A DNA stretch of 64,000 nucleotides from Echinicola rosea. GTDB lineage: Bacteria; Bacteroidota; Bacteroidia; Cytophagales; Cyclobacteriaceae. This document shows positions 1 to 64,000 of the stretch, one piece after another. Location: NCBI RefSeq assembly GCF_005281475.1, contig NZ_CP040106.1, forward strand, positions 1,617,501-1,681,500, in the 5' to 3' direction. Within the stretch, counting starts at the first letter, position 1; every line of letters starts with the position of its first letter. A program made the position numbers and the translations under genes. Below the pieces are notes generated by a model that worked only from the letters and a program-made list of their open reading frames with translations, was not told where the DNA came from and made no database searches.

Positions 1-114
1 ATTGGATCTGATCCATTCTTTCAGCTGTTCCAGTTTTTTGGTTCTGGCAGAAAGTGCCGATTGTTGGTTTTTTATAGCTTTTTCCTTTTGGATATCAACA
101 GTTTTTGGGATCAT
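1..114 (-). CDS. 5' end of an unidentified gene, cut by the window edge
   Basis: Reading the reverse strand from the ATG at 114 gives 38 open codons to the window edge, beginning MIPKTVDIQKEKAIKNQQSA and rich in Lys, Gln and Glu, as in a helical or coiled-coil N-terminus. An in-frame stop at 139-141 limits the start to this ATG. The composition looks more protein-like than the forward frame over the same bases, which is rich in Ser, Phe and Cys. The family is not recognised. An AT-rich stretch upstream could carry its promoter and that of the divergent adhesin gene. Confidence 0.4.
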   Translation of the reverse strand, partial: MIPKTVDIQKEKAIKNQQSALSARTKKLEQLKEWIRSN

Positions 115-480
115 GGGATCAGATTTCTTGTTTGAATTTCAGCCCTTTAGGTACTGTTGTACAAGATATAAAATAAACTCCAAACAGATAATATCGTGAG
201 GGATGATTGTGAAAAAATCAAATTTTATAAATTTTTAATTATATTTTTAAATACATTAAAATTATTTTTGTTTATATAAAAATGTATTTCAATTAAAAAT
301 AAATGCTGTTTGTTTTGTTAGGTATTGTAATTAATTGCATATTTACATCAAATAAATGTATTTGAAATGCAGTAAACAATGGTGATTGTGTTTTGGCTAT
401 GTTTGTGACAGGAGGTTCCTCTTTTACTACATTTTTGAACCTGACAATTTTAAAAGAACTACGATAAACTCTACTTATTT
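115..480. other. AT-rich divergent intergenic region
   Basis: No gene was seen here. The stretch is very AT-rich, especially about 205-320. It contains TATTTTTG at 263-270, which fits the Bacteroidota -7 pattern TAnnTTTG, but no convincing -33 TTG lies at the right distance. It probably holds the promoter of the adhesin gene and perhaps of the reverse-strand gene. Confidence 0.4.
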
Positions 481-2637
481 ATGAAAGCACTTTTATCCAG
501 CTTTTTGTTTTGGGCTGCATGCTGCTTTGCTCATGTGGCTGTTGGATTTGGTCATGACCCCGTGGAAGGCCCCAGGAATCCATTTGGGGAAGACGTCCAT
601 CTCCTTTTAGAAAAGACGGGGCATTATGAAGATAGTAATGAGGATGGAGAATTTAGTGCTGGCGACACGGTTTTTTATTCTTTTTTGATTAAGAACGTCT
701 GTACTGGCACGATAGATCAGATCAGTGTGCAAGATCCTTTGGCCACCGTCGAAGGAGAGCCGATTACCTTGTCGCCTGGAGAAGAAAACGGAACGGCTTT
801 CTCCGCTTATCATGTGCTTTCCCAAGAAGATGTGGATGCAGGAGAATTTAAGAATAAAGCTACCGTTTCCGGAAAATTGCCTTCAGGAGAAGTGACGACG
901 GCAGAAGATGAGGATATTCAGGATATTTATGTGAAAGGCTCCATCAAGCTGGAAAAAACGGGGACCTATGAAGATACCAATGGAGACGGTGTGCCCAATG
1001 TCGGCGACCATGTCCATTATTCATTTGTGGTAAAAAACAGCTGTCATGCCACTTTATACGATGTGGTAGTAGTGGATCCGCTAGTGGAGGTAAGCGGAGG
1101 CCCGGTCATGTTGGCTCCGGGAGAAAAGGACAGGACGACCTTTACAGGGACGTATGCGCTTACACAGACCGATATTGATGCGGGCACCCTGGTAAATACT
1201 GCTACTGCGACGGGAAGAAATTCCCACGGGGAAGTCATCTTGGATAAAGATGAGGATACACAGTTTTTTGAGGTCAGTGGTGCTGTCAAGTTAAAGAAAG
1301 TAGGTGAATACCAAGATAGCAATGGTGATGGATATGCCAGCCCAGGGGATCAAATCCTGTACACTTTTGAAGTGAAAAACAGCTGTCATGTTACCCTAAA
1401 AAATGTCCACATTGTGGATCCCTTGGTAGCGGTTTCTGGTGGCCCGATTACCTTGGCTCCGGGGGAAAAGGATAAGACTACTTTTAAGGCTATTTACACC
1501 ATTACCCAGGAAGATGTGGATCGTGGCAAAGTGGTGAACGAAGCCACAGCGACAGGGGAAAATCCACAAGGAGAGCCGATTACTGACTGCGATACCTATA
1601 CCGTACTTTTGGAAGGGCCTGATCAGACCGTTATGTTTGAGCTGACCAAAACCGTGGATGTCACCCAAGCGGTACTGGGGCAGCAATTGACCTATACCAT
1701 ATCCATTACGAATACTAGCCAAATAGAGGTTAAGGACATCACGGTCACTGATCACTTGCCGGGAGAATTGACCTTGATATCTTCTTCACTGGAGCAGGAA
1801 GTGGGCGGTGGCTGGAGCATTGCGTCTATGGAGCCTGACGAACAATTGGTGATTGAAATAGTCGTAATGGCTACCCAAGTAGGAGAAGCTGTCAATGTCG
1901 TCGAATTGACTGTTGGGGATTGCAGGGTCGAGGCTGAGGCTGAGGCAGTAATCATCACGGACAGAAATGTGGACATGGTCATTTCCAAAACATCTGAAGC
2001 AGCCAAGATTTACCAAGGGGATGAATTTACCTATACTATTATAGTGCAAAACACTGGTGAGGGCCAAGCTACTGAGGTTCTGATCGTAGATCAGCTCCCT
2101 GAGCTGGTGAGCTATGTTGGCAGTTCGTACCTGCTTTCTACCAAGGAAATCGAGCCGCAGCTGTCGCAGGAAGGGAATACACTGCGATGGATCATCGCTG
2201 AATTTCCCGCTGGTGCAAGCATGGCAATTACCCTTACGGTAAAAGCCAATATGCTGGGAGATCTGCTGAACGAGGTGAGTGTAGAAAGTGCGCAAGAAGA
2301 TGTGAACCCGGCTGACAATACCGATAGCGATGTGAATACCATAGCAGAGTTTTTCATTCCCAATGTCTTTACGCCCGGTACCAAGGATAACATCAACGAT
2401 TATTTTATGATCCGTGAATTGCAGCAATTTACCCGAAACCGTATCGTGATCATGAACCGCTTGGGTGATCATGTCTTCGAAAAGGAAAATTATCAAAATG
2501 ATTGGGACGCTGAAGGGCTCAATGGCGGCGCTTATTTCTACGTCTTACAAGTAACCGACGCCCAAGGTGATCCACATGTATTCAAGGGATGGGTGCAAGT
2601 GATCAAATCTACCACTTCCAGTCAAACCGAACGATAA
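481..2637 (+). CDS. Secreted repeat adhesin with DUF11-like domains and a gliding-associated C-terminal domain
   Basis: Predicted 718-residue surface or secreted protein. Residues 1-22 form a signal peptide. Three tandem repeats start at residues 43, 157 and 271, an exact 114-residue period, each with an acidic loop of the form DxNxDGxxxxGD (DTNGDGVPNVGD in the second) that resembles a calcium site, and a cysteine in KNxC. Two DUF11-type beta-sandwich domains follow at about 384-495 and 496-615. The last ~90 residues (FFIPNVFTPGTKDNINDYF onward) match the gliding motility-associated C-terminal domain used for type IX secretion. The next gene encodes PorP/SprF, the usual partner of this C-terminal class. 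The ligand is unknown; adhesion is inferred from architecture. Confidence 0.85.
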   Translation: MKALLSSFLFWAACCFAHVAVGFGHDPVEGPRNPFGEDVHLLLEKTGHYEDSNEDGEFSAGDTVFYSFLIKNVCTGTIDQISVQDPLATVEGEPITLSPGEENGTAFSAYHVLSQEDVDAGEFKNKATVSGKLPSGEVTTAEDEDIQDIYVKGSIKLEKTGTYEDTNGDGVPNVGDHVHYSFVVKNSCHATLYDVVVVDPLVEVSGGPVMLAPGEKDRTTFTGTYALTQTDIDAGTLVNTATATGRNSHGEVILDKDEDTQFFEVSGAVKLKKVGEYQDSNGDGYASPGDQILYTFEVKNSCHVTLKNVHIVDPLVAVSGGPITLAPGEKDKTTFKAIYTITQEDVDRGKVVNEATATGENPQGEPITDCDTYTVLLEGPDQTVMFELTKTVDVTQAVLGQQLTYTISITNTSQIEVKDITVTDHLPGELTLISSSLEQEVGGGWSIASMEPDEQLVIEIVVMATQVGEAVNVVELTVGDCRVEAEAEAVIITDRNVDMVISKTSEAAKIYQGDEFTYTIIVQNTGEGQATEVLIVDQLPELVSYVGSSYLLSTKEIEPQLSQEGNTLRWIIAEFPAGASMAITLTVKANMLGDLLNEVSVESAQEDVNPADNTDSDVNTIAEFFIPNVFTPGTKDNINDYFMIRELQQFTRNRIVIMNRLGDHVFEKENYQNDWDAEGLNGGAYFYVLQVTDAQGDPHVFKGWVQVIKSTTSSQTER
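607..1632 (+). repeat. Three in-frame 342-bp coding repeats
   Basis: The adhesin contains three copies of a 114-codon unit starting at 607, 949 and 1291. Shared residues include LEKTG/LKKVG at each start, DxNxDG, a KNxC cysteine, VDPL or QDPL, and LAPGEK or LSPGEE. The copies differ at many positions, so this is an old protein-level repeat and not a recent DNA duplication. Confidence 0.85.
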
Positions 2638-2648
2638 CCATACCAATC

Positions 2649-3626
2649 ATGAGAAAGATTTTTACAGTATATAGTCTGTGCCTTTTTGCATGGGCTTTCC
2701 TTAGCGGTAGTGAAGGGCAAGCCCAGCAGCTGCCCCAGTTTAGCCAATATATTTTCAATGGCCTGACGATAAATCCTGCTTATGCAGGTTACAAGGGCGT
2801 GCCTTATATCCAGTCGTCTTATCGTAGCCAATGGTCTGATTTTCCTGGAGCTCCCAAGACCTTTTCACTGTCAGCCGATCTAAGCGCCAATGAAGGCACA
2901 ATGGGGTTTGGGGCGTCTATTTTATCCGACAAGCTTGGCCCCACGTCCACTTTCTCGGCACTGTTGACATATGCCTATAGGGTGCAGACTGGCTACGATT
3001 CGTTTTTGAGTTTTGGAATTAGCGGAGGGGTTTCGGAATATGCCGTGGACGGGACAATGCTGAGTCCTGACCAAGGGAATGATCCAGATATCCCTGCGGG
3101 CAAAGTAAATACCTTTACTCCAAATATGAATACGGGGGTTTTCTTTCATACATCAAGGTTCTATGCAGGACTTAGTATGTTTAATATGATTGGTAGAAAA
3201 GCCCTTGAAAGAGAGGATATATCCCTGGCATATCATGATTTTCACTACTACCTCACGGCAGGAACGATGATTTATATTTCCGATGATGTACAGTTTAAGC
3301 CTTCCGTGCTGATCAAGGAGGCCAAAGGAAGCCCTACCAATTACGATATCAATGGAATGGTACTGCTGATGGAACGGCTGTGGTTGGGAGCCTCTTACCG
3401 GTCAAACTTGGGGAATGGCAATAAAAATTTGCAAGAAAACCTCAATAATCGAAATGCAATAGCTGCAATTGTGGAAATCTTTGCAACTAAACAACTTAGA
3501 ATAGGGTATTCCTATGATCATAATGTAAATATTTTGAGTAACTTAAGGAATAATTCCCATGAAATTTCGGTGGGATATTATATTATTCCTGGAGATGTTA
3601 GAGTACATAACCCAAGATGGTTTTAA
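2649..3626 (+). CDS. Type IX secretion PorP/SprF family outer-membrane protein
   Basis: This 325-residue protein has a signal peptide (MRKIFTVYSLCLFAWAFLSG, cleaved near GQAQQ) and the family opening QQLPQFSQYIFNGLTINPAY, followed by an aromatic, Gly-rich barrel-like sequence. PorP/SprF proteins are outer-membrane components that handle or anchor substrates carrying the gliding-type C-terminal domain. The ATG at 2649 is chosen because it gives a proper signal peptide; an in-frame ATG at 2589 would lie inside the adhesin gene. It starts 11 bases after the adhesin stop, and the PorE-like gene follows at once, so the three are probably one operon. The link to the adjacent adhesin is inferred from position. 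Confidence 0.92.
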   Translation: MRKIFTVYSLCLFAWAFLSGSEGQAQQLPQFSQYIFNGLTINPAYAGYKGVPYIQSSYRSQWSDFPGAPKTFSLSADLSANEGTMGFGASILSDKLGPTSTFSALLTYAYRVQTGYDSFLSFGISGGVSEYAVDGTMLSPDQGNDPDIPAGKVNTFTPNMNTGVFFHTSRFYAGLSMFNMIGRKALEREDISLAYHDFHYYLTAGTMIYISDDVQFKPSVLIKEAKGSPTNYDINGMVLLMERLWLGASYRSNLGNGNKNLQENLNNRNAIAAIVEIFATKQLRIGYSYDHNVNILSNLRNNSHEISVGYYIIPGDVRVHNPRWF

Positions 3627-3628
3627 GC

Positions 3629-6313
3629 ATGAACAAGATTTTTAAAGCAGCATTTGTCATCATTTTTGCGTTGCTGGTGTACGGAAGGAGTCATGGCCAG
3701 CAAGCACTTTTGCGGTATGCGGATAAAGAATATGGGCTATTGCATTACCAAGAATCCGCCGAGGCTTATGAGCGGGCTTACGAAAAGCGCGGAAAATACC
3801 GGGCTGCCAAAGGAGCGGCCATCAGCCACGAAAAGATGAACGATTATCAGTCCGCCTATGAGTGGTGGGAGAAGGTCGTTGGTTTTGAAGAAGCCGTGAC
3901 GGAGGATTATGTGCATTTTGCAGCAGCAGCCAATTATGAAGGTAAGCTCGATAAGGTAAAGTCCGCACTGGACACCTTGCCATACCGAGAAGGGCTGGAT
4001 GCCTTAAATTTGGATTCCCTACAGTACTGGTACGCCTCGACTTCAGAAATGGCGTTGGAGCCTGTGAAAGGGATCAACAGCAGTGCTTCCGATTATGGCT
4101 TGGTGGTAGATGCCCATGGTAATATGTACTTTACTTCTGATCGGGGCAAAACGGGCAATTCTAAAAAAGCAGCGATACGCTTTGACCTGTCTGAAGGGAT
4201 GGATGAGGACATTTATGAATGGACGGGAAGGGACTTTCTTCATGTTTATAAAGCTGACAGTACAGGGGCTATTCGTTCCTTGGAATTGCCCGTGCCGGAC
4301 AGTTACCACTTTGCAGATCCATTTTTTGTGGATGATGGCAACACGGTCTTCTATACGGTTACCCGAAAGATCAAGCGCCAAAATGGAAAAAAAATCAAAC
4401 CTGCTAATCGCGTAAATCCAGAGATGGATTATGGTCAGCAGGCAGATGCTTATGTTGATTATCATTCGGAATTGTACTTTAGCCATGTCGGCAAGGACGG
4501 GAAGTTTGCTGATTATACGCCTGTTCCTTGGAATGATGCTATTGGATATTCCGTGATCACACCATTTGTGGATGAAGAAGCAGGGAAATTATATTTCGCT
4601 TCAGATATGCCAGGAGGTTTTGGGGGATATGATATTTATGAGGTGAGTTTTGATGAGGATTTTAATTTTGGCACCCCCAGAAATGTGGGTGAGCTGATCA
4701 ATAGTGCTGGAGATGAGCGAGATCCATTTTTGATGGATGATACATTTTATTTTTCATCCAACGGTCATTTTGGCTTGGGAGGCTTTGACCTGTTTAGTGC
4801 GGGCTACCGGGAAGGTGACTTTTCGGGGTTGAAAAACCTCGGGATTCCTTATAATTCGCCACGCGATGATTTTGGGTTTTTGTTGGTTGAAGGCGGTAAA
4901 ATGTACCTTTCCAGTGATCGCATTGGTGGTGAAGGGCTGGATGATATCTACAGCATGCAGGCGATGTTGATGCGTTTCCTGGGTAGAGTGGTGGATTGTG
5001 ATGGGGCATTGGTCAGTGATGGCTTTATGGCCGAGATGATCAAGAAGGATGAGCAGCGAGCATTAACGCTCGATCAGGAAACGGCAGGTGAAATCAAGCG
5101 TGACTTGGAGCCTGGGGAGGATTATAGCTTGAAGATCAGCAAGCGCGGTTATTTTCCCGTTTATGACGATCAGATCAAGGCGGAAGCTGAAGATGGACTG
5201 GTCGAGCGGGAGTACACGCTTGTTCCCATACCCTATCAAAGGACGGTATTCGTGGACTTGGTGTATTACGACCTTGATAAGGCCGTCATTCGATCCGATG
5301 CCATGCCGGTATTGGATCAAGTGGCCGAGTTGATGGCTTCCCAGTCGTATTTGGATTTGCAGGTACGATCCCACACTGATGCCCGTGCATCCAATGAGTA
5401 CAATGAGAAGCTCAGTAACTCTCGCGCCGATGCTGTAGCCGCTTATTTGGAGCAGAAAGGGATTTCGTCAGAGCGGGTTCATGAGGCTTGGTATGGAGAG
5501 GAAGAATTGATCAATGATTGTGGTGATGGTCAGCCCTGCCCAGAATGGAAGCATCAGCTAAATCGCCGAAGTGAGTTGGTGCTGATGGCGTTTTCTGAGG
5601 AGGGCAAAGAGTATGAACTGCCTGCTGACCTGAAGGACCTTTGTGAGGAACCTAATTTGGGCGTGACGATGGATGTGCCAACGATTTATTTTGATTTTGA
5701 TAAATACACCCTTCGCCCGAATAGCATTTCGCAGTTGGACCGGGTGGCCCTGCTGATGAGGGAGCGTCCGGCGATGGAGTTGGCATTGGCTGGTCATACT
5801 GATATTAGAGGTTCGGAAAGCTATAATGAAGTACTGTCCGAGCACCGTGCGGAGGTCGTACGGGATTACTTGGTGGCTTTGGGGATTGATGCCGATAGGA
5901 TTTCCTACAAATGGTATGGCAAGACACAGCCAGTCCACGATTGTAGTGAGCAACCGTGCTCTGAGGCCGATCACCAGCTCAACCGCCGAACAGAAATCAT
6001 GCTGATGCTGGATGGGGTAAATATCAATGATGCCCCTGATTCCATGTCCGGCGGAGAAGAAGCGGCTGCCATGCCACTGGCCACTGATGGGATTTACCTG
6101 ATTTCTGGGGTGTTTAGTACTGTAGATAATGCATCAGAGCATCTGGATGATCTTGGCCGGAAAGGTTTTGGCCAAGCAAAATACTTTTATAATCCCGATG
6201 ATCAGCTCTTTTACTGCTATGTGACTACGTTTGACAGCTTTCATGCTGCTTCCAAGGGCTTGGAGCAGTATAAATCTGACGGGCTGGAAAATGTCTGGGT
6301 AAAGAAGATGTAG
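3629..6313 (+). CDS. PorE-like TPR/PD40/double-OmpA/SPOR protein
   Basis: Predicted cell-envelope protein of 894 residues. The ATG at 3629 gives the signal peptide MNKIFKAAFVIIFALLVYG; an in-frame ATG at 3617 overlaps the porP stop. Domains in order: TPR-like helices (about 25-130); PD40/WD40-like propeller repeats (about 145-445) with motifs such as YFASDMPGGFGGYDIYEV and YFSSNGHFGLGGFDLF; a carboxypeptidase-regulatory-like beta domain (about 450-530); an OmpA peptidoglycan-binding domain (about 535-650); a second OmpA domain (about 680-800); and a SPOR-like tail (about 825-894). PorE, which tethers the type IX machine to peptidoglycan, has the TPR-propeller-CRD-OmpA order but normally one OmpA domain. 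The extra OmpA and the tail are unusual. Confidence 0.88.
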   Translation: MNKIFKAAFVIIFALLVYGRSHGQQALLRYADKEYGLLHYQESAEAYERAYEKRGKYRAAKGAAISHEKMNDYQSAYEWWEKVVGFEEAVTEDYVHFAAAANYEGKLDKVKSALDTLPYREGLDALNLDSLQYWYASTSEMALEPVKGINSSASDYGLVVDAHGNMYFTSDRGKTGNSKKAAIRFDLSEGMDEDIYEWTGRDFLHVYKADSTGAIRSLELPVPDSYHFADPFFVDDGNTVFYTVTRKIKRQNGKKIKPANRVNPEMDYGQQADAYVDYHSELYFSHVGKDGKFADYTPVPWNDAIGYSVITPFVDEEAGKLYFASDMPGGFGGYDIYEVSFDEDFNFGTPRNVGELINSAGDERDPFLMDDTFYFSSNGHFGLGGFDLFSAGYREGDFSGLKNLGIPYNSPRDDFGFLLVEGGKMYLSSDRIGGEGLDDIYSMQAMLMRFLGRVVDCDGALVSDGFMAEMIKKDEQRALTLDQETAGEIKRDLEPGEDYSLKISKRGYFPVYDDQIKAEAEDGLVEREYTLVPIPYQRTVFVDLVYYDLDKAVIRSDAMPVLDQVAELMASQSYLDLQVRSHTDARASNEYNEKLSNSRADAVAAYLEQKGISSERVHEAWYGEEELINDCGDGQPCPEWKHQLNRRSELVLMAFSEEGKEYELPADLKDLCEEPNLGVTMDVPTIYFDFDKYTLRPNSISQLDRVALLMRERPAMELALAGHTDIRGSESYNEVLSEHRAEVVRDYLVALGIDADRISYKWYGKTQPVHDCSEQPCSEADHQLNRRTEIMLMLDGVNINDAPDSMSGGEEAAAMPLATDGIYLISGVFSTVDNASEHLDDLGRKGFGQAKYFYNPDDQLFYCYVTTFDSFHAASKGLEQYKSDGLENVWVKKM

Positions 6314-6812
6314 CTTATTGTTAAAATAAAGACGGCACTAGGGGTTATCTGATCTGCAAATCAACTCATCATTATTTCAGTCTATCCTGATTATTTGGCG
6401 AGATAGGCTACTGCGATTCCCAACGCACAAATCGGGGCAACGTGCCAGTGGCATGGATGATGGCTATGCCTACGCGAAAATTGTTTCCTTTCAATAATAC
6501 TGCGTTGCCCCTGATGTACCTATGGCAATTTAAAATTGAATCCGTACCTGCTACTGTTATCGAACTTTCATGCCTAAGGCATGGACTGCCTTGGATACAA
6601 ACAGGCCTTAGAATACAGGCAGGTTTAATATGACGTCAGGAACATTTTTTTAAAATACATTACCCGAGTAGAGGTTTTTGCACTGGTATTACAGAAAAAA
6701 TCAGCATTTTGTCATTTTAGACGTATAGATGTCACAAAGTAGACGTGTTTGCGACACTATCGAAACCAAGGAAATGCCCCTAGTTTTGGGAAAAACAAAA
6801 TGTTATTAGGTT
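6314..6812. other. Intergenic region with repeat and candidate operator
   Basis: No convincing gene. Positions 6409-6443 closely match 51372-51405 and so belong to a dispersed repeat. At 6570-6625 there are short inverted CAAGGCAG/CTGCCTTG-like words. Upstream of the XRE gene are two direct repeats, listed separately. The short ORF at 6442-6633 looks non-coding. Confidence 0.5.
6718..6760. promoter_or_regulatory. Direct repeats TAGACGT, candidate operator
   Basis: TAGACGT occurs at 6718-6724 and 6740-6746, 22 bases apart (about two helical turns). Each copy is followed after five bases by a related word (TGTCACA and CGACACT). The pair lies about 70 bases before the XRE-type regulator, which fits binding of a dimer on one DNA face and autoregulation. 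Inferred from spacing and position only. Confidence 0.45.
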
Positions 6813-7433
6813 ATGGAAGACAACAGTATTTCAGCAAAATTAAAAGGACTTAGGTCAAGTAAAGGGATTTCTCAGGAGTTGCTGGCAGAAGAGGCGGGAG
6901 TAAGCTTGAGAACAGTCCAGCGCATAGAGAGCGGTACTTCAAAGCCAAGTGGATCCACCTGTCAGCGTTTGGCAGAGGCCTTGGGAATAAGTCCTGATGT
7001 ATTTATTGATCCCAATCTCATAGAAAACACGGATTTTCTAAAAAAGATGAGCTTGTCGGCACTGTCATTTATCCTTTTTCCATTACTGGGGATTTTAGTG
7101 CCATCTGTACTTTGGGTGCTTTACAAGGATAAAGTCAAAGGAATTGATGAGGTAGCACGTCCGCTCATTAATTTTCAAATTACCTGGACACTTTTGTGTG
7201 TGTTGTTTCCTTTTCTAATAATGCCCCTATTGTATGCAATGCTTGAGATAGCTTTGGGCGTGTTTGGCGTGTACGTTGATTTTCCTTTTACCAGTAGGCC
7301 TTTTGAAGCTAAACTAGTGTGGTTTTTGATGTATGTTTACAACGCCACGGTGATAGTCATCAATACCTTTAGGATCCATGACAACAAGGCGATAAAGTAT
7401 TTTCCCACTGTGGAATTTATAAGAGCCAAGTAA
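6813..7433 (+). CDS. XRE-family HTH regulator with C-terminal membrane domain (DUF4870-like)
   Basis: This 206-residue protein combines a Cro/C1-type helix-turn-helix (about residues 8-62, with KGISQELLAEEAGVSLRTVQ) and a C-terminal half of about four hydrophobic segments similar to DUF4870. The arrangement suggests a DNA-binding protein held at the inner membrane that could sense a membrane or ion signal. Spaced TAGACGT repeats upstream are a possible autoregulatory site. TspO follows on the same strand after 147 bases and could be a target, though nothing shows this directly. Signal and regulon are unknown. Confidence 0.82.
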   Translation: MEDNSISAKLKGLRSSKGISQELLAEEAGVSLRTVQRIESGTSKPSGSTCQRLAEALGISPDVFIDPNLIENTDFLKKMSLSALSFILFPLLGILVPSVLWVLYKDKVKGIDEVARPLINFQITWTLLCVLFPFLIMPLLYAMLEIALGVFGVYVDFPFTSRPFEAKLVWFLMYVYNATVIVINTFRIHDNKAIKYFPTVEFIRAK

Positions 7434-7580
7434 TGACCACTGCTGACTTATGAATGACAACTTTTAAGTCATACTCAGGTGAATAGGATCGGACAGGCAG
7501 CCTGATGACCAAACATCGGAAAATGAATGTGACCAAACAATTCTTTATTTAGGCAGTTACACTTTAAAAGCGATTTTAAC

Positions 7581-8081
7581 ATGGATACCACAGGGAACGT
7601 TTCAGGCAAGAAGATCAACTGGCTACATCTATTGCTATTTGTGGCCGCGGCGGTTTTGTTGGGCAGCATTTCGGGCATTGCCAATGCGGGCAACATTACC
7701 ACGTGGTATGCGGATTTACAAAAGCCGCCCTTCAATCCACCAAATTATCTGTTTGGCCCGGTTTGGACGGTGTTGTATGCATTGATGGGGCTAGGGCTGT
7801 ACTTGATCTGGAATGCTCCGAAGTCTGAGAAGAGAAAGAGGACCATTCAAGTTTTTGTGGTGCAGTTTGTGTTAAATTTCTGCTGGAGCTTTATCTTTTT
7901 CTACTTTCACCTGATCGGGTGGGCCGCCATTGAAATCGTCGTACTGCTGGGCATGATCATTTGGATGATCGTGCGCTTCAAGGCTGTCAACAAGTGGGCG
8001 GCGTATTTACAGGTTCCCTACCTGCTTTGGGTAAGCTTTGCTACCTTGCTCAATATCAGTATTTGGTGGCTTAATTCTTGA
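7581..8081 (+). CDS. tspO: TspO/MBR family tryptophan-rich sensory protein
   Basis: Predicted 166-residue integral membrane protein with five membrane segments and many tryptophans, as in TspO, the bacterial relative of the mitochondrial translocator protein that binds porphyrins. Family motifs seen are WYADLQKPPFNPPNYLFGPV after the first segment, LNFCWSFIFF in the middle, and LNISIWWLN at the C-terminus. The length is normal. Its role may be porphyrin or stress handling, but TspO function in Bacteroidota is not settled. It lies between the membrane-bound XRE protein and an SRPBCC protein on the same strand. Confidence 0.93.
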   Translation: MDTTGNVSGKKINWLHLLLFVAAAVLLGSISGIANAGNITTWYADLQKPPFNPPNYLFGPVWTVLYALMGLGLYLIWNAPKSEKRKRTIQVFVVQFVLNFCWSFIFFYFHLIGWAAIEIVVLLGMIIWMIVRFKAVNKWAAYLQVPYLLWVSFATLLNISIWWLNS

Positions 8082-8157
8082 TCTTACAGGGCGTGTTAAT
8101 AAAACTTTCTAACGACTTGCGAAGTTAAGAAGGGGAATAAATCAATAAACCGTTACC

Positions 8158-8625
8158 ATGGGACATTACCAGTTGTTTTCTGAACAAAAAATTCCCGCCA
8201 CAGTCGAGGAGGTTTGGGATTTTATTTCTTCCCCCAAAAACCTGAAGGAAATCACTCCCAACCACATGGGGTTTGATATTACCTCTCCACAGCTGCCCGA
8301 AAAGATGCATCCGGGGATGATCATCAGTTACAAGGTCAGTCCAATGCTGGGGATCAAAATGACTTGGGTGACGGAGATCACGCAGGTGAAGGAAAGAGAA
8401 TTCTTTGTGGATGAGCAACGTATCGGGCCGTATGCGATGTGGCACCATCAGCATCACTTGGTGCCGATAGAAGGCGGGGTGATCATGAAAGATATCGTGA
8501 CATATCAGCCTCCATTTGGGCCTTTGGGGACTATCGCCAATTCCGTTTTTATTCGAAAGCAACTGGACACCATTTTTGCCTACAGGTTTAAGGCGGTAGA
8601 GGAAAAATTCGGAAAGTTTGAATGA
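8158..8625 (+). CDS. SRPBCC (START-like) ligand-binding family protein
   Basis: This 155-residue soluble protein has the SRPBCC pattern: an N-terminal strand followed by PATVEEVWDFISSPKNLKEI, a mid-protein run of beta strands, and a C-terminal amphipathic helix (RFKAVEEKFGKF). Such helix-grip proteins bind hydrophobic ligands; related bacterial proteins are sometimes annotated as cyclase/dehydrase or SulA-linked. A purine-rich ribosome-binding stretch (AAGAAGGGG) lies upstream of the ATG. It is convergent with mnmD, whose stop is 8 bases away. Substrate unknown. Confidence 0.8.
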   Translation: MGHYQLFSEQKIPATVEEVWDFISSPKNLKEITPNHMGFDITSPQLPEKMHPGMIISYKVSPMLGIKMTWVTEITQVKEREFFVDEQRIGPYAMWHHQHHLVPIEGGVIMKDIVTYQPPFGPLGTIANSVFIRKQLDTIFAYRFKAVEEKFGKFE

Positions 8626-8633
8626 GCTTTAGC

Positions 8634-9317
8634 CTATAATTTTACCCCGCGAACCATTTCCTTTTTGCCCGGAGGGCCAGGAAGTGTTTCTACTTTTAAT
8701 CCCACTGCTGCAAGGTCTCTTTTTACCTGTCCTTTGGCACAATAGGTGACAAATACCGCCCCTGGGTTCATCGCGTCCACTACTTTTTGCAACAAGTCCT
8801 TGGACCATAATTCAGGCTGCTTGCTTGGTGCAAAGGCATCAAAGAACACCACATCCGTAGGGTACAGCTGTACTTTTTCCAAGGTGGTTTTGTCCTTCTT
8901 CATATTGAAATATGGTGTGATGGCGCCGCCTTTATCCCATTCTGCTTGATGAAGTTCATCAAAAGCCCCTTGATAAAGGCGAATATCCTGGTCGATATTT
9001 TTATAGTTGAGTTGGGTGTAGACCTCTTCAGGAACAGGGAATGGCTCAATGGTGTGGTAAAGCAACGGAACCTTGTTCTGCTCCGCCCAAACAAGCGCCA
9101 GCCAAGCATTCAGTCCCGTACCAAAACCAACCTCAAAGACCCGAATGGGTTTTTGGTGAGGGTGATGGGTAAACCAATAATCCAAGCCATAAAGAAAAAA
9201 CACGTGAATGGATTCCCGATAAGCGCCATGAAAAGAGTGGTAGGTCTCATCCAACTCGGGCACATAGAGCGAGTGGGATCCGTCTTCCGTTTCGATAAGT
9301 TTTATCGCTTTGTCCAT
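8634..9317 (-). CDS. mnmD: tRNA 5-methylaminomethyl-2-thiouridine methyltransferase MnmD
   Basis: Predicted 227-residue enzyme that completes the mnm5s2U wobble modification at position 34 of some tRNAs using S-adenosylmethionine. The SAM-binding glycine loop FEVGFGTGLNAWLAL is at about residues 61-75, and DVVFFDAFAPSKQPELW and a C-terminal PGPPGKKEMVRG are typical of the methyltransferase half of MnmC. It is the stand-alone form, without the oxidoreductase domain. The ATG at 9317 is chosen because it follows the ispF stop by one base; an upstream ATG at 9347 would overlap ispF. Translational coupling with ispF is likely. Confidence 0.92.
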   Translation of the reverse strand: MDKAIKLIETEDGSHSLYVPELDETYHSFHGAYRESIHVFFLYGLDYWFTHHPHQKPIRVFEVGFGTGLNAWLALVWAEQNKVPLLYHTIEPFPVPEEVYTQLNYKNIDQDIRLYQGAFDELHQAEWDKGGAITPYFNMKKDKTTLEKVQLYPTDVVFFDAFAPSKQPELWSKDLLQKVVDAMNPGAVFVTYCAKGQVKRDLAAVGLKVETLPGPPGKKEMVRGVKL

Positions 9318-9318
9318 A

Positions 9319-9804
9319 TCAGTTATTTTTATAAACAAGTGCCACACAGTAGGCGGAAACCCCTTCCTGTCTTCCTACAAAACCAAGCTTCTCGGTCGTG
9401 GTGGCCTTAATGGAGATATCCTCTTCCGAAATGCCCATCACTTCTGACAAGCAGGTTTTCATGGTATCGATGTGCGGGTTTACCTTTGGGAGTTGGAGAC
9501 AGATGGTGGTGTCCAGGTTGCCGATTTCGTAACCTTTTTCGCGGATCATTTTTAATACATCGGCCAGTAGGATCTTACTGTCGATGCCTTTATATTCCGG
9601 ATCCTGATCTGAGAAATGATGGCCAATGTCCCTCAAGTTGGCGGCACCTAGTAGGGCGTCGCAGATCACATGGATAAGTACATCGGCATCAGAGTGCCCT
9701 ACAGCACCTTTGCTATGTTCGAGTTTAATTCCTCCCAGCCAAAAGTCATAGCCTTCCCGCAGCTGGTGTACATCATAACCAAATCCAATTCTAAATTTAT
9801 TCAT
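9319..9804 (-). CDS. ispF: 2-C-methyl-D-erythritol 2,4-cyclodiphosphate synthase
   Basis: This 161-residue enzyme makes the cyclodiphosphate intermediate of the MEP isoprenoid pathway. It shows the zinc ligand motif GYDVHQL (residues 9-15, Asp11 and His13), the loop GHSDADVLIH, and DIGHHFSDQDPEYKG, all characteristic of IspF. An ATG at 9876 would add 24 unrelated residues, so the start at 9804 (MNKFRIGFGYDVH) is preferred; it gives the usual family length. It is followed by mnmD with almost no gap, so the two are probably cotranscribed. Confidence 0.95.
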   Translation of the reverse strand: MNKFRIGFGYDVHQLREGYDFWLGGIKLEHSKGAVGHSDADVLIHVICDALLGAANLRDIGHHFSDQDPEYKGIDSKILLADVLKMIREKGYEIGNLDTTICLQLPKVNPHIDTMKTCLSEVMGISEEDISIKATTTEKLGFVGRQEGVSAYCVALVYKNN

Positions 9805-10051
9805 GCGGTGAAGATAATGGATTTTGCCCAAATTTTTGAAATAACGCGGGTGGGAAGTAGGGAAATCGCTTTTCAACTATCTGTGAAGTGATGTCAGCTT
9901 GGGTGAGGGGAATGCTTTTGGATACTTTCCCTATTGTACCCTCCTATGTGCCTAATGTGGATGCCAAATAAGTTAGCTACTATAGGTTACTTTTTTCGAT
10001 GTCGTGGAGTCCGGGTTTAACTGAGATATTATACCGCTTACTTGATCATCC

Positions 10052-11293
10052 CTACTGCTTAGTGCTTTTATAATATAGCACAGAAGCATTGGATTCCTGG
10101 ATAGTAGCGCGTGCCATTTCGGAAATTTGGTCAGCAGAGATGGCTGTTTTTCGGTCATATTCGATCTGATAGATATCAGGTGATCCCAGTTGGGTGTAGT
10201 AAGCAAGGGTCATGGCCCGGTTTATGAGCTGGATAGATTCGTAGGTCTTCATGGCCTCCGCTTGGTTTTTGACCTTATCAAGTGTTTCCTTGGCGATGGT
10301 GTTTTCGATAAATTCTTGAACCACCTCGTCCAGTAATTTTTCGGCCTCTTCAGCGGACTTACCTTGCTCCATATTTCCGGAAAAAACCATCAACCCTGGA
10401 TCCAAGGCCCCAAGGATATAGCCGTTGCAGGAAGCAAAGACATCGGTGTTTTTGACCAACTTTTGTTCTAAAAGGGAAGATCTTCCGAAGCCTAAAATAT
10501 CGGTAATCAAATCACACTCCAGATAGCCATTTTGCATTCTTCCTGGCATGTGATAGGCTTTGTACAGGGCGTCAGTAGGCACGTCAGCCGAATGATAGAG
10601 GGTTCGTTTATGGGTTTGTTTGGGTTCTTCGAGGATGTCAGCTGATGAAGCGTTGGTTGGAGGGATGGGACCAAACCACTTTTTTGCCATTTCCAATACT
10701 TCCGAAGGTTTCACATCACCAGCGATTACAAGAATGGCATTGTTTGGCGCGTAATGGTGTTGATAGAATGACCGGATGTCTTCTTCTTCAAATCCTTCGA
10801 TATCTTTGATCTCCTTGCCTATGGTGGGCCATTGATAGGGATGGGCCTTATAGCAAAGTCCCCTCATCAAGTGCATGGCATCACCATAGGGCTGGTTTAG
10901 GTACCGCTGCTTAAACTCTTCAATAACTACCTTTCGCTGTGTTTCGATGGTCTTTTGGCCTAGGTTTAGCTGCAGCATCCTGTCCGATTCCAGCCAAAAA
11001 GCCGTTTCGATATTGGTGGCGGGAAGTGTGATGTAATAATTGGTGATATCGGTATTGGTAAAGGCATTGCATTCTCCACCAACGCGTTCCAGGGCACTGT
11101 CAAATTGGGGTACATTCTTGGACCCGCCAAACATCAAATGCTCAAAGTAATGGGCAAGACCTGTTTTTCCTGGGGCCTCATTGCGGGAGCCTACCTTATA
11201 GATAATATTGGAGACAGCCATCTTGGTGCTGTGATCTGGATGGATCAGTACCTGAAGGCCATTGTCCAATACATAATGTTCGTAATTGATCAT
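10052..11293 (-). CDS. M16 family zinc metallopeptidase
   Basis: Predicted 413-residue insulinase/processing-protease-type peptidase. The inverted zinc motif HxxEH is at residues 48-52 (GLAHYFEHLMFGG), with the third ligand near Glu125-Glu126 in KVVIEEFKQRY. The N-terminal catalytic M16 domain is followed by a C-terminal M16 domain (about 170-350). There is no signal peptide, so it is probably cytoplasmic. Many Bacteroidota carry two M16 genes in tandem; here there is only one. The gene stands alone, 548 bases after the ispF start and with 541 bases free before its own start. Confidence 0.92.
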   Translation of the reverse strand: MINYEHYVLDNGLQVLIHPDHSTKMAVSNIIYKVGSRNEAPGKTGLAHYFEHLMFGGSKNVPQFDSALERVGGECNAFTNTDITNYYITLPATNIETAFWLESDRMLQLNLGQKTIETQRKVVIEEFKQRYLNQPYGDAMHLMRGLCYKAHPYQWPTIGKEIKDIEGFEEEDIRSFYQHHYAPNNAILVIAGDVKPSEVLEMAKKWFGPIPPTNASSADILEEPKQTHKRTLYHSADVPTDALYKAYHMPGRMQNGYLECDLITDILGFGRSSLLEQKLVKNTDVFASCNGYILGALDPGLMVFSGNMEQGKSAEEAEKLLDEVVQEFIENTIAKETLDKVKNQAEAMKTYESIQLINRAMTLAYYTQLGSPDIYQIEYDRKTAISADQISEMARATIQESNASVLYYKSTKQ

Positions 11294-11834
11294 CGACTTG
11301 AATTGCTGATTTTCAAAAAAATATCTAAGACTTATATCGTCAATTAGACAAGGCTTTGAAAATACTTGTATGTGAATTTATCTGAGTAGTAAAACTACCG
11401 TTGGTCAGACGGTATAACATTACGCACCAACAAATCTAATAAAATCCTTGAACATTCATGCCCAAACGCACTAAATCAACGAAGCAACTGGGATTGTTCT
11501 GACTGGGATACTACCTGCCTCTATAAATATGGGGTCAAGTAATCTTTCTGGTAACGAGCAGTTTATGTTTTTAAGGATTCAGAATCCTTTCTCATATGTT
11601 CTTGGTTTTTACCATACCATATGCCCTAAACAGGGTAGGGGCAGCCGACAGGTAATTCAGCGAAATCCTAATTGTCTCGCCGAGGCAATTTAGGTGCCTT
11701 CAAAGACAAGTCCATCAACTTTGCCGCTTCCCTGGATCTAAATATGGTCAGTATTTTGCGGGGCTTGATCAATGAAAAAGGGCTCATCGCCCCCGTATAA
11801 CTGGAAAATCAACTAAATATGATGATGGTTCTTA
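11294..11834. other. Gene-poor interval with a gene remnant
   Basis: This interval separates the M16 peptidase start from the end of the HMA-domain gene. Apart from the coding remnant at 11693-11800, no complete ORF is supported. The bases around 11665-11695 form a loose dyad (CCTAATTG and CAATTTAGG). The region looks like decayed DNA left after loss of a gene. Confidence 0.4.
11693..11800 (+). pseudogene. C-terminal remnant of an unidentified protein
   Basis: A 35-codon stretch ending in TAA reads GAFKDKSINFAASLDLNMVS, then a Leu/Ile-rich tail ending IAPV. Its amphipathic, protein-like composition contrasts with the surroundings. It has no start codon and is closed upstream by a stop at about 11668. 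It is probably the tail of a deleted gene; the parent family is not recognised. Confidence 0.3.
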
Positions 11835-12038
11835 CTACGCTCCGATCGGTTCTCCTTCAAATCCGGCTGCTTTCAAGGCAGCTTGTGCCTCTGCTACTGT
11901 GGCTTCACCGGTTAAGGTCAGTATTTTTTGTGGATCATCGAGATCGACTTTCCATTCACTGTTGGGCAGTGCGTCCAGTAATGGCGTGACAGCTTTGATG
12001 CATCCTGTGCATTTGATATTGGTCTTTAGCTTGATCAT
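11835..12038 (-). CDS. Small heavy-metal-associated (HMA) domain protein, CopZ-like
   Basis: This 67-residue protein is a single ferredoxin-like HMA fold with the metal-binding CTGC at residues 10-13 (IKCTGCIKAV), a valine/leucine-rich strand region and the ending AALKAAGFEGEPIGA. Such proteins carry Cu(I) to P-type ATPases. An ATG at 12080 would add 14 residues with no HMA similarity, so 12038 is used. It lies downstream of copA on the same strand, 371 bases away, which supports a copper role. The residue before the first Cys is Lys rather than the more usual Met-x-Cys. Confidence 0.85.
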   Translation of the reverse strand: MIKLKTNIKCTGCIKAVTPLLDALPNSEWKVDLDDPQKILTLTGEATVAEAQAALKAAGFEGEPIGA

Positions 12039-12409
12039 GGTTTTGTTGTTTAAGGTTTGAAAGTTATAATATTCAATCACTGCCGTCCGATTAATTTCAC
12101 TTGCGCTGAAAACGTAGCTTTAAATGAAAAAAGATGAGATTTACTTCATTTCGTAAAACTACCCGTCCTTTGAATAGATGATAAGAAAGTCCCCTTTAGG
12201 GGATTTAGGGGCAGATTTGGACGAATTTTTTTCAATTCTAAAATCTTTACTTGGACGACAATAATATTCAATAAGTTCAAGAAGCTGTAGAATCGTCGAA
12301 CTGAAGGATTGTTTGAGTGGGAAATCCGATATTGGATTCGTGGTTCTACGATTCTAAAATCACCCAATTCTACCACATCATTTTACATTGGACATCCAGC
12401 ATGTAAGCT
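12039..12409. other. Spacer with inverted repeat between copA and the HMA gene
   Basis: No gene seen. Arms TAGAATCGTCGAAC (12288-12301) and GTTCTACGATTCTA (12343-12356) form a 14-bp stem with one mismatch. A GGGGATTTAGGGGC-type word near 12199 is a short G-rich piece. The hairpin may end or process the copA transcript, or be a dispersed palindromic element; there is no clear U-tract. Confidence 0.4.
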
Positions 12410-14602
12410 TCATCCCTTCTTTAGGCGGAGGCTATTGGTGACGACTGAGACCGAACTCAGTGCCATGGCCGCACCGGCTATCATGGGATTGAGGAGGAAG
12501 CCAAAGGTCGGGTAGAGTGCTCCCGCGGCAATAGGAATGCCGATAATATTATAAATAAACGCCCAAAAGAGGTTTTGACGAATGGTTTTGATGGTTCTTT
12601 TGGTGAGGTGGAGCATTTCGGGGACTTGCCTTAAGTCTCCATGTATCAGCGTAACTTTGGCGACGTTCATGGCGATATCTGTTCCTTTGCCCATGGCAAT
12701 GCTAAGGTCGGCAATGGCGAGTGCTTCACTGTCGTTGATGCCGTCCCCGATCATGGCCACCTTGTGTCCGGCAGCTTGCAAAGCTCGGATATGATCGGCT
12801 TTTTCGGATGGAAGCAAGCCTGCTTTATAGTGTTTGATATTTACTGCTTTGGCGATGATGGCAGCTGTTTTTTCTTGGTCTCCGGTAAGCATGTGTACAT
12901 CCAGTCCCATTTCTTGGAGGTCGGATATGGCATGTTGAGAGCCAGGTTTGAGTTGGTCGGTAATGCGGATGACGGCGATGATCCTATCACGCTTTGCCAT
13001 GTGGATGACAATTTCCCCGTTGGAAAGGCCATTTTCTTCGGCTTCTGTGAGTGATGGATCGGGCTTGTATCCTTTTTCGAGCAGCCAGCCTTTTTTGCCG
13101 ATTGCATAGGCCGTTCCTTCAAAGATAGCCGTAATGCCATTGCCAGTATGGGACTGGAACTGGTCAATAGGGGCTTTTTTATCATCTCCCCTTAGGTATT
13201 GGGTAACGGCTATTGCCAGCGGGTGTTCACTTTTGGCTTCCATTGCCAAGAGCACTTGTCGCTCTTTTTCTTGGCTACTGATGTCAGGGCTGAACAGAAT
13301 TGCTTTTACTTCCGGTTTGCCGGAGGTAATGGTCCCGGTTTTGTCCAGGATGATGGTATCCACGGCTTGACCTGCTTGGAGGCTTTCGGCATCTTTGATG
13401 AGCATTCCCAGCGATGCTCCTTTTCCAATCCCAGCCATGATGGCCGTGGGTGTGGCCAGTCCAAGGGCACAGGGGCAGGCAATGACCAAGACAGTGATAA
13501 ATGCCAGCATTCCATGTAGCCAAGGGTTTTCGGCACCACTAAATCCCCACACCAAAAGCGAGAGCAGCGCAATGGCGATGACCACTGGCACAAATACCGC
13601 TGTGATTTTATCCACCAGTCCTTGGACGGGAGCCTTGGAGCCTTGGGCTTCTTTGATCTTTTGGATAATCTGCGAAAGGACGGTCTCCTGTCCTGCCTGC
13701 TCCACTGTAAAGACAAAGCTGCCTTGTTGGTTGATTGTGCCTGCAAATACCTTCGCCCCGGTTTTTTTTTCGGCAGGAAGCGGTTCTCCAGTAAGCATAC
13801 TTTCATCCACAAAGCTATTGCCGTCCGTAATCTTTCCGTCCAGCGGGATTTTCTGGCCGGGTTTTACCAGCACCATTTCACCCGGAGCTACTTCACTGGT
13901 CTTTTTGGTCAGCTCTTGGTCATTGATCAGGATGGTGACTTCACTGGGCTGCAATCCCATCAGCTTTTTGAGCGCTTCGGTAGTGCCCGTTTTGGCTCCC
14001 GATTCCAACATCCTGCCCAGTAGAATCAGGAAAATGATGACCCCAGCCGCTTCGAAGTACACATGTGGTTCGATTCCCCTTTGGGCCAGCCATGCTGGAA
14101 AAAACGTGTTGAACGTGCTGTATAGATAGGCTATGCCAGTACTTATGGCTACCAAGGTGTCCATATTGGCTGCCCCGTGTTTGGCCTGGCGCAGCGCATT
14201 GGTGAAAAACTGCCGTCCAAATACAAAGAGGACAGGAGTGGTCAATAGCCACATGATCATATTGGCATAAGGGATGGCCGAAAGAAACATGCCAATGACA
14301 AATACCGGAAAGACCAATATCCCTGCTGCAAGGGTGTTCTTTCGGAGTTTTTGATAGGCTTTCTGTTGGAGGACTTCAGGGTCTTGTTCTCGCTCAATAA
14401 GGAGATCATAGCCGGCATCACGTACAGATTTCTGGAGGAGGGTTGGGTCGGTGTTTTCTTCCAATTCCACGAGCGCGGTATGGTTGGCAAAATTGACACT
14501 GGCTTTTTTTACGCCCATTTGGTTGTTCAGTGTCTTTTCTACAGTATTGGCGCAGCCTGCACAGGTCATGCCGGTCACAGGCCATTCTATTTTATTGCTC
14601 AT
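12410..14602 (-). CDS. copA: Cu(I)-translocating P-type ATPase
   Basis: Predicted 730-residue inner-membrane copper exporter. Order: one N-terminal HMA domain with [10 protein letters not shown] (Cys14, Cys17), two paired helices before the core, the actuator motif TGEPLPAEK, the transmembrane CPC motif ([11 protein letters not shown], near residue 375), the phosphorylation site [11 protein letters not shown] (near 420), the SEHPLA loop of the nucleotide domain, and the hinge [14 protein letters not shown]-terminal YNIIG and MALSSVSV match the PIB-1 copper-specific signatures. Length is normal. It lies on the same strand as the HMA protein gene. No regulator gene is adjacent. Confidence 0.95.
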
Positions 14603-14811
14603 GTTATGATGTTCTAAGGATATTCTTGGAATTTACATCTTCTGGTACAAAGTTACAGGAGGAAAAGCTTGAGGGGTTACATAATTTTTGATCAAATTAA
14701 ACTGAGGGAGCAGGATTCCGGTTTTCAAGAAAAAATCCCGAACTTTAAGGGGCTTATATCAGTTAAACCACCTAAAGCCCTTTTTCAGCGCATCAAAAAC
14801 CTTCAGAATTT

Positions 14812-16377
14812 ATGTTGAAATCTACTGTAGAGCCCGAGTGTACCGGGCAGTTTTCACCATTGTTTATCGATTATATCCGACAGCAAGAGAAGCTTGCACC
14901 TTTCTACAATGCCTTTCCGAATTTGGATAATTTTGGGTCAGCCATCAGAAACAGGCAATTTGATCCATATAAGCGGGAGGTGTTGGTAGCGGCATTGAGA
15001 GCGCAGTATGAGGGTGTCGAAATAAGCGAGAAGGTGGTGGAAAATGTCGATGCATTGGAAAATGAGAACACCTTTACGGTGACCACAGGGCATCAACTCA
15101 ATCTTTTTACCGGGCCCCTGTACTTTATTTACAAGATTGTGTCCACGGTCAACCTCGCCAAGCAATTGGGGGAAGCGTATCCCCAATACCGCTTTGTGCC
15201 GGTGTATTGGATGGCATCGGAAGACCATGACTTTGAAGAGATCAATTACTTTCATTACGGAGGAAAGAAATACAGCTGGAGTACCGATCAAAAAGGTGCT
15301 GTGGGTGATTTTGCTTTGGATGGCACGATGGAGGAGCTGCTTAAGGAGGCGAATTTTGTTCCCGACTTTTTCAAGGAGGCCTATCGCAAAAACACCACCT
15401 TGGCTGAGGCAGTGAGGCAGTATGTCAATCACCTGTTTGGTGACAAAGGCCTGGTGATCGTGGATGGCCATGACCCAAAACTGAAGGAGTTGTTTGTACC
15501 GATCATAAAGGATGAATTGCGTTCAGGAAAAGCCAATGACCTGGTCAATGCACAGACGCAAAAACTGGAAGATCTGGGCTATAAGAGCCAGATTTTTCCC
15601 CGAGAAATCAATTTTTTCTACTTGGATAAAGGCATCCGTAGCCGGATCGTAAAGACCAAGAGAGGATTTGAGGTACTGGATACAGGGAAGGTTTTTACGG
15701 AAGGAGAGCTGTTGGATTTGGTAGGAGAAGATCCTGCCAGGTTTAGCCCAAATGTGGTGTTGCGACCACTTTACCAAGAGTATATATTACCTAATATCGC
15801 CTACCTCGGAGGGCCTGCCGAGGTGGCCTATTGGCTGCAATTGAAAAGCGTATTTGATCATTATGAGGTGGATTATCCCATGATCCTTCCCCGTAATTTT
15901 GCCATGATCAAGAATATAAAGGTGCAGCGAAAAGCGACCGCACTAGGACTGGATGAGGTATCTTTATTTGCTTCTTACGATGAGTTGAAAAAGCGCTATG
16001 TAAAGGCCAATGCCCAGTCGGATTTGGATCTGACAAAGGAAAAGAAGGCCTTGTCAGCAGTATTTGAACAGTTGGGAGATGAGGCGGTCGAAATAGACAG
16101 TACCCTGAAGCATTCTGCGGAGGCGGCAAAGGTGAGGGCACTCAAGGTCCTGGAGCATTTTGGCAGGAAGCTGCGTCAAGGTGAAGAGCGAAAGATGGAA
16201 GTGGCCCTGAGAAGGCTTGGAGAGGTCAAGGAAATGCTATTCCCTAGCGGTACACCGCAAGAGCGGAGGATTAATTTCCTCGAATTTTACCTTGCCGACG
16301 AGCAGTTTGTCGAGGGCCTATATGCGCATTTTGATCCGTTGGATTTTAACTATGTCATATTGGAACAGGATGGATGA
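14812..16377 (+). CDS. bshC: Bacillithiol biosynthesis cysteine-adding enzyme BshC
   Basis: This 521-residue enzyme is assigned to the last step of bacillithiol synthesis, joining cysteine to glucosaminyl-malate. Recognised stretches include TVTTGHQLNLFTGPLYFIYK near residue 85, VPVYWMASEDHDFEEINY near 130, and YLGGPAEVAYWLQLK near 335. The C-terminal third contains a helical coiled-coil region (about 395-470). Length fits the family. The stop overlaps the start of the cyclo-ligase gene by 8 bases, which indicates a shared transcript. BshA and BshB are not in this window. Confidence 0.93.
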   Translation: MLKSTVEPECTGQFSPLFIDYIRQQEKLAPFYNAFPNLDNFGSAIRNRQFDPYKREVLVAALRAQYEGVEISEKVVENVDALENENTFTVTTGHQLNLFTGPLYFIYKIVSTVNLAKQLGEAYPQYRFVPVYWMASEDHDFEEINYFHYGGKKYSWSTDQKGAVGDFALDGTMEELLKEANFVPDFFKEAYRKNTTLAEAVRQYVNHLFGDKGLVIVDGHDPKLKELFVPIIKDELRSGKANDLVNAQTQKLEDLGYKSQIFPREINFFYLDKGIRSRIVKTKRGFEVLDTGKVFTEGELLDLVGEDPARFSPNVVLRPLYQEYILPNIAYLGGPAEVAYWLQLKSVFDHYEVDYPMILPRNFAMIKNIKVQRKATALGLDEVSLFASYDELKKRYVKANAQSDLDLTKEKKALSAVFEQLGDEAVEIDSTLKHSAEAAKVRALKVLEHFGRKLRQGEERKMEVALRRLGEVKEMLFPSGTPQERRINFLEFYLADEQFVEGLYAHFDPLDFNYVILEQDG

Positions 16378-16942
16378 AAAGAGCCTTCTTAGAAAGCGCT
16401 ATAAGGAAAAAAGAAAAGCGCTTGGCGCCAAGCGAAAAGCTGATCTAGATGTTCGGCTTATGCATCAAGTGGTGGATTATTGCCGTGCGCATCGGCGATT
16501 TCAGCATTTTCATATTTTTTTACCGATTTCGAAGATGTTCGAGATTGATACTTTTCCTATGGTCAAGGCATTGCTGGCAGCGGGGAAGCAGGTTTATACC
16601 TCCATTGCAGACCATGAAGCGGGAGGGATGACGACTGTAGAAATCTCCTCGGATACCCAGTATGTAAATGACCAATGGGGTATTCCTGTACCCATAGAAG
16701 CCAAGGAGGCGGATGAAACGCAGGTTGATGTTGTATTTGTGCCACTTTTGGTATGCGATTTGAAAGGTAATCGAATTGGATATGGCAAGGGGTTTTATGA
16801 CCGTTTTTTGGCAGATTTGTCCCCAGAGGTATTTAAAGTAGGGTTGTCTTACTTTGTTCCGGAAGTATCCATTTCGGCAGAAGCGCATGACATTCCATTG
16901 GATATTTGTATTTTGCCGAGCGGAATTATAGAGTTCAACTAA
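16370..16942 (+). CDS. 5-formyltetrahydrofolate cyclo-ligase
   Basis: Predicted 190-residue enzyme that converts 5-formyl-THF to 5,10-methenyl-THF with ATP, recycling a folate side product. It starts with a basic helix (LLRKRYKEKRKALGAKRK) and has the diagnostic phosphate loop DLKGNRIGYGKGFYDRFLAD, preceded by VVFVPLLVCD. The ATG at 16370 overlaps the bshC stop; an earlier ATG at 16217 lies deep in bshC and is rejected. The PurU deformylase elsewhere in the window also serves the folate one-carbon pool. Confidence 0.93.
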   Translation: MDEKSLLRKRYKEKRKALGAKRKADLDVRLMHQVVDYCRAHRRFQHFHIFLPISKMFEIDTFPMVKALLAAGKQVYTSIADHEAGGMTTVEISSDTQYVNDQWGIPVPIEAKEADETQVDVVFVPLLVCDLKGNRIGYGKGFYDRFLADLSPEVFKVGLSYFVPEVSISAEAHDIPLDICILPSGIIEFN

Positions 16943-16966
16943 ACCAACATTATTAAATTTATTTCT

Positions 16967-17452
16967 ATGATCAAGAAAGCACTTATTGCCGCTTTTGTGG
17001 TGACGGTTTTGGCCGTCAGTAATCGAGCTGAAGCCCAGACGTATTCTACCGGTGTCGGCCTAAGGGCGGGCGTTTCCAATGGCTTGACGGTAAAACATTT
17101 TATTTCCTTGGACGAGGCCATTGAGGGGATGCTGCACACCCGATGGAAGGGATTAATGGTCACCGGACTGTATGAGAAGCACAAAGATATCCGTGAAGTG
17201 AGGGGCTTGAAGTGGTTTTACGGTGGTGGTGCGCATATCGGGACCTGGGGAGATCGCAGTGATCCTCCATTTCATGATTATGATGACAGCTATACCGTGT
17301 TTGGTATCGATGGTATCATCGGGCTGGATTATAAGTTTATCGATGCGCCGGTGAACCTATCCTTGGATTATAAGCCTGCTTTTAACATTACCGATGACGT
17401 AGGCTGGTGGGGAGATGAGATTGCCCTGTCCATTCGCTTTACGTTTCATTGA
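16967..17452 (+). CDS. Small outer-membrane beta-barrel-like protein
   Basis: This 161-residue protein has a clear signal peptide (MIKKALIAAFVVTVLAVS, cleaved after RAEAQ) and a mature part of alternating polar and aromatic strands with YSTGVGLRAGVSNGLTVK at the start and IALSIRFTFH at the end. A terminal aromatic residue near the end is typical of small barrel proteins. It resembles generic Bacteroidota opacity-type barrels; no specific function can be given. It is 24 bases after the cyclo-ligase and on the same strand. Confidence 0.75.
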   Translation: MIKKALIAAFVVTVLAVSNRAEAQTYSTGVGLRAGVSNGLTVKHFISLDEAIEGMLHTRWKGLMVTGLYEKHKDIREVRGLKWFYGGGAHIGTWGDRSDPPFHDYDDSYTVFGIDGIIGLDYKFIDAPVNLSLDYKPAFNITDDVGWWGDEIALSIRFTFH

Positions 17453-17521
17453 TAAAGTGGCATCACGGCTTTATAAAACCTTCTAGCATTAATATCTTTT
17501 CCAACTTTAAACCTAAAAACC

Positions 17522-18646
17522 ATGGCCCAGCCCATTTGGATAATGACTTCGGCATTTGACCAGTTGAACTTGGATGAAGTGATCAAGAAAGCCCATGAAA
17601 CAGGAGTTCAGGGACTCGATGTGTGTGTATTCCGAAAGGACGGCACGCGAGATGATTTTGTGGCGACACATTTGGATTATGATCATTTTACACTCGATAC
17701 GGCCAAGGAAGTGCTGGATAAGTTTAACAGTGCCAAGTTGCGGCTTTCCATCGGGGCTTTTGACAACCTCATCGGTGGCGATCCTGCACAAAGGATCAAA
17801 AACCAAAACCACCTGCTGAAGCTTATCCGAATAGCCCATTTGCTGGGCGGAGATGCCAATGATGTAAAAGTGGGGACTTTTGTGGGGTATAACCATGATC
17901 TGGGAAATCAGGAGAATGGTTTTGAGAAAAATCTGGAGGAGTACGCTAAGGTATTTAGCCCTATCATCAAGTATGCCGAGGATTTGGGCGTGACAGTACT
18001 GTATGAAAACTGCCCAATGGAGGGCTGGCGGTCGGCAGGCTATACCAGCACCTTCAATAATCTTCCCGGTGTGCTGGCTGCACGCAAGCTGATGTATGCC
18101 ATGATCCCCAGCAAAGCCCATGGTGAAATATATGACCCATCACATGACGTTTGGCAGCACACCGACCCTGTGGAAGTGATCAGGCATACGGACATGGATC
18201 GGCTGAAGCGCATCCATGTAAAATCCACCCGAAACAATGCGGATCCTTACTGGGGAAATATGTACCCTACACAGTTGGTGGATAAAAGCCTAGCAGATCG
18301 AGCGGGTGTACCTACTGCCGAGCATGAATGGGACCGGCACCATTATGAGGCTACTTTGCCCGGTTTTGGTGTGGGGGACAGCATGGATTGGCGGCGATTT
18401 ATCACTACGCTGCAAGAGAAGGGCTTTTCGGGGCCTTTTGAAATCGAAAATGAAGCGGGGCTCTCCAAAGGAACCGGAAATATGGCCGCCATTATGCAAG
18501 GCTACAAGGCTACCGTCCTCAACCTCAGTCCACTGCTATGGCCCCTTACGGAAGATGGCTACCAGTATCCCGCTGAGGAGTTTAAAGAAATGAAGGCTTT
18601 GGCGGGAAAGGATATTCCTGTAGTGACCATGGAGGAGCTGGGGTAA
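17522..18646 (+). CDS. Sugar phosphate isomerase/epimerase family protein
   Basis: Predicted 374-residue TIM-barrel protein of the AP-endonuclease-2-like family. Evidence: the N-terminal SAFDQLNLDEVIKKAHETGV, the metal-ligand area VLYENCPMEGW, YDPSHDVWQHTDPVEVI, the strand RIHVKSTRNN, and the C-terminal FEIENEAGL. These proteins isomerise or epimerise sugars or act on related polyols with a divalent metal. No signal peptide is seen. No sugar transporter or dehydrogenase is adjacent, so the substrate cannot be inferred from context. Confidence 0.87.
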   Translation: MAQPIWIMTSAFDQLNLDEVIKKAHETGVQGLDVCVFRKDGTRDDFVATHLDYDHFTLDTAKEVLDKFNSAKLRLSIGAFDNLIGGDPAQRIKNQNHLLKLIRIAHLLGGDANDVKVGTFVGYNHDLGNQENGFEKNLEEYAKVFSPIIKYAEDLGVTVLYENCPMEGWRSAGYTSTFNNLPGVLAARKLMYAMIPSKAHGEIYDPSHDVWQHTDPVEVIRHTDMDRLKRIHVKSTRNNADPYWGNMYPTQLVDKSLADRAGVPTAEHEWDRHHYEATLPGFGVGDSMDWRRFITTLQEKGFSGPFEIENEAGLSKGTGNMAAIMQGYKATVLNLSPLLWPLTEDGYQYPAEEFKEMKALAGKDIPVVTMEELG

Positions 18647-18843
18647 GGGAATTAATCTGCCATTAAATTGGTGATGACATCGATATGGTGACAAGATGCA
18701 TTTACCCCTATTGTTTCTTATGCGGTTAACACCAAGTCATGTCAAAAAAACTAATTCGGGGTGTTGAGTTAAAGAATATATGAAGATAATTTTTTTGCGT
18801 ATAAGTGCGTAGTTGTTTATTTGATTAAAGTAAGTGGGAGGGT

Positions 18844-18883
18844 TAAATTAGGTGAAATTATTAATTGTTTTAAACCTAATTTA
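18844..18883 (+). promoter_or_regulatory. Inverted repeat at the translation start of the cysteine-rich peptide gene
   Basis: Arms TAAATTAGG (18844-18852) and CCTAATTTA (18875-18883) are perfectly complementary, with a 22-base loop, and end two bases before the ATG at 18886. The hairpin would cover the ribosome-binding region, so it could control translation, or mark an operator in DNA. Confidence 0.45.
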
Positions 18884-18885
18884 TT

Positions 18886-19134
18886 ATGAAAATATGTTTA
18901 AAAATTTTTGCAGCAGCAGTGATGTTTATGGCAGTTTCAGGTAGCCTTCACTCCCAAAATCATGAATTTAAACAAGTGGAAGAACCAGGGGATGGCGGGT
19001 ATAGCTGTACCATTACTACAAATTGTTTCAACATTGGTGGTAAAGTTTCAGGGACAGTAGGATGTACAGGTACCAAAAAATGTAAAAGAGGGGCTGGATA
19101 TGTTGAATGTGACGGTAAAAGGACAAGTTGCTAG
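18886..19134 (+). CDS. Small secreted cysteine-rich peptide
   Basis: This 82-residue protein has a signal peptide (MKICLKIFAAAVMFMAVSGS, cleaved near LHSQN). The mature part has six cysteines in its last 45 residues (YSCTITTNC, GCTGTKKCK, VECDGKRTSC) and many Gly, Thr and Lys, suggesting three disulphides. It resembles in size and position the small NVEALA-type peptides that Bacteroidota encode beside propeller lipoproteins, but the NVEALA motif itself is not seen. A terminator follows, and a propeller lipoprotein gene begins 85 bases after the stop. Function unknown; a secreted peptide or signal is an inference. Confidence 0.75.
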   Translation: MKICLKIFAAAVMFMAVSGSLHSQNHEFKQVEEPGDGGYSCTITTNCFNIGGKVSGTVGCTGTKKCKRGAGYVECDGKRTSC

Positions 19135-19149
19135 GTGATTTAAATTGAT

Positions 19150-19190
19150 CTCTACTCCTCTTACGACATATAGGAGTAGAGGTCTTTTTT
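19150..19190 (+). terminator. Rho-independent terminator after the cysteine-rich peptide gene
   Basis: Arms CTCTACTCCT (19150-19159) and AGGAGTAGAG (19172-19181) are perfectly complementary, 12-base loop, followed by GTCTTTTTT. It lies 15 bases after the peptide stop. The downstream propeller gene must use its own promoter or partial readthrough. Confidence 0.85.
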
Positions 19191-19218
19191 GTTAAAAAAG
19201 TGTTATGACATAAGGGGT

Positions 19219-20289
19219 ATGAATGAGCATAAAAGAGAATTAGTTGTTTTAATGGTGATCCTCATAGGGGCACATTTTTTTTTAGGGTGTAAAGGAAAGG
19301 TAAGTGGACATTATGGAGAGGACTCATACGTTTCATTAACAGATGTGGGGATTAGTCCTGTGATGTTGGAAAGTTTTGTTTCCATAGATACTTATGAGGA
19401 TGGAGCATTGATCAGTGATCCAGAGTTACTGGTAAGTCCAGGAGAAAAGTCCCCTTTTATATATTTTTACGATGGAAAGCAGCATAAGATAGGGAAAATA
19501 GCTATAGGGAGTAACATGGTGGTTATGTCCTTTGGTGATTTTGGTACTGGTCCTGGTGAAATCAGCTCAATTTCAAGTATAGATGTGAATCGAGATACGG
19601 TGTATGTCTGGGATTGGGAAATGATGAGGCTTTCTAAGTTTTCGGCAACTGATGGGGCTTTTTGGGAATCCCAAAAAGTGAGCAATTTTGTTTTTAATGG
19701 AAGGATCATGAATGTAGATCAGGATGGTTTTTTTCTAGCTACCATGAACGAAGAGGTGGCTCAGCCTGTGGCTGAATTATATTCGGAAAAAGGATATGGG
19801 TTTAAAAATCAAAAAAATTATTATACTGGAGTAGCCGAAAAATATGATGATAAATTGTTGCACAAAGTAGGTGATTGGTTGTATTTAGTATCAACTTCCC
19901 GTCCTGAGATCGAATTGATAAATATATCATCTTTGGACAGTACTGTCTATGACCTGTCTCAAATAAGTTTCTATATGAAGGAGTCTGAATTGATCACTGA
20001 AGAATATAGAAAGGATGGGAATTCGAATACAACCATTATGATAGTGGAAGATTTTTGTGTGGGTGAAGAGGAGATTGTTTATCTTCTATGTTACAGCAGG
20101 AAAAAGGGAACGGGTTTAAATACAGTGATCGCTTGTGATCTGAAAAACAAGTCGGTATTGGCCAATTACATATTGAAACGGAAAGGCGACAATGAATCCA
20201 ATTGGTATAATTCAATTTTTGTAAGAAATGGTGTTTTATATGCTTCGAACAATACACATTCTTCAGTTGATGTTTTTAAGCTGCATTAA
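19219..20289 (+). CDS. Six-bladed beta-propeller lipoprotein
   Basis: Predicted 356-residue lipoprotein: from the ATG at 19219 the signal ends in a lipobox-like FLGC with Cys at residue 24, followed by KGKVSG. A TTG at 19189 would add ten residues but lies in the preceding terminator U-tract. The mature part has repeated blades of the BF3164/6-bladed-propeller kind, for example VMSFGDFGTGPGEISSISS, VYVWDWEMMRLSKFS and FVRNGVLYASNNTHSSVDVF. Such proteins often sit beside small secreted peptides in Bacteroidota. Base use is more AT-rich than in neighbours, which may suggest accessory DNA. Ligand unknown. Confidence 0.78.
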   Translation: MNEHKRELVVLMVILIGAHFFLGCKGKVSGHYGEDSYVSLTDVGISPVMLESFVSIDTYEDGALISDPELLVSPGEKSPFIYFYDGKQHKIGKIAIGSNMVVMSFGDFGTGPGEISSISSIDVNRDTVYVWDWEMMRLSKFSATDGAFWESQKVSNFVFNGRIMNVDQDGFFLATMNEEVAQPVAELYSEKGYGFKNQKNYYTGVAEKYDDKLLHKVGDWLYLVSTSRPEIELINISSLDSTVYDLSQISFYMKESELITEEYRKDGNSNTTIMIVEDFCVGEEEIVYLLCYSRKKGTGLNTVIACDLKNKSVLANYILKRKGDNESNWYNSIFVRNGVLYASNNTHSSVDVFKLH

Positions 20290-20692
20290 GAAAATAAATG
20301 CCATAAACAGCTGAAATGTCGCATCAAGCAATATTTCGGAGGGGAAGAATTTCTATATGGATTTCTGAAATTCACTTTCCTTACTATTGCTTAAAATGGG
20401 TTTTAGCGGGAATTGGTGATGCATAGGATGGTCATGGCTGCTAAAACTATACCCCTTAACCGGGCTATGGATGTGACGCCATTCTGTGTCTGGCTTCATG
20501 TCAAATACCAAATTATTTTTTACTTCACCTCTCCTCAGTTTTTGCTTGAACCACAAAATCCAACTAAGGCCCTTTGTGTCTTGGAGTCTTGGTGGCAAAA
20601 AAACACGGATGCCATCCAATAATTCCACTTGATTTTATATTTTCGTTTTCATCCAAAAACAAAAAGCCCCGCTTGAGGCGGGGCTATTATGA
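20290..20692. other. Intergenic repeats and terminator
   Basis: No gene. From about 20322 to 20414 the sequence is an inverted relative of 28216-28331: both share AATTCCCGCTAAAACC and an AATATTGCTTGAT word. At 20551-20608 is a short copy of the CTTTGTGxCTTxGTGG dispersed motif also found near 40725 and 57400. The interval ends with the terminator at 20661-20686. Confidence 0.55.
20661..20686 (-). terminator. Rho-independent terminator
   Basis: Arms AGCCCCGC (20665-20672) and GCGGGGCT (20778 minus 100, i.e. 20678-20685) enclose TTGAG. Read on the reverse strand it is followed by TTTTTGTTTTT, so it ends the small reverse-strand gene that stops at 20693. Confidence 0.9.
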
Positions 20693-20881
20693 TTAGGCGA
20701 GTTTTACAAAATATTTATTGAGTACTCCCAAGTAAATTTTTGAAAACGTCTTGTAACACCAGGTTTTAAACTCCTGAACCTCATGGGGCGTCAGCATGTT
20801 GAGGCCCTTTCTTAACTCTTTCTCGAAAAGTTTTTTGTCAAAACTCACCTTGAGCAAAATGGTTTTAACATATTCTATCAT
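20693..20881 (-). CDS. Small conserved helical protein
   Basis: This 62-residue protein reads MIEYVKTILLKVSFDKKLFE, then KELRKGLNMLTPHEVQEFKTW and KYFVKLA at the end. It is basic and helical and has its own strong terminator immediately downstream and an ATG at the expected position after an AT-rich upstream region. It resembles small conserved proteins of Cytophagales, but no family can be named with confidence. It is divergent from batD (117 bases apart). Confidence 0.75.
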   Translation of the reverse strand: MIEYVKTILLKVSFDKKLFEKELRKGLNMLTPHEVQEFKTWCYKTFSKIYLGVLNKYFVKLA

Positions 20882-20997
20882 GGCTCATTTATTTTTTATG
20901 TTGGTTAAACAATACTATAATTGGTACGACAATACTTTGAATTTGTTGCGTTTAAAATATACTCGTTAATTTGCAACCTAAAGCATTCCGATTACCT

Positions 20998-22446
20998 ATG
21001 AAAAGAACGAAATTTTACATTACCCTAGTATTCATTTGGACGATGGTTTTTTCCTATGCCTATGCTCAGGATGTAAAAGTTGCACTAGGCCCAGATGAAA
21101 TAGGGTTGAATGAAACGTTCAGCGTAAAAATAACCATTTCTAATGAAAAAATAAAGTCTTATGATCAGTTTCCGGAGATTCCGGGATTCCAAAAGCAAGG
21201 GGTGTCCCAGTCCTCCTCCATGAACGTGATCAATGGACAGGTGAGCAGTACCAACAGTATCGTCCAATATTACAGACCGCTGAAAAAAGGGTCGTTTACC
21301 CTGCCGGATTTTACTGTGCAGATCAACGGGGAAAGTGTGTCATCACCGGGTAAGACGATTAGGGTAACCGATCCGAAGCAGTCCCAACGTAGCCAGCGTC
21401 AGCGAAGGGATCCTTTTGATGATTTCTTTGGTGGAGGAGAAGGTGATCAGCAGGAGTTTATTGAGCTTGATGATGAGGCTTTCTTTGCCATGAGCGTCAA
21501 TAAGGACAGTATTTACGTGGGAGAGGGCTTTAATGTCAGCTTGGCTTTTTACATGTCGGAGGCCAACCAAGCACCCTTTGACTTTCACGAGCCGGGGAAG
21601 CAGTTGGAAGAAATTGTAAAGAAGATAAAGCCTACCAATGCTTGGGAAGAGAATTTTAATATCACTAATATTCAGCCGGAGCGCGTGACCATTGACGGCA
21701 AAAATTGGACACGCTTCAAGGTCTATGAATCCACCTATTATCCTTTCAATGAGGGTGAGGTGAAACTGCCTTCTATCGACTGGGAAATGATCAAATATAA
21801 GGTCGCCAAGAACCCTACCTTCTTTGGTAATAATCGCCAGCAGGATTTCAAGACTTTCCATGCATCAGGAAAGACGGTTTTTGTCAAGCCTCTGCCTCCC
21901 CATCCGCTAAAAAATCAAGTAAGTGTAGGGGTTTATCGACTACGTGAAAACTTCGATACCAAGAAGGTGGAAACCGGTGAAGGGGTGACTTATGATTTTG
22001 GAATAACTGGGGAGGGGAATATCAGTACCATCAAGGCTCCCCGAAAGAAAAATATCCAAAAGCTCAATACCTATGATCCCAACGAACGCCAACAGATCAA
22101 CAGGGGCCGTGGGCGTGTGACGGGGATCAAGCAGTTTGAATATTACCTGACCATCAATGAGCCGGGAGAGGTAAAACTGGCCGATCACTTTGAGTGGATT
22201 TATTTTAACACAGACCAAGCCAGCTATGACACATTAAGGCCAAAGGCTGTCCTGAATGTAGTAGGAGAAAGCAAGATCAACCAAGCGATTTCGAGTACCA
22301 GGCTCGGTGGAATTTATGATTTAATTGAACTTGAAGACAATAAGCTTTTAAACGAACGATTTAAGTATTATTTTTCGGCTTTTATCAACTTACTATTGGC
22401 CGGTGCAGTGATTCTACTGGTCGTATTGATTATTAAAAAGAGGTAA
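20998..22446 (+). CDS. batD: BatD family protein
   Basis: Predicted 482-residue inner-membrane protein with most of its mass in the periplasm. The ATG at 20998 gives the signal [20 protein letters not shown], cleaved near AYAQ. The following beta-rich region ([52 protein letters not shown]) matches BatD, and a single C-terminal membrane helix ([19 protein letters not shown]) ends in KKR. BatD is normally in an aerotolerance operon with BatA/BatB/BatC and a MoxR ATPase; none of these is nearby. The stop overlaps the aroC start by one base (TAATG), so the two are translationally coupled. Confidence 0.9.
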
Positions 22447-23528
22447 TGGGCAATTCATTTGGAAAAGTATTTAAGATAAGCACCTTCGGCGAATCGCACG
22501 GAAAGGGGCTAGGAGTGATCATTGATGGCTGTCCGGCAGGTCTGCCGATTGATGAGGACTATATCAGACAGGAGCTACAGCGCAGAAAGCCCGGCCAATC
22601 CAAAATTACTACCCAGCGAAAAGAGGAAGACGAATGCCAGGTTCTTTCTGGGGTTTTTGAGGGAAAGAGCACGGGGACGCCCATTGCTATCGTGATCATG
22701 AACACGGATCAGAAGAGCAAGGATTATTCCCATATCGCTGATAAATACCGACCTTCCCATGCGGATTTTACCTACCAGGAAAAATTCGGTGTACGTGATT
22801 ATCGTGGAGGAGGGAGAAGTAGTGCACGTGAGACAGCCGCCCGTGTGGCAGCAGGAGCCGTAGCCAAGCTGTTCTTAAAGCATATAGGAGTGGAAATCAA
22901 CGGCTATGTGTCACAAGCAGGGCATATCAAATTGGAAAAGCCCTACCAAGAGCTGGATTTTGCTGAGATAGAGAAAAATATCGTTCGGTGCCCCGATCCG
23001 GAGGTGGCGCAGGACATGATTGACTATATAGATGAGATCCGTAAAAACAGGGATACTGTAGGAGGTGTGGTCAGCTGTGTGGCAAAGAACGTTCCAGTGG
23101 GACTGGGGGAGCCTGTATTTGACCGCTTGCATGCAGAGCTAGGGAAGTCCATGCTTAGCATCAATGCCGTAAAAGGATTCGAATATGGTAGTGGATTTGA
23201 AGGGGTGACCATGTTGGGATCAGAGCATAATGATGCTTTTTATATGGATGGAGAGCAGGTAAGGACCAAAACGAATAATTCAGGCGGTATCCAAGGCGGG
23301 ATCTCAAACGGCGAAGATATTTATTTCCGAGTGGCTTTTAAGCCAGTGGCCACCATCATGAAAGATCAAGAGAGTGTCAACCAATCAGGAGATGCGGTGA
23401 CTGTTTCCGGAAAGGGCAGGCATGACCCCTGCGTAGTTCCACGTGCGGTACCGATCGTGGAAGCTATGGCGGCCTTGGTACTAGCGGACTTCTTGTTGTT
23501 AAAGCGATTAAATAAATTGGATGTTTAG
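22446..23528 (+). CDS. aroC: Chorismate synthase
   Basis: This 360-residue enzyme removes phosphate from 5-enolpyruvylshikimate-3-phosphate to give chorismate, using reduced FMN. Signatures seen: [20 protein letters not shown] at the N-terminus, the loop [20 protein letters not shown], and [20 protein letters not shown]. The length is standard. Its start overlaps the batD stop by one base. A gltP-type symporter follows 18 bases later and may be cotranscribed. Confidence 0.97.
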
Positions 23529-23546
23529 GAATATAACCCAGATAAA

Positions 23547-24881
23547 ATGCTGAAAAAAATACCCCTTCATACGCAGATCATCATCGGCCTTGTTTTGGGC
23601 TTAGTGTTTGGTCTGATCGTGATCAAGACTCAGATTTCACCCGATTTTACGGTAGATTTTATCAAGCCCATTGGTACGATCTTTATCAATGCGCTTAAAA
23701 TGATCGCAGTGCCCTTGGTGCTGGCCTCATTGATCGTAGGGGTGTCCAATTTGGGCGACATTACCAAGCTGGGTAGGATCGGTGGCAAGACCATTGGTGC
23801 ATACATGATGACGACTGTTATTGCGGTGACTGTGGGGCTCTTGCTGGTTAATATCTTTGCTCCGGGCAAGAGTTTACCACCGGAAACACGTGAAAACCTC
23901 ATGACCCTGTATGATGATGTGGTAGGTGATAAGACCAACCAAGCGGCTGAGCTGGCGGAACAAAGCCCTTTGAAGCCTTTGGTTGATATCGTACCCCAAA
24001 ATGTGTTTCTAGCGACTACCGATAACGGAAGCATGCTACAGGTAGTTTTCTTTGCTATTTTGGTGGGAATTGCGCTATTGGAAATCCCCAAGTCCAAAGC
24101 CAGTCCTGTAATTGCTTTTTTTGATGGCCTGAATGATGTCATCATCAAGATCGTGGGATACATCATGTTGATTGCACCGTATGGGGTGTTTGCGTTGATG
24201 GCTTCCTTGATTGTGGAAATTGCCGGAGACAATCCGGATTCCGCTATCGAGCTATTATTTGCATTGTTAAAATACAGCCTGTTGGTGGTAGCTGGGCTGT
24301 TGCTGATGGTCTTTTTGGTGTACCCGACCATTCTTAAGGTATTCACCAAAGTGAAGTACAAGGATTTCTTCAAAGCCTTGAGGCCTGCACAGCTGTTGGC
24401 ATTCTCTACGAGCTCCAGTTCTGCGACCTTGCCCGTGACGATGCGGCAGGTAGAAGAAGAAATAGGGGTTTCGGAAGAAGTCAGTAGTTTTGTGCTTCCG
24501 TTGGGAGCGACGATAAATATGGACGGTACAAGTCTGTATCAAGGGGTGGCCGCTGTGTTTATTGCCCAAGCGCTTGGACTGGACCTGACGCTTACGCAGC
24601 AGTTGATGATTGTGCTGACAGCTACTTTGGCGTCTATTGGTACGGCGGGAGTGCCCGGAGCAGGGTTGATCATGCTGTTGATCGTATTGGAGTCTATCGG
24701 GGTGCCCTCAGCAGGTTTGGCGCTGATTTTGGCTCCGGATAGGATCTTGGATATGTTCAGGACAGTGGTGAATGTCACCGGTGATGCGACTGTCTGTACG
24801 GTGGTGGCCAGCACCGAAGGGGAGCTGCCTGACGGATTGATCAGAGAAGCAAACCCATTGACTTCTACCTCAGATTCATAA
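23547..24881 (+). CDS. Dicarboxylate/amino acid:cation symporter (DAACS family)
   Basis: Predicted 444-residue inner-membrane transporter for glutamate, aspartate or C4-dicarboxylates driven by Na+ or H+. It has the family's first helices (HTQIIIGLVLGLVFGLIVIK), the serine-rich hairpin FSTSSSSATLPVTMR, the NMDGT motif (ATINMDGTSLYQGVAAVFIA), the second hairpin GTAGVPGAG, and a terminal VVNVTGDATVCTVVA. Both re-entrant loops are complete. The substrate among dicarboxylates and acidic amino acids cannot be decided. Confidence 0.93.
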   Translation: MLKKIPLHTQIIIGLVLGLVFGLIVIKTQISPDFTVDFIKPIGTIFINALKMIAVPLVLASLIVGVSNLGDITKLGRIGGKTIGAYMMTTVIAVTVGLLLVNIFAPGKSLPPETRENLMTLYDDVVGDKTNQAAELAEQSPLKPLVDIVPQNVFLATTDNGSMLQVVFFAILVGIALLEIPKSKASPVIAFFDGLNDVIIKIVGYIMLIAPYGVFALMASLIVEIAGDNPDSAIELLFALLKYSLLVVAGLLLMVFLVYPTILKVFTKVKYKDFFKALRPAQLLAFSTSSSSATLPVTMRQVEEEIGVSEEVSSFVLPLGATINMDGTSLYQGVAAVFIAQALGLDLTLTQQLMIVLTATLASIGTAGVPGAGLIMLLIVLESIGVPSAGLALILAPDRILDMFRTVVNVTGDATVCTVVASTEGELPDGLIREANPLTSTSDS

Positions 24882-25021
24882 ATTTGTAGTAGAAAAGGAA
24901 CTTATCATCGGTTTTACTGTTTGAATTGCTAGAAACCACCACAAGTTTACTTGGAAGTAAAAGGGGTGGTTACTGATGGTCTGTTTACCACATTAGATAT
25001 TCGCAAGAAAAAATATTAGCC

Positions 25022-25606
25022 ATGTTACAAGCGCAAAAGAAGCCAGTACATATTTATATGGAAGCCAACCCTAACCCAAACTCGTTGAAGTTTGTGGTCA
25101 ACTTCATGTTGACCGATGAAGGGGTGAGCTTTGACTATCCAGATGAAAAGAGTACAGAGAATTCGCAGTTGGCAAAAGAGTTGTTCAACTTTGCAGCGGT
25201 GGACCGTGTCTTCATCACCTCCAATTTTGTGACGGTGACCAAAACGGAAGAAGTGGAGTGGCCGGAAGTGCAGGATTTTATCCGTGATCATATCAGGCAA
25301 TACCTGGAATCCGGAAAACCTGCCATAGACGTAGTATTGGACAAGGATCCTTTGTTCGATGAGAACGATAGTGAAGTGGTCAAAAAGATCAAGGGAATCC
25401 TTGATGAGTATATCCGGCCCGCAGTGGAGCAGGATGGCGGCGCCATTATCTTCCATAGTTTTCAAGAAGGAGTGGTCAAGGTGCTCTTGCAAGGAGCTTG
25501 TTCTGGTTGTCCCTCAAGTACAGTGACCCTAAAAGCCGGAATAGAAAACCTCCTTACCCGAATGCTACCTGATGATGTGAAGACTGTGGAGGCTGAAGGG
25601 ATTTAA
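25022..25606 (+). CDS. NifU/Nfu-type iron-sulphur scaffold protein
   Basis: This 194-residue protein has an N-terminal Nfu_N domain (residues 9-95, IYMEANPNPNSLKFVVNF) and a C-terminal NifU-like domain with the cluster-binding CSGC at residues 160-163 (LLQGACSGCPSSTVTLKAGI). Such Nfu proteins carry assembled Fe-S clusters to target proteins. A terminator follows directly. It stands alone between the symporter and the DUF3810 gene; the SUF genes are not in the window. Confidence 0.93.
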   Translation: MLQAQKKPVHIYMEANPNPNSLKFVVNFMLTDEGVSFDYPDEKSTENSQLAKELFNFAAVDRVFITSNFVTVTKTEEVEWPEVQDFIRDHIRQYLESGKPAIDVVLDKDPLFDENDSEVVKKIKGILDEYIRPAVEQDGGAIIFHSFQEGVVKVLLQGACSGCPSSTVTLKAGIENLLTRMLPDDVKTVEAEGI

Positions 25607-25626
25607 AGAAGTAATTGAATCGTTCA

Positions 25627-25658
25627 GGTCATTCGAGATAGCGGATGGCCTTTTTTTT
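25627..25658 (+). terminator. Rho-independent terminator after the Nfu gene
   Basis: Arms GGTCATTCG (25627-25635) and CGGATGGCC (25642-25650) pair with two G-U pairs, six-base loop, followed by eight T. It lies about 20 bases after the Nfu stop. Confidence 0.8.
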
Positions 25659-25689
25659 GCTGACAGTTTATTAAAACTTTTGCTAGTAT

Positions 25690-26763
25690 ATGTTGAAGAG
25701 AAACTGGACTTGGGTGTTTTTAGGAGTGTTGTGCCTTGTCATCCGCTATTTTGCAGTCCGGTTTCCCGAGGCGACAGAGCGCATTTATTCCCGTGAGTTT
25801 TTTCCAGCTATCCGTAATATCATTGATATTACCGTTTCCCGTTTGCCTTTTCCAACCGTATATCTTTTCTTTTTGGGTGTATTGGTGTCGTTTGGGCTGT
25901 TTATCTGGAAGGTAAGGAAACGAGTAGGGTGGAAGGGTAAATTGTTGTTCAGTGGCAGGTGCGTGCTCAATTTTGGTGGTTTTTTGGTTTTTTTCTTTTT
26001 GGTGCTTTGGGGGTTTAATTATCAACGGGTGCCAATTTTTCAGCAACTGGGCCTTAAACCAATGGCATTAGAAAAAGAAACCTTGGTGAATGAAATGGTG
26101 CTGACCAGGGATTTGCTCCATCAGATACGTCCTAATATTTCGGATGACACCGTTGCGATAGGAAGCACCTTGCCATATGGTGAGCTGGAAAATGTGGTTC
26201 GGGCGAATATCCGTGAAAACCTGTACATGATGGGCCTTAATTTTACAGGTCATCCCCGAACCAAGCAGCTTTACCCAGATGGATTACTCAGAAAACTGGG
26301 GATTTTGGGGATTTATTTTCCATTTGTGGGAGAAAGTTACATAGATCCCACATTGCATCCGCTGGAAAAGCCCTTTACGATCGCGCACGAGATGGCGCAT
26401 AGCTATGGTGTGACCAATGAAGGGGAAGCCAATTTTATCGGTTGGGTAATCTGCAGCCATAGTGATAATCCACTTTTACAATACTCTGGACACTTGAGGT
26501 TATTAAGCTATCAGCTGAACGATCTGTATCGGTTAGATCCGGCAGGGTATCGACAGTTTTTGACTACCATGGATAAGGGTTTAAGAAATGACCTGATCGA
26601 TATTTCGGAAAACCACCGGCAAATCAAGGCCTTTTCCTTAGAGCTGAGTAGGCGGTCAAATGATCTTTTTCTTAAAGCCCAGGGAGTCAAGGCAGGCGTG
26701 AAGAGCTATGCCCAGTTGCCCATGCTGGCCTATGCTTGGAGAAACAAGTTGAAGGGAAAATAG
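25690..26763 (+). CDS. DUF3810 domain membrane protein with HExxH motif
   Basis: Predicted 357-residue protein with three N-terminal membrane helices (near residues 8-25, 55-75 and 95-115) and a C-terminal soluble domain with a zinc-protease-like motif TIAHEMAHSYGV (about residue 235) and downstream ANFIGWVICSH. This fits DUF3810. Proteolysis is inferred from the HEMAH motif; substrates are unknown. It is preceded by the Nfu terminator and convergent with the EamA exporter. Confidence 0.85.
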   Translation: MLKRNWTWVFLGVLCLVIRYFAVRFPEATERIYSREFFPAIRNIIDITVSRLPFPTVYLFFLGVLVSFGLFIWKVRKRVGWKGKLLFSGRCVLNFGGFLVFFFLVLWGFNYQRVPIFQQLGLKPMALEKETLVNEMVLTRDLLHQIRPNISDDTVAIGSTLPYGELENVVRANIRENLYMMGLNFTGHPRTKQLYPDGLLRKLGILGIYFPFVGESYIDPTLHPLEKPFTIAHEMAHSYGVTNEGEANFIGWVICSHSDNPLLQYSGHLRLLSYQLNDLYRLDPAGYRQFLTTMDKGLRNDLIDISENHRQIKAFSLELSRRSNDLFLKAQGVKAGVKSYAQLPMLAYAWRNKLKGK

Positions 26764-26898
26764 TGGTATTAAGATAATGGCCCGGTGATTTGAGAAATTA
26801 GGATGCCCAAAGGGGCGAAGTGTCACTGCGGAATCACAACATTTTTACCGCTACTCTCCCGGGAGAGCTTTTTACAAAAGAGATGAGCAAAAGAGAAA

Positions 26899-27840
26899 TT
26901 AGGCACTGGAAGAAGGCGCAGCAATGACCTGTTTTTTCTTTTTTCTGTTCCCGATCCAGACTCCGGTAATCACCGCAATCATGCCCATGAAATGCCCTGG
27001 AAGGAGGACTTCACCGTCCCATACCCCCCATCCGATCGCTACAATAGGAATAAGGTAGGTGACCGAGCTCGCAAATACAGGACTGGCGATTTTAACTAGG
27101 CCGTTGAAAAGGATAAGGGAGACGGCTGTTCCGAGGACTCCTAGAATAGTCAGGTAGCCAGCGGCCATGAGTGCCCCATCTTCATGGATTAGCTTATGCG
27201 TGAAGTCCGTTTGAAGGAGAAGGTATCCTAGTGCTACTGGGAGTGCTAGCAGCAATGAAATGGCTGTGATTTCAACAGGTTTCAGTGCGTTAAACCAGTG
27301 TTTGATAATATTCAGGTTAATGCCGTAACAGATGGTCGCCAAAATAACCAACAGTGCATAGGCATTAATGGAAGACAAACTGGTGATGCTGCTGCTGCCT
27401 TCTTTTACGCTGATAAGTATGATGACGCCAATAAAGGCAATGAGCAGTCCCAAGCCATTTCTGACAGTTATTTTTGCCTTAAAAAACAAAGCCCCTATCA
27501 CCACCACAAAAAGTGGTGTGAGTGCATTGAGTACACCTGTAATGGAACTGCTCAGTTGTGTTTGGGCTTTGGCAAAGAGAAATGCTGGTAAAAAACTCCC
27601 CACTAATCCCACTACCGCAAGATTGCCGATTTGCTTTCTGTTTAACTTCGCTATCCTCGGAAGGGAAAGCGGAAGCAGTACGGCGGCGGCAGAGACGATA
27701 CGGTACGCCCCTACTTCGCCAGGGGAAAAGGCCATCAGACCTTTCTTAATCAGGATAAACGAACTGCCCCAAACCAGTGATAGAAAACCCAAGAGAAGCC
27801 AACTCCTCAGCGGTTGATTATCCGTAGTGTTTGATGTCAT
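26899..27840 (-). CDS. DMT superfamily (EamA) transporter
   Basis: This 313-residue protein has ten predicted membrane segments in two EamA repeats (about 12-145 and 160-300). Features: LLGFLSLVWGSSFILIKKGL at the start, NALTPLFVVVIGALFF in repeat one, and ASSVTYLIPIVAIGWGVW in repeat two. EamA proteins export amino acids, nucleotides or other metabolites; substrate unknown. It ends in a basic, Ala/Ser-rich tail. It is convergent with the DUF3810 gene. Confidence 0.92.
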   Translation of the reverse strand: MTSNTTDNQPLRSWLLLGFLSLVWGSSFILIKKGLMAFSPGEVGAYRIVSAAAVLLPLSLPRIAKLNRKQIGNLAVVGLVGSFLPAFLFAKAQTQLSSSITGVLNALTPLFVVVIGALFFKAKITVRNGLGLLIAFIGVIILISVKEGSSSITSLSSINAYALLVILATICYGINLNIIKHWFNALKPVEITAISLLLALPVALGYLLLQTDFTHKLIHEDGALMAAGYLTILGVLGTAVSLILFNGLVKIASPVFASSVTYLIPIVAIGWGVWDGEVLLPGHFMGMIAVITGVWIGNRKKKKQVIAAPSSSA

Positions 27841-27983
27841 AAAGGGTTAAGTCTTTGTGGTTGATAATCTGCAAAATTTCAAGTTTTTCCATAACACCCC
27901 ACTGAAATGGATAGTTGCACGGGGCAAAAGTTTTTTGTGATTTGGATATTTAGGAATCGACAGCTAGTCTCCGGTTTTTTTAG

Positions 27984-28173
27984 GACCAAGCGGAAAAGTT
28001 GGGACCTACCAGTTTTCTTAATGGCAAAAAAACCGATACATAAAAATGTCACAAAGGTTTAAAGGCACCAAGTGCTTGATGGACCTGCATTGAAAGATTA
28101 CACTCGAAAGCTAGCTCCCAGAGGAGCGACATGTTCATAGCCTTGGGTGAAGCCCATGGTAAATTGCCCATCC
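27984..28173. repeat. Dispersed repeat A, copy 1
   Basis: Contains GACCAAGCGGAAAAGTTGGG, then CCGATACATAAAAATGxCACAAAGG, AAGGCACCAAGTGC, CTCGAAAGCTAGC, and ends GGGTGAAGCCCATGGTAAATTGC. The same order appears in copy 2 at 35903-36200, and the first part appears inverted at 47841-47912. The family seems limited to gaps between genes. Confidence 0.75.
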
Positions 28174-28215
28174 AATGTTTTCAGTTTTAGCTGCATCCCT
28201 CCCTATTCCCCCACA

Positions 28216-28331
28216 AATTCCCGCTAAAACCATTCGTGCGGATGGAATAAGCCCATCGTTTTAACGGTATGAAGTTTTCTTTCATAAGACCACGTCAACA
28301 TTCGTCCCCCCAGAAATATTGCTTGATCCTT
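28216..28331. repeat. Dispersed repeat D
   Basis: Begins AATTCCCGCTAAAACC (28216-28231) and ends CCCAGAAATATTGCTTGATCC (28309-28329). The end word recurs inverted at 47819-47839, and both end words recur inverted, with divergence, at 20322-20414. Confidence 0.6.
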
Positions 28332-28372
28332 TTTTTACTTTACCCAATGGAACGGATCATTCGAATGCAAAA

Positions 28373-28410
28373 AAAAGAAGGCTGTGAACAAAATTTCACA
28401 GCCTTCTTTT
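28373..28410 (-). terminator. Hairpin terminator, probably of the glmS operon
   Basis: Arms AAAAGAAGGCTGTGAA (28373-28388) and TTCACAGCCTTCTTTT (28395-28410) are perfectly complementary, so it can act in both directions. It is 195 bases after the glmS stop because element B lies between. Confidence 0.75.
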
Positions 28411-28420
28411 GGAGTAATAA

Positions 28421-28586
28421 CCTGAGCTCGACTTAATTTTAGTATTAAAAGCGTCATAGCGAACCCTTTTAAGGAGGATGTGGGTTGGAAAAGGGTGTGG
28501 CAACTCGCCGCGGCGAGCTGCCACGGCTTCTACCCCTCATATCTCCCTCTAAGCCTCGCAGTGACGATTTTATAATCGAACTGAGG
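28421..28586. mobile_element. Miniature inverted-repeat element B, copy 1
   Basis: Ends are imperfect inverted repeats: CCTGAGCTCGACTTA at the left and TAATCGAACTGAGG at the right. The body matches 35944-36049 (TTAATTTTAGTATxAAAAGC; CTCCCTCTAAGCCTCGCA). This copy has about 60 extra bases with a 14-bp palindrome CTCGCCGCGGCGAG at 28504-28517. No transposase inside. It sits between glmS and its terminator. Confidence 0.6.
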
Positions 28587-28604
28587 TTAATATGATGTGG
28601 AAGC

Positions 28605-30446
28605 TTATTCCACCGTCACTGACTTGGCCAAATTCCTTGGCTGGTCCACATTACAGCCACGCATCACCGCGATGTGATAGGAAAGCTGTTGCAGTGGAAG
28701 CACGGAAATTAACGGTACAAAGGCCTCGTGAGCCCTTGGGATTTCGATCACATGGTCGGCCATTTTTTTCACGGTTTGATCACCTTCCGTCACTACGGCG
28801 ATGATCTTTCCTTTACGGGCTTTTACCTCTTGGATATTGCTGACCACCTTTTCATAAGAACTATCCTGAGTGGCGATAAATACCACCGGCATTTCTTCAT
28901 CTATCAGGGCGATAGGACCATGCTTCATTTCTGCAGCAGGATATCCTTCAGCGTGAATGTAGGAGATTTCCTTCAGTTTAAGAGCTCCCTCAAGTGCCAC
29001 TGGGAAGTTATAGCCCCTTCCCAGGTAAAGGAAGTTTCTGGCGTCCTTATACTGCGCAGCGATCCGTTCGATTTGCTCATTTAGCTTTAGGGCCTTTTCG
29101 ACTTTTGCAGGAATCGCTTCCAATTCGCTGAGCAGTTCCATGTATTTACTTTCGGGAAGTGTACCTCGTTGGTAACCAAGCATCAGCGCCATCATGGAGA
29201 GCACTGAAATCTGTGCCGTAAAGGCCTTGGTAGAGGCGACGCCGATTTCAGGTCCGGCGTGGGTGTAGGAGCCAGCATGTGTTGCACGGGCGATGGATGA
29301 GCCTACCACATTACAGACACCAAAGATCGTGGCTCCCTTCTGCTTGGCCAATTCGATAGCGGCAAGCGTATCTGCCGTTTCTCCAGACTGGGAGATGGCA
29401 ATAACAAAGTCACGGCTGTTGATCACTGGATTTCTATAACGGAATTCCGAAGCGTATTCTACTTCCACGGGGACACGCGCAAATTCCTCAAAGAGGTATT
29501 CTGCCACCAATCCGGCATGCCAACTGGTGCCACAGGCCGTAATGATGATTCGGTCGGCATTTTGGAACTTGTTCATATAATCTCTCAATCCGCCAAGGAT
29601 CAATCGGCCGGCCCTGGAGTCCAGCCTTCCCCGCATACAGTCCGCAATCGAACGCGGCTGCTCGTTGATCTCCTTGAGCATGAAGTGTTCGTAGCCGCCT
29701 TTTTCGATGGCTTCCAGCTCCATGTCCAATTTATTGATATAGGGGTGGGTTTCGACGTTTTCGATGGTCTTGATCTGGAGTTTGGCATCACGGATAACCG
29801 CAATTTCATAGTCGTCCAAATAAACCACCTGATTGGTGTATTCCACTATAGGGGTGGCATCAGAAGCCAGGAAAAACTCTTCCTCGCCTACACCGATGAC
29901 CAGTGGAGAACCTTTTCGGGCAGCAATCAAGGTGTCGGGTTCCTCTTTGTTCATCAAAACAATGGCATATGCCCCTACAATCTTATGAAGTGCCAGTCTA
30001 ACGGCCTCTTCCAAGCTGCAGTTGTTGTTTTGGTGGATGTCTTCAATAAAGTTGATAAACACTTCCGAGTCTGTATCACTGTGAAAGGTGTATCCTTTGT
30101 TGATCAGGTCGGTTTTGAGAACTTCGTAATTTTCGATGATGCCGTTATGGATCATGGCAAAATTTTCCGAAGAGGAGTAATGCGGGTGGGCATTGACATC
30201 ATTGGGCTCGCCATGGGTGGCCCATCGGGTATGTCCTATACCGATGTGAGAGTGAAGGTTAGGGTTGGCTTCGATGAAGTTTTCCAGTTCCGAAACTTTT
30301 CCTTTCTTCTTATAAACGTTTAGTCCGGCGTCATTTAGTAAGGCCACACCGGCACTGTCATAGCCACGATATTCGAGGCGTTTTAGGCCTTTTATGATGA
30401 CAGGCAGGGCTTCCTGCTTGCCAACATAGGCAACAATTCCACACAT
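28605..30446 (-). CDS. glmS: Glutamine-fructose-6-phosphate aminotransferase (isomerising)
   Basis: Predicted 613-residue enzyme that makes glucosamine-6-phosphate, the first step to UDP-GlcNAc for peptidoglycan and lipopolysaccharide. The catalytic Cys follows the initiator Met (MCGIVAYVGKQEALPVIIKG). The N-terminal class II glutaminase includes GHTRWATHGEPN; the C-terminal half has two SIS domains with ISQSGETADTLAA and the ending QPRNLAKSVTVE. Length is standard. It is the last gene of the reverse operon GT5-DUF4270-glmS, 51 bases after DUF4270. Element B separates it from the likely terminator. Confidence 0.98.
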   Translation of the reverse strand: MCGIVAYVGKQEALPVIIKGLKRLEYRGYDSAGVALLNDAGLNVYKKKGKVSELENFIEANPNLHSHIGIGHTRWATHGEPNDVNAHPHYSSSENFAMIHNGIIENYEVLKTDLINKGYTFHSDTDSEVFINFIEDIHQNNNCSLEEAVRLALHKIVGAYAIVLMNKEEPDTLIAARKGSPLVIGVGEEEFFLASDATPIVEYTNQVVYLDDYEIAVIRDAKLQIKTIENVETHPYINKLDMELEAIEKGGYEHFMLKEINEQPRSIADCMRGRLDSRAGRLILGGLRDYMNKFQNADRIIITACGTSWHAGLVAEYLFEEFARVPVEVEYASEFRYRNPVINSRDFVIAISQSGETADTLAAIELAKQKGATIFGVCNVVGSSIARATHAGSYTHAGPEIGVASTKAFTAQISVLSMMALMLGYQRGTLPESKYMELLSELEAIPAKVEKALKLNEQIERIAAQYKDARNFLYLGRGYNFPVALEGALKLKEISYIHAEGYPAAEMKHGPIALIDEEMPVVFIATQDSSYEKVVSNIQEVKARKGKIIAVVTEGDQTVKKMADHVIEIPRAHEAFVPLISVLPLQQLSYHIAVMRGCNVDQPRNLAKSVTVE

Positions 30447-30497
30447 AAAAATTACTTATTAGGGTCCGAATTTAATTTCTAATTATATCATGATCAA

Positions 30498-31985
30498 TTA
30501 TCTAAGTTTAGAATAATAGATTTTGAGCACTATTGAATTTTGATTGATAATGTACTCTCTAAGGGAGCGGGTAAAGTCACTGGAAGTGGAAATAGTCCTT
30601 CCTGATATAGATACCCTAGCGGGGTATAGCAGCAAATCCGTACGCATGACATCCGTTCTGTACAATGCGTCCACATAGTCAACGATGCCGCTTTGGGAAT
30701 TGGCCGGTACGTATGTGAATTCTTCGGTATTGAATGCTAATGGGTTGGTACCGCCAGATGTGATTGCCGGAACCGCATTCCCGTTTTCATCGGTGGTGGT
30801 CTGCGGTACAGTACCTTGTTGTACACTATATGGAGCACCATCTTCTTCCCTTCTTAGGATTTTGTTGGTGTCATCCGTAAAATACTGGATGAGCCCTTGA
30901 ATGGGCATTTTACTGTCTGGGAAATTTTCGACAGGCCCCATCTCCAAGGTGGCCCTGTTGAAGATTACATTGTCCACAGTATCGAGGAAGTTTGACAGCG
31001 GTTCCATGTCAAGTTTTACCATGTGTCCGAGCAGGGCCTTGCTGCCTACCAAGTTACCGACGTTATAAGCGGTATTTTTCTCTGTAACGATCTCCGTCGG
31101 CGTACCGGTAGGGTTATTTGTCATGCCATTGAAGTGTCTGGAACCATTGGTATAAATGGAATAGACGCTGGAAACAGTGTCTTCTTCGCTGTTTCTGTAA
31201 TACAGCTTGATACCTGTATTGGGTGGGCCACTGTTATATTGCCCCCTGTTTACATGAATGGTCGTTTGCTGTTCGGCTGACCCTTTCAGGGCAAAGCCCG
31301 GAAAGTAATCCCTAAAAGCAAAGATATCCTTAAATACCGGGTCTTCATCCTTTAGCTTGGTGAAGAGATCCGTGGCCAGGGCCTCGTCCAAATTCATGAA
31401 TACGATCGTATCGGAATTTTCCTCCAACATAAAGGAACCACTGGCAAAGGGAGCTTCCTCGTAGTCCAAGTGGTCGAAATTGTAATAAGCGGTATCGAGA
31501 ATAGGTTCTGTAAGTTTGTGGGCAGAGAAGGTTTTGGCCTCGTCGAGGTCTTCTGCGGTCAACGTCAGGATGTCCAAGCTGAATTTGGCGGAATCAAGGA
31601 TGGCATCGCTGTTCGGGCGGGCGGCAGAATTCCCGAAGGAGAGTCTGCTGAACGCCGTTGATTCGGTTTCCCCAAAATAATCGCTCATGTCACCTCCAGC
31701 GACCAAGACTCCGGAATTGGTGGTGTTTAAACTGTCTATGGATACCAAATAAGCAGAAAGGGGTATTTCTGCATAGAAAACCCCTATTCTGTTTGCCTCT
31801 GGATCCAGCACCAATCCGATGTCGGATGGGTCAGTACATCCATTGATCAATGGTGTAGAAAGCATCAATAGACCTGCAAGCTTAGCCTGCCAGGTCTGTA
31901 TAGATGTTGTAATAACTTTCAAAAAGTTGTTCTTCTTCGTCTTCGTTGTTAATATCACACTTTTTGTCTTTAGAGCACTCTTCAA
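30498..31985 (-). CDS. DUF4270 family lipoprotein
   Basis: Predicted 495-residue lipoprotein: a hydrophobic stretch ending in NGC (GLLMLSTPLINGCTDPSDIG) provides the lipidation Cys, followed by a beta-rich domain typical of DUF4270 (e.g. FSRLSFGNSAARPNSDAILD). The ATG at 31985 makes a long N-terminal extension overlapping the GT5 gene by 104 bases; a TTG at 31922 gives a shorter signal and overlaps by 41 bases and may be the real start. The gene order GT5-DUF4270-glmS next to panC recurs in Bacteroidota, from memory. The function is unknown; a surface or envelope role is inferred. Confidence 0.85.
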   Translation of the reverse strand: MKSALKTKSVILTTKTKKNNFLKVITTSIQTWQAKLAGLLMLSTPLINGCTDPSDIGLVLDPEANRIGVFYAEIPLSAYLVSIDSLNTTNSGVLVAGGDMSDYFGETESTAFSRLSFGNSAARPNSDAILDSAKFSLDILTLTAEDLDEAKTFSAHKLTEPILDTAYYNFDHLDYEEAPFASGSFMLEENSDTIVFMNLDEALATDLFTKLKDEDPVFKDIFAFRDYFPGFALKGSAEQQTTIHVNRGQYNSGPPNTGIKLYYRNSEEDTVSSVYSIYTNGSRHFNGMTNNPTGTPTEIVTEKNTAYNVGNLVGSKALLGHMVKLDMEPLSNFLDTVDNVIFNRATLEMGPVENFPDSKMPIQGLIQYFTDDTNKILRREEDGAPYSVQQGTVPQTTTDENGNAVPAITSGGTNPLAFNTEEFTYVPANSQSGIVDYVDALYRTDVMRTDLLLYPARVSISGRTISTSSDFTRSLREYIINQNSIVLKIYYSKLR

Positions 31986-32697
31986 TAATTTGATTTAGAC
32001 TGTCAGAGATTTCGTCGCCTTTGATCACCACATCGGCATATTCCATGCCTATTTTGAGGAAGCCTTCGAAGTCTTTGGACTTCAATGGTGACAGGATGCT
32101 ATCATCGATATCGACCATTTTGACCTTTTCTAACAAGTCATCGCCAAATTTATGATTAAATCCGTTATTATAAATGGTGAATACGGATTTTGTGTTTTTA
32201 AATAGCGGTTCGTTTTTGTAGGTGGTTTTCAGGTACAATGGAATCAAGCTGGTCATCCAGTCATTGCAGTGGACCACGTCAGGGGCCCAGCCCAGTTTTT
32301 TGACCGTTTCGATGACACCCTTACAGAAGAAAATGGCCCTTTCGTCATTGTCTTCATAGAATTTTTCCTGCTTGTCATGGAAAACGCTTTTTCGCTGGAA
32401 ATAGTCTTCGTTGTCAATAAAATATACCTGAAGCTTTGCATTAGGAATGGAAGCCACCTTAATGATCAATGGTTTTTCCTCCTCACCAACAGAAATGTTG
32501 ATTCCTGAAAGCCTTACCACTTCATGCAACCTGTTCTTTCTTTCGTTGATCAAACCAAATCTCGGAACAAGAATACGGATTTCCATTCCTTTCTCCTGCA
32601 TTGCCTGCGGCAAGGCCCTAACGAAGTTAGCTACCTCTGAGGTTTGAAGAAATGGATTGATTTCACTTGCTACGTAGAGAATACGAAGTTTGGACAT
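31882..32697 (-). CDS. Glycogen/starch synthase-like protein, GT5 N-terminal domain only
   Basis: This 271-residue protein begins MSKLRILYVASEINPFLQTS, the glycogen synthase N-terminal (Glyco_transf_5) pattern, and includes DVVHCNDWMTSLIPLYLKT and TIYNNGFNHKFG. Full synthases are about 480 residues, with a C-terminal GT-B domain that holds much of the ADP-glucose site; it is missing here. The N-terminal KTGGL-type loop is replaced by QTSEVAN. It may therefore not make glycogen. The acidic tail (NNEDEEEQLF) is distinctive. It opens the DUF4270-glmS operon and is divergent from panC. Confidence 0.85.
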   Translation of the reverse strand: MSKLRILYVASEINPFLQTSEVANFVRALPQAMQEKGMEIRILVPRFGLINERKNRLHEVVRLSGINISVGEEEKPLIIKVASIPNAKLQVYFIDNEDYFQRKSVFHDKQEKFYEDNDERAIFFCKGVIETVKKLGWAPDVVHCNDWMTSLIPLYLKTTYKNEPLFKNTKSVFTIYNNGFNHKFGDDLLEKVKMVDIDDSILSPLKSKDFEGFLKIGMEYADVVIKGDEISDSLNQIIEECSKDKKCDINNEDEEEQLFESYYNIYTDLAG

Positions 32698-32763
32698 ATC
32701 TTGTTTTTTTTGTTGAGGGATAATACGGGACTACAAAGATACAAAAAAAAATACAAAAACCCG

Positions 32764-32792
32764 TTGATATTGTCTAGAATAATTTACTTTTG
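32764..32792 (+). promoter_or_regulatory. Bacteroidota-type promoter of the panC operon
   Basis: TACTTTTG at 32785-32792 fits the -7 consensus TAnnTTTG, and TTG at 32764-32766 lies 18 bases upstream as a -33 element. It is 31 bases before the GTG start of panC. Confidence 0.6.
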
Positions 32793-32823
32793 CTCCTATT
32801 TTGCTAAGTGTAATTGAAAAGCC

Positions 32824-33681
32824 GTGAAAATTCTCGAAACCAAACAAGCCCTTAAACAGCAGCTATTTGCCTGCCGGAAAACAGGCCAAACAATTGGCTT
32901 AGTGCCCACTATGGGAGCCCTCCATGACGGGCACTTAAAATTGGTGAAAAATGCCAAGGCCAATACTGATTTTGTTGTAGTCTCCATCTTTGTCAATCCC
33001 ACCCAGTTTAATAATCCTGCGGATCTGGAAAAATATCCCCGGACCATAGAGCAGGACGTGAAGCTGTTGGGCGAAGCGGGAGTGGACATGGTGTTTTTGC
33101 CTGCTGTGGGAGAGATGTACCCTGAACCCACCAAGCTGACTTTTGACTTTGGGGCTTTGGAGAGGGTCTTGGAGGGGGCATTTAGACCGGGGCATTTTAA
33201 TGGCGTGGGGGTGATCGTTTCCAAGTTGTTTCATATCGTGCAGCCCGACAAGGCATTTTTTGGCCAAAAGGACCTTCAGCAGGTAGCTATTATCCGGAGA
33301 ATGGTGGATGACCTGTCTTTTGGGGTGGAGGTGGTCGTCGTGCCTACTTCACGTGAACTTGATGGCTTGGCCATGTCTTCCCGAAATGGAAGGTTGACAG
33401 CGGTAGATCGTAAAAGGGCCTTGATTCTTTTTGATTCCCTGACCTTGGCGCGAAAGGAACTTTTAGCAGGCAAGTCGTGGTTTGAAGTGCAGAAGAAAAT
33501 ATCACACAAATTTAATTTGGAACAGGGAGTGGAGCTGGAATATTTTGAGTTAGTGAGGACAAAAAGCCTCGAAACGGTGTCAGCAATAGATATTTCGCAA
33601 CAAGCCGAACCTCAGGAATATTCTATTTGCACCGCAGCTTACGTAGGAGAGGTGAGGCTGATCGACAACTTATCGATTTAA
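32824..33681 (+). CDS. panC: Pantoate-beta-alanine ligase
   Basis: Predicted 285-residue enzyme that joins pantoate and beta-alanine with ATP to give pantothenate, the coenzyme A precursor. It has the nucleotide-binding PTMGALHDGHLKLV (residues 28-41), FNGVGVIVSKLFHIVQPDKA, FFGQKDLQQ and the KMSKS-like SSRNGRL. The start is GTG, preceded by a TAnnTTTG promoter. PanD, which makes beta-alanine, follows 30 bases later, so the operon provides one substrate of this enzyme. Confidence 0.97.
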   Translation: MKILETKQALKQQLFACRKTGQTIGLVPTMGALHDGHLKLVKNAKANTDFVVVSIFVNPTQFNNPADLEKYPRTIEQDVKLLGEAGVDMVFLPAVGEMYPEPTKLTFDFGALERVLEGAFRPGHFNGVGVIVSKLFHIVQPDKAFFGQKDLQQVAIIRRMVDDLSFGVEVVVVPTSRELDGLAMSSRNGRLTAVDRKRALILFDSLTLARKELLAGKSWFEVQKKISHKFNLEQGVELEYFELVRTKSLETVSAIDISQQAEPQEYSICTAAYVGEVRLIDNLSI

Positions 33682-33711
33682 TCCTTAAATTTGTGGCAAA
33701 TTTAGAAAGCA

Positions 33712-34059
33712 ATGCAAATTCAGTTATTGAAATCAAAGATTCACAGGGTCAAGATTACACAAGCAGAACTTCATTATGTGGGAAGTATCACCATTGATGA
33801 GGATTTGATGGACGCTGCTAATATGATTGAAAACGAAAAAGTACAGATCGTCAATATCAACAATGGTGAGCGACTGGAGACTTATGTGATCAAGGGTGAG
33901 CGTGGCAGCGGAATGGTCTGCCTGAATGGACCTGCGGCCAGAAAAGCACAAGTAGGTGATGTAGTGATCATTATTTCGTATGCTTCCATGGATTTTGAAG
34001 AGGCCAAGCAGTATAAACCAGTGGTCATATTTCCGGACGACTCAAATAAATTGATCTGA
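33712..34059 (+). CDS. panD: Aspartate 1-decarboxylase precursor
   Basis: This 115-residue pyruvoyl enzyme decarboxylates aspartate to beta-alanine. The self-cleavage site Gly24-Ser25 is visible in [14 protein letters not shown], which gives the pyruvoyl group on Ser25. Downstream [20 protein letters not shown] and [10 protein letters not shown] are typical. The length is normal. It lies between panC and a flippase-like gene, with 1 base between its stop and the next start. Confidence 0.97.
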
Positions 34060-34060
34060 T

Positions 34061-35077
34061 TTGAAACTTAGTGTAAAGCAATGGATCCAAGTGGCCATAT
34101 CCTTAGTGGTGGCTATTTGGATTTTTTGGTTCTTATATAAAGATGTAAAAATGGAAAGCCTGTTGGAAGCACTTCAGCAGGCTTCACTGTTTTGGATCTG
34201 CATGTCCATTGGTGTCTCGATCTTGGGATTTGGCGTAAGAGCATGGCGATGGAAGTTGCTCATAGATGCAGATCTGGAAGAGAGGCTGCCTACTTCAAGG
34301 GCTTTCTGGGGCCTTATGATCGGCTATTTGGTCAATATGCTTGTGCCTCGAGCAGGAGAAGTAGCCCGCTGCGGAGTGCTTAAGAAGACCGAGAATCTTC
34401 CGGTCAGCAAATTGCTCGGTACCGTGATTTTGGAGCGATCAGTGGACCTGCTGTTTATGTTGGGGGCTATTTTTTTGGCATTTATCCTCGAACGTGAAGT
34501 TTTTGTGGGATTGGCACAGGAACTGGTTTCCCTTGAAGCCATTGGGGCTGGCTTGCAGGAATATATGCCCTTGCTGATCGGTGGAGTGATTTTGTTGGCG
34601 ATTATATTTTATTGGGTTTCCAATCGCTATCGTGATCACGGATTGGTCAAGAAATTTCATCACTTTATGAGAGAGCTCATTGGAGGGCTTAAGAGTGTAC
34701 AGCGTATGAAAAACCGCTTGGGTTTCTGGCTTGCATCTGTAGGCATATGGATAATATATTTTCTGATGATGTATTTCATTGCCATGGCCATGCCCAGTAC
34801 TGCCAATTTGTCTCCTTCGGCGGTATTGATGGTTATGGTAATGGGGAGTATAGGCATGGTGGCACCTGTCCAAGGGGGAATAGGGACCTTCCATGCCCTA
34901 GTGGCTTTTATTTTAATGACATATGGGCTGACTGAGGAAGAGGGCAAAATATTTGCGGTGATCGTCCATAGTTCGCAAGTGCTGATCGTGTTGGTGGCAG
35001 GAGTGATCAGCCTCTTAGTAGTGGCAAAAATTTCCGTTACAGCAAAACCACATGTAGAACATTTGCGTAATAATTAA
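34061..35077 (+). CDS. Lysylphosphatidylglycerol synthase TM region/UPF0104 flippase-like protein
   Basis: Predicted 338-residue membrane protein with about eight helices of the LPG_synthase_TM/UPF0104 family. Signatures include SIGVSILGFGVRAWRWKLL, MIGYLVNMLVPRAGEVARC, and the C-terminal SIGMVAPVQGGIGTFHALVA. Such proteins move or modify lipids; the synthase domain that adds lysine is absent. It starts with TTG one base after the panD stop, and its start context implies translational coupling. Substrate unknown. Confidence 0.9.
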   Translation: MKLSVKQWIQVAISLVVAIWIFWFLYKDVKMESLLEALQQASLFWICMSIGVSILGFGVRAWRWKLLIDADLEERLPTSRAFWGLMIGYLVNMLVPRAGEVARCGVLKKTENLPVSKLLGTVILERSVDLLFMLGAIFLAFILEREVFVGLAQELVSLEAIGAGLQEYMPLLIGGVILLAIIFYWVSNRYRDHGLVKKFHHFMRELIGGLKSVQRMKNRLGFWLASVGIWIIYFLMMYFIAMAMPSTANLSPSAVLMVMVMGSIGMVAPVQGGIGTFHALVAFILMTYGLTEEEGKIFAVIVHSSQVLIVLVAGVISLLVVAKISVTAKPHVEHLRNN

Positions 35078-35098
35078 GCGTTTAAAACAAACAAAAAT

Positions 35099-35791
35099 AT
35101 GTTACTGATTCTAATTGTAGTTGTATTTGGGATTATGGGCTTTGTCATCAGTCAAAAGCTCAAGAGTAAATTCAAGAAATATTCCCAAACGGCCTTGGAG
35201 GCCAATTTATCCGGTAAGGAAATAGCGGAATTAATGCTGGCTGATCACGGGATACATCATGTGACGGTGAATTGTGTGGAGGGGAAGCTTACTGACCACT
35301 ATAATCCACAAAACAAAACGGTAAACCTCAGTCCTGATGTTTACTATGGAAGGAATGCCGCAGCGACTGCAGTGTCAGCCCACGAATGTGGCCACGCCGT
35401 GCAGCATGCCCAGTCTTATGCTTGGCTGGGATTACGATCAGCGATGGTGCCGATTCAGAATGTCAGCGGTAAAATCCTTAATTTCGTACTGATCGCTTCG
35501 CTATTTGGTGGCTTGGCACTTTTTGGCTTGCCGTTGGAAGCTGTAGGGGTGATTGTGGTAGGCTCATATGGCGTGATTACGCTATTTACGTTGGTGACCC
35601 TGCCTGTAGAGTTTGACGCCAGTAGAAGGGCCTTGGCTTGGGTGAAGGAGAGAAATATAGTCACGCCTTCAGAATATGAAATGTCCAAAGATTCCTTGAA
35701 ATGGGCCGCGATGACTTATGTGGTAGCCGCGCTAGCTTCTTTAGCGACATTGGCATATTATGCGATGATCTTTTTTGGTGGAAGAGACTAA
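35099..35791 (+). CDS. YugP-like zinc metallopeptidase
   Basis: This 230-residue membrane protein has an N-terminal helix, the zinc motif HECGHAVQH (near residue 98), and three C-terminal hydrophobic segments. The family is YugP/neutral zinc metallopeptidase. It also has DHYNPQNKTVNLSPDVYYGR upstream of the motif, and FDASRRALAWV after it, where the third zinc ligand lies. Probably cleaves membrane or membrane-near substrates, none known. Last gene of the panC strand group. Confidence 0.9.
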   Translation: MLLILIVVVFGIMGFVISQKLKSKFKKYSQTALEANLSGKEIAELMLADHGIHHVTVNCVEGKLTDHYNPQNKTVNLSPDVYYGRNAAATAVSAHECGHAVQHAQSYAWLGLRSAMVPIQNVSGKILNFVLIASLFGGLALFGLPLEAVGVIVVGSYGVITLFTLVTLPVEFDASRRALAWVKERNIVTPSEYEMSKDSLKWAAMTYVVAALASLATLAYYAMIFFGGRD

Positions 35792-35902
35792 GTAAAGAGA
35801 AAAGAGCCAACAGGAAAGAGAAAAGTGTATCAAGATTTAACAGCATGAATAGGGCTGCCTTCGAGTGGGAAGGCAGCCCTATTTGATGTAATGATGGTTA
35901 CT

Positions 35903-36200
35903 GGATCAAGCGTAAAAGTTGGGGGCTGCCAGTTTCTTAATGACCAGAGCTCGACTTAATTTTAGTATAAAAAGCGTCATACGAACCCTTTTCCAACCCT
36001 CAAATCTCCCTCTAAGCCTCGCATTGACGATTTGATAATCGAACTGAGGTTAATGGCAAAACCGCCGATACATAAAAATGCCACAAAGGCCCAAAGGCAC
36101 CAAGTGCATGTTGGGCCTACATTGAAAGATTGCGCTCGAAAGCTAGCCCCAGAGGGGCGATATATTTATAGCCATGGGTGAAGCCCATGGTAAATTGCTC
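35903..36200. repeat. Dispersed repeat A, copy 2, interrupted by element B
   Basis: Aligns with copy 1 (27984-28173) on both sides of an insertion at 35944-36049: GATCAAGCGTAAAAGTTGGG and CCAGTTTCTTAATG before it, and TTAATGGCAAAACCGCCGAT after it. It ends with CCATGGGTGAAGCCCATGG, a 7-bp stem. Confidence 0.75.
35944..36049. mobile_element. Miniature inverted-repeat element B, copy 2, inserted in repeat A
   Basis: Begins CCAGAGCTCGACTTAA and ends AATCGAACTGAGG, imperfect inverted ends. It matches copy 1 (28421-28586) over almost its whole length without the extra 60 bases. TTAATG flanks both sides where repeat A copy 1 has it once, which suggests a target duplication. Confidence 0.65.
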
Positions 36201-36264
36201 CTTGGTGGGATTCCAAGTACAAGTCTCCCCTCCCAAGACTTACGCCTCAAATCTGGGCCTCTTA

Positions 36265-37266
36265 TTAGCCTTGATTGACAAACTGATAGTCAGCAAAATC
36301 CACGGAGACTTGATCTAGGAGTGAAGATACTTCGGCATAACTGTCTGCGGTGACCATTTTGGTGCGGTAAGGCTTGAAATTGGGCATGCCACGGAAGTAA
36401 TTGGTATAATGCCTTCTCATTTCCAAGATGCCGAGTTTTTCGCCTTTCCATTTGACAGAAAAGTCCAAGTGTTTTTTAGCAATACTGATCCGTTCTTCCA
36501 AGCCTGGGGCAGCAAGTTTTTCCCCGGTTTCAAAGTAATGCTTTATTTCATTGAAAATCCATGGATAGCCGATCGCCGCACGGCCGATCATCATGCCGTC
36601 CACGCCAAAGCGGTTGCGGTATTCCAGCGCCCTCTCAGGACTGTCGATGTCGCCATTGCCAAACAATGGAATGTGGATTCGTTGGTTTTCCTTGATCTTG
36701 GCCAGGTATGTCCAGTCAGCTTCACCTTTATACATTTGCTTTCTGGTACGGGCATGTACGCTGATGGCCTGGATTCCCACATCCTGAAGCCTTTCCACGA
36801 CTTCTACGATCCGGATGGTGTTATTGTCCCATCCCAGTCGGGTCTTAACGGTAACGGGGATATTGACAGCCTTGACGATCTCTGCAGTCATGCTCACCAT
36901 TTTATCGATGTCGAGCAAAATGCCGGCACCAGCACCTTTACAGGCTACTTTGTTGACAGGGCAGCCGTAGTTGATGTCCAGAATGTCCGGTCCGGCCTGT
37001 TCGGCGATGGCCGCCGCTTCCCGCATGGAGTCGATTTCATTTCCGAAGATCTGGATCCCGATAGGGCGTTCATATTCAAAAATATCCAGTTTTTGGACAC
37101 TTTTTGCCGCATCCCTGATCAGTCCTTCAGAACTGATAAACTCCGTGTACATCAAATCCGCTCCATTTTCCTTACACACCGCTCTGAACGGTGGGTCGCT
37201 GACATCTTCCATCGGTGCCAAGAGTAAGGGAAATTCCCCTAAGGCTAAGTTTCCTATTTTTACCAC
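36265..37266 (-). CDS. dusB: tRNA-dihydrouridine synthase (DusB type)
   Basis: This 333-residue FMN enzyme reduces uridines to dihydrouridine in tRNA with NADPH. The N-terminal barrel motif LLLAPMEDVSDPPFRAVCKE, the active-site loop ILDINYGCPVNKVACKGAGA (catalytic Cys), VKTRLGWDNN, SVHARTRKQMYKGEADW and MMIGRAAIGYPWIFNEI are all present. The GCPVxKVxxxxxGA loop points to DusB. It is divergent from the CPBP protease gene, with 37 bases between the starts. Confidence 0.95.
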   Translation of the reverse strand: MVKIGNLALGEFPLLLAPMEDVSDPPFRAVCKENGADLMYTEFISSEGLIRDAAKSVQKLDIFEYERPIGIQIFGNEIDSMREAAAIAEQAGPDILDINYGCPVNKVACKGAGAGILLDIDKMVSMTAEIVKAVNIPVTVKTRLGWDNNTIRIVEVVERLQDVGIQAISVHARTRKQMYKGEADWTYLAKIKENQRIHIPLFGNGDIDSPERALEYRNRFGVDGMMIGRAAIGYPWIFNEIKHYFETGEKLAAPGLEERISIAKKHLDFSVKWKGEKLGILEMRRHYTNYFRGMPNFKPYRTKMVTADSYAEVSSLLDQVSVDFADYQFVNQG

Positions 37267-37303
37267 GATTGATTTATAATTTTCCTGTAAATTTACCCCA
37301 ATT

Positions 37304-38266
37304 ATGGAGATTTATAAAACCCAAAGCCAAATTGCTGCAAAACACAACTGGTTATTGTCGTTGGTTGTGCTCGTTTTGATCACCTTTGGCGTACTTGCAC
37401 TGACACAAGGGATTGCATTGGTTATTATCCCTTTTCTATTCGATATTAGCTATGAAGACATCCTGCCCTTGTTTACTGGAGAGTTGGAATATCCCAACGG
37501 ACGCATGGCAATGCTCTTTCTTCAAGGCCTAGGCGGAGGACTGGCTTTTTTTATTGCCGGATGGTTGTTTTCCCGGATTGTGGAAAAAGCTGACCTGGGA
37601 TGGAAACAACAGTTTGCCCGTGTAAAGTTCATTTATCTCTTGCTATTGCTGCCATTGCTTTTTGGCTTCATTTTATTTGATGCCAAGGTAATCGAGTGGA
37701 ATATGAACGTGGAGTTTCCGGCGTTTATGGAGGGATTTGAAGCTTTTGCCCGTGAAATGGAGGACCAAGCCATGAAGATGACCAAGTTTTTGACCGATTT
37801 TCAGAATTTTGGTGAGTTTTTGGCGGGCGTTTTGGTGATCGGAGTATTTGCTGGTATTGGTGAAGAGTACTTTTTTAGAGGAGTACTTCAGCCAAAACTG
37901 CACCGCTATTTTGGCAATGCCCACGTAGGAGTATGGTTGGCAGCATTTGTATTTTCTGCCATTCACTTTCAGTTTTACGGTTTTTTCCCGCGTTTACTTC
38001 TTGGAGCACTTTTTGGTTACTTGTACTTGTATTCAGGAAGTCTGGTTTATCCCATGGTAGGGCATGTGCTGAACAATACCTTTACGATTGTCATGGTCTA
38101 TCTAAACAAGTTGGGGGTGATGGAGTTTGATATAGAAGACCCTGAGAGCGTCAGTTGGTACACGGTGCTATTGGGGCTAATGGTCTTTATCATCTGCATG
38201 CGATTTTTCATCCAGCAAGGAAATCAAAATAATACTTCACATGGAGAAGTGGCAGAAGGTTTTTGA
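37304..38266 (+). CDS. CPBP family intramembrane metalloprotease
   Basis: Predicted 320-residue polytopic protein. The abortive-infection/CPBP domain covers about residues 175-285, with EExxxR in GIGEEYFFRGVLQP and later HFQFYGFFPRLLLG and VGHVLNNT. These are the glutamate and histidine positions thought to form the active site. CPBP enzymes process prenylated or membrane proteins; substrate unknown. It overlaps the DUF2007 gene by 26 bases, which in turn overlaps cdsA, so the three are translated together. Confidence 0.92.
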   Translation: MEIYKTQSQIAAKHNWLLSLVVLVLITFGVLALTQGIALVIIPFLFDISYEDILPLFTGELEYPNGRMAMLFLQGLGGGLAFFIAGWLFSRIVEKADLGWKQQFARVKFIYLLLLLPLLFGFILFDAKVIEWNMNVEFPAFMEGFEAFAREMEDQAMKMTKFLTDFQNFGEFLAGVLVIGVFAGIGEEYFFRGVLQPKLHRYFGNAHVGVWLAAFVFSAIHFQFYGFFPRLLLGALFGYLYLYSGSLVYPMVGHVLNNTFTIVMVYLNKLGVMEFDIEDPESVSWYTVLLGLMVFIICMRFFIQQGNQNNTSHGEVAEGF

Positions 38267-38447
38267 GTCGGGATCTATTGTCAGGGCAGAGATCGTCAAG
38301 GGAGTACTTGGCGAGCATGACATCACCGCAATCGTACTGAATAAGAAGGAATCTGTGTACCAAATCAACGGGAGTTATCAGGTGATGGTGGCTTCCGATA
38401 AAGCCTTTGAGGCTGCTAATTTAATTAAGAATGAGATATCGTTTTAA
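38241..38447 (+). CDS. DUF2007 domain small protein
   Basis: This 68-residue protein (VFESGSIVRAEIVKGVLGEH) is a single DUF2007 domain: a ferredoxin-like fold with the ending DKAFEAANLIKNEI. DUF2007 is a putative signal-transducing domain with no proven function. It overlaps the genes before it (26 bases) and after it (17 bases). The placement between a CPBP protease and CdsA suggests an envelope-linked role. Confidence 0.88.
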   Translation: MEKWQKVFESGSIVRAEIVKGVLGEHDITAIVLNKKESVYQINGSYQVMVASDKAFEAANLIKNEISF

Positions 38448-39270
38448 TATTTCCAATTATAGTGAACTGGGACAGCGTATCATTACTGCCCTATTGGGGG
38501 CGGCAGTCATTGTGTTGGGATGTATGTATAGTGAATGGGCTTATTTTTCTATTTTTGGGACAATTTTGGTTTTGTCTCAACTTGAATTTTATAAACTTTG
38601 CGGGCTGGACGGGATGCTTCCCCTAAAGTCATTTGGTACTTTTTTGGGACTTATGATCTTTGTGATGACTTTTTTTGTGGAGATGCAGCATCTGGATGGC
38701 AAGTATTATTTTCTTATCTTTCCGATGATATCCATGATATTCTTTATCAAACTCTATCGTAAATCGGATAAAAAACCATTCACGGGTATTGCTTACACAT
38801 TTCTAGGGATATTCTATGTGGCAGTGCCGTTTTCGTTATTGAACTTAGCGGCATTTTCGGTGGGTAAGACCTTCCATTATGAGGTCATCGTGGGGTCACT
38901 TTTTATTCTCTGGGCAAGTGATAGTGGTGCGTATTTTGCAGGAACAAAATTCGGTAAAACGAAGTTGTTTGAGAGAGTGTCCCCCAAAAAATCCTGGGAA
39001 GGTAGTTTGGGAGGAGCGGCTGCTGCGATTTTAACGGCTTACCTGCTTAGTTTAAACTTCGGGGTGATTCCACAGTGGAAGTGGTTTTCCATCGGAGGAA
39101 TTATCATTATTGCCGGTACCTATGGCGATTTAATAGAATCGTTGTTTAAGCGGAGCATAGCGATCAAGGATTCGGGAAAAGGGCTTCCCGGACATGGAGG
39201 GTTTATGGATCGTTTTGACGGATTGTTAGTTTCAGCGCCTTTTATTGCGGCATTTTTAAAAATATTTTAA
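38431..39270 (+). CDS. cdsA: Phosphatidate cytidylyltransferase
   Basis: Predicted 279-residue inner-membrane enzyme that makes CDP-diacylglycerol from phosphatidic acid and CTP, the branch point of phospholipid synthesis. The C-terminal signature is complete: FERVSPKKSWEGSLGG, then SLFKRSIAIKDSGKGLPGHG and GFMDRFDGLL. WASDSGAYFAGTKFGK lies before. Eight hydrophobic segments are seen. The start overlaps the DUF2007 stop. The Psd-type decarboxylase later in the window acts on the same branch, giving phosphatidylethanolamine. Confidence 0.96.
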   Translation: MRYRFNISNYSELGQRIITALLGAAVIVLGCMYSEWAYFSIFGTILVLSQLEFYKLCGLDGMLPLKSFGTFLGLMIFVMTFFVEMQHLDGKYYFLIFPMISMIFFIKLYRKSDKKPFTGIAYTFLGIFYVAVPFSLLNLAAFSVGKTFHYEVIVGSLFILWASDSGAYFAGTKFGKTKLFERVSPKKSWEGSLGGAAAAILTAYLLSLNFGVIPQWKWFSIGGIIIIAGTYGDLIESLFKRSIAIKDSGKGLPGHGGFMDRFDGLLVSAPFIAAFLKIF

Positions 39271-39344
39271 AATGTATAGTGCAATTTTGAGAATGTGTCT
39301 AATATTGTATCAAATTTAGTCTCTACATAAACTAAAACCCAATT

Positions 39345-40622
39345 ATGGCTTATATCGAACCGGCTCCGATTACGGACAAAGAAAATCCGTTGGAGTCAAT
39401 GATGGAGAGGTTTAATATTGCAGCAGAAAAGTTAGGTCTTTCAGATGAGGTCTATAATGTGCTGAAGAACCCTGCAAAACAGGTGATTGTATCTCTTCCC
39501 ATCACCATGGACAATGGCAAAATAAAAGTTTTTGAGGGCATTCGTGTGGTCCATTCCAATATTTTGGGACCTGCAAAAGGAGGGATTCGTTTTGCGCCGG
39601 ATGTACATATCGATGAGGTCAGGGCGCTGGCAGCTTGGATGACATGGAAGTGCGCGGTGGTGGACATTCCCTATGGAGGAGGAAAAGGCGGTGTGCGCTG
39701 CAATCCTAGGGAAATGTCTCCAGGCGAAATCGAGCGGTTGGTCCGTGCCTATACCCTTGCGATGATCGATGTTTTTGGCCCGGATAAGGACATCCCGGCA
39801 CCTGACATGGGGACCGGTCCCAAGGAAATGGCCTGGTTGATGGATGAGTACTCTAAGGCCAAAGGAACGACCGTAAATGCAGTGGTGACTGGCAAACCGC
39901 TCGTCCTGGGTGGTTCTCTGGGAAGAACGGAGGCTACGGGTCGTGGTGTGATGGTATCCGCTCTGGCTGCCATGGAAAAACTTAAGATAAACCCATTCCA
40001 AGCAACCTGTGCGGTACAAGGTTTCGGCAATGTAGGTTCCTGGGCGTCAGCCTTGCTGGAAGAGCGAGGGCTGAAAGTCGTGGCGGTATCGGATATTTCA
40101 GGTGCTTATTATAATTCCCATGGCATTAACATCCAAGAAGCTATAGCCTATCGTGACGGAAACAAGGGAACCTTGGAGGGTTTTGATGGGGCAGAAAAAC
40201 TGTCCGATCCCTTGGAATTGCTCGAATTGAAGGTGGACGTGCTGGTGCCGGCTGCTGTAGAAGATGTGATCACCAAAGGGAATGTGGACAAAATCAATGC
40301 TCGACTGATCGTAGAGGGTGCCAATGGGCCTACTTCCTTTAACGCAGATAAAATCATCAATGAGAAGGGCATCATGGTGGTTCCGGATATCTTGGCCAAT
40401 GCTGGTGGCGTGACGGTTTCCTACTTCGAGTGGGTGCAAAACCGCCTTGGGTATAAATGGACGGCGGAAAGGGTAAATAGAAGATCAGACAGGATCATGA
40501 AGGAGGCCTTTGACCAAGTGTACAAAACTTCCGTAAAACATGAAGTGCCGATGCGGATTGCTGCCTATATCGTAGCGATCGATAAAGTAGCCCAAACGTA
40601 TCAGTTCAGGGGTGGATTTTAA
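39345..40622 (+). CDS. Glu/Leu/Phe/Val dehydrogenase (glutamate dehydrogenase)
   Basis: This 425-residue enzyme oxidises glutamate (or related amino acids) to 2-oxoglutarate and ammonia. The active-site Lys lies in VDIPYGGGKGGVRCNP (near residue 114), and FGPDKDIPAPDMGTGPKEMA follows. The dinucleotide-binding segment is VQGFGNVGSWAS near residue 225, and ANAGGVTVSYFEWVQN is the C-terminal signature. Cofactor preference cannot be settled by eye. It has its own region after cdsA (74 bases) and precedes a repeat-rich gap. Confidence 0.95.
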   Translation: MAYIEPAPITDKENPLESMMERFNIAAEKLGLSDEVYNVLKNPAKQVIVSLPITMDNGKIKVFEGIRVVHSNILGPAKGGIRFAPDVHIDEVRALAAWMTWKCAVVDIPYGGGKGGVRCNPREMSPGEIERLVRAYTLAMIDVFGPDKDIPAPDMGTGPKEMAWLMDEYSKAKGTTVNAVVTGKPLVLGGSLGRTEATGRGVMVSALAAMEKLKINPFQATCAVQGFGNVGSWASALLEERGLKVVAVSDISGAYYNSHGINIQEAIAYRDGNKGTLEGFDGAEKLSDPLELLELKVDVLVPAAVEDVITKGNVDKINARLIVEGANGPTSFNADKIINEKGIMVVPDILANAGGVTVSYFEWVQNRLGYKWTAERVNRRSDRIMKEAFDQVYKTSVKHEVPMRIAAYIVAIDKVAQTYQFRGGF

Positions 40623-40958
40623 ATTAGTCGCCGTAATTTAACCACAAAGATCACCAAGGAACCACCAAGGGCTCTGAGTAGGTTATAAGTTTTTTCGACA
40701 AATCTTTGTGCACTCAGTGCGTGGCTTTGTGATCTTAGTGGTTAGGTGTTTTTAACCACTAAGATCACCAAGGATGCATAAAGGAATTGGTATGGCTGAA
40801 AACCATATGGCTAAGCGTATATTGAATTTTTTCTTTAACATACGGAGAAATATTGGCAAATTGCAGCCGAATTTAATTTGGGACAGTAAGATTGTTTGTA
40901 ATAAAGGAACCAAAATTGAATTCATAACATTGATTTATATTGAATTAACCCCATTCTG
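40623..40958. other. Intergenic region with triple repeat arm
   Basis: No gene supported; the 61-codon ORF at 40774 is poor. AACCACAAAGATCACCAAGG at 40640, its inverted relative CTTTGTGATCTTAGTGGTT at 40725-40743, and AACCACTAAGATCACCAAGG at 40754 form two inverted pairs and one direct pair, able to fold into alternative hairpins. Confidence 0.55.
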
Positions 40959-41621
40959 ATGACGATACATAAAGAAGGAAGACAATTACTGTTTTGGATG
41001 CTGGTAGTACTCGCGGGCGTCAACTTTGCGACACATCAATTAATGCCAGGACAGGATACCGTATTGAATTTGATTTTACTGGCCAGTATCATCATATATT
41101 TGTTGGTGCTGCAGTTTTTTAGAAACCCTACCATTCCCTTGCCGGAAGATGAGCAGTTGGTTTATGCTCCTGCGGATGGAAAGGTAGTGGTGATCGAAGA
41201 GGCCCAAGAAGATGAATACCTTAAGGAGCGTAGAAAGCAAATTTCCATATTCATGTCTCCAGTAAATGTCCATGTAAACCGGTCTCCGGTGAGCGGTATT
41301 GTAGAATATTTTAAATACCATCCTGGCAAATATATGGTGGCATGGCATCCTAAGGCCAGTTACGAAAATGAGCGTTCAACAATGGTGGTCAAGCACTCCA
41401 AGACAGGCGTGCAGTTATTGGTAAGGCAAATAGCAGGAGCAGTGGCAAGAAGGATCAAATACTATGTGAAAGAGGGTGATCCTTTGGTGCAGGGTGGAGA
41501 ATTTGGCTTTATCAAGTTTGGGTCAAGAGTCGATGTCTTTGTGCCCTTGGATGCTGAGATATTGGTGAATATAGATGATAAGACAAAGGGTGGTATTACG
41601 CCTTTGGCCCGTTTGAAATAG
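40959..41621 (+). CDS. psd: Phosphatidylserine decarboxylase family protein
   Basis: Predicted 220-residue pyruvoyl enzyme of the short PSD class that makes phosphatidylethanolamine from phosphatidylserine. Two N-terminal membrane helices precede the catalytic domain (YAPADGKVVVIEEAQEDEYL; ISIFMSPVNVHVNRSPVSG). The self-processing site is FGSR (KFGSRVDVFVPL, near residue 187), in place of the LGST of proteobacterial enzymes; FGSR is usual for this class. CdsA, two genes upstream, feeds the same pathway. Confidence 0.93.
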   Translation: MTIHKEGRQLLFWMLVVLAGVNFATHQLMPGQDTVLNLILLASIIIYLLVLQFFRNPTIPLPEDEQLVYAPADGKVVVIEEAQEDEYLKERRKQISIFMSPVNVHVNRSPVSGIVEYFKYHPGKYMVAWHPKASYENERSTMVVKHSKTGVQLLVRQIAGAVARRIKYYVKEGDPLVQGGEFGFIKFGSRVDVFVPLDAEILVNIDDKTKGGITPLARLK

Positions 41622-42003
41622 AAGCTGCAGGTGACTCCTGCGCCCTAAAGTGTGTACCACCCATATCATGAAGTTCCTCAGGAACGGCAGCCATCAGCCA
41701 GATTGGGACATGCTATACTGCTACTGATGCTCCCAATAGAGGATCTGTCGCCCCTATGGAACTAGGTCAATGCTCTTAAGCTAAAGAAACTAAGTGAGGT
41801 CAGGCTCGGGCGGAGTCGTGGTCCCACACTACCCTCCGACTCTACCTGGAGGATAGACAGGTAGAGTCCAAGGGTGACAAGGGGTGTACTTCCCCGAACT
41901 TAAGAGCATTGTGGGGCTAGTTCCCGGGTGTACTAAATGCCAAATACCTTTTGTTTCTTGAATCGGAACCCAATCCCCGAAAACGTTGCGCCTGGCTTGA
42001 CCC
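41622..42003. other. Gene-free interval with highly structured sequence
   Basis: No ORF is supported. It is dominated by the structured element at 41639-41934 described next, followed by a short AT-richer stretch before the reverse-strand barrel gene ends at 42004. Confidence 0.6.
41639..41934 (+). ncRNA. Structured element, possible 5' (domain I) fragment of a group II intron
   Basis: Long complementary arms GGAACTAGGTCAATGCTCTTAAG (41758-41780, split here as GGAACTAG and CAATGCTCTTAAG) and CTTAAGAGCATTG plus CTAGTTCC (41899-41924) enclose a second stem, GACTCTACCTG (41839-41849) with CAGGTAGAGTC (41858-41868). Upstream lie TGCGCC and CATGAAGTTCCTCAGGAACG, words resembling the 5' region of Bacteroidota group II introns. 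No domain V is present, so at best it is a truncated relic. It could instead be another structured RNA or repeat. Confidence 0.4.
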
Positions 42004-42441
42004 TTATTTTTTTCCGATCGTATATCGAAGTCCGAAATTACCCCTTAACCCAAGGGCTCCATTATACATGGGGGTAGCCTCCATCATGATGGCAAATGCC
42101 CGGTGGTTTGAAATTGGCTTGAAGGCAAATAGCACAGGAGCTCCCACACGTGCACCATCATCGAATTCGTAATAACCCAGCATTAAGCCAGCTGAAACGT
42201 TATACCAGTCTGATTGATAGAAATTATATTGTCCGATAGCTTCTGCTCCAAAATAGCGATTGAGATAATCTCCGGCAAATAATCGCCCTTCCCCGAAAAA
42301 TTTTCTGTCTGGGTCAGTGCCAGCGGCTAATTGGGTAAGTATTCCATTGGAATAAACGCCCACAGTGACTTGGGCATTGGCAAGTTGTGTAATGCATGCT
42401 TGAAAAAGTAGCAAAAAAAGGATGCTTTTAAGATAAGTCAT
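42004..42441 (-). CDS. Small outer-membrane barrel-like protein
   Basis: This 145-residue protein has a signal peptide (MTYLKSILFLLLFQACITQL, cleaved after ANAQ) and a mature part of alternating strands (VTVGVYSNGILTQLAAGTDP; NFYQSDWYNVSAGLMLGYYE; GALGLRGNFGLRYTIGKK). It is short for a barrel and has no recognised family. A Cys in the signal region is not in a good lipobox. It lies 69 bases downstream of the reverse-strand polytopic membrane protein. Confidence 0.7.
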   Translation of the reverse strand: MTYLKSILFLLLFQACITQLANAQVTVGVYSNGILTQLAAGTDPDRKFFGEGRLFAGDYLNRYFGAEAIGQYNFYQSDWYNVSAGLMLGYYEFDDGARVGAPVLFAFKPISNHRAFAIMMEATPMYNGALGLRGNFGLRYTIGKK

Positions 42442-42510
42442 TTTTTATTGGTTTAAAGATTAGAAATAATTTTGCAAAAATCGTTTTGAACTTCACTACC
42501 CAAGCCAAGC

Positions 42511-43902
42511 TTATTCCGACAAACGGAATACACCCTCCTGCTCTTTTTGGTAGAGTTTTCCTAGGGCTGGAATATGTACGATGAGTTTTTCGAACAGTCC
42601 TTCCTGATCATAGATGACAGTGGGTTTTTCATTTAGAAAATTCAAATATACTTCCATCATATTTTCCTGGTCTGCATAATCTGTCAGCACCCGTTTGGAA
42701 AGACGGAAGTTAAGGTAGGGACTTGCCAATTTGGTATGCTGATAGGCACTTATTTCATCGCCGAGAATGACGATCCTTTTGGCGCGAGGCTGGACAGATT
42801 CCTCCAAGGTATAATTCCATGTTTTCTTGGCTTGGATTTTATAAACAGTCCAGGTGTAACCTACTGCCGGGATGAGGAGAAGAAAGGTGTAGAAAAGAGC
42901 ATTCAGTTGTTTTCGATTGGTCAGGTGGATAAATATCTGGGCAATAAAATAGGTCAGTCCCGGTAGGATGATGACCATTTGGTAGGGAGTCCTTCTGTTG
43001 GCAATGAAAACAGAAAAGATCGCAAAAATGGTATAGAGCAGCATCAACTGTTTTTGTTTTTGTTGATTGACAGTGATGCTGGTCGTGACAGTACCTACAA
43101 AATAGCCGATAACTGCAAACAGCAGTGGTGCGACCATTAATGTCAGCAGGTCAAAATAGGTCACATGTGGATAGCTGCTGGTTATTCGTGTGGCCAAAAC
43201 GAATTCCGTAATAAATTCCGGCAGGCCTCCGATCCAGAAAAAATAAATGCAGCACATCACGAATGGTTGGAAATAGCCTACCAATGAAAGGATGAGTTGA
43301 TTAAAGCTAAAGCCACTGACGGTAATACCAGCTACCAAAAGGAAGGGCAGAAATATGATCAATGGGAAGTGGAAGCATACGGCGACGCCTCCAAAGAGGC
43401 CTACAAGCAAAATGGACTCGGTGTTTTGCTCATTTAAAAGTGTCTGTGAAAATAATTGGCCCAAAGCCAGTATAATAAAAGTCGTTCCCATCAACGCTGG
43501 TGAAAGTGTCAGCATATCAAAAGAAAAGTGGAACAGTACCAACATGACTAAAGCAGGAATATAGGAGGTGTTGTCAAATGCCTTGTACTGGATAAAAAGC
43601 CGATTGACATAGTAGATCTGAAAGAGGATGATACATGCCGCTAAGAATTTATACATCCACCAAGATCGGCCTACCAAAGCATCAATCAACCAATACATAT
43701 AGGCTGAAAGAGGCCCAATGTCATCGACAATATCAACGTATAGGTAATGACCATGACTGAGGCGCTCTCCTACCAGCATCCATGAAAGTTCAGGGCTTAG
43801 CAGCGGGATGTTCATCAGCTCATAAGGTAGGCTGAGTGCTATAAGTAGCAACGCGATGCCTAAGATTCTAAATGGATCGTTGATTTTAAAAAAGCTAAGC
43901 AA
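42511..43902 (-). CDS. Polytopic membrane protein, possibly DUF6427-like
   Basis: Predicted 463-residue protein with roughly ten or more hydrophobic segments in the first 340 residues and a soluble C-terminal end (about 350-463, with RAKRIVILGDEISAYQHTKL). The N-terminal MLSFFKINDPFRILGIALLL and the patterned helices recall the DUF6427 membrane proteins of Bacteroidota, but this is from memory. It is not a recognised transporter; a glycosyltransferase-like (GT-C) fold is possible given the long loop after helix 1. It is divergent from rbfA (93 bases). Confidence 0.65.
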   Translation of the reverse strand: MLSFFKINDPFRILGIALLLIALSLPYELMNIPLLSPELSWMLVGERLSHGHYLYVDIVDDIGPLSAYMYWLIDALVGRSWWMYKFLAACIILFQIYYVNRLFIQYKAFDNTSYIPALVMLVLFHFSFDMLTLSPALMGTTFIILALGQLFSQTLLNEQNTESILLVGLFGGVAVCFHFPLIIFLPFLLVAGITVSGFSFNQLILSLVGYFQPFVMCCIYFFWIGGLPEFITEFVLATRITSSYPHVTYFDLLTLMVAPLLFAVIGYFVGTVTTSITVNQQKQKQLMLLYTIFAIFSVFIANRRTPYQMVIILPGLTYFIAQIFIHLTNRKQLNALFYTFLLLIPAVGYTWTVYKIQAKKTWNYTLEESVQPRAKRIVILGDEISAYQHTKLASPYLNFRLSKRVLTDYADQENMMEVYLNFLNEKPTVIYDQEGLFEKLIVHIPALGKLYQKEQEGVFRLSE

Positions 43903-43969
43903 GGATAATATCTGTTGATAGTTATTTATTTCTGAACGTACGAAATTAAAGGTTAGTCGATTAAATCAC

Positions 43970-43977
43970 TAAATTTG
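43970..43977 (+). promoter_or_regulatory. Possible -7 element before rbfA
   Basis: TAAATTTG fits TAnnTTTG and lies 18 bases before the rbfA ATG. No clear -33 TTG at the usual spacing was found. Confidence 0.35.
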
Positions 43978-43995
43978 TATCGATAAATATTCAAT

Positions 43996-44373
43996 ATGGA
44001 AAGCAAGAGACAACAAAAGTATTCAAAGTTAATTCAAAAGGAACTGGGGGAGATCTTTCAGCGGGAATCCCGGCCGTTGGTGGGCAATGCCATGGTTTCA
44101 GTTACCAGAGTGCTGATGAGTCCAGACTTGGGCGTGGCCAAAATCTACCTAAGTTTCCTCTTAGCGAACAACAAGGAGCTGTTGGAAAAAATCGATGGGC
44201 ACAAAAAGGAGATCAGGAAACACCTCGGAAGACGCATTGGAAAAACAGTAAGGAGCGTTCCGGAATTGGTCTTTTACCCAGATGATTCTTCTGCATATGC
44301 ACAGCATATGGACAAGATTATCGGAGATTTGGATATCCCAGAGGCACCTGACGATGAGGAAGAAGAGGACTGA
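43996..44373 (+). CDS. rbfA: Ribosome-binding factor A
   Basis: This 125-residue protein helps 16S rRNA processing and 30S subunit maturation. It begins MESKRQQKYSKLIQKELGEI and has VSVTRVLMSPDLGVAKIYLS and RTVRSVPEL-type motifs (TVRSVPELVFYPDDS), with an acidic tail (DDEEEED), all as in RbfA. Length is normal. A compact terminator follows directly, so it is probably a single-gene transcript. The lolE-like permease starts 215 bases later with a GTG. Confidence 0.95.
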   Translation: MESKRQQKYSKLIQKELGEIFQRESRPLVGNAMVSVTRVLMSPDLGVAKIYLSFLLANNKELLEKIDGHKKEIRKHLGRRIGKTVRSVPELVFYPDDSSAYAQHMDKIIGDLDIPEAPDDEEEED

Positions 44374-44375
44374 TC

Positions 44376-44402
44376 AATGGGTTTTTTCGAGCCCATTTTT
44401 TT
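44376..44402 (+). terminator. Rho-independent terminator of rbfA
   Basis: AATGGG (44376-44381) pairs with CCCATT (44392-44397), 10-base loop, followed by a run of T. It starts three bases after the stop. Confidence 0.75.
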
Positions 44403-44587
44403 CGAGTCCAAAATTAAAGTACCTTAGGTCAGTGGGCATTGTTAAATGGGCATGACCTTTAGCTGCCCCCTGATGCCCGGTTCCTTTTCTCCTATTAATA
44501 AAAGATGAGTTATAGCCGGTCGGATCAGTGTTCTGTACTTAAATTACCATTAAATTATTCACCTTTAATTACGTTATTAACCATCCA

Positions 44588-45811
44588 GTGAATCTCTCCT
44601 TTTTTATTGCATCCCGGTATTTCAGAAGTAAGAAGAAGCGGAATTTTATCAATATCCTGTCCAGGATAGCGATGATTGGTGTGGCAGTGGGAACCATGGC
44701 GCTGGTAATTGTGCTATCCGTGTTTAACGGGTTGGAGGATTTGATCAGGGGCTTATATGCCTCTTTTGATGCGCCACTGAAAATAGAGCTGGTGAAGGGC
44801 AAGTCTTTCGAAGCGGGGGATGATTTTTTGGATAGCCTAAGGGATGTGGAAGGCGTGGAGGCCATCACGGAAGTAATAGAAGACAATGCCCTGCTGAAAT
44901 ATGGCGAAGATCAAATGGTGGTGACGATGAAAGGGGTCAGCGATGAATTTTTGGACGAAGAGCGATTTGAGAGGGGGTATTTTGCGGGTGAGATGACCTT
45001 AGGGAGCCAAAAGCAGCCCAAAGCCATCATGGGTAGAGGCGTAAGCTTTATGCTAGGGGTGGATCCCAAAAATGAGTTTGAGCAGCTGCGGATGTTTTAC
45101 CCAAAGGCTCCTCGGGCTGGTACGATCGATCCCAGGCAAATGTACAATTCCGGTAGGTTGGGGTTGGCCGGGACCTTTAGCGTGGAGAAAAAGTTTGATG
45201 ATAATTATGTCGTAGTGCCATTATCTTTTGCGAGGGATATCATGGGGTATGGAGATAGGCGTACGGCATTGGAAGTGAAAGTGGCTGCTGATTTTTCGGT
45301 GTCCGATGTGAAGGCCAGGCTACGGCAAATGCTTGGTGGTGATTTTACCGTGAAAGATACAGACGAGCAGCATGCAGGATTGCTCAGGGCCATCAGGATC
45401 GAAAAGTTATTTGTATTTATCACCTTGACGTTTATTTTGGCGGTAGCTTCATTTAATATATTCTTTTCACTGAGCATGCTGGCGATCGAAAAAAAGAAAG
45501 ACATTGCCGTGATGATGGCCATGGGCGCTACCGAAAAGCTCATTCGTGCTATTTATGTCAAACAAGGCGCCATTATAGCCTTTTCTGGAGCCATTGTAGG
45601 GCTTGTGTTGGGATTTTTGGTGTGTTGGTTTCAGGATCGATTTGGGCTGGTGTCACTTGGCGTGGCGAGTTCTGTAGTGGACAGTTACCCTGTCAAGATG
45701 ATTTGGACAGATTTCCTGTGGACGAGCCTAAGTCTTATTGTCATTACATTTTTTGCTGCATATCGACCGGCTAGCATCGCGTCCAAAGTCAATACGGTGG
45801 AGCATTTATAG
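44588..45811 (+). CDS. FtsX-like ABC transporter permease (LolC/LolE type)
   Basis: Predicted 407-residue inner-membrane permease with a signal-anchor helix, a periplasmic MacB_PCD domain (about 45-245) and three C-terminal helices in an FtsX domain (about 275-400). Key stretches: FIASRYFRSKKKRNFINILS, AMIGVAVGTMALVIVLSVFN, and AIEKKKDIAVMMAMGATEKL. This fits LolC/LolE permeases that release lipoproteins from the inner membrane. The GTG start keeps the typical N-terminus. The ATPase partner is not in the window. Lipoprotein export is inferred. Confidence 0.88.
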   Translation: MNLSFFIASRYFRSKKKRNFINILSRIAMIGVAVGTMALVIVLSVFNGLEDLIRGLYASFDAPLKIELVKGKSFEAGDDFLDSLRDVEGVEAITEVIEDNALLKYGEDQMVVTMKGVSDEFLDEERFERGYFAGEMTLGSQKQPKAIMGRGVSFMLGVDPKNEFEQLRMFYPKAPRAGTIDPRQMYNSGRLGLAGTFSVEKKFDDNYVVVPLSFARDIMGYGDRRTALEVKVAADFSVSDVKARLRQMLGGDFTVKDTDEQHAGLLRAIRIEKLFVFITLTFILAVASFNIFFSLSMLAIEKKKDIAVMMAMGATEKLIRAIYVKQGAIIAFSGAIVGLVLGFLVCWFQDRFGLVSLGVASSVVDSYPVKMIWTDFLWTSLSLIVITFFAAYRPASIASKVNTVEHL

Positions 45812-45914
45812 GGCTTGTTTGGGAATGCTTCTAGATTCCCATTTAGGAGGTGTCGATGCTTACTGATTTTTTGGACAGAAAGTGCTGGAGTGATCATCCT
45901 TGCCAAAATGAAAA

Positions 45915-45950
45915 GGCACCTTGGGGAGGAATGTTTGTCCCCAAGGTGCC
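45915..45950. terminator. Bidirectional hairpin terminator
   Basis: Arms GGCACCTTGGGGA (45915-45927) and TCCCCAAGGTGCC (45938-45950) are perfect, 10-base loop. On the reverse strand it is followed by TTTTCATTTT and so ends the gene that stops at 45977; forward it is followed by CGTGTGTTTT. Confidence 0.85.
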
Positions 45951-45976
45951 CGTGTGTTTTGGACAATTCAGGTATT

Positions 45977-47545
45977 TTATTGATAGCTAAACGTTTTATC
46001 AAAATCCAGTCTTGCCATTCTGTAGGCTTTGTTATACTGTCCCAAGACCACCATTTGATGGTTGGAGACTTGTTTACAGGCGAGCGGCTTTGTGAGGATG
46101 TGGAGGTCACGGCTGAAAGGCAATGCTGCCTTTTTTACATTCCCATGCCAATCCACTTCCACCATGGCGATCAAGACGTCCTTCTGGGTGGCTTTAGGAT
46201 TAAAGTGCACTGGCTCACAAACTCCCTCACACAGGTTTTCGGGATGGTCATTAAAAACCAAGTAAACTTTGTCATTTAGCACTGCCGTAGCATAAGAAGA
46301 GAAAAAGCTGTATCCTTCAGGAGACACTTGGTTTTTACGGATTTGCTCCGTCCACATTACCTCACCGTCTGGCGCGATGCTTACCACAGCGATAGTGTTA
46401 AAGGCTGTTTTGGCTGTACGGTAGTTGGTTCGGGGATTAAAGCCAGCTGTTTGGGTGGCTTGTTCCGCAATGAGGATGGCACTTCCATCACCCCGGAAAG
46501 TAATATCATTCAAGCGATAGGCGTATAGTCCTTCCTGTTTTTCTTCTTTGTTGGCCTTGTCGTTTTCTGCCAAAAGAATGGGTGCAAAAGGTTGAAAGCT
46601 TTTTTGGATCATCTTAGGGCCGGCGAAGGTCAGGAAATAGCTGCCTGCGGTTGTTTGCTCACCGGTGGTGGTGAAAAAGCCAGTACATACAAGTTGCGAT
46701 TTTGCATTTGTTCCGATTTGCATTTTGGTCAGGTGTCTTCCGGCCACTTTTGGAAAGACTTCGGCGGTAGTAGTTCCGTCGTGGGTGATGGCGGTAATGC
46801 TGAATTGATAATTCGGTTGCCAAAACCTTTCGAGTGCTTTTTCACTATCGCCCACCTTTTTCAGGATAAATACATCCCCCGTTTGGGATATGTGATAGTT
46901 GAGGATGTGATAGTGGCCAGTCTCCTGTGAAGCCTCGAGTTGGCGGCTCCAACGAGGTGATAGCTTATCGTCCAGCACGGCAAAATGAAGTTGATCTGGC
47001 GTGTTTTTAGTCCCGGGTTGTGTAAATGTACTCAGGAGGAAATTACCTCCCTCAGACAGTTTGATATGGAATGCGGGGCGTTCGAATTTCGCTTTGGCCT
47101 CTTCTGGGATGCGCTGTAGGACGGTTGGAGTTTGGCTAAGAGTAAGGGTGGATTTGTCGATCTCATCTGCCAGAAGTACATTCCTATCGTCCTCATGGAT
47201 GCTGTAGAAGCAATAGAGTTTTCCGCCGATTTGTAAGATCCTTTCAAATTTGGCAGGAGAATTACTGTTTACGACTTGAAGCTGGCGAAAGCTTCTGAGT
47301 TCCATTTGGTTGTTGTAAAATTCCAGGATTGGGAATGCTTCCCTTCCTCGCAGTTCATTACTGAGTTTTATTTTGGTTACAAAGATGCCGTTTTTGTCGT
47401 GAGCTACAATCTGACTGGGCATCATATTGTTTTTTGTATAATGTTGGCTACCCAAGTGCACCTGAGGTCCGCTGCTTGAGGGTGATTGGGCCTGAAGCAC
47501 CGCAAAGGAAAAGACGAATAGTAGAAGCGTTAAAGTAGTTTTCAT
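45977..47545 (-). CDS. Secreted protein of unknown function
   Basis: This 522-residue protein has a signal peptide (MKTTLTLLLFVFSFAVLQAQ) and no membrane anchor. The mature part is beta-rich with segments that look like propeller blades (NDITFRGDGSAILIAEQATQ; RTAKTAFNTIAVVSIAPDGE; YATAVLNDKVYLVFNDHPEN). It ends RMARLDFDKTFSYQ without a gliding-type C-terminal domain. No family is recognised. A perfect 13-bp AT-rich dyad lies just upstream of the start. Periplasmic or surface location is inferred. Confidence 0.8.
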   Translation of the reverse strand: MKTTLTLLLFVFSFAVLQAQSPSSSGPQVHLGSQHYTKNNMMPSQIVAHDKNGIFVTKIKLSNELRGREAFPILEFYNNQMELRSFRQLQVVNSNSPAKFERILQIGGKLYCFYSIHEDDRNVLLADEIDKSTLTLSQTPTVLQRIPEEAKAKFERPAFHIKLSEGGNFLLSTFTQPGTKNTPDQLHFAVLDDKLSPRWSRQLEASQETGHYHILNYHISQTGDVFILKKVGDSEKALERFWQPNYQFSITAITHDGTTTAEVFPKVAGRHLTKMQIGTNAKSQLVCTGFFTTTGEQTTAGSYFLTFAGPKMIQKSFQPFAPILLAENDKANKEEKQEGLYAYRLNDITFRGDGSAILIAEQATQTAGFNPRTNYRTAKTAFNTIAVVSIAPDGEVMWTEQIRKNQVSPEGYSFFSSYATAVLNDKVYLVFNDHPENLCEGVCEPVHFNPKATQKDVLIAMVEVDWHGNVKKAALPFSRDLHILTKPLACKQVSNHQMVVLGQYNKAYRMARLDFDKTFSYQ

Positions 47546-47840
47546 AAGGGGTTGATTTTAAGGCAAATATCAATATTATTTTTTCGAAATGCAAAAAATA
47601 ATATTTGAAATACATTTAATGTGGGTTTTGCGTAAGTTTTTAGACAGGCTCAATATTTTAGATACTGAGTCTGTAGTTTATTAATAAATGTGTAACCGGA
47701 ATGATGGGGTGATCAAAGATTACATGACAAAAATATACCTTTTATTATCAAAAAATGCTTTTTCACATACGCAAATGTACGCATATTAGGTGAATTTTCT
47801 GTTAAAGGCTTTATATAGGGATCAAGCAATATTTCTGGGG

Positions 47841-47912
47841 CTTTGTGGCATTTTTATTTATCCGTGGATCTACCATTACGAAAACAGGCAATCCCCAACT
47901 TTTCGCTTGGTC
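47841..47912 (-). repeat. Dispersed repeat A, inverted partial copy 3
   Basis: Its reverse complement begins GACCAAGCGAAAAGTTGGGG, continues with TTGCCTGTTTTCGTAATGG, and ends ATAAAAATGCCACAAAG, which aligns with the first ~80 bases of repeat A at 27984 and 35903. Confidence 0.65.
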
Positions 47913-48147
47913 TTTATATCAGACGTTTACTTAAGATAGGGGTTGTCTTGAAGGAGTTGTTTCGATAAAGCAATTTGGCTTTACCGATGATTTTGAAGGG
48001 ACTTTTGGACAGCATTTGGGATGAAAAGCATATAATGGCTGAAAAGAGGTCTTTTGACCTAGAAAAAGTTCATTATAGGGGAAGGGGATATAAGTAAACT
48101 TAAATTGGTGATAACTGCCTTAATTCATCTCTTTTTTCTATTAAAAG

Positions 48148-48178
48148 TTGAAATAATTATTTACTTTGCAAGCTAGTA
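48148..48178 (+). promoter_or_regulatory. Possible promoter of the SNF2 helicase gene
   Basis: TTG (48148-48150) and TACTTTG (48172-48178) have a spacing near that of Bacteroidota promoters. The gene starts 60 bases after. Confidence 0.4.
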
Positions 48179-48238
48179 TATTTTAAAAATCATACCTCTC
48201 CGGGTGGTTTTAGCTCGATAGATTAGCAGAAATAGATT

Positions 48239-51178
48239 ATGAAAGTTTCTCCGGACAAGTCTTTTGAAATTATATATTCTCTTTTTAGTCATGAATATTT
48301 AGGGATTCTTTTTGAATCTTTCGTAATACAACATGATGAGAAAGGTAGGCTCTCGTTTGCCTATCAAAATATTGCTACCCAAAATGCCAAGGAGTTTGCT
48401 TCAGGTTTGGATAACACAGATTATGAGCTTATCGAGCTGATGGACAGCATGCAGCATGCCGCGATCGTCAAGAAATTTAACACCAAAAAGCTGAAACCAA
48501 AGGAGTTTCTCAGAAAAGTCTATGAGACGAATAGTGAGACTACTGCCAATAAGGAAATTCGTAGGCTGATAGAGATCAGGCTGGAAGGAATCCGGGCGAA
48601 GATATTGGAACGGATAATAGGGAAGCGGCTTTTTGAAATGGGAAATGATGGCAATCCGATATGGAAGGAGATCCATGTGATGGAAGAAAAAGCTTCCGTG
48701 CTGTTTCATTTTAGGAGAAACGAGGATAATACGCATTATTTCCCCACTATTAAACATGATGGTGAAAAATTGGATTGGCAATACAAGGGGGGCTACCTCC
48801 TCTGTGAGGAGCCTGCTTGGCTGGTGGTAAACGGAAATTTATACAATTTCGAAAAGGGTGTGGACGGTAAAAAGCTAAAGCCTTTTTTGAACAAGAAATT
48901 TATTGTCATCCCGAAAAATGTAGAGCAGTCCTATTATCAGAAATTCATCACACAGCTGGTGGCTTCTTTCGATGTATATGCCAAAGGCTTTGACATTAAG
49001 GTACAGCGTAGCCAACCGGAGGCACTGTTGAGTTTGAGCGATTTGCCTGGCGGTAACGGTAGTACGGATCTTTTTGGAAATGCCCAAGAGGCTGCTGAAG
49101 AAGACAAAATTGTATTTGACCTGCGTTTTCAGTATGGGGAGTACTCTTTTCGTTCGGAAGAGAAAAAATCCAATAACGTACAGCTGGAACAAAACGGGGA
49201 TAACTATATTTTCCACAAAGTCATCCGGGACCTGGAAAAGGAGCAGTCCTACGGGGATTATCTGAAAGGCCTAGGACTGCCCGTCCGTACATCCCGTTTT
49301 TCGATTGGCAAATCAAAGGCCTTCGACTGGCTAAATTCCAATAGGGAAGCACTGGAGGACATGGGCGTGAGAATCCTTCAAAACCAAAGTTCAAAGGGCA
49401 AAAAATATTTTATTGGTAATGCATCCATTAAGGTCGATATCAAAGAAAATATTGATTGGTTTGACGTGGATGCGATCATTAATTTTGGGCCTTATGACGT
49501 GCCTTTTGCCCAGATCAGGAAGTTGTTGGTGAAGGGAAAGTCAGAATTTGAATTGCCCAATGGGGAGATAGCTGTTATTCCCGATAGTTGGTTTGTGAAT
49601 TACTCGGAGATTTTTTCCTTCCTCGAAGCAGGAGAGCAAAAGGATGAAATGATGATGCTCAAAAAGCACCATATTGCCCTTGCCCAAGAACTTCAAAAAG
49701 GGAATCTCATTAACCTTACCTTAAGCAGAAAACTTGAAAAACTGAAAGGCTTTTCTGAAATGGAGTCCTATGAGCTTCCAGATACCTTCAGGGGAACTTT
49801 GCGTCCATACCAGAAAGCAGGCTATGACTGGTTGAGGTTTTTAAATGAATACAACTTTGGGGGCTGCTTGGCCGATGACATGGGGCTTGGTAAAACCGTC
49901 CAAACATTGGCGATGTTGGCCTACGAAAAGAAAAGGACCGAGGGAGCGACCTCGCTGTTGGTCATGCCCACTTCACTAATCTATAACTGGGAAGTGGAGG
50001 CGCGTAAGTTTACGCCTGACCTGAAAGTATTGGTATATACCGGATCCCAGCGGATCAAAGACAGCAGTAGGTTTTCCAATTATGATTTGGTCTTAACCTC
50101 TTACGGGATCACGAGACTCGATGTGGACATTTTGAAGGATTTTTTCTTTAATTATATTATTCTTGACGAATCCCAAGCTATAAAAAATCCAAACAGTATT
50201 ATATCCAAAGCGGTGAATCAGCTGGTGTGCAAGCATCGACTTATCCTTACGGGTACTCCGGTCGAAAACGGCACCATGGACCTTTGGTCCCAGATGAATT
50301 TTATTAATCAAGGTCTTTTGGGTACTCAGAGTATTTTCAAAAAGCAATTTTTACAGCCAATAGAAAAGAAAAATGACATGGATAAGGCTGCAAAGCTGCA
50401 TGCCATGATCAAGCCATTCATCCTGAGAAGACTTAAAACTCAAGTGGCTACCGATCTTCCTGAAAAAGTGGTCAATGTCAAATACTCCAATATGACGGCT
50501 GAGCAAGAGAAAGCCTATGAGGAGGTAAAGAGCTATTACCGCGAGAAGATCGTCAAAGAGATGAGCATCCCGGGCATGAACCGGCAGGCATTTACCTTAC
50601 TGAGAGGCTTGACGCAGCTTAGACAGATCGCAAATCACCCGCGGCTGACCGATACCTCGTACACCGGAGATTCAGGTAAAATGGAGGATATTGTGCACAT
50701 GCTGGATTCTACTGCCAGAGAGGGGCATAAGGTGTTGGTATTTAGTCAGTTTGTGAAACACTTGGCCATCGTGAAGGAGCACTTGGACGAAAGTGGAATT
50801 GCTTATTCTTACTTGGATGGGACTACCAAGGACCGTCAAGCAGAGGTCAGGGAATTTCAGGAGAATGATAAGGTGAAAATTTTCTTAATTTCCCTAAAAG
50901 CAGGTGGGGTTGGTCTCAACCTGACCAAGGCCGAATACGTGTTCTTGCTGGATCCATGGTGGAATCCAGCGGTGGAAGCCCAAGCCATCGATAGGGCACA
51001 CCGTATAGGGCAGGAAAATAAGGTGATGATTTACAAGTTTATTACGCACAATACTGTTGAGGAGAAGATCATGGCCCTACAAGAGCGGAAAATGGCCCTT
51101 GCCGATGAGCTGATCAGTACGGAGGAAAGCTTTATGAAGAGCCTCGAAAAAGAAGATATTGAGGCATTGCTGGCATAG
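48239..51178 (+). CDS. SNF2-family DEAD/DEAH-box helicase-like ATPase
   Basis: Predicted 979-residue DNA translocase. The C-terminal ~470 residues hold the SNF2 core: Walker A in LADDMGLGKTVQTLAML (near residue 545), VMPTSLIYNWEVEARKF, the DEAH-like DESQAIKN (near 642), ILTGTPVENGTMDLWSQMNF, then the helicase C domain with FSQFVKHLAIVKEHL, FLISLKAGGVGLNLT and QAIDRAHRIGQENKV. The N-terminal half (about 1-500) is large and unrecognised, with no SWIM zinc motif seen. Bacterial proteins of this class act in transcription or DNA repair; the precise role is unknown. The gene is followed by a long gene-poor region with the group II intron. Confidence 0.93.
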   Translation: MKVSPDKSFEIIYSLFSHEYLGILFESFVIQHDEKGRLSFAYQNIATQNAKEFASGLDNTDYELIELMDSMQHAAIVKKFNTKKLKPKEFLRKVYETNSETTANKEIRRLIEIRLEGIRAKILERIIGKRLFEMGNDGNPIWKEIHVMEEKASVLFHFRRNEDNTHYFPTIKHDGEKLDWQYKGGYLLCEEPAWLVVNGNLYNFEKGVDGKKLKPFLNKKFIVIPKNVEQSYYQKFITQLVASFDVYAKGFDIKVQRSQPEALLSLSDLPGGNGSTDLFGNAQEAAEEDKIVFDLRFQYGEYSFRSEEKKSNNVQLEQNGDNYIFHKVIRDLEKEQSYGDYLKGLGLPVRTSRFSIGKSKAFDWLNSNREALEDMGVRILQNQSSKGKKYFIGNASIKVDIKENIDWFDVDAIINFGPYDVPFAQIRKLLVKGKSEFELPNGEIAVIPDSWFVNYSEIFSFLEAGEQKDEMMMLKKHHIALAQELQKGNLINLTLSRKLEKLKGFSEMESYELPDTFRGTLRPYQKAGYDWLRFLNEYNFGGCLADDMGLGKTVQTLAMLAYEKKRTEGATSLLVMPTSLIYNWEVEARKFTPDLKVLVYTGSQRIKDSSRFSNYDLVLTSYGITRLDVDILKDFFFNYIILDESQAIKNPNSIISKAVNQLVCKHRLILTGTPVENGTMDLWSQMNFINQGLLGTQSIFKKQFLQPIEKKNDMDKAAKLHAMIKPFILRRLKTQVATDLPEKVVNVKYSNMTAEQEKAYEEVKSYYREKIVKEMSIPGMNRQAFTLLRGLTQLRQIANHPRLTDTSYTGDSGKMEDIVHMLDSTAREGHKVLVFSQFVKHLAIVKEHLDESGIAYSYLDGTTKDRQAEVREFQENDKVKIFLISLKAGGVGLNLTKAEYVFLLDPWWNPAVEAQAIDRAHRIGQENKVMIYKFITHNTVEEKIMALQERKMALADELISTEESFMKSLEKEDIEALLA

Positions 51179-51348
51179 GGGATTTAAATCTTTAGGGGTG
51201 CTTGATACAAGTAGCCGGATGGTATAGTGGCATCTGTCATAATGTAATGCTTGAGAAAGGAATAGCACGGGGCTCTGTCTGATCACAGGCTAGTTTGGAA
51301 AACCGTGGGGCTTGCGGTTACGCTCAGCCACACATAACTTTTCTTAAA

Positions 51349-51399
51349 CCCGCATTATGCATTAGCCTATCTATTACGATTCCTAATGCATAAAACGGG
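51349..51399. repeat. Palindromic dispersed repeat
   Basis: Arms CCCGCATTATGCATTA (51349-51364) and TAATGCATAAAACGGG (51384-51399) pair at 14 of 16 positions, 19-base loop. The right part (51372-51405) matches 6409-6443 in order. Confidence 0.6.
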
Positions 51400-51954
51400 C
51401 AATGTCGCTTAGTTAAGGCCATTTCCCTGTTTTTACCTGCTAGGAGTTTCTTTTCTATTTGACTTTGGCTGTATGGCTTTGGCCATTTTGGTGGATTTTA
51501 TCCTTTTCCTTTTTTCCATTGATGAAAAAAGAAAGAAAAAAATCCAGGCCGGTGGTCTGCCTTTTAAAATGGAACATGGATTTACCCTGCGACCGAGATC
51601 CGTTCCCCATTTTAATTTCCAGCCGATGGCTACGACCTAAAAGCGAGTGGGTCTCGCTGTTCCACGACGCGAGCCAACTCACTTTCTTAACGGCCTCCAC
51701 CATCGGCTGGAAAACAGGCATACCAAGGGCCGTCAAAAGGAAGCGATACATTTTTGGGACTTATTAACTGAATTCGCCTTGCAGGTATTGGGCGTTAAGA
51801 AATTAAAAAGCGGGTAGGCAAGAAGGCAGGCTTGTTTGACGAAATACTAGCCAAAAAGAATGTTGGCAGCTAAAGAAGGTTTACCTGGCTTTAGACAGGA
51901 GGAGTTTACCTGTATGGGGGGTAGGCTTTATTTTAGCCCAATAGCTGCACACCT

Positions 51955-52586
51955 GTGCGCCGTGGCGTAGCGGCAAGGTTTTTTGGTTACTTTGTGTGTC
52001 CTGAAGTTCGGGAAACCGGACATGCTATCCAACTGATGTCGAATAGGGCGTTACAACCCTTGGCACGACGGCTGGGACTGGATCAGGCAGACCAGTCAAA
52101 TTCCCCTGATGGTGCTGCGCTTTCAAGGCTGTGGTACTGAGCGATCAGAAGGGATGCGTTTCGAAAAGCTGAACGAAAGTGAACCGTTCGATGAAGTGTC
52201 GTGAAAAATACTTCCTGTCAAAACCGGGGGCTAGAGTAACTTCCGGGACAAAATAGGCAGCGCAGACTGAGAGTTGGCCTATTGGCAGGCGGCATTAAGG
52301 CGGCAGGAGTTCGAAACAGGCGGTTGGATGGAACAGGAGAACCATCCCCTTTGATAGGGATGGGGCGGATCAGTCCGTAGTAGTGTTGAAAGCTCTGGAA
52401 ACGGAGAAAGAGCGAAGGGACTGAGGCAATCAGTTTTAAATGGTTACACAACCTAAAATTAGGGAAGATGGAGTTGTTTGAAACAAAATCTGGAACATCA
52501 GATTTGATTGCCAAGAGCCGTATGACGGGAGACTGTCACGTACGGTTCTGAGAGAGGCTTGGGCATAGGGCCCAGGCCTACTCGAC
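51955..52586 (+). ncRNA. ORF-less group II intron
   Basis: A 632-base element with group II features. The 5' end is GTGCGCC, fitting GUGYG. Domain V is exactly 34 bases at 52515-52548 (GAGCCGTA pairs with TACGGTTC, then GACGG-GAGA-CTGTC with a GNRA-type loop, and the AGC catalytic triad). Domain VI (52556-52586) pairs GGCTTGGGC with GCCCAGGCC and then has the branch-point A in CCTACTCGAC, seven bases from the end. No maturase gene is inside or nearby, so splicing or mobility would need a protein in trans. Exact ends are inferred. Confidence 0.8.
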
Positions 52587-52926
52587 TTTGACCTGAAGCA
52601 AAAAAGTAACAAAGGTAAAGAGGTGAAGACCATCTTGGAATTTAGCAGAAAAATAATAGAACCAATATTTCCAAATTCACACTAACTAAACGACATTGAT
52701 AAAACGGGTTAAACGTTCCCAATGTGTAGTTGGGAACGTGTATAAACGGACCAGAATTTTAGTAATGGTTGCACTCAAAAACACTGGCCCTTAGATGAAT
52801 AAAGGCCAAAGAAATGAAATAGCCATATTTTCCCGCCACAAAAGTAAAATGTTTCCCTTTACTGGATATCTTAGTGGTGGGAAACGTATTACCCACTAAA
52901 TAGCAATCATAAATTTTTATCGTTTT

Positions 52927-53781
52927 ATGGAATCCGCAATATTAATCATCCAGTGTAAGGATCAGAAAGGCATCGTCGCTGCTGTGACGCAGTTTTTATA
53001 TTTTCATAATGGCAATGTACAAGAAGTAGATCAGTACATTGACAGTGAGACAGGGGACTTTTTCATGCGTGCCAAATGGGAACTAGCGCGCTTTGCCATT
53101 CAGAAAGACCATATCCATCGGGTGTTTTCAGAGACGGTCGGAGATAAGTTTGAGATGAACTTTACGCTACACTTTAATGAGCCCAAGCCCAGAATGGCCA
53201 TATTCGTGTCGAAGCTATCCCACTGTTTATTTGATATCGTGTCGAGGTATTATTCTGGCCAGTTTGATGTGGAAATTCCGCTGGTCATTTCTAATCACGA
53301 AACTTTAAAACCTGTGGTAGAGGCATTTGATATCCCGTTTTATCATTTGCCCATTAATAAGGAAAACAAACTGGAACAAGAGGACAAACAGCTACAATTA
53401 CTTAAAGAGCACAATGTCGATTTTATTGTCTTGGCGAGGTATATGCAGATTTTGAGCCCCCGATTTATTGCAGCGTACCCTCACAATATCATTAATATCC
53501 ATCATTCTTTTTTGCCTGCTTTTGTCGGAGCCAAGCCGTACCATGCTGCACATAAAAGAGGGGTGAAGATAATTGGCGCGACGGGGCACTATGTGACCGA
53601 AGAACTGGATGCAGGTCCGATTATCGAACAAGATATCGCCAGGGTCAAGCATCATAACACCATCGAAGAACTGGTGCAGATAGGCCAAGATGTCGAAAAA
53701 GTAGTGCTCTCCAAGGCCATCAAATATCATTTGACTAAAAAAGTAATGGTCATGGGGAATAAAACGGTCATATTCAACTGA
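52927..53781 (+). CDS. purU: Formyltetrahydrofolate deformylase
   Basis: This 284-residue enzyme hydrolyses 10-formyl-THF to formate and THF, balancing one-carbon units. The N-terminal ACT domain (residues 4-80, QCKDQKGIVAAVTQFLY) precedes the formyltransferase-like domain with FVSKLSHCLFDIVSRYYSG, VLARYMQILSPRF, INIHHSFLPAFVGAKPYHAA (catalytic Asn/His area), and GATGHYVTEELDAGPIIEQD. Length is standard. Next to the intron region; convergent with the META lipoprotein gene. Confidence 0.96.
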   Translation: MESAILIIQCKDQKGIVAAVTQFLYFHNGNVQEVDQYIDSETGDFFMRAKWELARFAIQKDHIHRVFSETVGDKFEMNFTLHFNEPKPRMAIFVSKLSHCLFDIVSRYYSGQFDVEIPLVISNHETLKPVVEAFDIPFYHLPINKENKLEQEDKQLQLLKEHNVDFIVLARYMQILSPRFIAAYPHNIINIHHSFLPAFVGAKPYHAAHKRGVKIIGATGHYVTEELDAGPIIEQDIARVKHHNTIEELVQIGQDVEKVVLSKAIKYHLTKKVMVMGNKTVIFN

Positions 53782-53797
53782 CCTGTTCATCCCCCTT

Positions 53798-53838
53798 CAG
53801 CGGGTCCAGGATTTCAAAATAGATTCCTGGACCCGCTG
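53798..53838. terminator. Strong hairpin between convergent genes
   Basis: CAGCGGGTCCAGGA (53798-53811) and TCCTGGACCCGCTG (53825-53838) are perfectly complementary, 13-base loop. It lies 17 bases after the purU stop. No U-tract follows on the forward strand, so ordinary rho-independent termination is not certain. Confidence 0.55.
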
Positions 53839-53895
53839 GGAGATAATGTCTTCATCATAAAAGGATTGGTGAGTTCGAAGTCCTTTTAAGGGAAG

Positions 53896-54300
53896 TCAAT
53901 CTACCTGCTCAAATTCTACGGTAATGTTTCCTTCACCATCGTAAAAGACCATTCTATTAGCAGTGGTCGTGTATTTTTTACTCATTTCCAAGGAGCTTAG
54001 GTAGGCTGTCTGAACGGTTTTTTCGTCGCAATTTTGCGAGTCAGTATAGAGTGTGGAAAATTTGATTTTTTCTGAATTATAAACTGCTTTTCCCCTGAAT
54101 TCATCGCATGGAGCCTGGCCATTTACTTTCTGTTCTTTACCAAAATTAAGGGTAAGTTTAGCCAGTTGCTCCTGCGTGGCAGGAGCACCATTAATGGACC
54201 TTACTTTCCAAGTATATTGACCAATGTCATCAGAACCGCCACAAGAAAACAAGGAGATTGATAGTAAACCAGCGCAAATTAGCGTTTTGAATAAGTTCAT
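53896..54300 (-). CDS. META domain lipoprotein
   Basis: Predicted 134-residue lipoprotein: signal ending in LFSC with Cys20 (MNLFKTLICAGLLSISLFSC), followed by GGSDDIGQYTWKVRSINGAP, the opening of a META domain like HslJ. Conserved later features are LTLNFGKEQKVNGQAPCDEF and the CDEF-like Cys plus a second Cys in DSQNCDEK, which may form a disulphide. HslJ-type proteins are linked to stress or novobiocin resistance; the role here is unknown. A perfect 15-bp-arm palindrome lies about 55 bases upstream. Confidence 0.88.
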   Translation of the reverse strand: MNLFKTLICAGLLSISLFSCGGSDDIGQYTWKVRSINGAPATQEQLAKLTLNFGKEQKVNGQAPCDEFRGKAVYNSEKIKFSTLYTDSQNCDEKTVQTAYLSSLEMSKKYTTTANRMVFYDGEGNITVEFEQVD

Positions 54301-54353
54301 TTTTAATTAAATTTTAACATTAGAAAAAGATGAATGTCCATGTCGTTTGTCAG

Positions 54354-54385
54354 ATTCTCAATGAACTGAACAGTTCATTGAGAAT
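54354..54385. promoter_or_regulatory. Near-perfect 32-bp palindrome upstream of the META lipoprotein
   Basis: The arms ATTCTCAATGAACTG (54354-54368) and CAGTTCATTGAGAAT (54371-54385) are exactly complementary around a two-base centre (AA). A loop of two bases is too small for a normal RNA hairpin, which favours a DNA operator or cruciform. It lies between alr and the META gene on the reverse strand. Confidence 0.55.
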
Positions 54386-54496
54386 GATACGATAAAACAC
54401 GATGTTTCCTGTCTTTTTCAATGCAAATACCATACTTAAAAAGGTAGTTATGACAATTATTCATGTTAAAAAATGATAAATGGAAGATTTCTTTTA

Positions 54497-55651
54497 TCAA
54501 TAGACAATTTTCCGGGGAATATCATTGGGGAGACGTGTAAGGAGTTCATAATTGACTTGCTGCGTGGTTTCGCTAAAAGAGGCTACAGTGATCTCATTGC
54601 TTTTTTGCTTGCCGATGATGACGACTTCATCACCTTTTTTGACATCCTTGAGATCGGTGATATCAACAGAGATGGCATTCATTGTTACCGTACCGACCAC
54701 AGATACCATTTTGCCCTGGATAAGCACTTTGCCCAGATTGCTGAGCATCCTGCTGAATCCATGGCAATAGCCGACAGGAACCAAGGCAATTTTCATTTTG
54801 CGATGCGCCATAAAAGTGGTGCCATAACCAACAAAATCCCCCATGCCCACTTCCTTGATGCTCATGATAGAGCTTTTCCAACTGATAAGCCTCTTAAGCG
54901 GGTTTTTCTTGTTGGCCGCGAGTTGCTTGAATTTGCTCATATAGGTTTCTTGGCTCGGCCAGAAGCCGTATTGTAAAATTCCGATCCTGACCATGTCCAT
55001 GATGGTTTCGGGGTAGCTTAGTGAGGCCGCAGAGCAAGCGGTATGATAAATGCCAAATTTAATCCCGTGGCTGTCAAACCAGCTTTTAAAATTCCTATAT
55101 TGTTTGATTTGATTTTGGACACGGAGGTAGTTGGCGATGCTTTCGGCGCCAGCATAGTGGGTGCATAGTCCCGAAAGCTCCAAGTGAATGCCATGTTCGT
55201 AAATAATGTCCGCAAGAAATTCCTTCTCGTTCCATTCAAATCCTGTTCGGTGAAAACCCGTTTCTACTTCCACATGGATTTTGGCAGGGATTTTAAGTTT
55301 TCTGGCCACTTTGATAGCGGTCATCAATCGATCAAACTCAAACACAAAAAAACTAATGCCGTTTTTGATGATCCATTCCAAGTCTCGATTGTCCACCATG
55401 CCCATGATCATGATTTTACTATCTTTTTGGCTGGCATGATGGATACGATAGGCTTCGTCGGTGCTGAATGCGCTGAAATGCCTAATTCCCACGTCTTCGG
55501 CAATGGATACGATATTTTCGATTCCGTGTCCATAGGCATTGCCTTTTACTACGGCAGAGATAATGGTGTCATCCCCCACTTGACTTCGAATGAATTTGAT
55601 ATTTCTGCGATAAGCAGACTTGCTGATCTCTATACGTGAAGTGTGCCTCAT
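54497..55651 (-). CDS. alr: Alanine racemase
   Basis: This 384-residue PLP enzyme interconverts L- and D-alanine for peptidoglycan. The PLP Lys is in ISAVVKGNAYGHGIENI (Lys36), and later VETGFHRTGFEW, IYHTACSAASLSYPETIMDM, and VGYGTTF (catalytic Tyr) are seen, with VGTVTMNAISVDIT near the C-terminus. Length is normal. No signal peptide. It is 29 bases downstream of the M20 amidohydrolase on the same strand and may be cotranscribed with it. Confidence 0.93.
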   Translation of the reverse strand: MRHTSRIEISKSAYRRNIKFIRSQVGDDTIISAVVKGNAYGHGIENIVSIAEDVGIRHFSAFSTDEAYRIHHASQKDSKIMIMGMVDNRDLEWIIKNGISFFVFEFDRLMTAIKVARKLKIPAKIHVEVETGFHRTGFEWNEKEFLADIIYEHGIHLELSGLCTHYAGAESIANYLRVQNQIKQYRNFKSWFDSHGIKFGIYHTACSAASLSYPETIMDMVRIGILQYGFWPSQETYMSKFKQLAANKKNPLKRLISWKSSIMSIKEVGMGDFVGYGTTFMAHRKMKIALVPVGYCHGFSRMLSNLGKVLIQGKMVSVVGTVTMNAISVDITDLKDVKKGDEVVIIGKQKSNEITVASFSETTQQVNYELLTRLPNDIPRKIVY

Positions 55652-55680
55652 TTGTGCGGGTGATTATAAGTGTGTTGGGG

Positions 55681-56814
55681 TTAACGGTTTAGTTGATTGA
55701 TGAGTTGACTGAACATGCTGACTCCCGTGGGTAGAATGCTGTCAGGAAAATCAAAGTTGCTATTGTGAAGCTGAGGTTGTGTTTTGCCACTTCCCAGCCC
55801 AAAGAACATGGTGGGCGTGTCGATTGAAAATTGCCCGAAGTCTTCTGACCATTTGAAAGGATTGCGGATATGTTTGGTCTTGAGCTTTAATTTTTTGGCA
55901 GCTTGGTTGACATATTCCCAGGCGGTCTCGTCATTGGTCGTGCTGGCGAAGGACTCGGTGTAGGAGATTTCTATGTCCAAATGGTGTGATTGGGCAATTA
56001 TAGTGGCGAGCTCCGTGGCAAAATGGGTAAGCCGCTCCATGGTTTCGTTTTCATAAGTACGCAGGGTGGCACGGACAGTCGCTTCACCGGGAGTGGTACC
56101 AAATGCAATTTCACCTAATACTGCATGGATAACGGTGATCAGGCTAAATCCATTCATGCTTTCTGGAAGCGCTTGCAGTCCTGCAATGATTTTGGCCATG
56201 GCCAATGCCGGGCTATTGCCATTTTCAGGATGTGCTGCGTGGGACGTTTTGCCCTTGAGGTGGATCACCATACCTTTTGAAGCGGCCGCAAACGGGCCTT
56301 TTTTGAGGACAATTTCGTTTTTGGGATAGCCTGGAAGGTTGTGCAAGGCAAAGGCAAAATCTGGTTTGAGCGTTGAAAACTGCTTGTCCTTGATCACCCT
56401 TTCGGCGCCCTCACCGGTCTCTTCGGCAGGTTGATAGAGCAGTACCACGCGACCTTTCGAGATAGGCTTTTGGGCAATGTCCATGCCCACGCCAGCCACA
56501 ATGGCCATATGTCCATCATGACCACAGGAATGGGATTTTCCTGACACTGTACTTTTATGTTTGGAACGGGTTTCTTCTGGAATGGGAAGTGCATCCAGTT
56601 CGCACCGGATCATGGTGGTAGGCCCCTTCTTATTGCCTTCATAAATAAAGGCCAGTCCATTGCCTCCTATTTTATCGATGACTTTATCGGGCTTTAATGG
56701 CTCAAAAAAATCCTTGATTCGATGGGCCGTGGCAGCTTCGTCATTGGAGAGGTCAGGGTGCTGGTGGAGCTCCTTTCGCAGCTTGATCAGGGTATTGATG
56801 TCTTCTTTTTTCAT
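55681..56814 (-). CDS. M20 family amidohydrolase (peptidase dimerisation type)
   Basis: Predicted 377-residue metal-dependent amidohydrolase of the M20D/HipO type. The ATG at 56814 is used; an ATG at 56868 adds 18 unrelated residues. It has IKLRKELHQHPDLSNDEAAT, metal-ligand segments CELDALPI and SHSCGHDGHMA, the Glu pair in PAEETGEGAERVI, and the dimerisation domain ALHNLPGYPKNEIVLKKGPF with HLKGKTSHAAHPENGNSPAL. Such enzymes remove acyl or amino-acid groups from amide substrates; substrate unknown. Upstream of alr on the same strand. Confidence 0.93.
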   Translation of the reverse strand: MKKEDINTLIKLRKELHQHPDLSNDEAATAHRIKDFFEPLKPDKVIDKIGGNGLAFIYEGNKKGPTTMIRCELDALPIPEETRSKHKSTVSGKSHSCGHDGHMAIVAGVGMDIAQKPISKGRVVLLYQPAEETGEGAERVIKDKQFSTLKPDFAFALHNLPGYPKNEIVLKKGPFAAASKGMVIHLKGKTSHAAHPENGNSPALAMAKIIAGLQALPESMNGFSLITVIHAVLGEIAFGTTPGEATVRATLRTYENETMERLTHFATELATIIAQSHHLDIEISYTESFASTTNDETAWEYVNQAAKKLKLKTKHIRNPFKWSEDFGQFSIDTPTMFFGLGSGKTQPQLHNSNFDFPDSILPTGVSMFSQLINQLNR

Positions 56815-57040
56815 ATCTGGAAAAGTTGCTGAATGATTTAAAATAGAATTTTCTTGCCGATTCTTCAAATTATCGACTGGTTTAGATACTAGTCCTTTTC
56901 ACTAGCAAGCAAAAAGCCTTCCTTAATTTTTTTGACTCGTATTCAATTAGTTAATGGAAAGGTTTGAAAAATAATTTTTTTGGGCGAACTTATTTACCAG
57001 TAATATTGCTTGACTATTTTATCCTAAACTATTTCAACCT

Positions 57041-57217
57041 ATGACAGCAGAACAAAAACAAGCCTTGACAGAAGAAATCGAAAAGCTCCAGGGATCATTG
57101 ACAGGAGATATGTTTCAGGATATGGAGATCCGGGACAAGATCCACAATTTGGAGATGCAACTAAATGGCACCAAGCCTACGGACAGCCATTTTGACTGTG
57201 TTGGCTGCGGAAGCTAA
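57041..57217 (+). CDS. Small conserved protein with C-terminal CVGCGS
   Basis: A 58-residue ORF: MTAEQKQALTEEIEKLQGSL, then a Lys/Glu-rich amphipathic helix, and a C-terminus CVGCGS with CxxC. The two helices suggest a small coiled coil, and the terminal CxxC could bind metal or form a disulphide. Similar short proteins with this ending recur in Bacteroidota, from memory; the function is unknown. The terminator 30 bases after its stop supports it as a real gene. Confidence 0.75.
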   Translation: MTAEQKQALTEEIEKLQGSLTGDMFQDMEIRDKIHNLEMQLNGTKPTDSHFDCVGCGS

Positions 57218-57247
57218 TAACCGTTGTGTAAATGAGCCTAGAGAAAG

Positions 57248-57283
57248 CCGGAAAGGACTAGCCTCTCCGGTTTTTCTTTTTTT
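57248..57283 (+). terminator. Rho-independent terminator of the CVGCGS gene
   Basis: CCGGAAAGG (57248-57256) pairs with CCTCTCCGG (57262-57270) with one mismatch, followed by TTTTTCTTTTTTT. Confidence 0.85.
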
Positions 57284-57514
57284 GGCATCTATCACTGAGT
57301 AAGGAATAATAACAGCTAATTGTCGAGCTAAAAACTCAAGGTTTGTGGTTCCACAGTACAGCTGTCGGAATAACCGGATTTTTTACAAAACCCTTGGTGG
57401 CTTAGAGCCTTCGTGGCGGCATGAATGATGAATGGAAAACTTACCTTCTTCCAGAAATAGTTGGGGTAAAGCATAAATTTGGTTCTCTTTTTTATGAACT
57501 AACAAAACCTTTTG

Positions 57515-57522
57515 TATCTTTG
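57515..57522 (+). promoter_or_regulatory. -7 element before the GbsR/MarR regulator
   Basis: TATCTTTG fits TAnnTTTG exactly and is 35 bases before the ATG, with a strong ribosome site AGAGGAGGG between. The -33 region is T-rich without a clear TTG. Confidence 0.55.
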
Positions 57523-57556
57523 TGTCGTTAAGTCTTCACAGACAAGAGGAGGGAAT

Positions 57557-58021
57557 ATGAAATTATCATCTGAACAACAGGAAGTTATAGAACGAATCGG
57601 CGTCTTTTTCGAGCGAAAAGGACACCAGCCGATTTTGGGAAGAATCATGGGGTTGTTATTGGTGTTGGATGATGCTGAGGCCACCTTTGACGAGATTCAG
57701 GAGTACCTTTCCGTAAGCAAAAGCGCTGTCAGCAATGCCCTTACGCTGCTCCAGACTCAAAATAAGGTGGAATATACCACGAAGCCTGGAGAAAGGAAAC
57801 GGTATTTCAGGCTAAAAGTCAGGAACTGGCGAAAGGATATGCAGGATGACATGCAGGGCATCTTCAGAATAAATATGCTCTTAAAAGATGTCATGGCCAT
57901 GCGGTCGGCCAAGAATATGGAATTTAATAACTGCATTGAAGACTTTCAGCAGTTTATTGAATTTATGCAGGAGGAAATGCCAAAATTGATCGAAAAATAT
58001 GATCAGCTACATAATCGCTGA
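57557..58021 (+). CDS. GbsR/MarR-family transcriptional regulator
   Basis: Predicted 154-residue winged-helix regulator. The ATG at 57557 follows AGAGGAGGG; an ATG at 57512 would lie upstream of it. The sequence runs through EQQEVIERIGVFFERKGHQP, the recognition helix SKSAVSNALTLLQTQNKVEY, and a wing (TTKPGERKRYFRLKVRNW), with a helical dimerisation tail. It matches GbsR-type relatives of MarR. It lies immediately upstream of the TolC/adaptor/RND operon; an inverted repeat in the gap (58030-58062) is a likely operator. Repression of the efflux operon is inferred. Confidence 0.88.
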   Translation: MKLSSEQQEVIERIGVFFERKGHQPILGRIMGLLLVLDDAEATFDEIQEYLSVSKSAVSNALTLLQTQNKVEYTTKPGERKRYFRLKVRNWRKDMQDDMQGIFRINMLLKDVMAMRSAKNMEFNNCIEDFQQFIEFMQEEMPKLIEKYDQLHNR

Positions 58022-58029
58022 TATATTTT

Positions 58030-58062
58030 TTTGTTCAGTAAGTTCTTTTTTTACAGAACAAA
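58030..58062. promoter_or_regulatory. Inverted repeat, candidate operator of the efflux operon
   Basis: TTTGTTCAGTAA (58030-58041) and TTACAGAACAAA (58051-58062) are inverted copies with one mismatch, 9-base spacer. It lies 35 bases before the TolC start and just after the regulator stop. The size and symmetry suit a MarR-like dimer. Confidence 0.6.
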
Positions 58063-58096
58063 GTAATTATTAATGAATTAACTATAATTAATTAAA

Positions 58097-59467
58097 ATGA
58101 AAAAACAACTTTGGACCGGACTTATTGCGGTTTTTTTCGTGGGCAACAGCCTCATGGCCCAAGAGCCGATAGCGGATGGAGAAGTACTTACCCTTCAAGA
58201 GTCCATCCAGCTGGGGCTGAAGCACAACACGGAAATCAAAAAAGCGCAGTTGGATGAAGATGCTGCTGATCATCAGCGAAAGGAAATCACCGGTACTGGT
58301 CTTCCCCAAGTGGACGCCTATGGTGATTACAACAATTTTCTGGACGTATATCCCCAGGCGATTCCCGGAGGAGTACTGGATCCCAATTCAGATCCGAGTG
58401 ATATCAACGTAATCGCATTTGGTGTCCCTCAAAGCGTAAAGGCAGGGGTACAGGTGAGCCAATTGATTTTCAGCCAATCGTATTTGGTAGGATTGAAGGC
58501 GGCCAAGACTTCTGAGGAATTCTATCAGCTCATGACACGAATGACCGAGGAGGATATCATTTACGACGTGGCACTGAATTACTACTCGGTGATTTCCACG
58601 GAATTGCAGATGGATAACCTGCAGGCCAACCACGATCAGCTAAAGCGGTTGGAGGAAATCATCCGGTCACAGTACGAGAATGACTTGGCCAGAAAAGTAG
58701 ATTATAATCGTGTGAAAGTAAACCTGACTACGCTGGAAACCGAAATGGACAATCTTGAGATCGCCATCGAGCAGCGTAAGAATTATTTGAAATTGGTCAT
58801 GGGGATTCCGGTAAATACGGAGATCGAATTGGCCCCATATGATTTTAGCGATAAGTCATTGCCACTACAGGCACTTCAGATGGATCCTGATCTGGGCCAG
58901 CGATACGACCTGAAAGTATTGGAAAAGCAGCAGGAGCTGAATGACCTGAATGTCGATAATATCAAATCAGGATATTACCCGACCCTTTCTGCCTTTGCAG
59001 ATGTGAATTACAACGCGTTTTCCAGTGAGTTTGATTTTCTGTCCACTGGCCATGTTTGGTACAGGGGAGCATTGGTAGGTTTGAAGCTTTCCGTGCCGAT
59101 CTTCGATGGTTTTCAGAAGAAACACAAAATTGCCCAGGCAAGAGTGGAAGGTCAAAAGATCAAGTATGACCAGTACATGGCGGAGCAAAATGCAGAAGCC
59201 GAATACCTGAATGCTGTAAAGAAACTGAACAACAGTATTAAGAGCCTTAAGGCGCAAGAGTCCAACCTGGAGCTGTCAGAAGATGTCTTCAAGCAGACCG
59301 GACAGCTTTATCGAGAGGGACTTTCGCCGCTGACGGATTTGTTGGATGCGGAGACATCACTTCGCCAAGCCAGGTCAAGCTATTACCGGCAGGTCATCAA
59401 TGTCAAAACCGCCGAAGCGGACCTGTACAAATCTACGGGCCAAATCGAAAAAATCATCAAAAACTAA
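58097..59467 (+). CDS. TolC family outer-membrane efflux protein
   Basis: This 456-residue protein forms the outer-membrane and periplasmic channel of a tripartite pump. It has a signal peptide (MKKQLWTGLIAVFFVGNSLM, cleaved near AQ) and two OEP repeats with long helices: VLTLQESIQLGLKHNTEIKK, and GYYPTLSAFADVNYNAFSSE, and GLSPLTDLLDAETSLRQARS in the second half. It opens the operon with the adaptor 50 bases later. Length is typical. Confidence 0.93.
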   Translation: MKKQLWTGLIAVFFVGNSLMAQEPIADGEVLTLQESIQLGLKHNTEIKKAQLDEDAADHQRKEITGTGLPQVDAYGDYNNFLDVYPQAIPGGVLDPNSDPSDINVIAFGVPQSVKAGVQVSQLIFSQSYLVGLKAAKTSEEFYQLMTRMTEEDIIYDVALNYYSVISTELQMDNLQANHDQLKRLEEIIRSQYENDLARKVDYNRVKVNLTTLETEMDNLEIAIEQRKNYLKLVMGIPVNTEIELAPYDFSDKSLPLQALQMDPDLGQRYDLKVLEKQQELNDLNVDNIKSGYYPTLSAFADVNYNAFSSEFDFLSTGHVWYRGALVGLKLSVPIFDGFQKKHKIAQARVEGQKIKYDQYMAEQNAEAEYLNAVKKLNNSIKSLKAQESNLELSEDVFKQTGQLYREGLSPLTDLLDAETSLRQARSSYYRQVINVKTAEADLYKSTGQIEKIIKN

Positions 59468-59516
59468 GTTAGCTAATCCAGGAATCCAATTCCTCAAAAC
59501 AATATCATCAATAGCC

Positions 59517-60563
59517 ATGAAAAAAGTTATCACACCTTTAATAATTGTAGGCATTGCCGCCGTAATCGGCTTTACGCTATTTAAGAACAAGCAGGAAATG
59601 GAGGTCAAGGCCGAGCAGGCCATGAAGACCAGTGAATCTATTCCAGTGAGGACGGAGCGGATCAAAAAGACCCCTCACAAGATTTCCTTTACTTCCAATG
59701 GTACTTTCGCGCCGAGCCAAGAGCTGACGCTGAAGGCAGAGGCCAGTGGAAAAGTGCTTAAAATCCATAAAAAGAAAGGGGATTATGTCCGCAAGGGTGA
59801 TGTGATCGCCAAACTGGATGATGAGCTGATCCAGTCGGAGCTATCCATTTCTGAGGTGAAGCTCAGCCAAAACCGGAAAGACCTAAGCCGCTATGAAAAC
59901 CTGGCGGGTACAGAGGCGATTACCGAGAAGCAATTGGAGGAAATCCGCAACGCTACCAAAATGGCTGAATCCCAGGTAAAGATGAACAAAAAACGATTGG
60001 CCAATACGGTGATCACTGCACCGATTTCGGGTTATATAAACGAAGATTATATTGAGATAGGTACCCTGATGAGCCCAGGGATGAATGTGGTGGATATCGT
60101 AAATGTAAAACCACTAAAGCTCGTCGTGGATGTTTCGGAGCTGGAGATTGCCCGGATCAGTGTGGGAGATACAGTAGGTGTAAAAGTAGGGGTATTGCCA
60201 GAGAAGGATTTTACCGGAAAGGTAAGTTTTACCAGCCACAAGGGTGATGCATCATTACGCTACGAGGTGGAGATTGCGCTTGACGAAGAGACCGAACAGA
60301 TCAAGCCTGGGATGTTTGCTTATGCGTCATTTTCCTATCCAGCAGAGGAAGCCATATTGATAGATCGTAAGGCTTTGGTGAACGGTGTAAAAAGCCCAGA
60401 GGTATTCGTGGTAGAAAATGGAAAAGCAGTATTGAAAAAAGTGAAGTTGGCACAAGTGGGCGATAATAAGTTGGTATTGCTGGACGGGCTGAAAGAAGGG
60501 GAGCAGCTGGTGACTTCCGGTCTGATCAACTTGAAAGATGGTACCGCGGTATCAGAACTTTAA
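59517..60563 (+). CDS. RND efflux periplasmic adaptor (HlyD/MFP family)
   Basis: Predicted 348-residue membrane-fusion protein linking the pump to the TolC channel. The ATG at 59517 gives a hydrophobic N-terminal anchor (VITPLIIVGIAAVIGFTLF); an ATG at 59346 lies inside the TolC gene. The lipoyl-like half-motifs LKAEASGKVLKIHKKKGDYV and LANTVITAPISGYINEDYIE flank a helical hairpin (about 100-160), followed by a beta-barrel (EIARISVGDTVGVKVGV) and a membrane-proximal domain. The RND pump gene follows 18 bases later. Confidence 0.94.
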   Translation: MKKVITPLIIVGIAAVIGFTLFKNKQEMEVKAEQAMKTSESIPVRTERIKKTPHKISFTSNGTFAPSQELTLKAEASGKVLKIHKKKGDYVRKGDVIAKLDDELIQSELSISEVKLSQNRKDLSRYENLAGTEAITEKQLEEIRNATKMAESQVKMNKKRLANTVITAPISGYINEDYIEIGTLMSPGMNVVDIVNVKPLKLVVDVSELEIARISVGDTVGVKVGVLPEKDFTGKVSFTSHKGDASLRYEVEIALDEETEQIKPGMFAYASFSYPAEEAILIDRKALVNGVKSPEVFVVENGKAVLKKVKLAQVGDNKLVLLDGLKEGEQLVTSGLINLKDGTAVSEL

Positions 60564-60581
60564 TCCGAAAAATCAAGAACT

Positions 60582-63500
60582 ATGCAGATTACGAAAATAT
60601 CCATAAAGCGGTCCACCATCGTGGTGGTGCTGTTTACGATTTTGACCTTGCTGGGGATTTTTTCCTATACGCAGATGTCATACGAGCTGTTGCCCAAATT
60701 CAGCCCGAATGTGGTCACCGTATCCACGGTATATCCCGGAGCAGCACCTTCGGAGGTGGAAAACTCTGTGACCAGAAAGCTAGAGGATGCCTTGGCTGCC
60801 CTAGAGGGCATCGACGTGATGAAATCAACGTCTTTGGAGAGTTTTTCCATTATCACGATCGAACTGGACGATGATGTAAACGTGGACTTGATCCTGCAGG
60901 ATGCCCAACGGGAAATAGATGCTGTATTGGGAGACTTGCCGGAGGATGTGGATCCCCCGTCTTTGGGCAAGTTCAGCTTGGACGATATGCCCATCATGCA
61001 GATGGGTTCTTACGCTAACCTGACCGCGACGGAGTTTTACGACCTGATGGACCAACGTATCCAGCCGATGATTTCACAGATTGACGGGGTGGCACAGGTA
61101 AACCTCTTAGGAGGTGCCGAAAGAGAAATCAAGGTGAATTTGGATCAAAATAAGCTGAATACTTATGGGATTTCTCCTTTGCAAGTAAATCAGGCAATTG
61201 CCCAGGCCAATTTGGATTTTCCTACGGGAAAGCTGAAAAGTGATGAGGAGCAGATTCTCATCCGTTTGGCAGGGAAATTTAGTAGGGTATCTGAAATTGG
61301 CGAGCTGGTCGTTACCTATGCAGATGGTTCGCCGATCAAGGTCAAGGATGTGGCCGAGGTGATCGACTCCAATAAAGACGAAGAAATCCTCAGTAGATTA
61401 AATGGAAAAAGTGCCATCGGTGTCAGTATTCAGAAGCAGTCTGATGCGAACGCAGTGGACGTGGCCGAGCGGGTGAATGAAGCTTTGGCCCAATTGGAGA
61501 CCACCTATGCTGGAGATGACCTACGGTTTGAGATATCGCAGGACAGCTCAGAGTTTACCCTCGAAGCTGCTAATGCAGTGATCCATGATTTGATCATTGC
61601 CGTCGTGCTGGTAGCGGTGATTATGCTCTTGTTTTTGCACAGTTTTAGAAACGCCGTCATTGTGATGATTGCCGTTCCGGCTTCTATTATTGCCACGTTT
61701 ACGGTGATGTATTTGGCAGGGTTTACCCTAAACCTGATGAGCCTGCTGGCCCTTTCACTGGTAGTGGGGATTTTGGTGGATGACGCCATTGTGGTGATCG
61801 AAAACATCTACCGGCACATGGAAAAAGGCAAGTCTGCAATCCAGGCTTCCTATGACGGCATTCGTGAAATCGGTGGTACGGTGACGTCCATTACGTTGGT
61901 AATTGTGGTGGTATTTGTGCCTTTGGCGATGACGGGAGGTTTGATTTCAGGTATCCTTACACAGTTTAGCATCACGGTGGCGGTGGCCACGATGATGAGT
62001 TTGCTGGTGGCCTTTACCCTTATTCCGCTCCTGACTTCACGGTTTTCCAAACTGGAACACCTTAACCCAAACAGTGTGTTTGGAAAGGTCGTCAATGGCT
62101 TTGAAGGGTTTTTGGACGGTTTTGTTGCGTGGCTGACAGGGATTTTGAAATGGGCATTTAACCATAAAATCATTACCCTGGTGGTGACCTTCGTATTATT
62201 TGTTTCTTCGTTTCTTTTGGTGGGATTTGGTTTTATCGGAAGTGAATTTGTAAGTGAAGGGGATAAAGGGGAGTTTATTGTCCGATTGGAATTGCCCAAA
62301 TCGGCGACCCTGGAGGAGACCAACTTTACTACGAGAGAGGCAGAAAACTACCTGACCAAGAATTCCCTGGTCAGCAGTGTATTTACGACAGTGGGACAGA
62401 CTACAGGAGGAATGTCCGGAAGCCAATCCACACCTTATGCGGCTGAGATCACCGTCAAGATGGTCGATGCAGAAAAGCGGAACATTACCGCTCCGGAGTT
62501 TGCCAAAGAAATGGAAATCGCCCTAGAGGAGAATATCATCGGTGCAGAATTTACCGCCGTACCAATAGCCATTACCGGGACCGCCAATGATGCCCCGATA
62601 CAAATTGTCCTTTCAGGACCTGACTTGGATACCCTAAGGAGTTTTTCCAAAAAAGTGCTGGCGGAGGTTGAAAGCGTTTCCGGTACCCGAAAGGCAGAAA
62701 CTTCACTGGAAGAAGGTAACCCGGAGATTCGTGTGGAAGTGGACCGGGCGAAAATGGCTGACCTTGGCTTAAACATGTCCATGGTAGGTGGTACGATGCA
62801 GGTGGCCTTTAATGGCAATACCGACACCAAATACCGCGACGGAGACTATGAGTATGATATCAATATCCGCATGGATGAATTTGACAGAAAATCGGTCGCC
62901 GATATTGAAAACCTGGCCTTTGTCAATAATGTAGGGCAGACGGTTTTGCTAAAACAGTTTGCCAGTGCCATCCCTTCTGAGGGTCCCAGTGAGCTAAACC
63001 GTCAGGACAGGATTACCGCTGTGACGGTGCAATCCCAAGTGTCCGGCCGGCCTACAGGTACCGTCGGTGCGGAAATCCAAGAGCGGATAGCTAAGCTGGA
63101 CCTTCCCAAAGAAGTGACCATTGCCTATGAGGGAGATATGAAAATGCAGGAAGAAGGTTTTGGGAGCTTGGGAATTGCCTTGCTGGCTTCCGTGCTCTTG
63201 ATCTACCTGATCATGGTGGCACTTTATGATAACTACGTCTTTCCACTTGTGGTGATGTTCTCCTTGCCGCTGGCGGTGATAGGTGCCTTACTGGCATTGG
63301 CAATGTCCAGTTCTGCACTGAGTATATTCAGTATATTGGGCTTGATCATGCTGATGGGGTTAGTGGCGAAGAACGCGATTTTATTGGTGGATTTTACCAA
63401 TCAATTGAAAGAGGCTGGTCTGGAAGTGAAAGCCGCCCTGATCAAGGCAGTGGAAATTCGTTTCCGACCGATCCTGATGACCACACTAGCAATGGTGTTT

Positions 63501-63737
63501 GGTATGCTGCCGATCGCCATGGCCTCAGGAGCAGGTGCTGAGTGGAAGAATGGGCTTGCTTGGGCATTGATCGGTGGATTGATCTCCTCCATGTTCCTGA
63601 CCATGGTGGTGGTGCCGGTGATCTATTACATCTTTGACCGTATCCTGGCGCGCTTTGGAAGAGACCAGAAAAAAGAAATTGTGATCGAAGAAACTGAGCT
63701 TTCGGAGTCTGAATCGGAGGTGGCCGAGTATGTTTAA
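60582..63737 (+). CDS. RND efflux pump, inner-membrane permease
   Basis: Predicted 1051-residue resistance-nodulation-division pump of the HAE type with 12 membrane helices. It starts MQITKISIKRSTIVVVLFTI and has two large periplasmic loops, the helix-4 acidic pair in LVVGILVDDAIVVIENIYRH that relays protons, and the repeat motif VMLMGLVAKNAILLVD-like (GLIMLMGLVAKNAILLVDFT) in the second half. FGMLPIAMASGAGAEWKNGL is a typical end-region motif. Substrate is unknown; metal-export signatures were not seen, so drugs or hydrophobic compounds are likelier. A long hairpin lies after the stop. Confidence 0.95.
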   Translation: MQITKISIKRSTIVVVLFTILTLLGIFSYTQMSYELLPKFSPNVVTVSTVYPGAAPSEVENSVTRKLEDALAALEGIDVMKSTSLESFSIITIELDDDVNVDLILQDAQREIDAVLGDLPEDVDPPSLGKFSLDDMPIMQMGSYANLTATEFYDLMDQRIQPMISQIDGVAQVNLLGGAEREIKVNLDQNKLNTYGISPLQVNQAIAQANLDFPTGKLKSDEEQILIRLAGKFSRVSEIGELVVTYADGSPIKVKDVAEVIDSNKDEEILSRLNGKSAIGVSIQKQSDANAVDVAERVNEALAQLETTYAGDDLRFEISQDSSEFTLEAANAVIHDLIIAVVLVAVIMLLFLHSFRNAVIVMIAVPASIIATFTVMYLAGFTLNLMSLLALSLVVGILVDDAIVVIENIYRHMEKGKSAIQASYDGIREIGGTVTSITLVIVVVFVPLAMTGGLISGILTQFSITVAVATMMSLLVAFTLIPLLTSRFSKLEHLNPNSVFGKVVNGFEGFLDGFVAWLTGILKWAFNHKIITLVVTFVLFVSSFLLVGFGFIGSEFVSEGDKGEFIVRLELPKSATLEETNFTTREAENYLTKNSLVSSVFTTVGQTTGGMSGSQSTPYAAEITVKMVDAEKRNITAPEFAKEMEIALEENIIGAEFTAVPIAITGTANDAPIQIVLSGPDLDTLRSFSKKVLAEVESVSGTRKAETSLEEGNPEIRVEVDRAKMADLGLNMSMVGGTMQVAFNGNTDTKYRDGDYEYDINIRMDEFDRKSVADIENLAFVNNVGQTVLLKQFASAIPSEGPSELNRQDRITAVTVQSQVSGRPTGTVGAEIQERIAKLDLPKEVTIAYEGDMKMQEEGFGSLGIALLASVLLIYLIMVALYDNYVFPLVVMFSLPLAVIGALLALAMSSSALSIFSILGLIMLMGLVAKNAILLVDFTNQLKEAGLEVKAALIKAVEIRFRPILMTTLAMVFGMLPIAMASGAGAEWKNGLAWALIGGLISSMFLTMVVVPVIYYIFDRILARFGRDQKKEIVIEETELSESESEVAEYV

Positions 63738-63764
63738 TTATAGTTAGTTGGTGATTGATGATAG

Positions 63765-63835
63765 TCGGTGTGGCCTGAAGGGATGTACAGCCACCTATAC
63801 AGGCGGGAAGCTCAGCATTCCCTTGGCCACACCGA
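63765..63835 (+). terminator. Long hairpin after the RND operon
   Basis: TCGGTGTGGCC (63765-63775) pairs with GGCCACACCGA (63825-63835), and AAGGGA (63778-63783) pairs with TCCCTT (63819-63824), giving a 17-bp stem with a two-base bulge. No U-tract follows, so the role is uncertain: RNA end protection or termination. Confidence 0.5.
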
Positions 63836-63950
63836 TATTGATCATTTCACTCAGGGTAAATGATGCGGAAAGTGTCATTTAAGAAAGTGATAAAATTAAT
63901 GTTGGGACGAAAACATGACTTGTCTCGTCTTAAAAGAAAAGTTAAAAGCC

Positions 63951-64000
63951 ATGAAAACAACAAATTACACCAAACTGAAGACCATCATCGAAGTGATGGG
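63951..64000 (+). CDS. Start of an unidentified gene, cut by the window edge
   Basis: From the ATG at 63951 the frame is open to the window end: MKTTNYTKLKTIIEVMG. A purine-rich stretch (AAAAGAAAAG) upstream fits a ribosome site. Too short to name. Confidence 0.35.
   Translation, partial: MKTTNYTKLKTIIEVM

Follow-up and report, generated by a model that had tools for sequence, protein, structure and literature searches.

The window, by which we mean the whole 64-kb stretch of DNA that was analysed, contains an element that we interpret as one copy of a mobile, non-autonomous group II intron lineage, which would spread through RNA-guided retrohoming at replication forks, helped by a trans-acting maturase. 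We assign this reading a probability of roughly 0.78. The boundaries, the copies and their distribution are observed in genome sequences, and from them we infer splicing, present mobility, priming at the fork and the identity of the driving enzyme.

In the proposed mechanism, the intron RNA would be transcribed and then spliced with a maturase supplied in trans. To find its targets, the RNA particle would base-pair EBS1 (AGAGTAAC) with IBS1 (GTTACTTT), which lies in a palindrome’s left arm, and it would reverse-splice into the strand that serves as lagging-strand template at the fork. Because the likely helper enzyme seems to lack an endonuclease domain, a nascent strand would then prime reverse transcription. 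The spliced exon junction would join GGTTACTTT to TTTGACCTGAAG.

Boundaries and anatomy of the intron

RF00029 is the one Rfam family that matches the window at its gathering threshold (40 bits), with a score of 64.4 bits and an E-value of 2.4e-10 at 52513-52586 on the plus strand. Comparison of sequences supports the assignment of the element at 51994-52586 as an ORF-less group II intron that would need a protein from elsewhere (Table 1). An earlier note on this DNA had claimed domains V and VI, a branch-point A in domain VI and the absence of an encoded reverse transcriptase (RT) or maturase, all within a gene-poor gap, and had proposed the Rfam search as a check. These claims are borne out. 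Domain V is present with its 34 nt, including the catalytic triad region and the bulge, and the fold places the bulged A, the presumed branch point, at 52580, the seventh base counting from the 3′ end of the intron. No ORF of at least 100 aa lies within the intron, the longest being one of 98 aa on the minus strand, and a tblastn search with the genome’s three RTs found no RT remnant in it (best E-value 0.29). The gap extends from the end of a 979-aa ORF (helicase-like by eye) at 51178 to the next long ORF, which begins at 52927.

The 5′ end had been misplaced. The earlier note put it at a GTGCG at 51955, which lies in the 5′ exon, in a variable stretch that is absent from 4 of the 17 intron-bearing copies; the true 5′ end is the GTGTG at 51994, 39 bases downstream. 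Near-identity among the 17 copies starts abruptly at GTGTGTCCTGAAG (51994) and stops at CTACTCGAC (52586). Group II introns have the consensus ends GUGYG at the 5′ side and AY at the 3′ side, and the ends of the window intron, GUGUG...AC (GTGTG...CGAC), which were placed by empty sites, fit this consensus. The window intron is 593 nt long, and the 17 copies range from 593 to 595 nt.

Table 1. Positions of the intron, its parts and the surrounding host repeat (window coordinates, except for the scarred repeats in the last row).
Feature	Position	Strand	Basis
ORF-less group II intron, GTGTGTCCTGAAG...CCTACTCGAC, 593 nt	51994..52586	+	17 full-length copies, aligned empty sites
IBS1, GTTACTTT, final 8 nt of 5′ exon	51986..51993	+	pairs 8/8 with intron nt 240
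EBS1, AGAGTAAC, loop of helix 14, domain I model	52233..52240	+	covariation with IBS1
Possible EBS2, TGAAAAA, hairpin loop, weak	52202..52208	+	could pair with TTTTTTG (by eye)
Domain IV, about 88 nt, no ORF	52425..52512	+	helices 21-24 also form in ORF-less G284 homolog
Domain V, 34-nt core, GAGA loop, CG bulge	52514..52549	+	RF00029; fold
Domain VI, bulged A at 52580 (presumed branch point)	52552..52586	+	RF00029; fold
Left arm of host palindrome (GGTTACTTT), 5′ of insertion	51985..51993	+	intron-free copies continue straight from arm
Remaining host palindrome, 3′ side (TTTG, loop ACCTGAAG, CAAAAAAGTAAC)	52587..52610	+	copies, empty sites
Host intergenic repeat, approximate, limits soft	51775..52699	+	pairwise matches; consensus
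Scarred intron-free repeats L039, L048, L053	G000 802786, 488478, 3587210		alignment

The surroundings of the intron (51400-52900) are a mosaic-like intergenic region of dispersed repeats. Parts of it recur near other copies, both in the genome containing the window (G000) and in a congener (G009).

Structure and target recognition

Three further checks that the earlier note had proposed were productive. Domains I-IV could be assigned a structure, the genome encodes three group II-type RTs, and other ORF-less copies exist, 17 full-length copies having been found; the multicopy, repeat-targeted nature of the family had escaped that note. The minimum free energy (MFE) of the intron is −225.5 kcal/mol (z −7.3), and none of 100 shuffles was as stable.

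The fold could be compared with a homolog in G284, a genome from another genus of the same family. This homolog is also ORF-less, is 77% identical to the window intron over nt 64-593 and is alignable across all of its 599 nt. It is the sole long relative outside G000 among 390 family genomes, for each of which two candidates were scored. When the MFE structure of the window intron was placed on the alignment of the two introns, 94.9% of cells were paired, and 28 pairs had changed on both sides, as against 13.8 in shuffles and 0-5 when the structure was slid. It is important to consider that this test uses two sequences and a structure derived from one of them, so the slid control favours the structure; the excess of double-changed pairs over shuffles is independent of that origin. 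As aligned, G284 does not preserve helix 2, which is near the 5′ end. In domain IV, helices 21-24 form a short ORF-less stem in both introns, with helices 21 and 24 changed on both sides, and this shared stem suggests that the ORF was already absent in the common ancestor of the two. The G284 intron, too, is located at, or within, a palindrome’s left arm.

IBS1 (GTTACTTT) pairs in 8 of 8 positions, one of them a G-U, with exactly one place in the intron. This place, AGAGTAAC at nt 240, is part of a domain I hairpin loop. It is the position of this pairing that counts: among 5000 random 8-mers from the window, 1096 could pair fully somewhere in the intron, and none could do so with the nt-240 loop. 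The G284 homolog has AACGAAAC in the corresponding loop and GTTTCGTT at the end of its 5′ exon, and two further places in that intron also pair with the exon end. RT-coding introns of this genome and of two Algoriphagus relatives have nt-248 loops reading ATATGTGT, ATATGTGT and TTATGTGT, with the respective exon ends ACACATAT, ATACATAT and ACACATAA. A fourth RT-coding intron (L114) has an EBS1 candidate at nt 250, and none was found in two others (L118 and L121). Four more (L116, L117, L119 and L120) were not delimited by the pattern used and hence lie outside this comparison.

Variation within the genome follows the same rule. EBS1 reads AGAGTGAC in 3 of the 17 introns, all of which are located at IBS1 GTCACTTT. 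The other 14 introns have AGAGTAAC, and 12 of these are found at GTTACTTT, one at GTCACTTT and one at GCCACTTT. The association between EBS1 variant and IBS1 variant is significant (Fisher p 0.015), and pairing is full in 15/17 copies, the remaining two having one or two mismatches. IBS1 is altered by 1-2 changes at five of the 17 sites, with EBS1 uncompensated in two of the five. As far as sequences can tell, EBS1 covaries with IBS1 both between and within species.

We had at first taken EBS1 to be AAAGTGA, in a hairpin with a GAACG/CGTTC stem. This candidate was rejected because its loop is nearly the same in G284 (GAGAGTGA) despite a different 5′ exon; it is the nt-240 loop that covaries instead. 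For EBS2 and IBS2 there is a weak candidate only: judged by eye, TGAAAAA might pair with the TTTTTTG that immediately precedes IBS1, and comparison gave this possible EBS2 no support. Alongside the 8-nt EBS1-IBS1 pairing, a GC-rich inverted repeat and a T-run precede the insertion site (by eye). Group IIC introns depend on a 5′-side terminator hairpin for site recognition and use little IBS pairing.

These observations bear on whether the element might be a degenerate group II fragment without function, as its lack of an ORF could be taken to indicate. We consider this highly improbable. It is already contradicted by the covariation across genera; in addition, all domains fold, EBS1 tracks IBS1 and the copies are recent.

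Copies, host repeat and replication strand

A whole-genome search, in which all 29 first-look candidates were scored, yielded the 17 full-length copies. To judge from their identity of 98-100%, and from a domain V that is identical in 17/17, the spread of these copies is recent. Every copy lies at the same position and in the same orientation within an intergenic palindromic repeat. RF00029 matches at least 21 places in the genome, four of them being other introns or fragments (150 of 338 candidates scored).

The palindromic core of the host repeat (ACTTTTTTGACCTGAAGCAAAAAAGT) occurs at 141 places in G000 with at most three mismatches, and a reversed-pattern control gave 0. The repeat is about 350 bp long and intergenic; pairwise matches most commonly start 200-280 bp ahead of the core and run for 80-120 bp beyond it, and many pairs fade sooner. 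With the intron always in the same repeat, and the repeat itself dispersed over so many places, it might be supposed that a repeat with the intron inside was amplified by transposition or segmental duplication, the intron being a passenger. This is very unlikely, given that the introns differ from each other by a mean pairwise distance of 1.0% and their flanks (60+70 bp) by 10.9%, with the intron more similar than the flanks in 136/136 pairs. Moreover, intron distances show no correlation with flank distances (Mantel r −0.05, p 0.62), so the insertions look independent, and most intron-bearing copies are oriented, relative to replication, opposite to the intron-free ones. Ribozyme constraint lowers the divergence of the intron somewhat. 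The simplest reading of these sequence distances would be independent insertion of the intron into already diverged repeats.

Intron-free repeats were also aligned, using the 24 best matches to the window flanks. Twenty-one have no intron sequence (one soon diverging), and the other three carry a scar, in which the first 13 intron bases run into the 3′ exon at a CCTGAAG common to the two. The scars probably reflect loss of the intron by recombination, as a deletion between short direct repeats. One of them, at 488478 on the plus strand, falls in a repeat copy of the orientation that introns disfavour (see below). A truncated copy at 4303194 (L081, 1501-1540) has the exact 3′ junction and retains domain VI only, in front of which lies an inverted copy of that domain. 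It is possibly an aborted reverse-transcription product, and other rearrangements could also yield it. Two other loci, at 3954102 (L080) and 4877909 (L082) of G000, have short stretches that are 78-80% identical to parts of domain I, with the rest of the intron absent.

Beyond this genome, no full-length copy was found in the 10 congeners searched, four of which have short matches, mostly to domain V. Some match is present in 66 of the 390 family genomes, this genome included, with two candidates scored in each. In a plasmid collection, 254 records match and none of them covers 80% of the intron; among the 20 matches listed of these 254, only the domain V/VI end is involved.

To relate the insertions to replication, we inferred replication direction and a putative origin from GC skew, coding bias and a cluster of parS-like sites. 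The G-rich strand was taken as the leading one. In G000, all samples but one between 1.3 and 3.9 Mb have positive GC skew. The skew is negative in the arc that starts at 3.95 Mb and passes 0 to reach 0.65 Mb, and the zone 0.66-1.30 Mb has mixed values or values close to zero. Coding bias agrees with the skew in 16/17 12-kb samples outside the zero-skew zone. Three sites resembling the parS consensus cluster at 1.207 Mb, and four single matches are scattered elsewhere, in about 1.24 Mb of sampled sequence. Two other origin markers were tried and rejected: parB lies at 2.70 Mb, giving the inferred origin zone no support, and the orientation of 16S rRNA could not be used because RF00177 had 0 matches in G000, though it was found in 9/14 control genomes. 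The dnaA gene is at 0 Mb, so neither it nor parB is at the inferred origin.

On this basis, the intron sense strand has the leading sense in 15 of 17 cases, and hence the strand carrying the IBS is the inferred lagging-strand template; the other two insertions have the opposite orientation. For comparison we used 96 empty cores with at most one mismatch, taken from 100 listed of the 141, the four listed with two mismatches being excluded. Most of these are polarised opposite to the introns (66-84/96 depending on replichore boundaries), leaving 12-30/96 in the orientation that introns favour (odds ratio 16-52). The number in the favoured orientation is 14 with boundaries at 1.30/3.85 Mb, 12 at 1.30/3.64, 27 at 0.82/3.85, 30 at 0.66/3.85 and 19 when local skew is used. 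Filled and empty cores differ in orientation with Fisher p 1e-5 to 1e-9 over four boundary choices. Seen from the side of the repeat, with boundaries at 1.30/3.85 Mb, 15/29 sites in the favoured orientation are filled, versus 2/84 in the other.

The repeat is also polarised in the congener G009, which has no full-length intron. There, 76 of 77 core places (at most two mismatches) are on the plus strand before 2.9 Mb or on the minus strand after it (binomial p 1e-21 for a boundary set by eye). GC skew in 20 samples of this genome is mostly negative before and positive after the boundary, and is weak or contrary at 0, 2.83 and 2.95 Mb. The rarer orientation is thus taken by 1/77 copies in G009, versus the above-mentioned fraction of empty copies in G000. 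Four other congeners have 3-11 core places.

A second form of the repeat, subfamily B, has the core TACGTTTTTCACCTGAAGGAAAAAAGT with an altered IBS1. We counted 25 places, of which 24 match exactly and one has a single mismatch; another place with one mismatch was assigned to the main family. None of the 17 intron insertions is in this subfamily, and it has no polarity (13-15/25 depending on boundaries). At 1.30/3.85 Mb its orientations divide 14 to 11, versus 14 to 82 in the main family (p 5e-5). A Y1 transposase was considered as mover of the repeat, and this candidate found no support: for nine Y1_Tnp matches there was no significant repeat match within 1.5 kb (best E-value 0.44). Our literature search found no paper on polarised intergenic repeats. 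The polarity of this repeat (76/77 in G009) could deserve its own study.

The strand bias could instead be the outcome of selection, e.g., on transcription through the repeat or on harm to genes, rather than of insertion coupled to forks. In favour of this, most introns follow a gene of the same sense (12 of the 15 filled sites, out of 17, for which an upstream ORF was found). The empty repeats, though, are similar in context, with 14/20 downstream of a same-sense ORF (9 sites from G000 and 11 from G009), yet mostly have the opposite polarity, and 0/17 intron-bearing sites are inside an ORF of at least 450 bp. In this small sample, gene context does not clearly separate filled from empty sites. 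We regard selection as an unlikely source of the bias.

Returning to fork-coupled retrohoming, a more far-reaching version of it can be put forward, to which we would give somewhat less than an even chance. The introns might constitute an old bacterial lineage resembling the SINE/LINE relationship, which lost its enzyme before the divergence of the genera, parasitises the maturases of distinct introns, retargets itself via changes in EBS1 and is largely confined to the rarer-orientation copies of a polarised repeat. The proposed age is based on what the G284 homolog shares with the window intron, namely the missing ORF, the domain IV stem and the location at or in a palindrome’s left arm. The proposed retargeting is based on the two EBS1 variants matched to two repeat variants in one genome. 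In any case, 17 filled and about 100 empty near-identical targets of known orientation amount to a natural experiment on the spread of a non-autonomous ribozyme. It also covers retargeting and fork dependence, and is relevant to the question of how a reliance on trans-acting factors can arise in introns.

Related systems and the candidate helper

Both ORF-less introns driven in trans and introns in palindromic repeats are known. What is distinctive here is the combination of a palindromic intergenic target, the matching of EBS1 and target variants, a strong strand bias and the lack of a close ORF-bearing sibling in the genomes searched. The nearest precedent for trans-driven multicopy introns is TeI3 of Thermosynechococcus elongatus. 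As described in PMC2882425, its ORF-less forms arose from an ORF-bearing intron, ORF remnants are recognisable, and all 28 introns are 85-100% identical. In contrast, the window family has a palindromic intergenic target, and neither a close ORF-bearing sibling nor a remnant was found for it.

Other systems resemble the window family in their targets. RmInt1 of Sinorhizobium meliloti, whose maturase has no endonuclease domain, is reported to prefer the lagging-strand template, and its target, too, is in a repeated element (RmInt1/RmInt2 literature: PMC8914252, PMC5894124). However, this repeated element is an insertion sequence, and RmInt1 carries the gene for its maturase, whereas the window intron encodes none. 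Group IIC introns, which insert at terminators and attC sites, are described as having a target near an inverted repeat and a maturase without endonuclease (PMC4424553), but the window intron has the 8-nt EBS1-IBS1 pairing and its cut is inside the left arm of the palindrome. REP elements, which are extragenic palindromes, host insertion sequences and some group II introns according to PMC1525189, where a group II intron entry in Pseudomonas putida KT2440 is given as 2/9; for the window family, 17/17 full-length copies are in the repeat.

A 2015 review states that ORF-less group II introns are rare in bacteria and nearly always occur beside related introns in the same genome, whose proteins may act in trans (PMC4424553). 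The window family fits this pattern, and it may have outlived its own enzyme across genera. The literature on ORF-less group II introns and Bacteroidetes includes PMC3552965; our search found no paper on group II introns that names Cyclobacteriaceae, Echinicola or Algoriphagus.

All three PF00078 matches that represent the genome’s RTs exceed the NCBIfam cut-off for a group II maturase. The best candidate for driving the ORF-less family in trans would be a 426-aa RT/maturase at 5.83 Mb (TIGR04416, 385 bits), which is 92% identical to Algoriphagus proteins and for which Pfam reports RVT_1 and GIIM only, and no endonuclease domain. It is encoded in an intron of 1874 nt, which in the domain V stretch shares 84% identity with the window intron. 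This intron has a different EBS1 target, and its DNA similarity to the window intron is patchy outside domain V.

The state of this enzyme’s intron matters for a different interpretation of the family, in which the introns are relics that spread in the past with a cognate maturase, since lost, and are immobile today. No closely related ORF-bearing version was found in G000 or among two scored candidates from each of the 390 family genomes, and the scars in 3/24 intron-free copies suggest loss by recombination. Yet the near-identity of the copies, including the invariant domain V, indicates that the spread was recent, and the related RT-coding intron is present with an ORF and ends that look intact. 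On balance, we consider it rather unlikely that the family is immobile, though this is the alternative that we take most seriously.

Regarding the genome’s other RTs, no RF00029 match from the 150 candidates scored lies within about 6 kb of the RT that has a 322-aa ORF. At about 5.18 Mb (L057, 709-4705), a 568-aa group II maturase ORF lies between two ORFs that resemble parts of an IS66-type transposase by eye, and a second, shorter maturase ORF is located about 4.6 kb from it.
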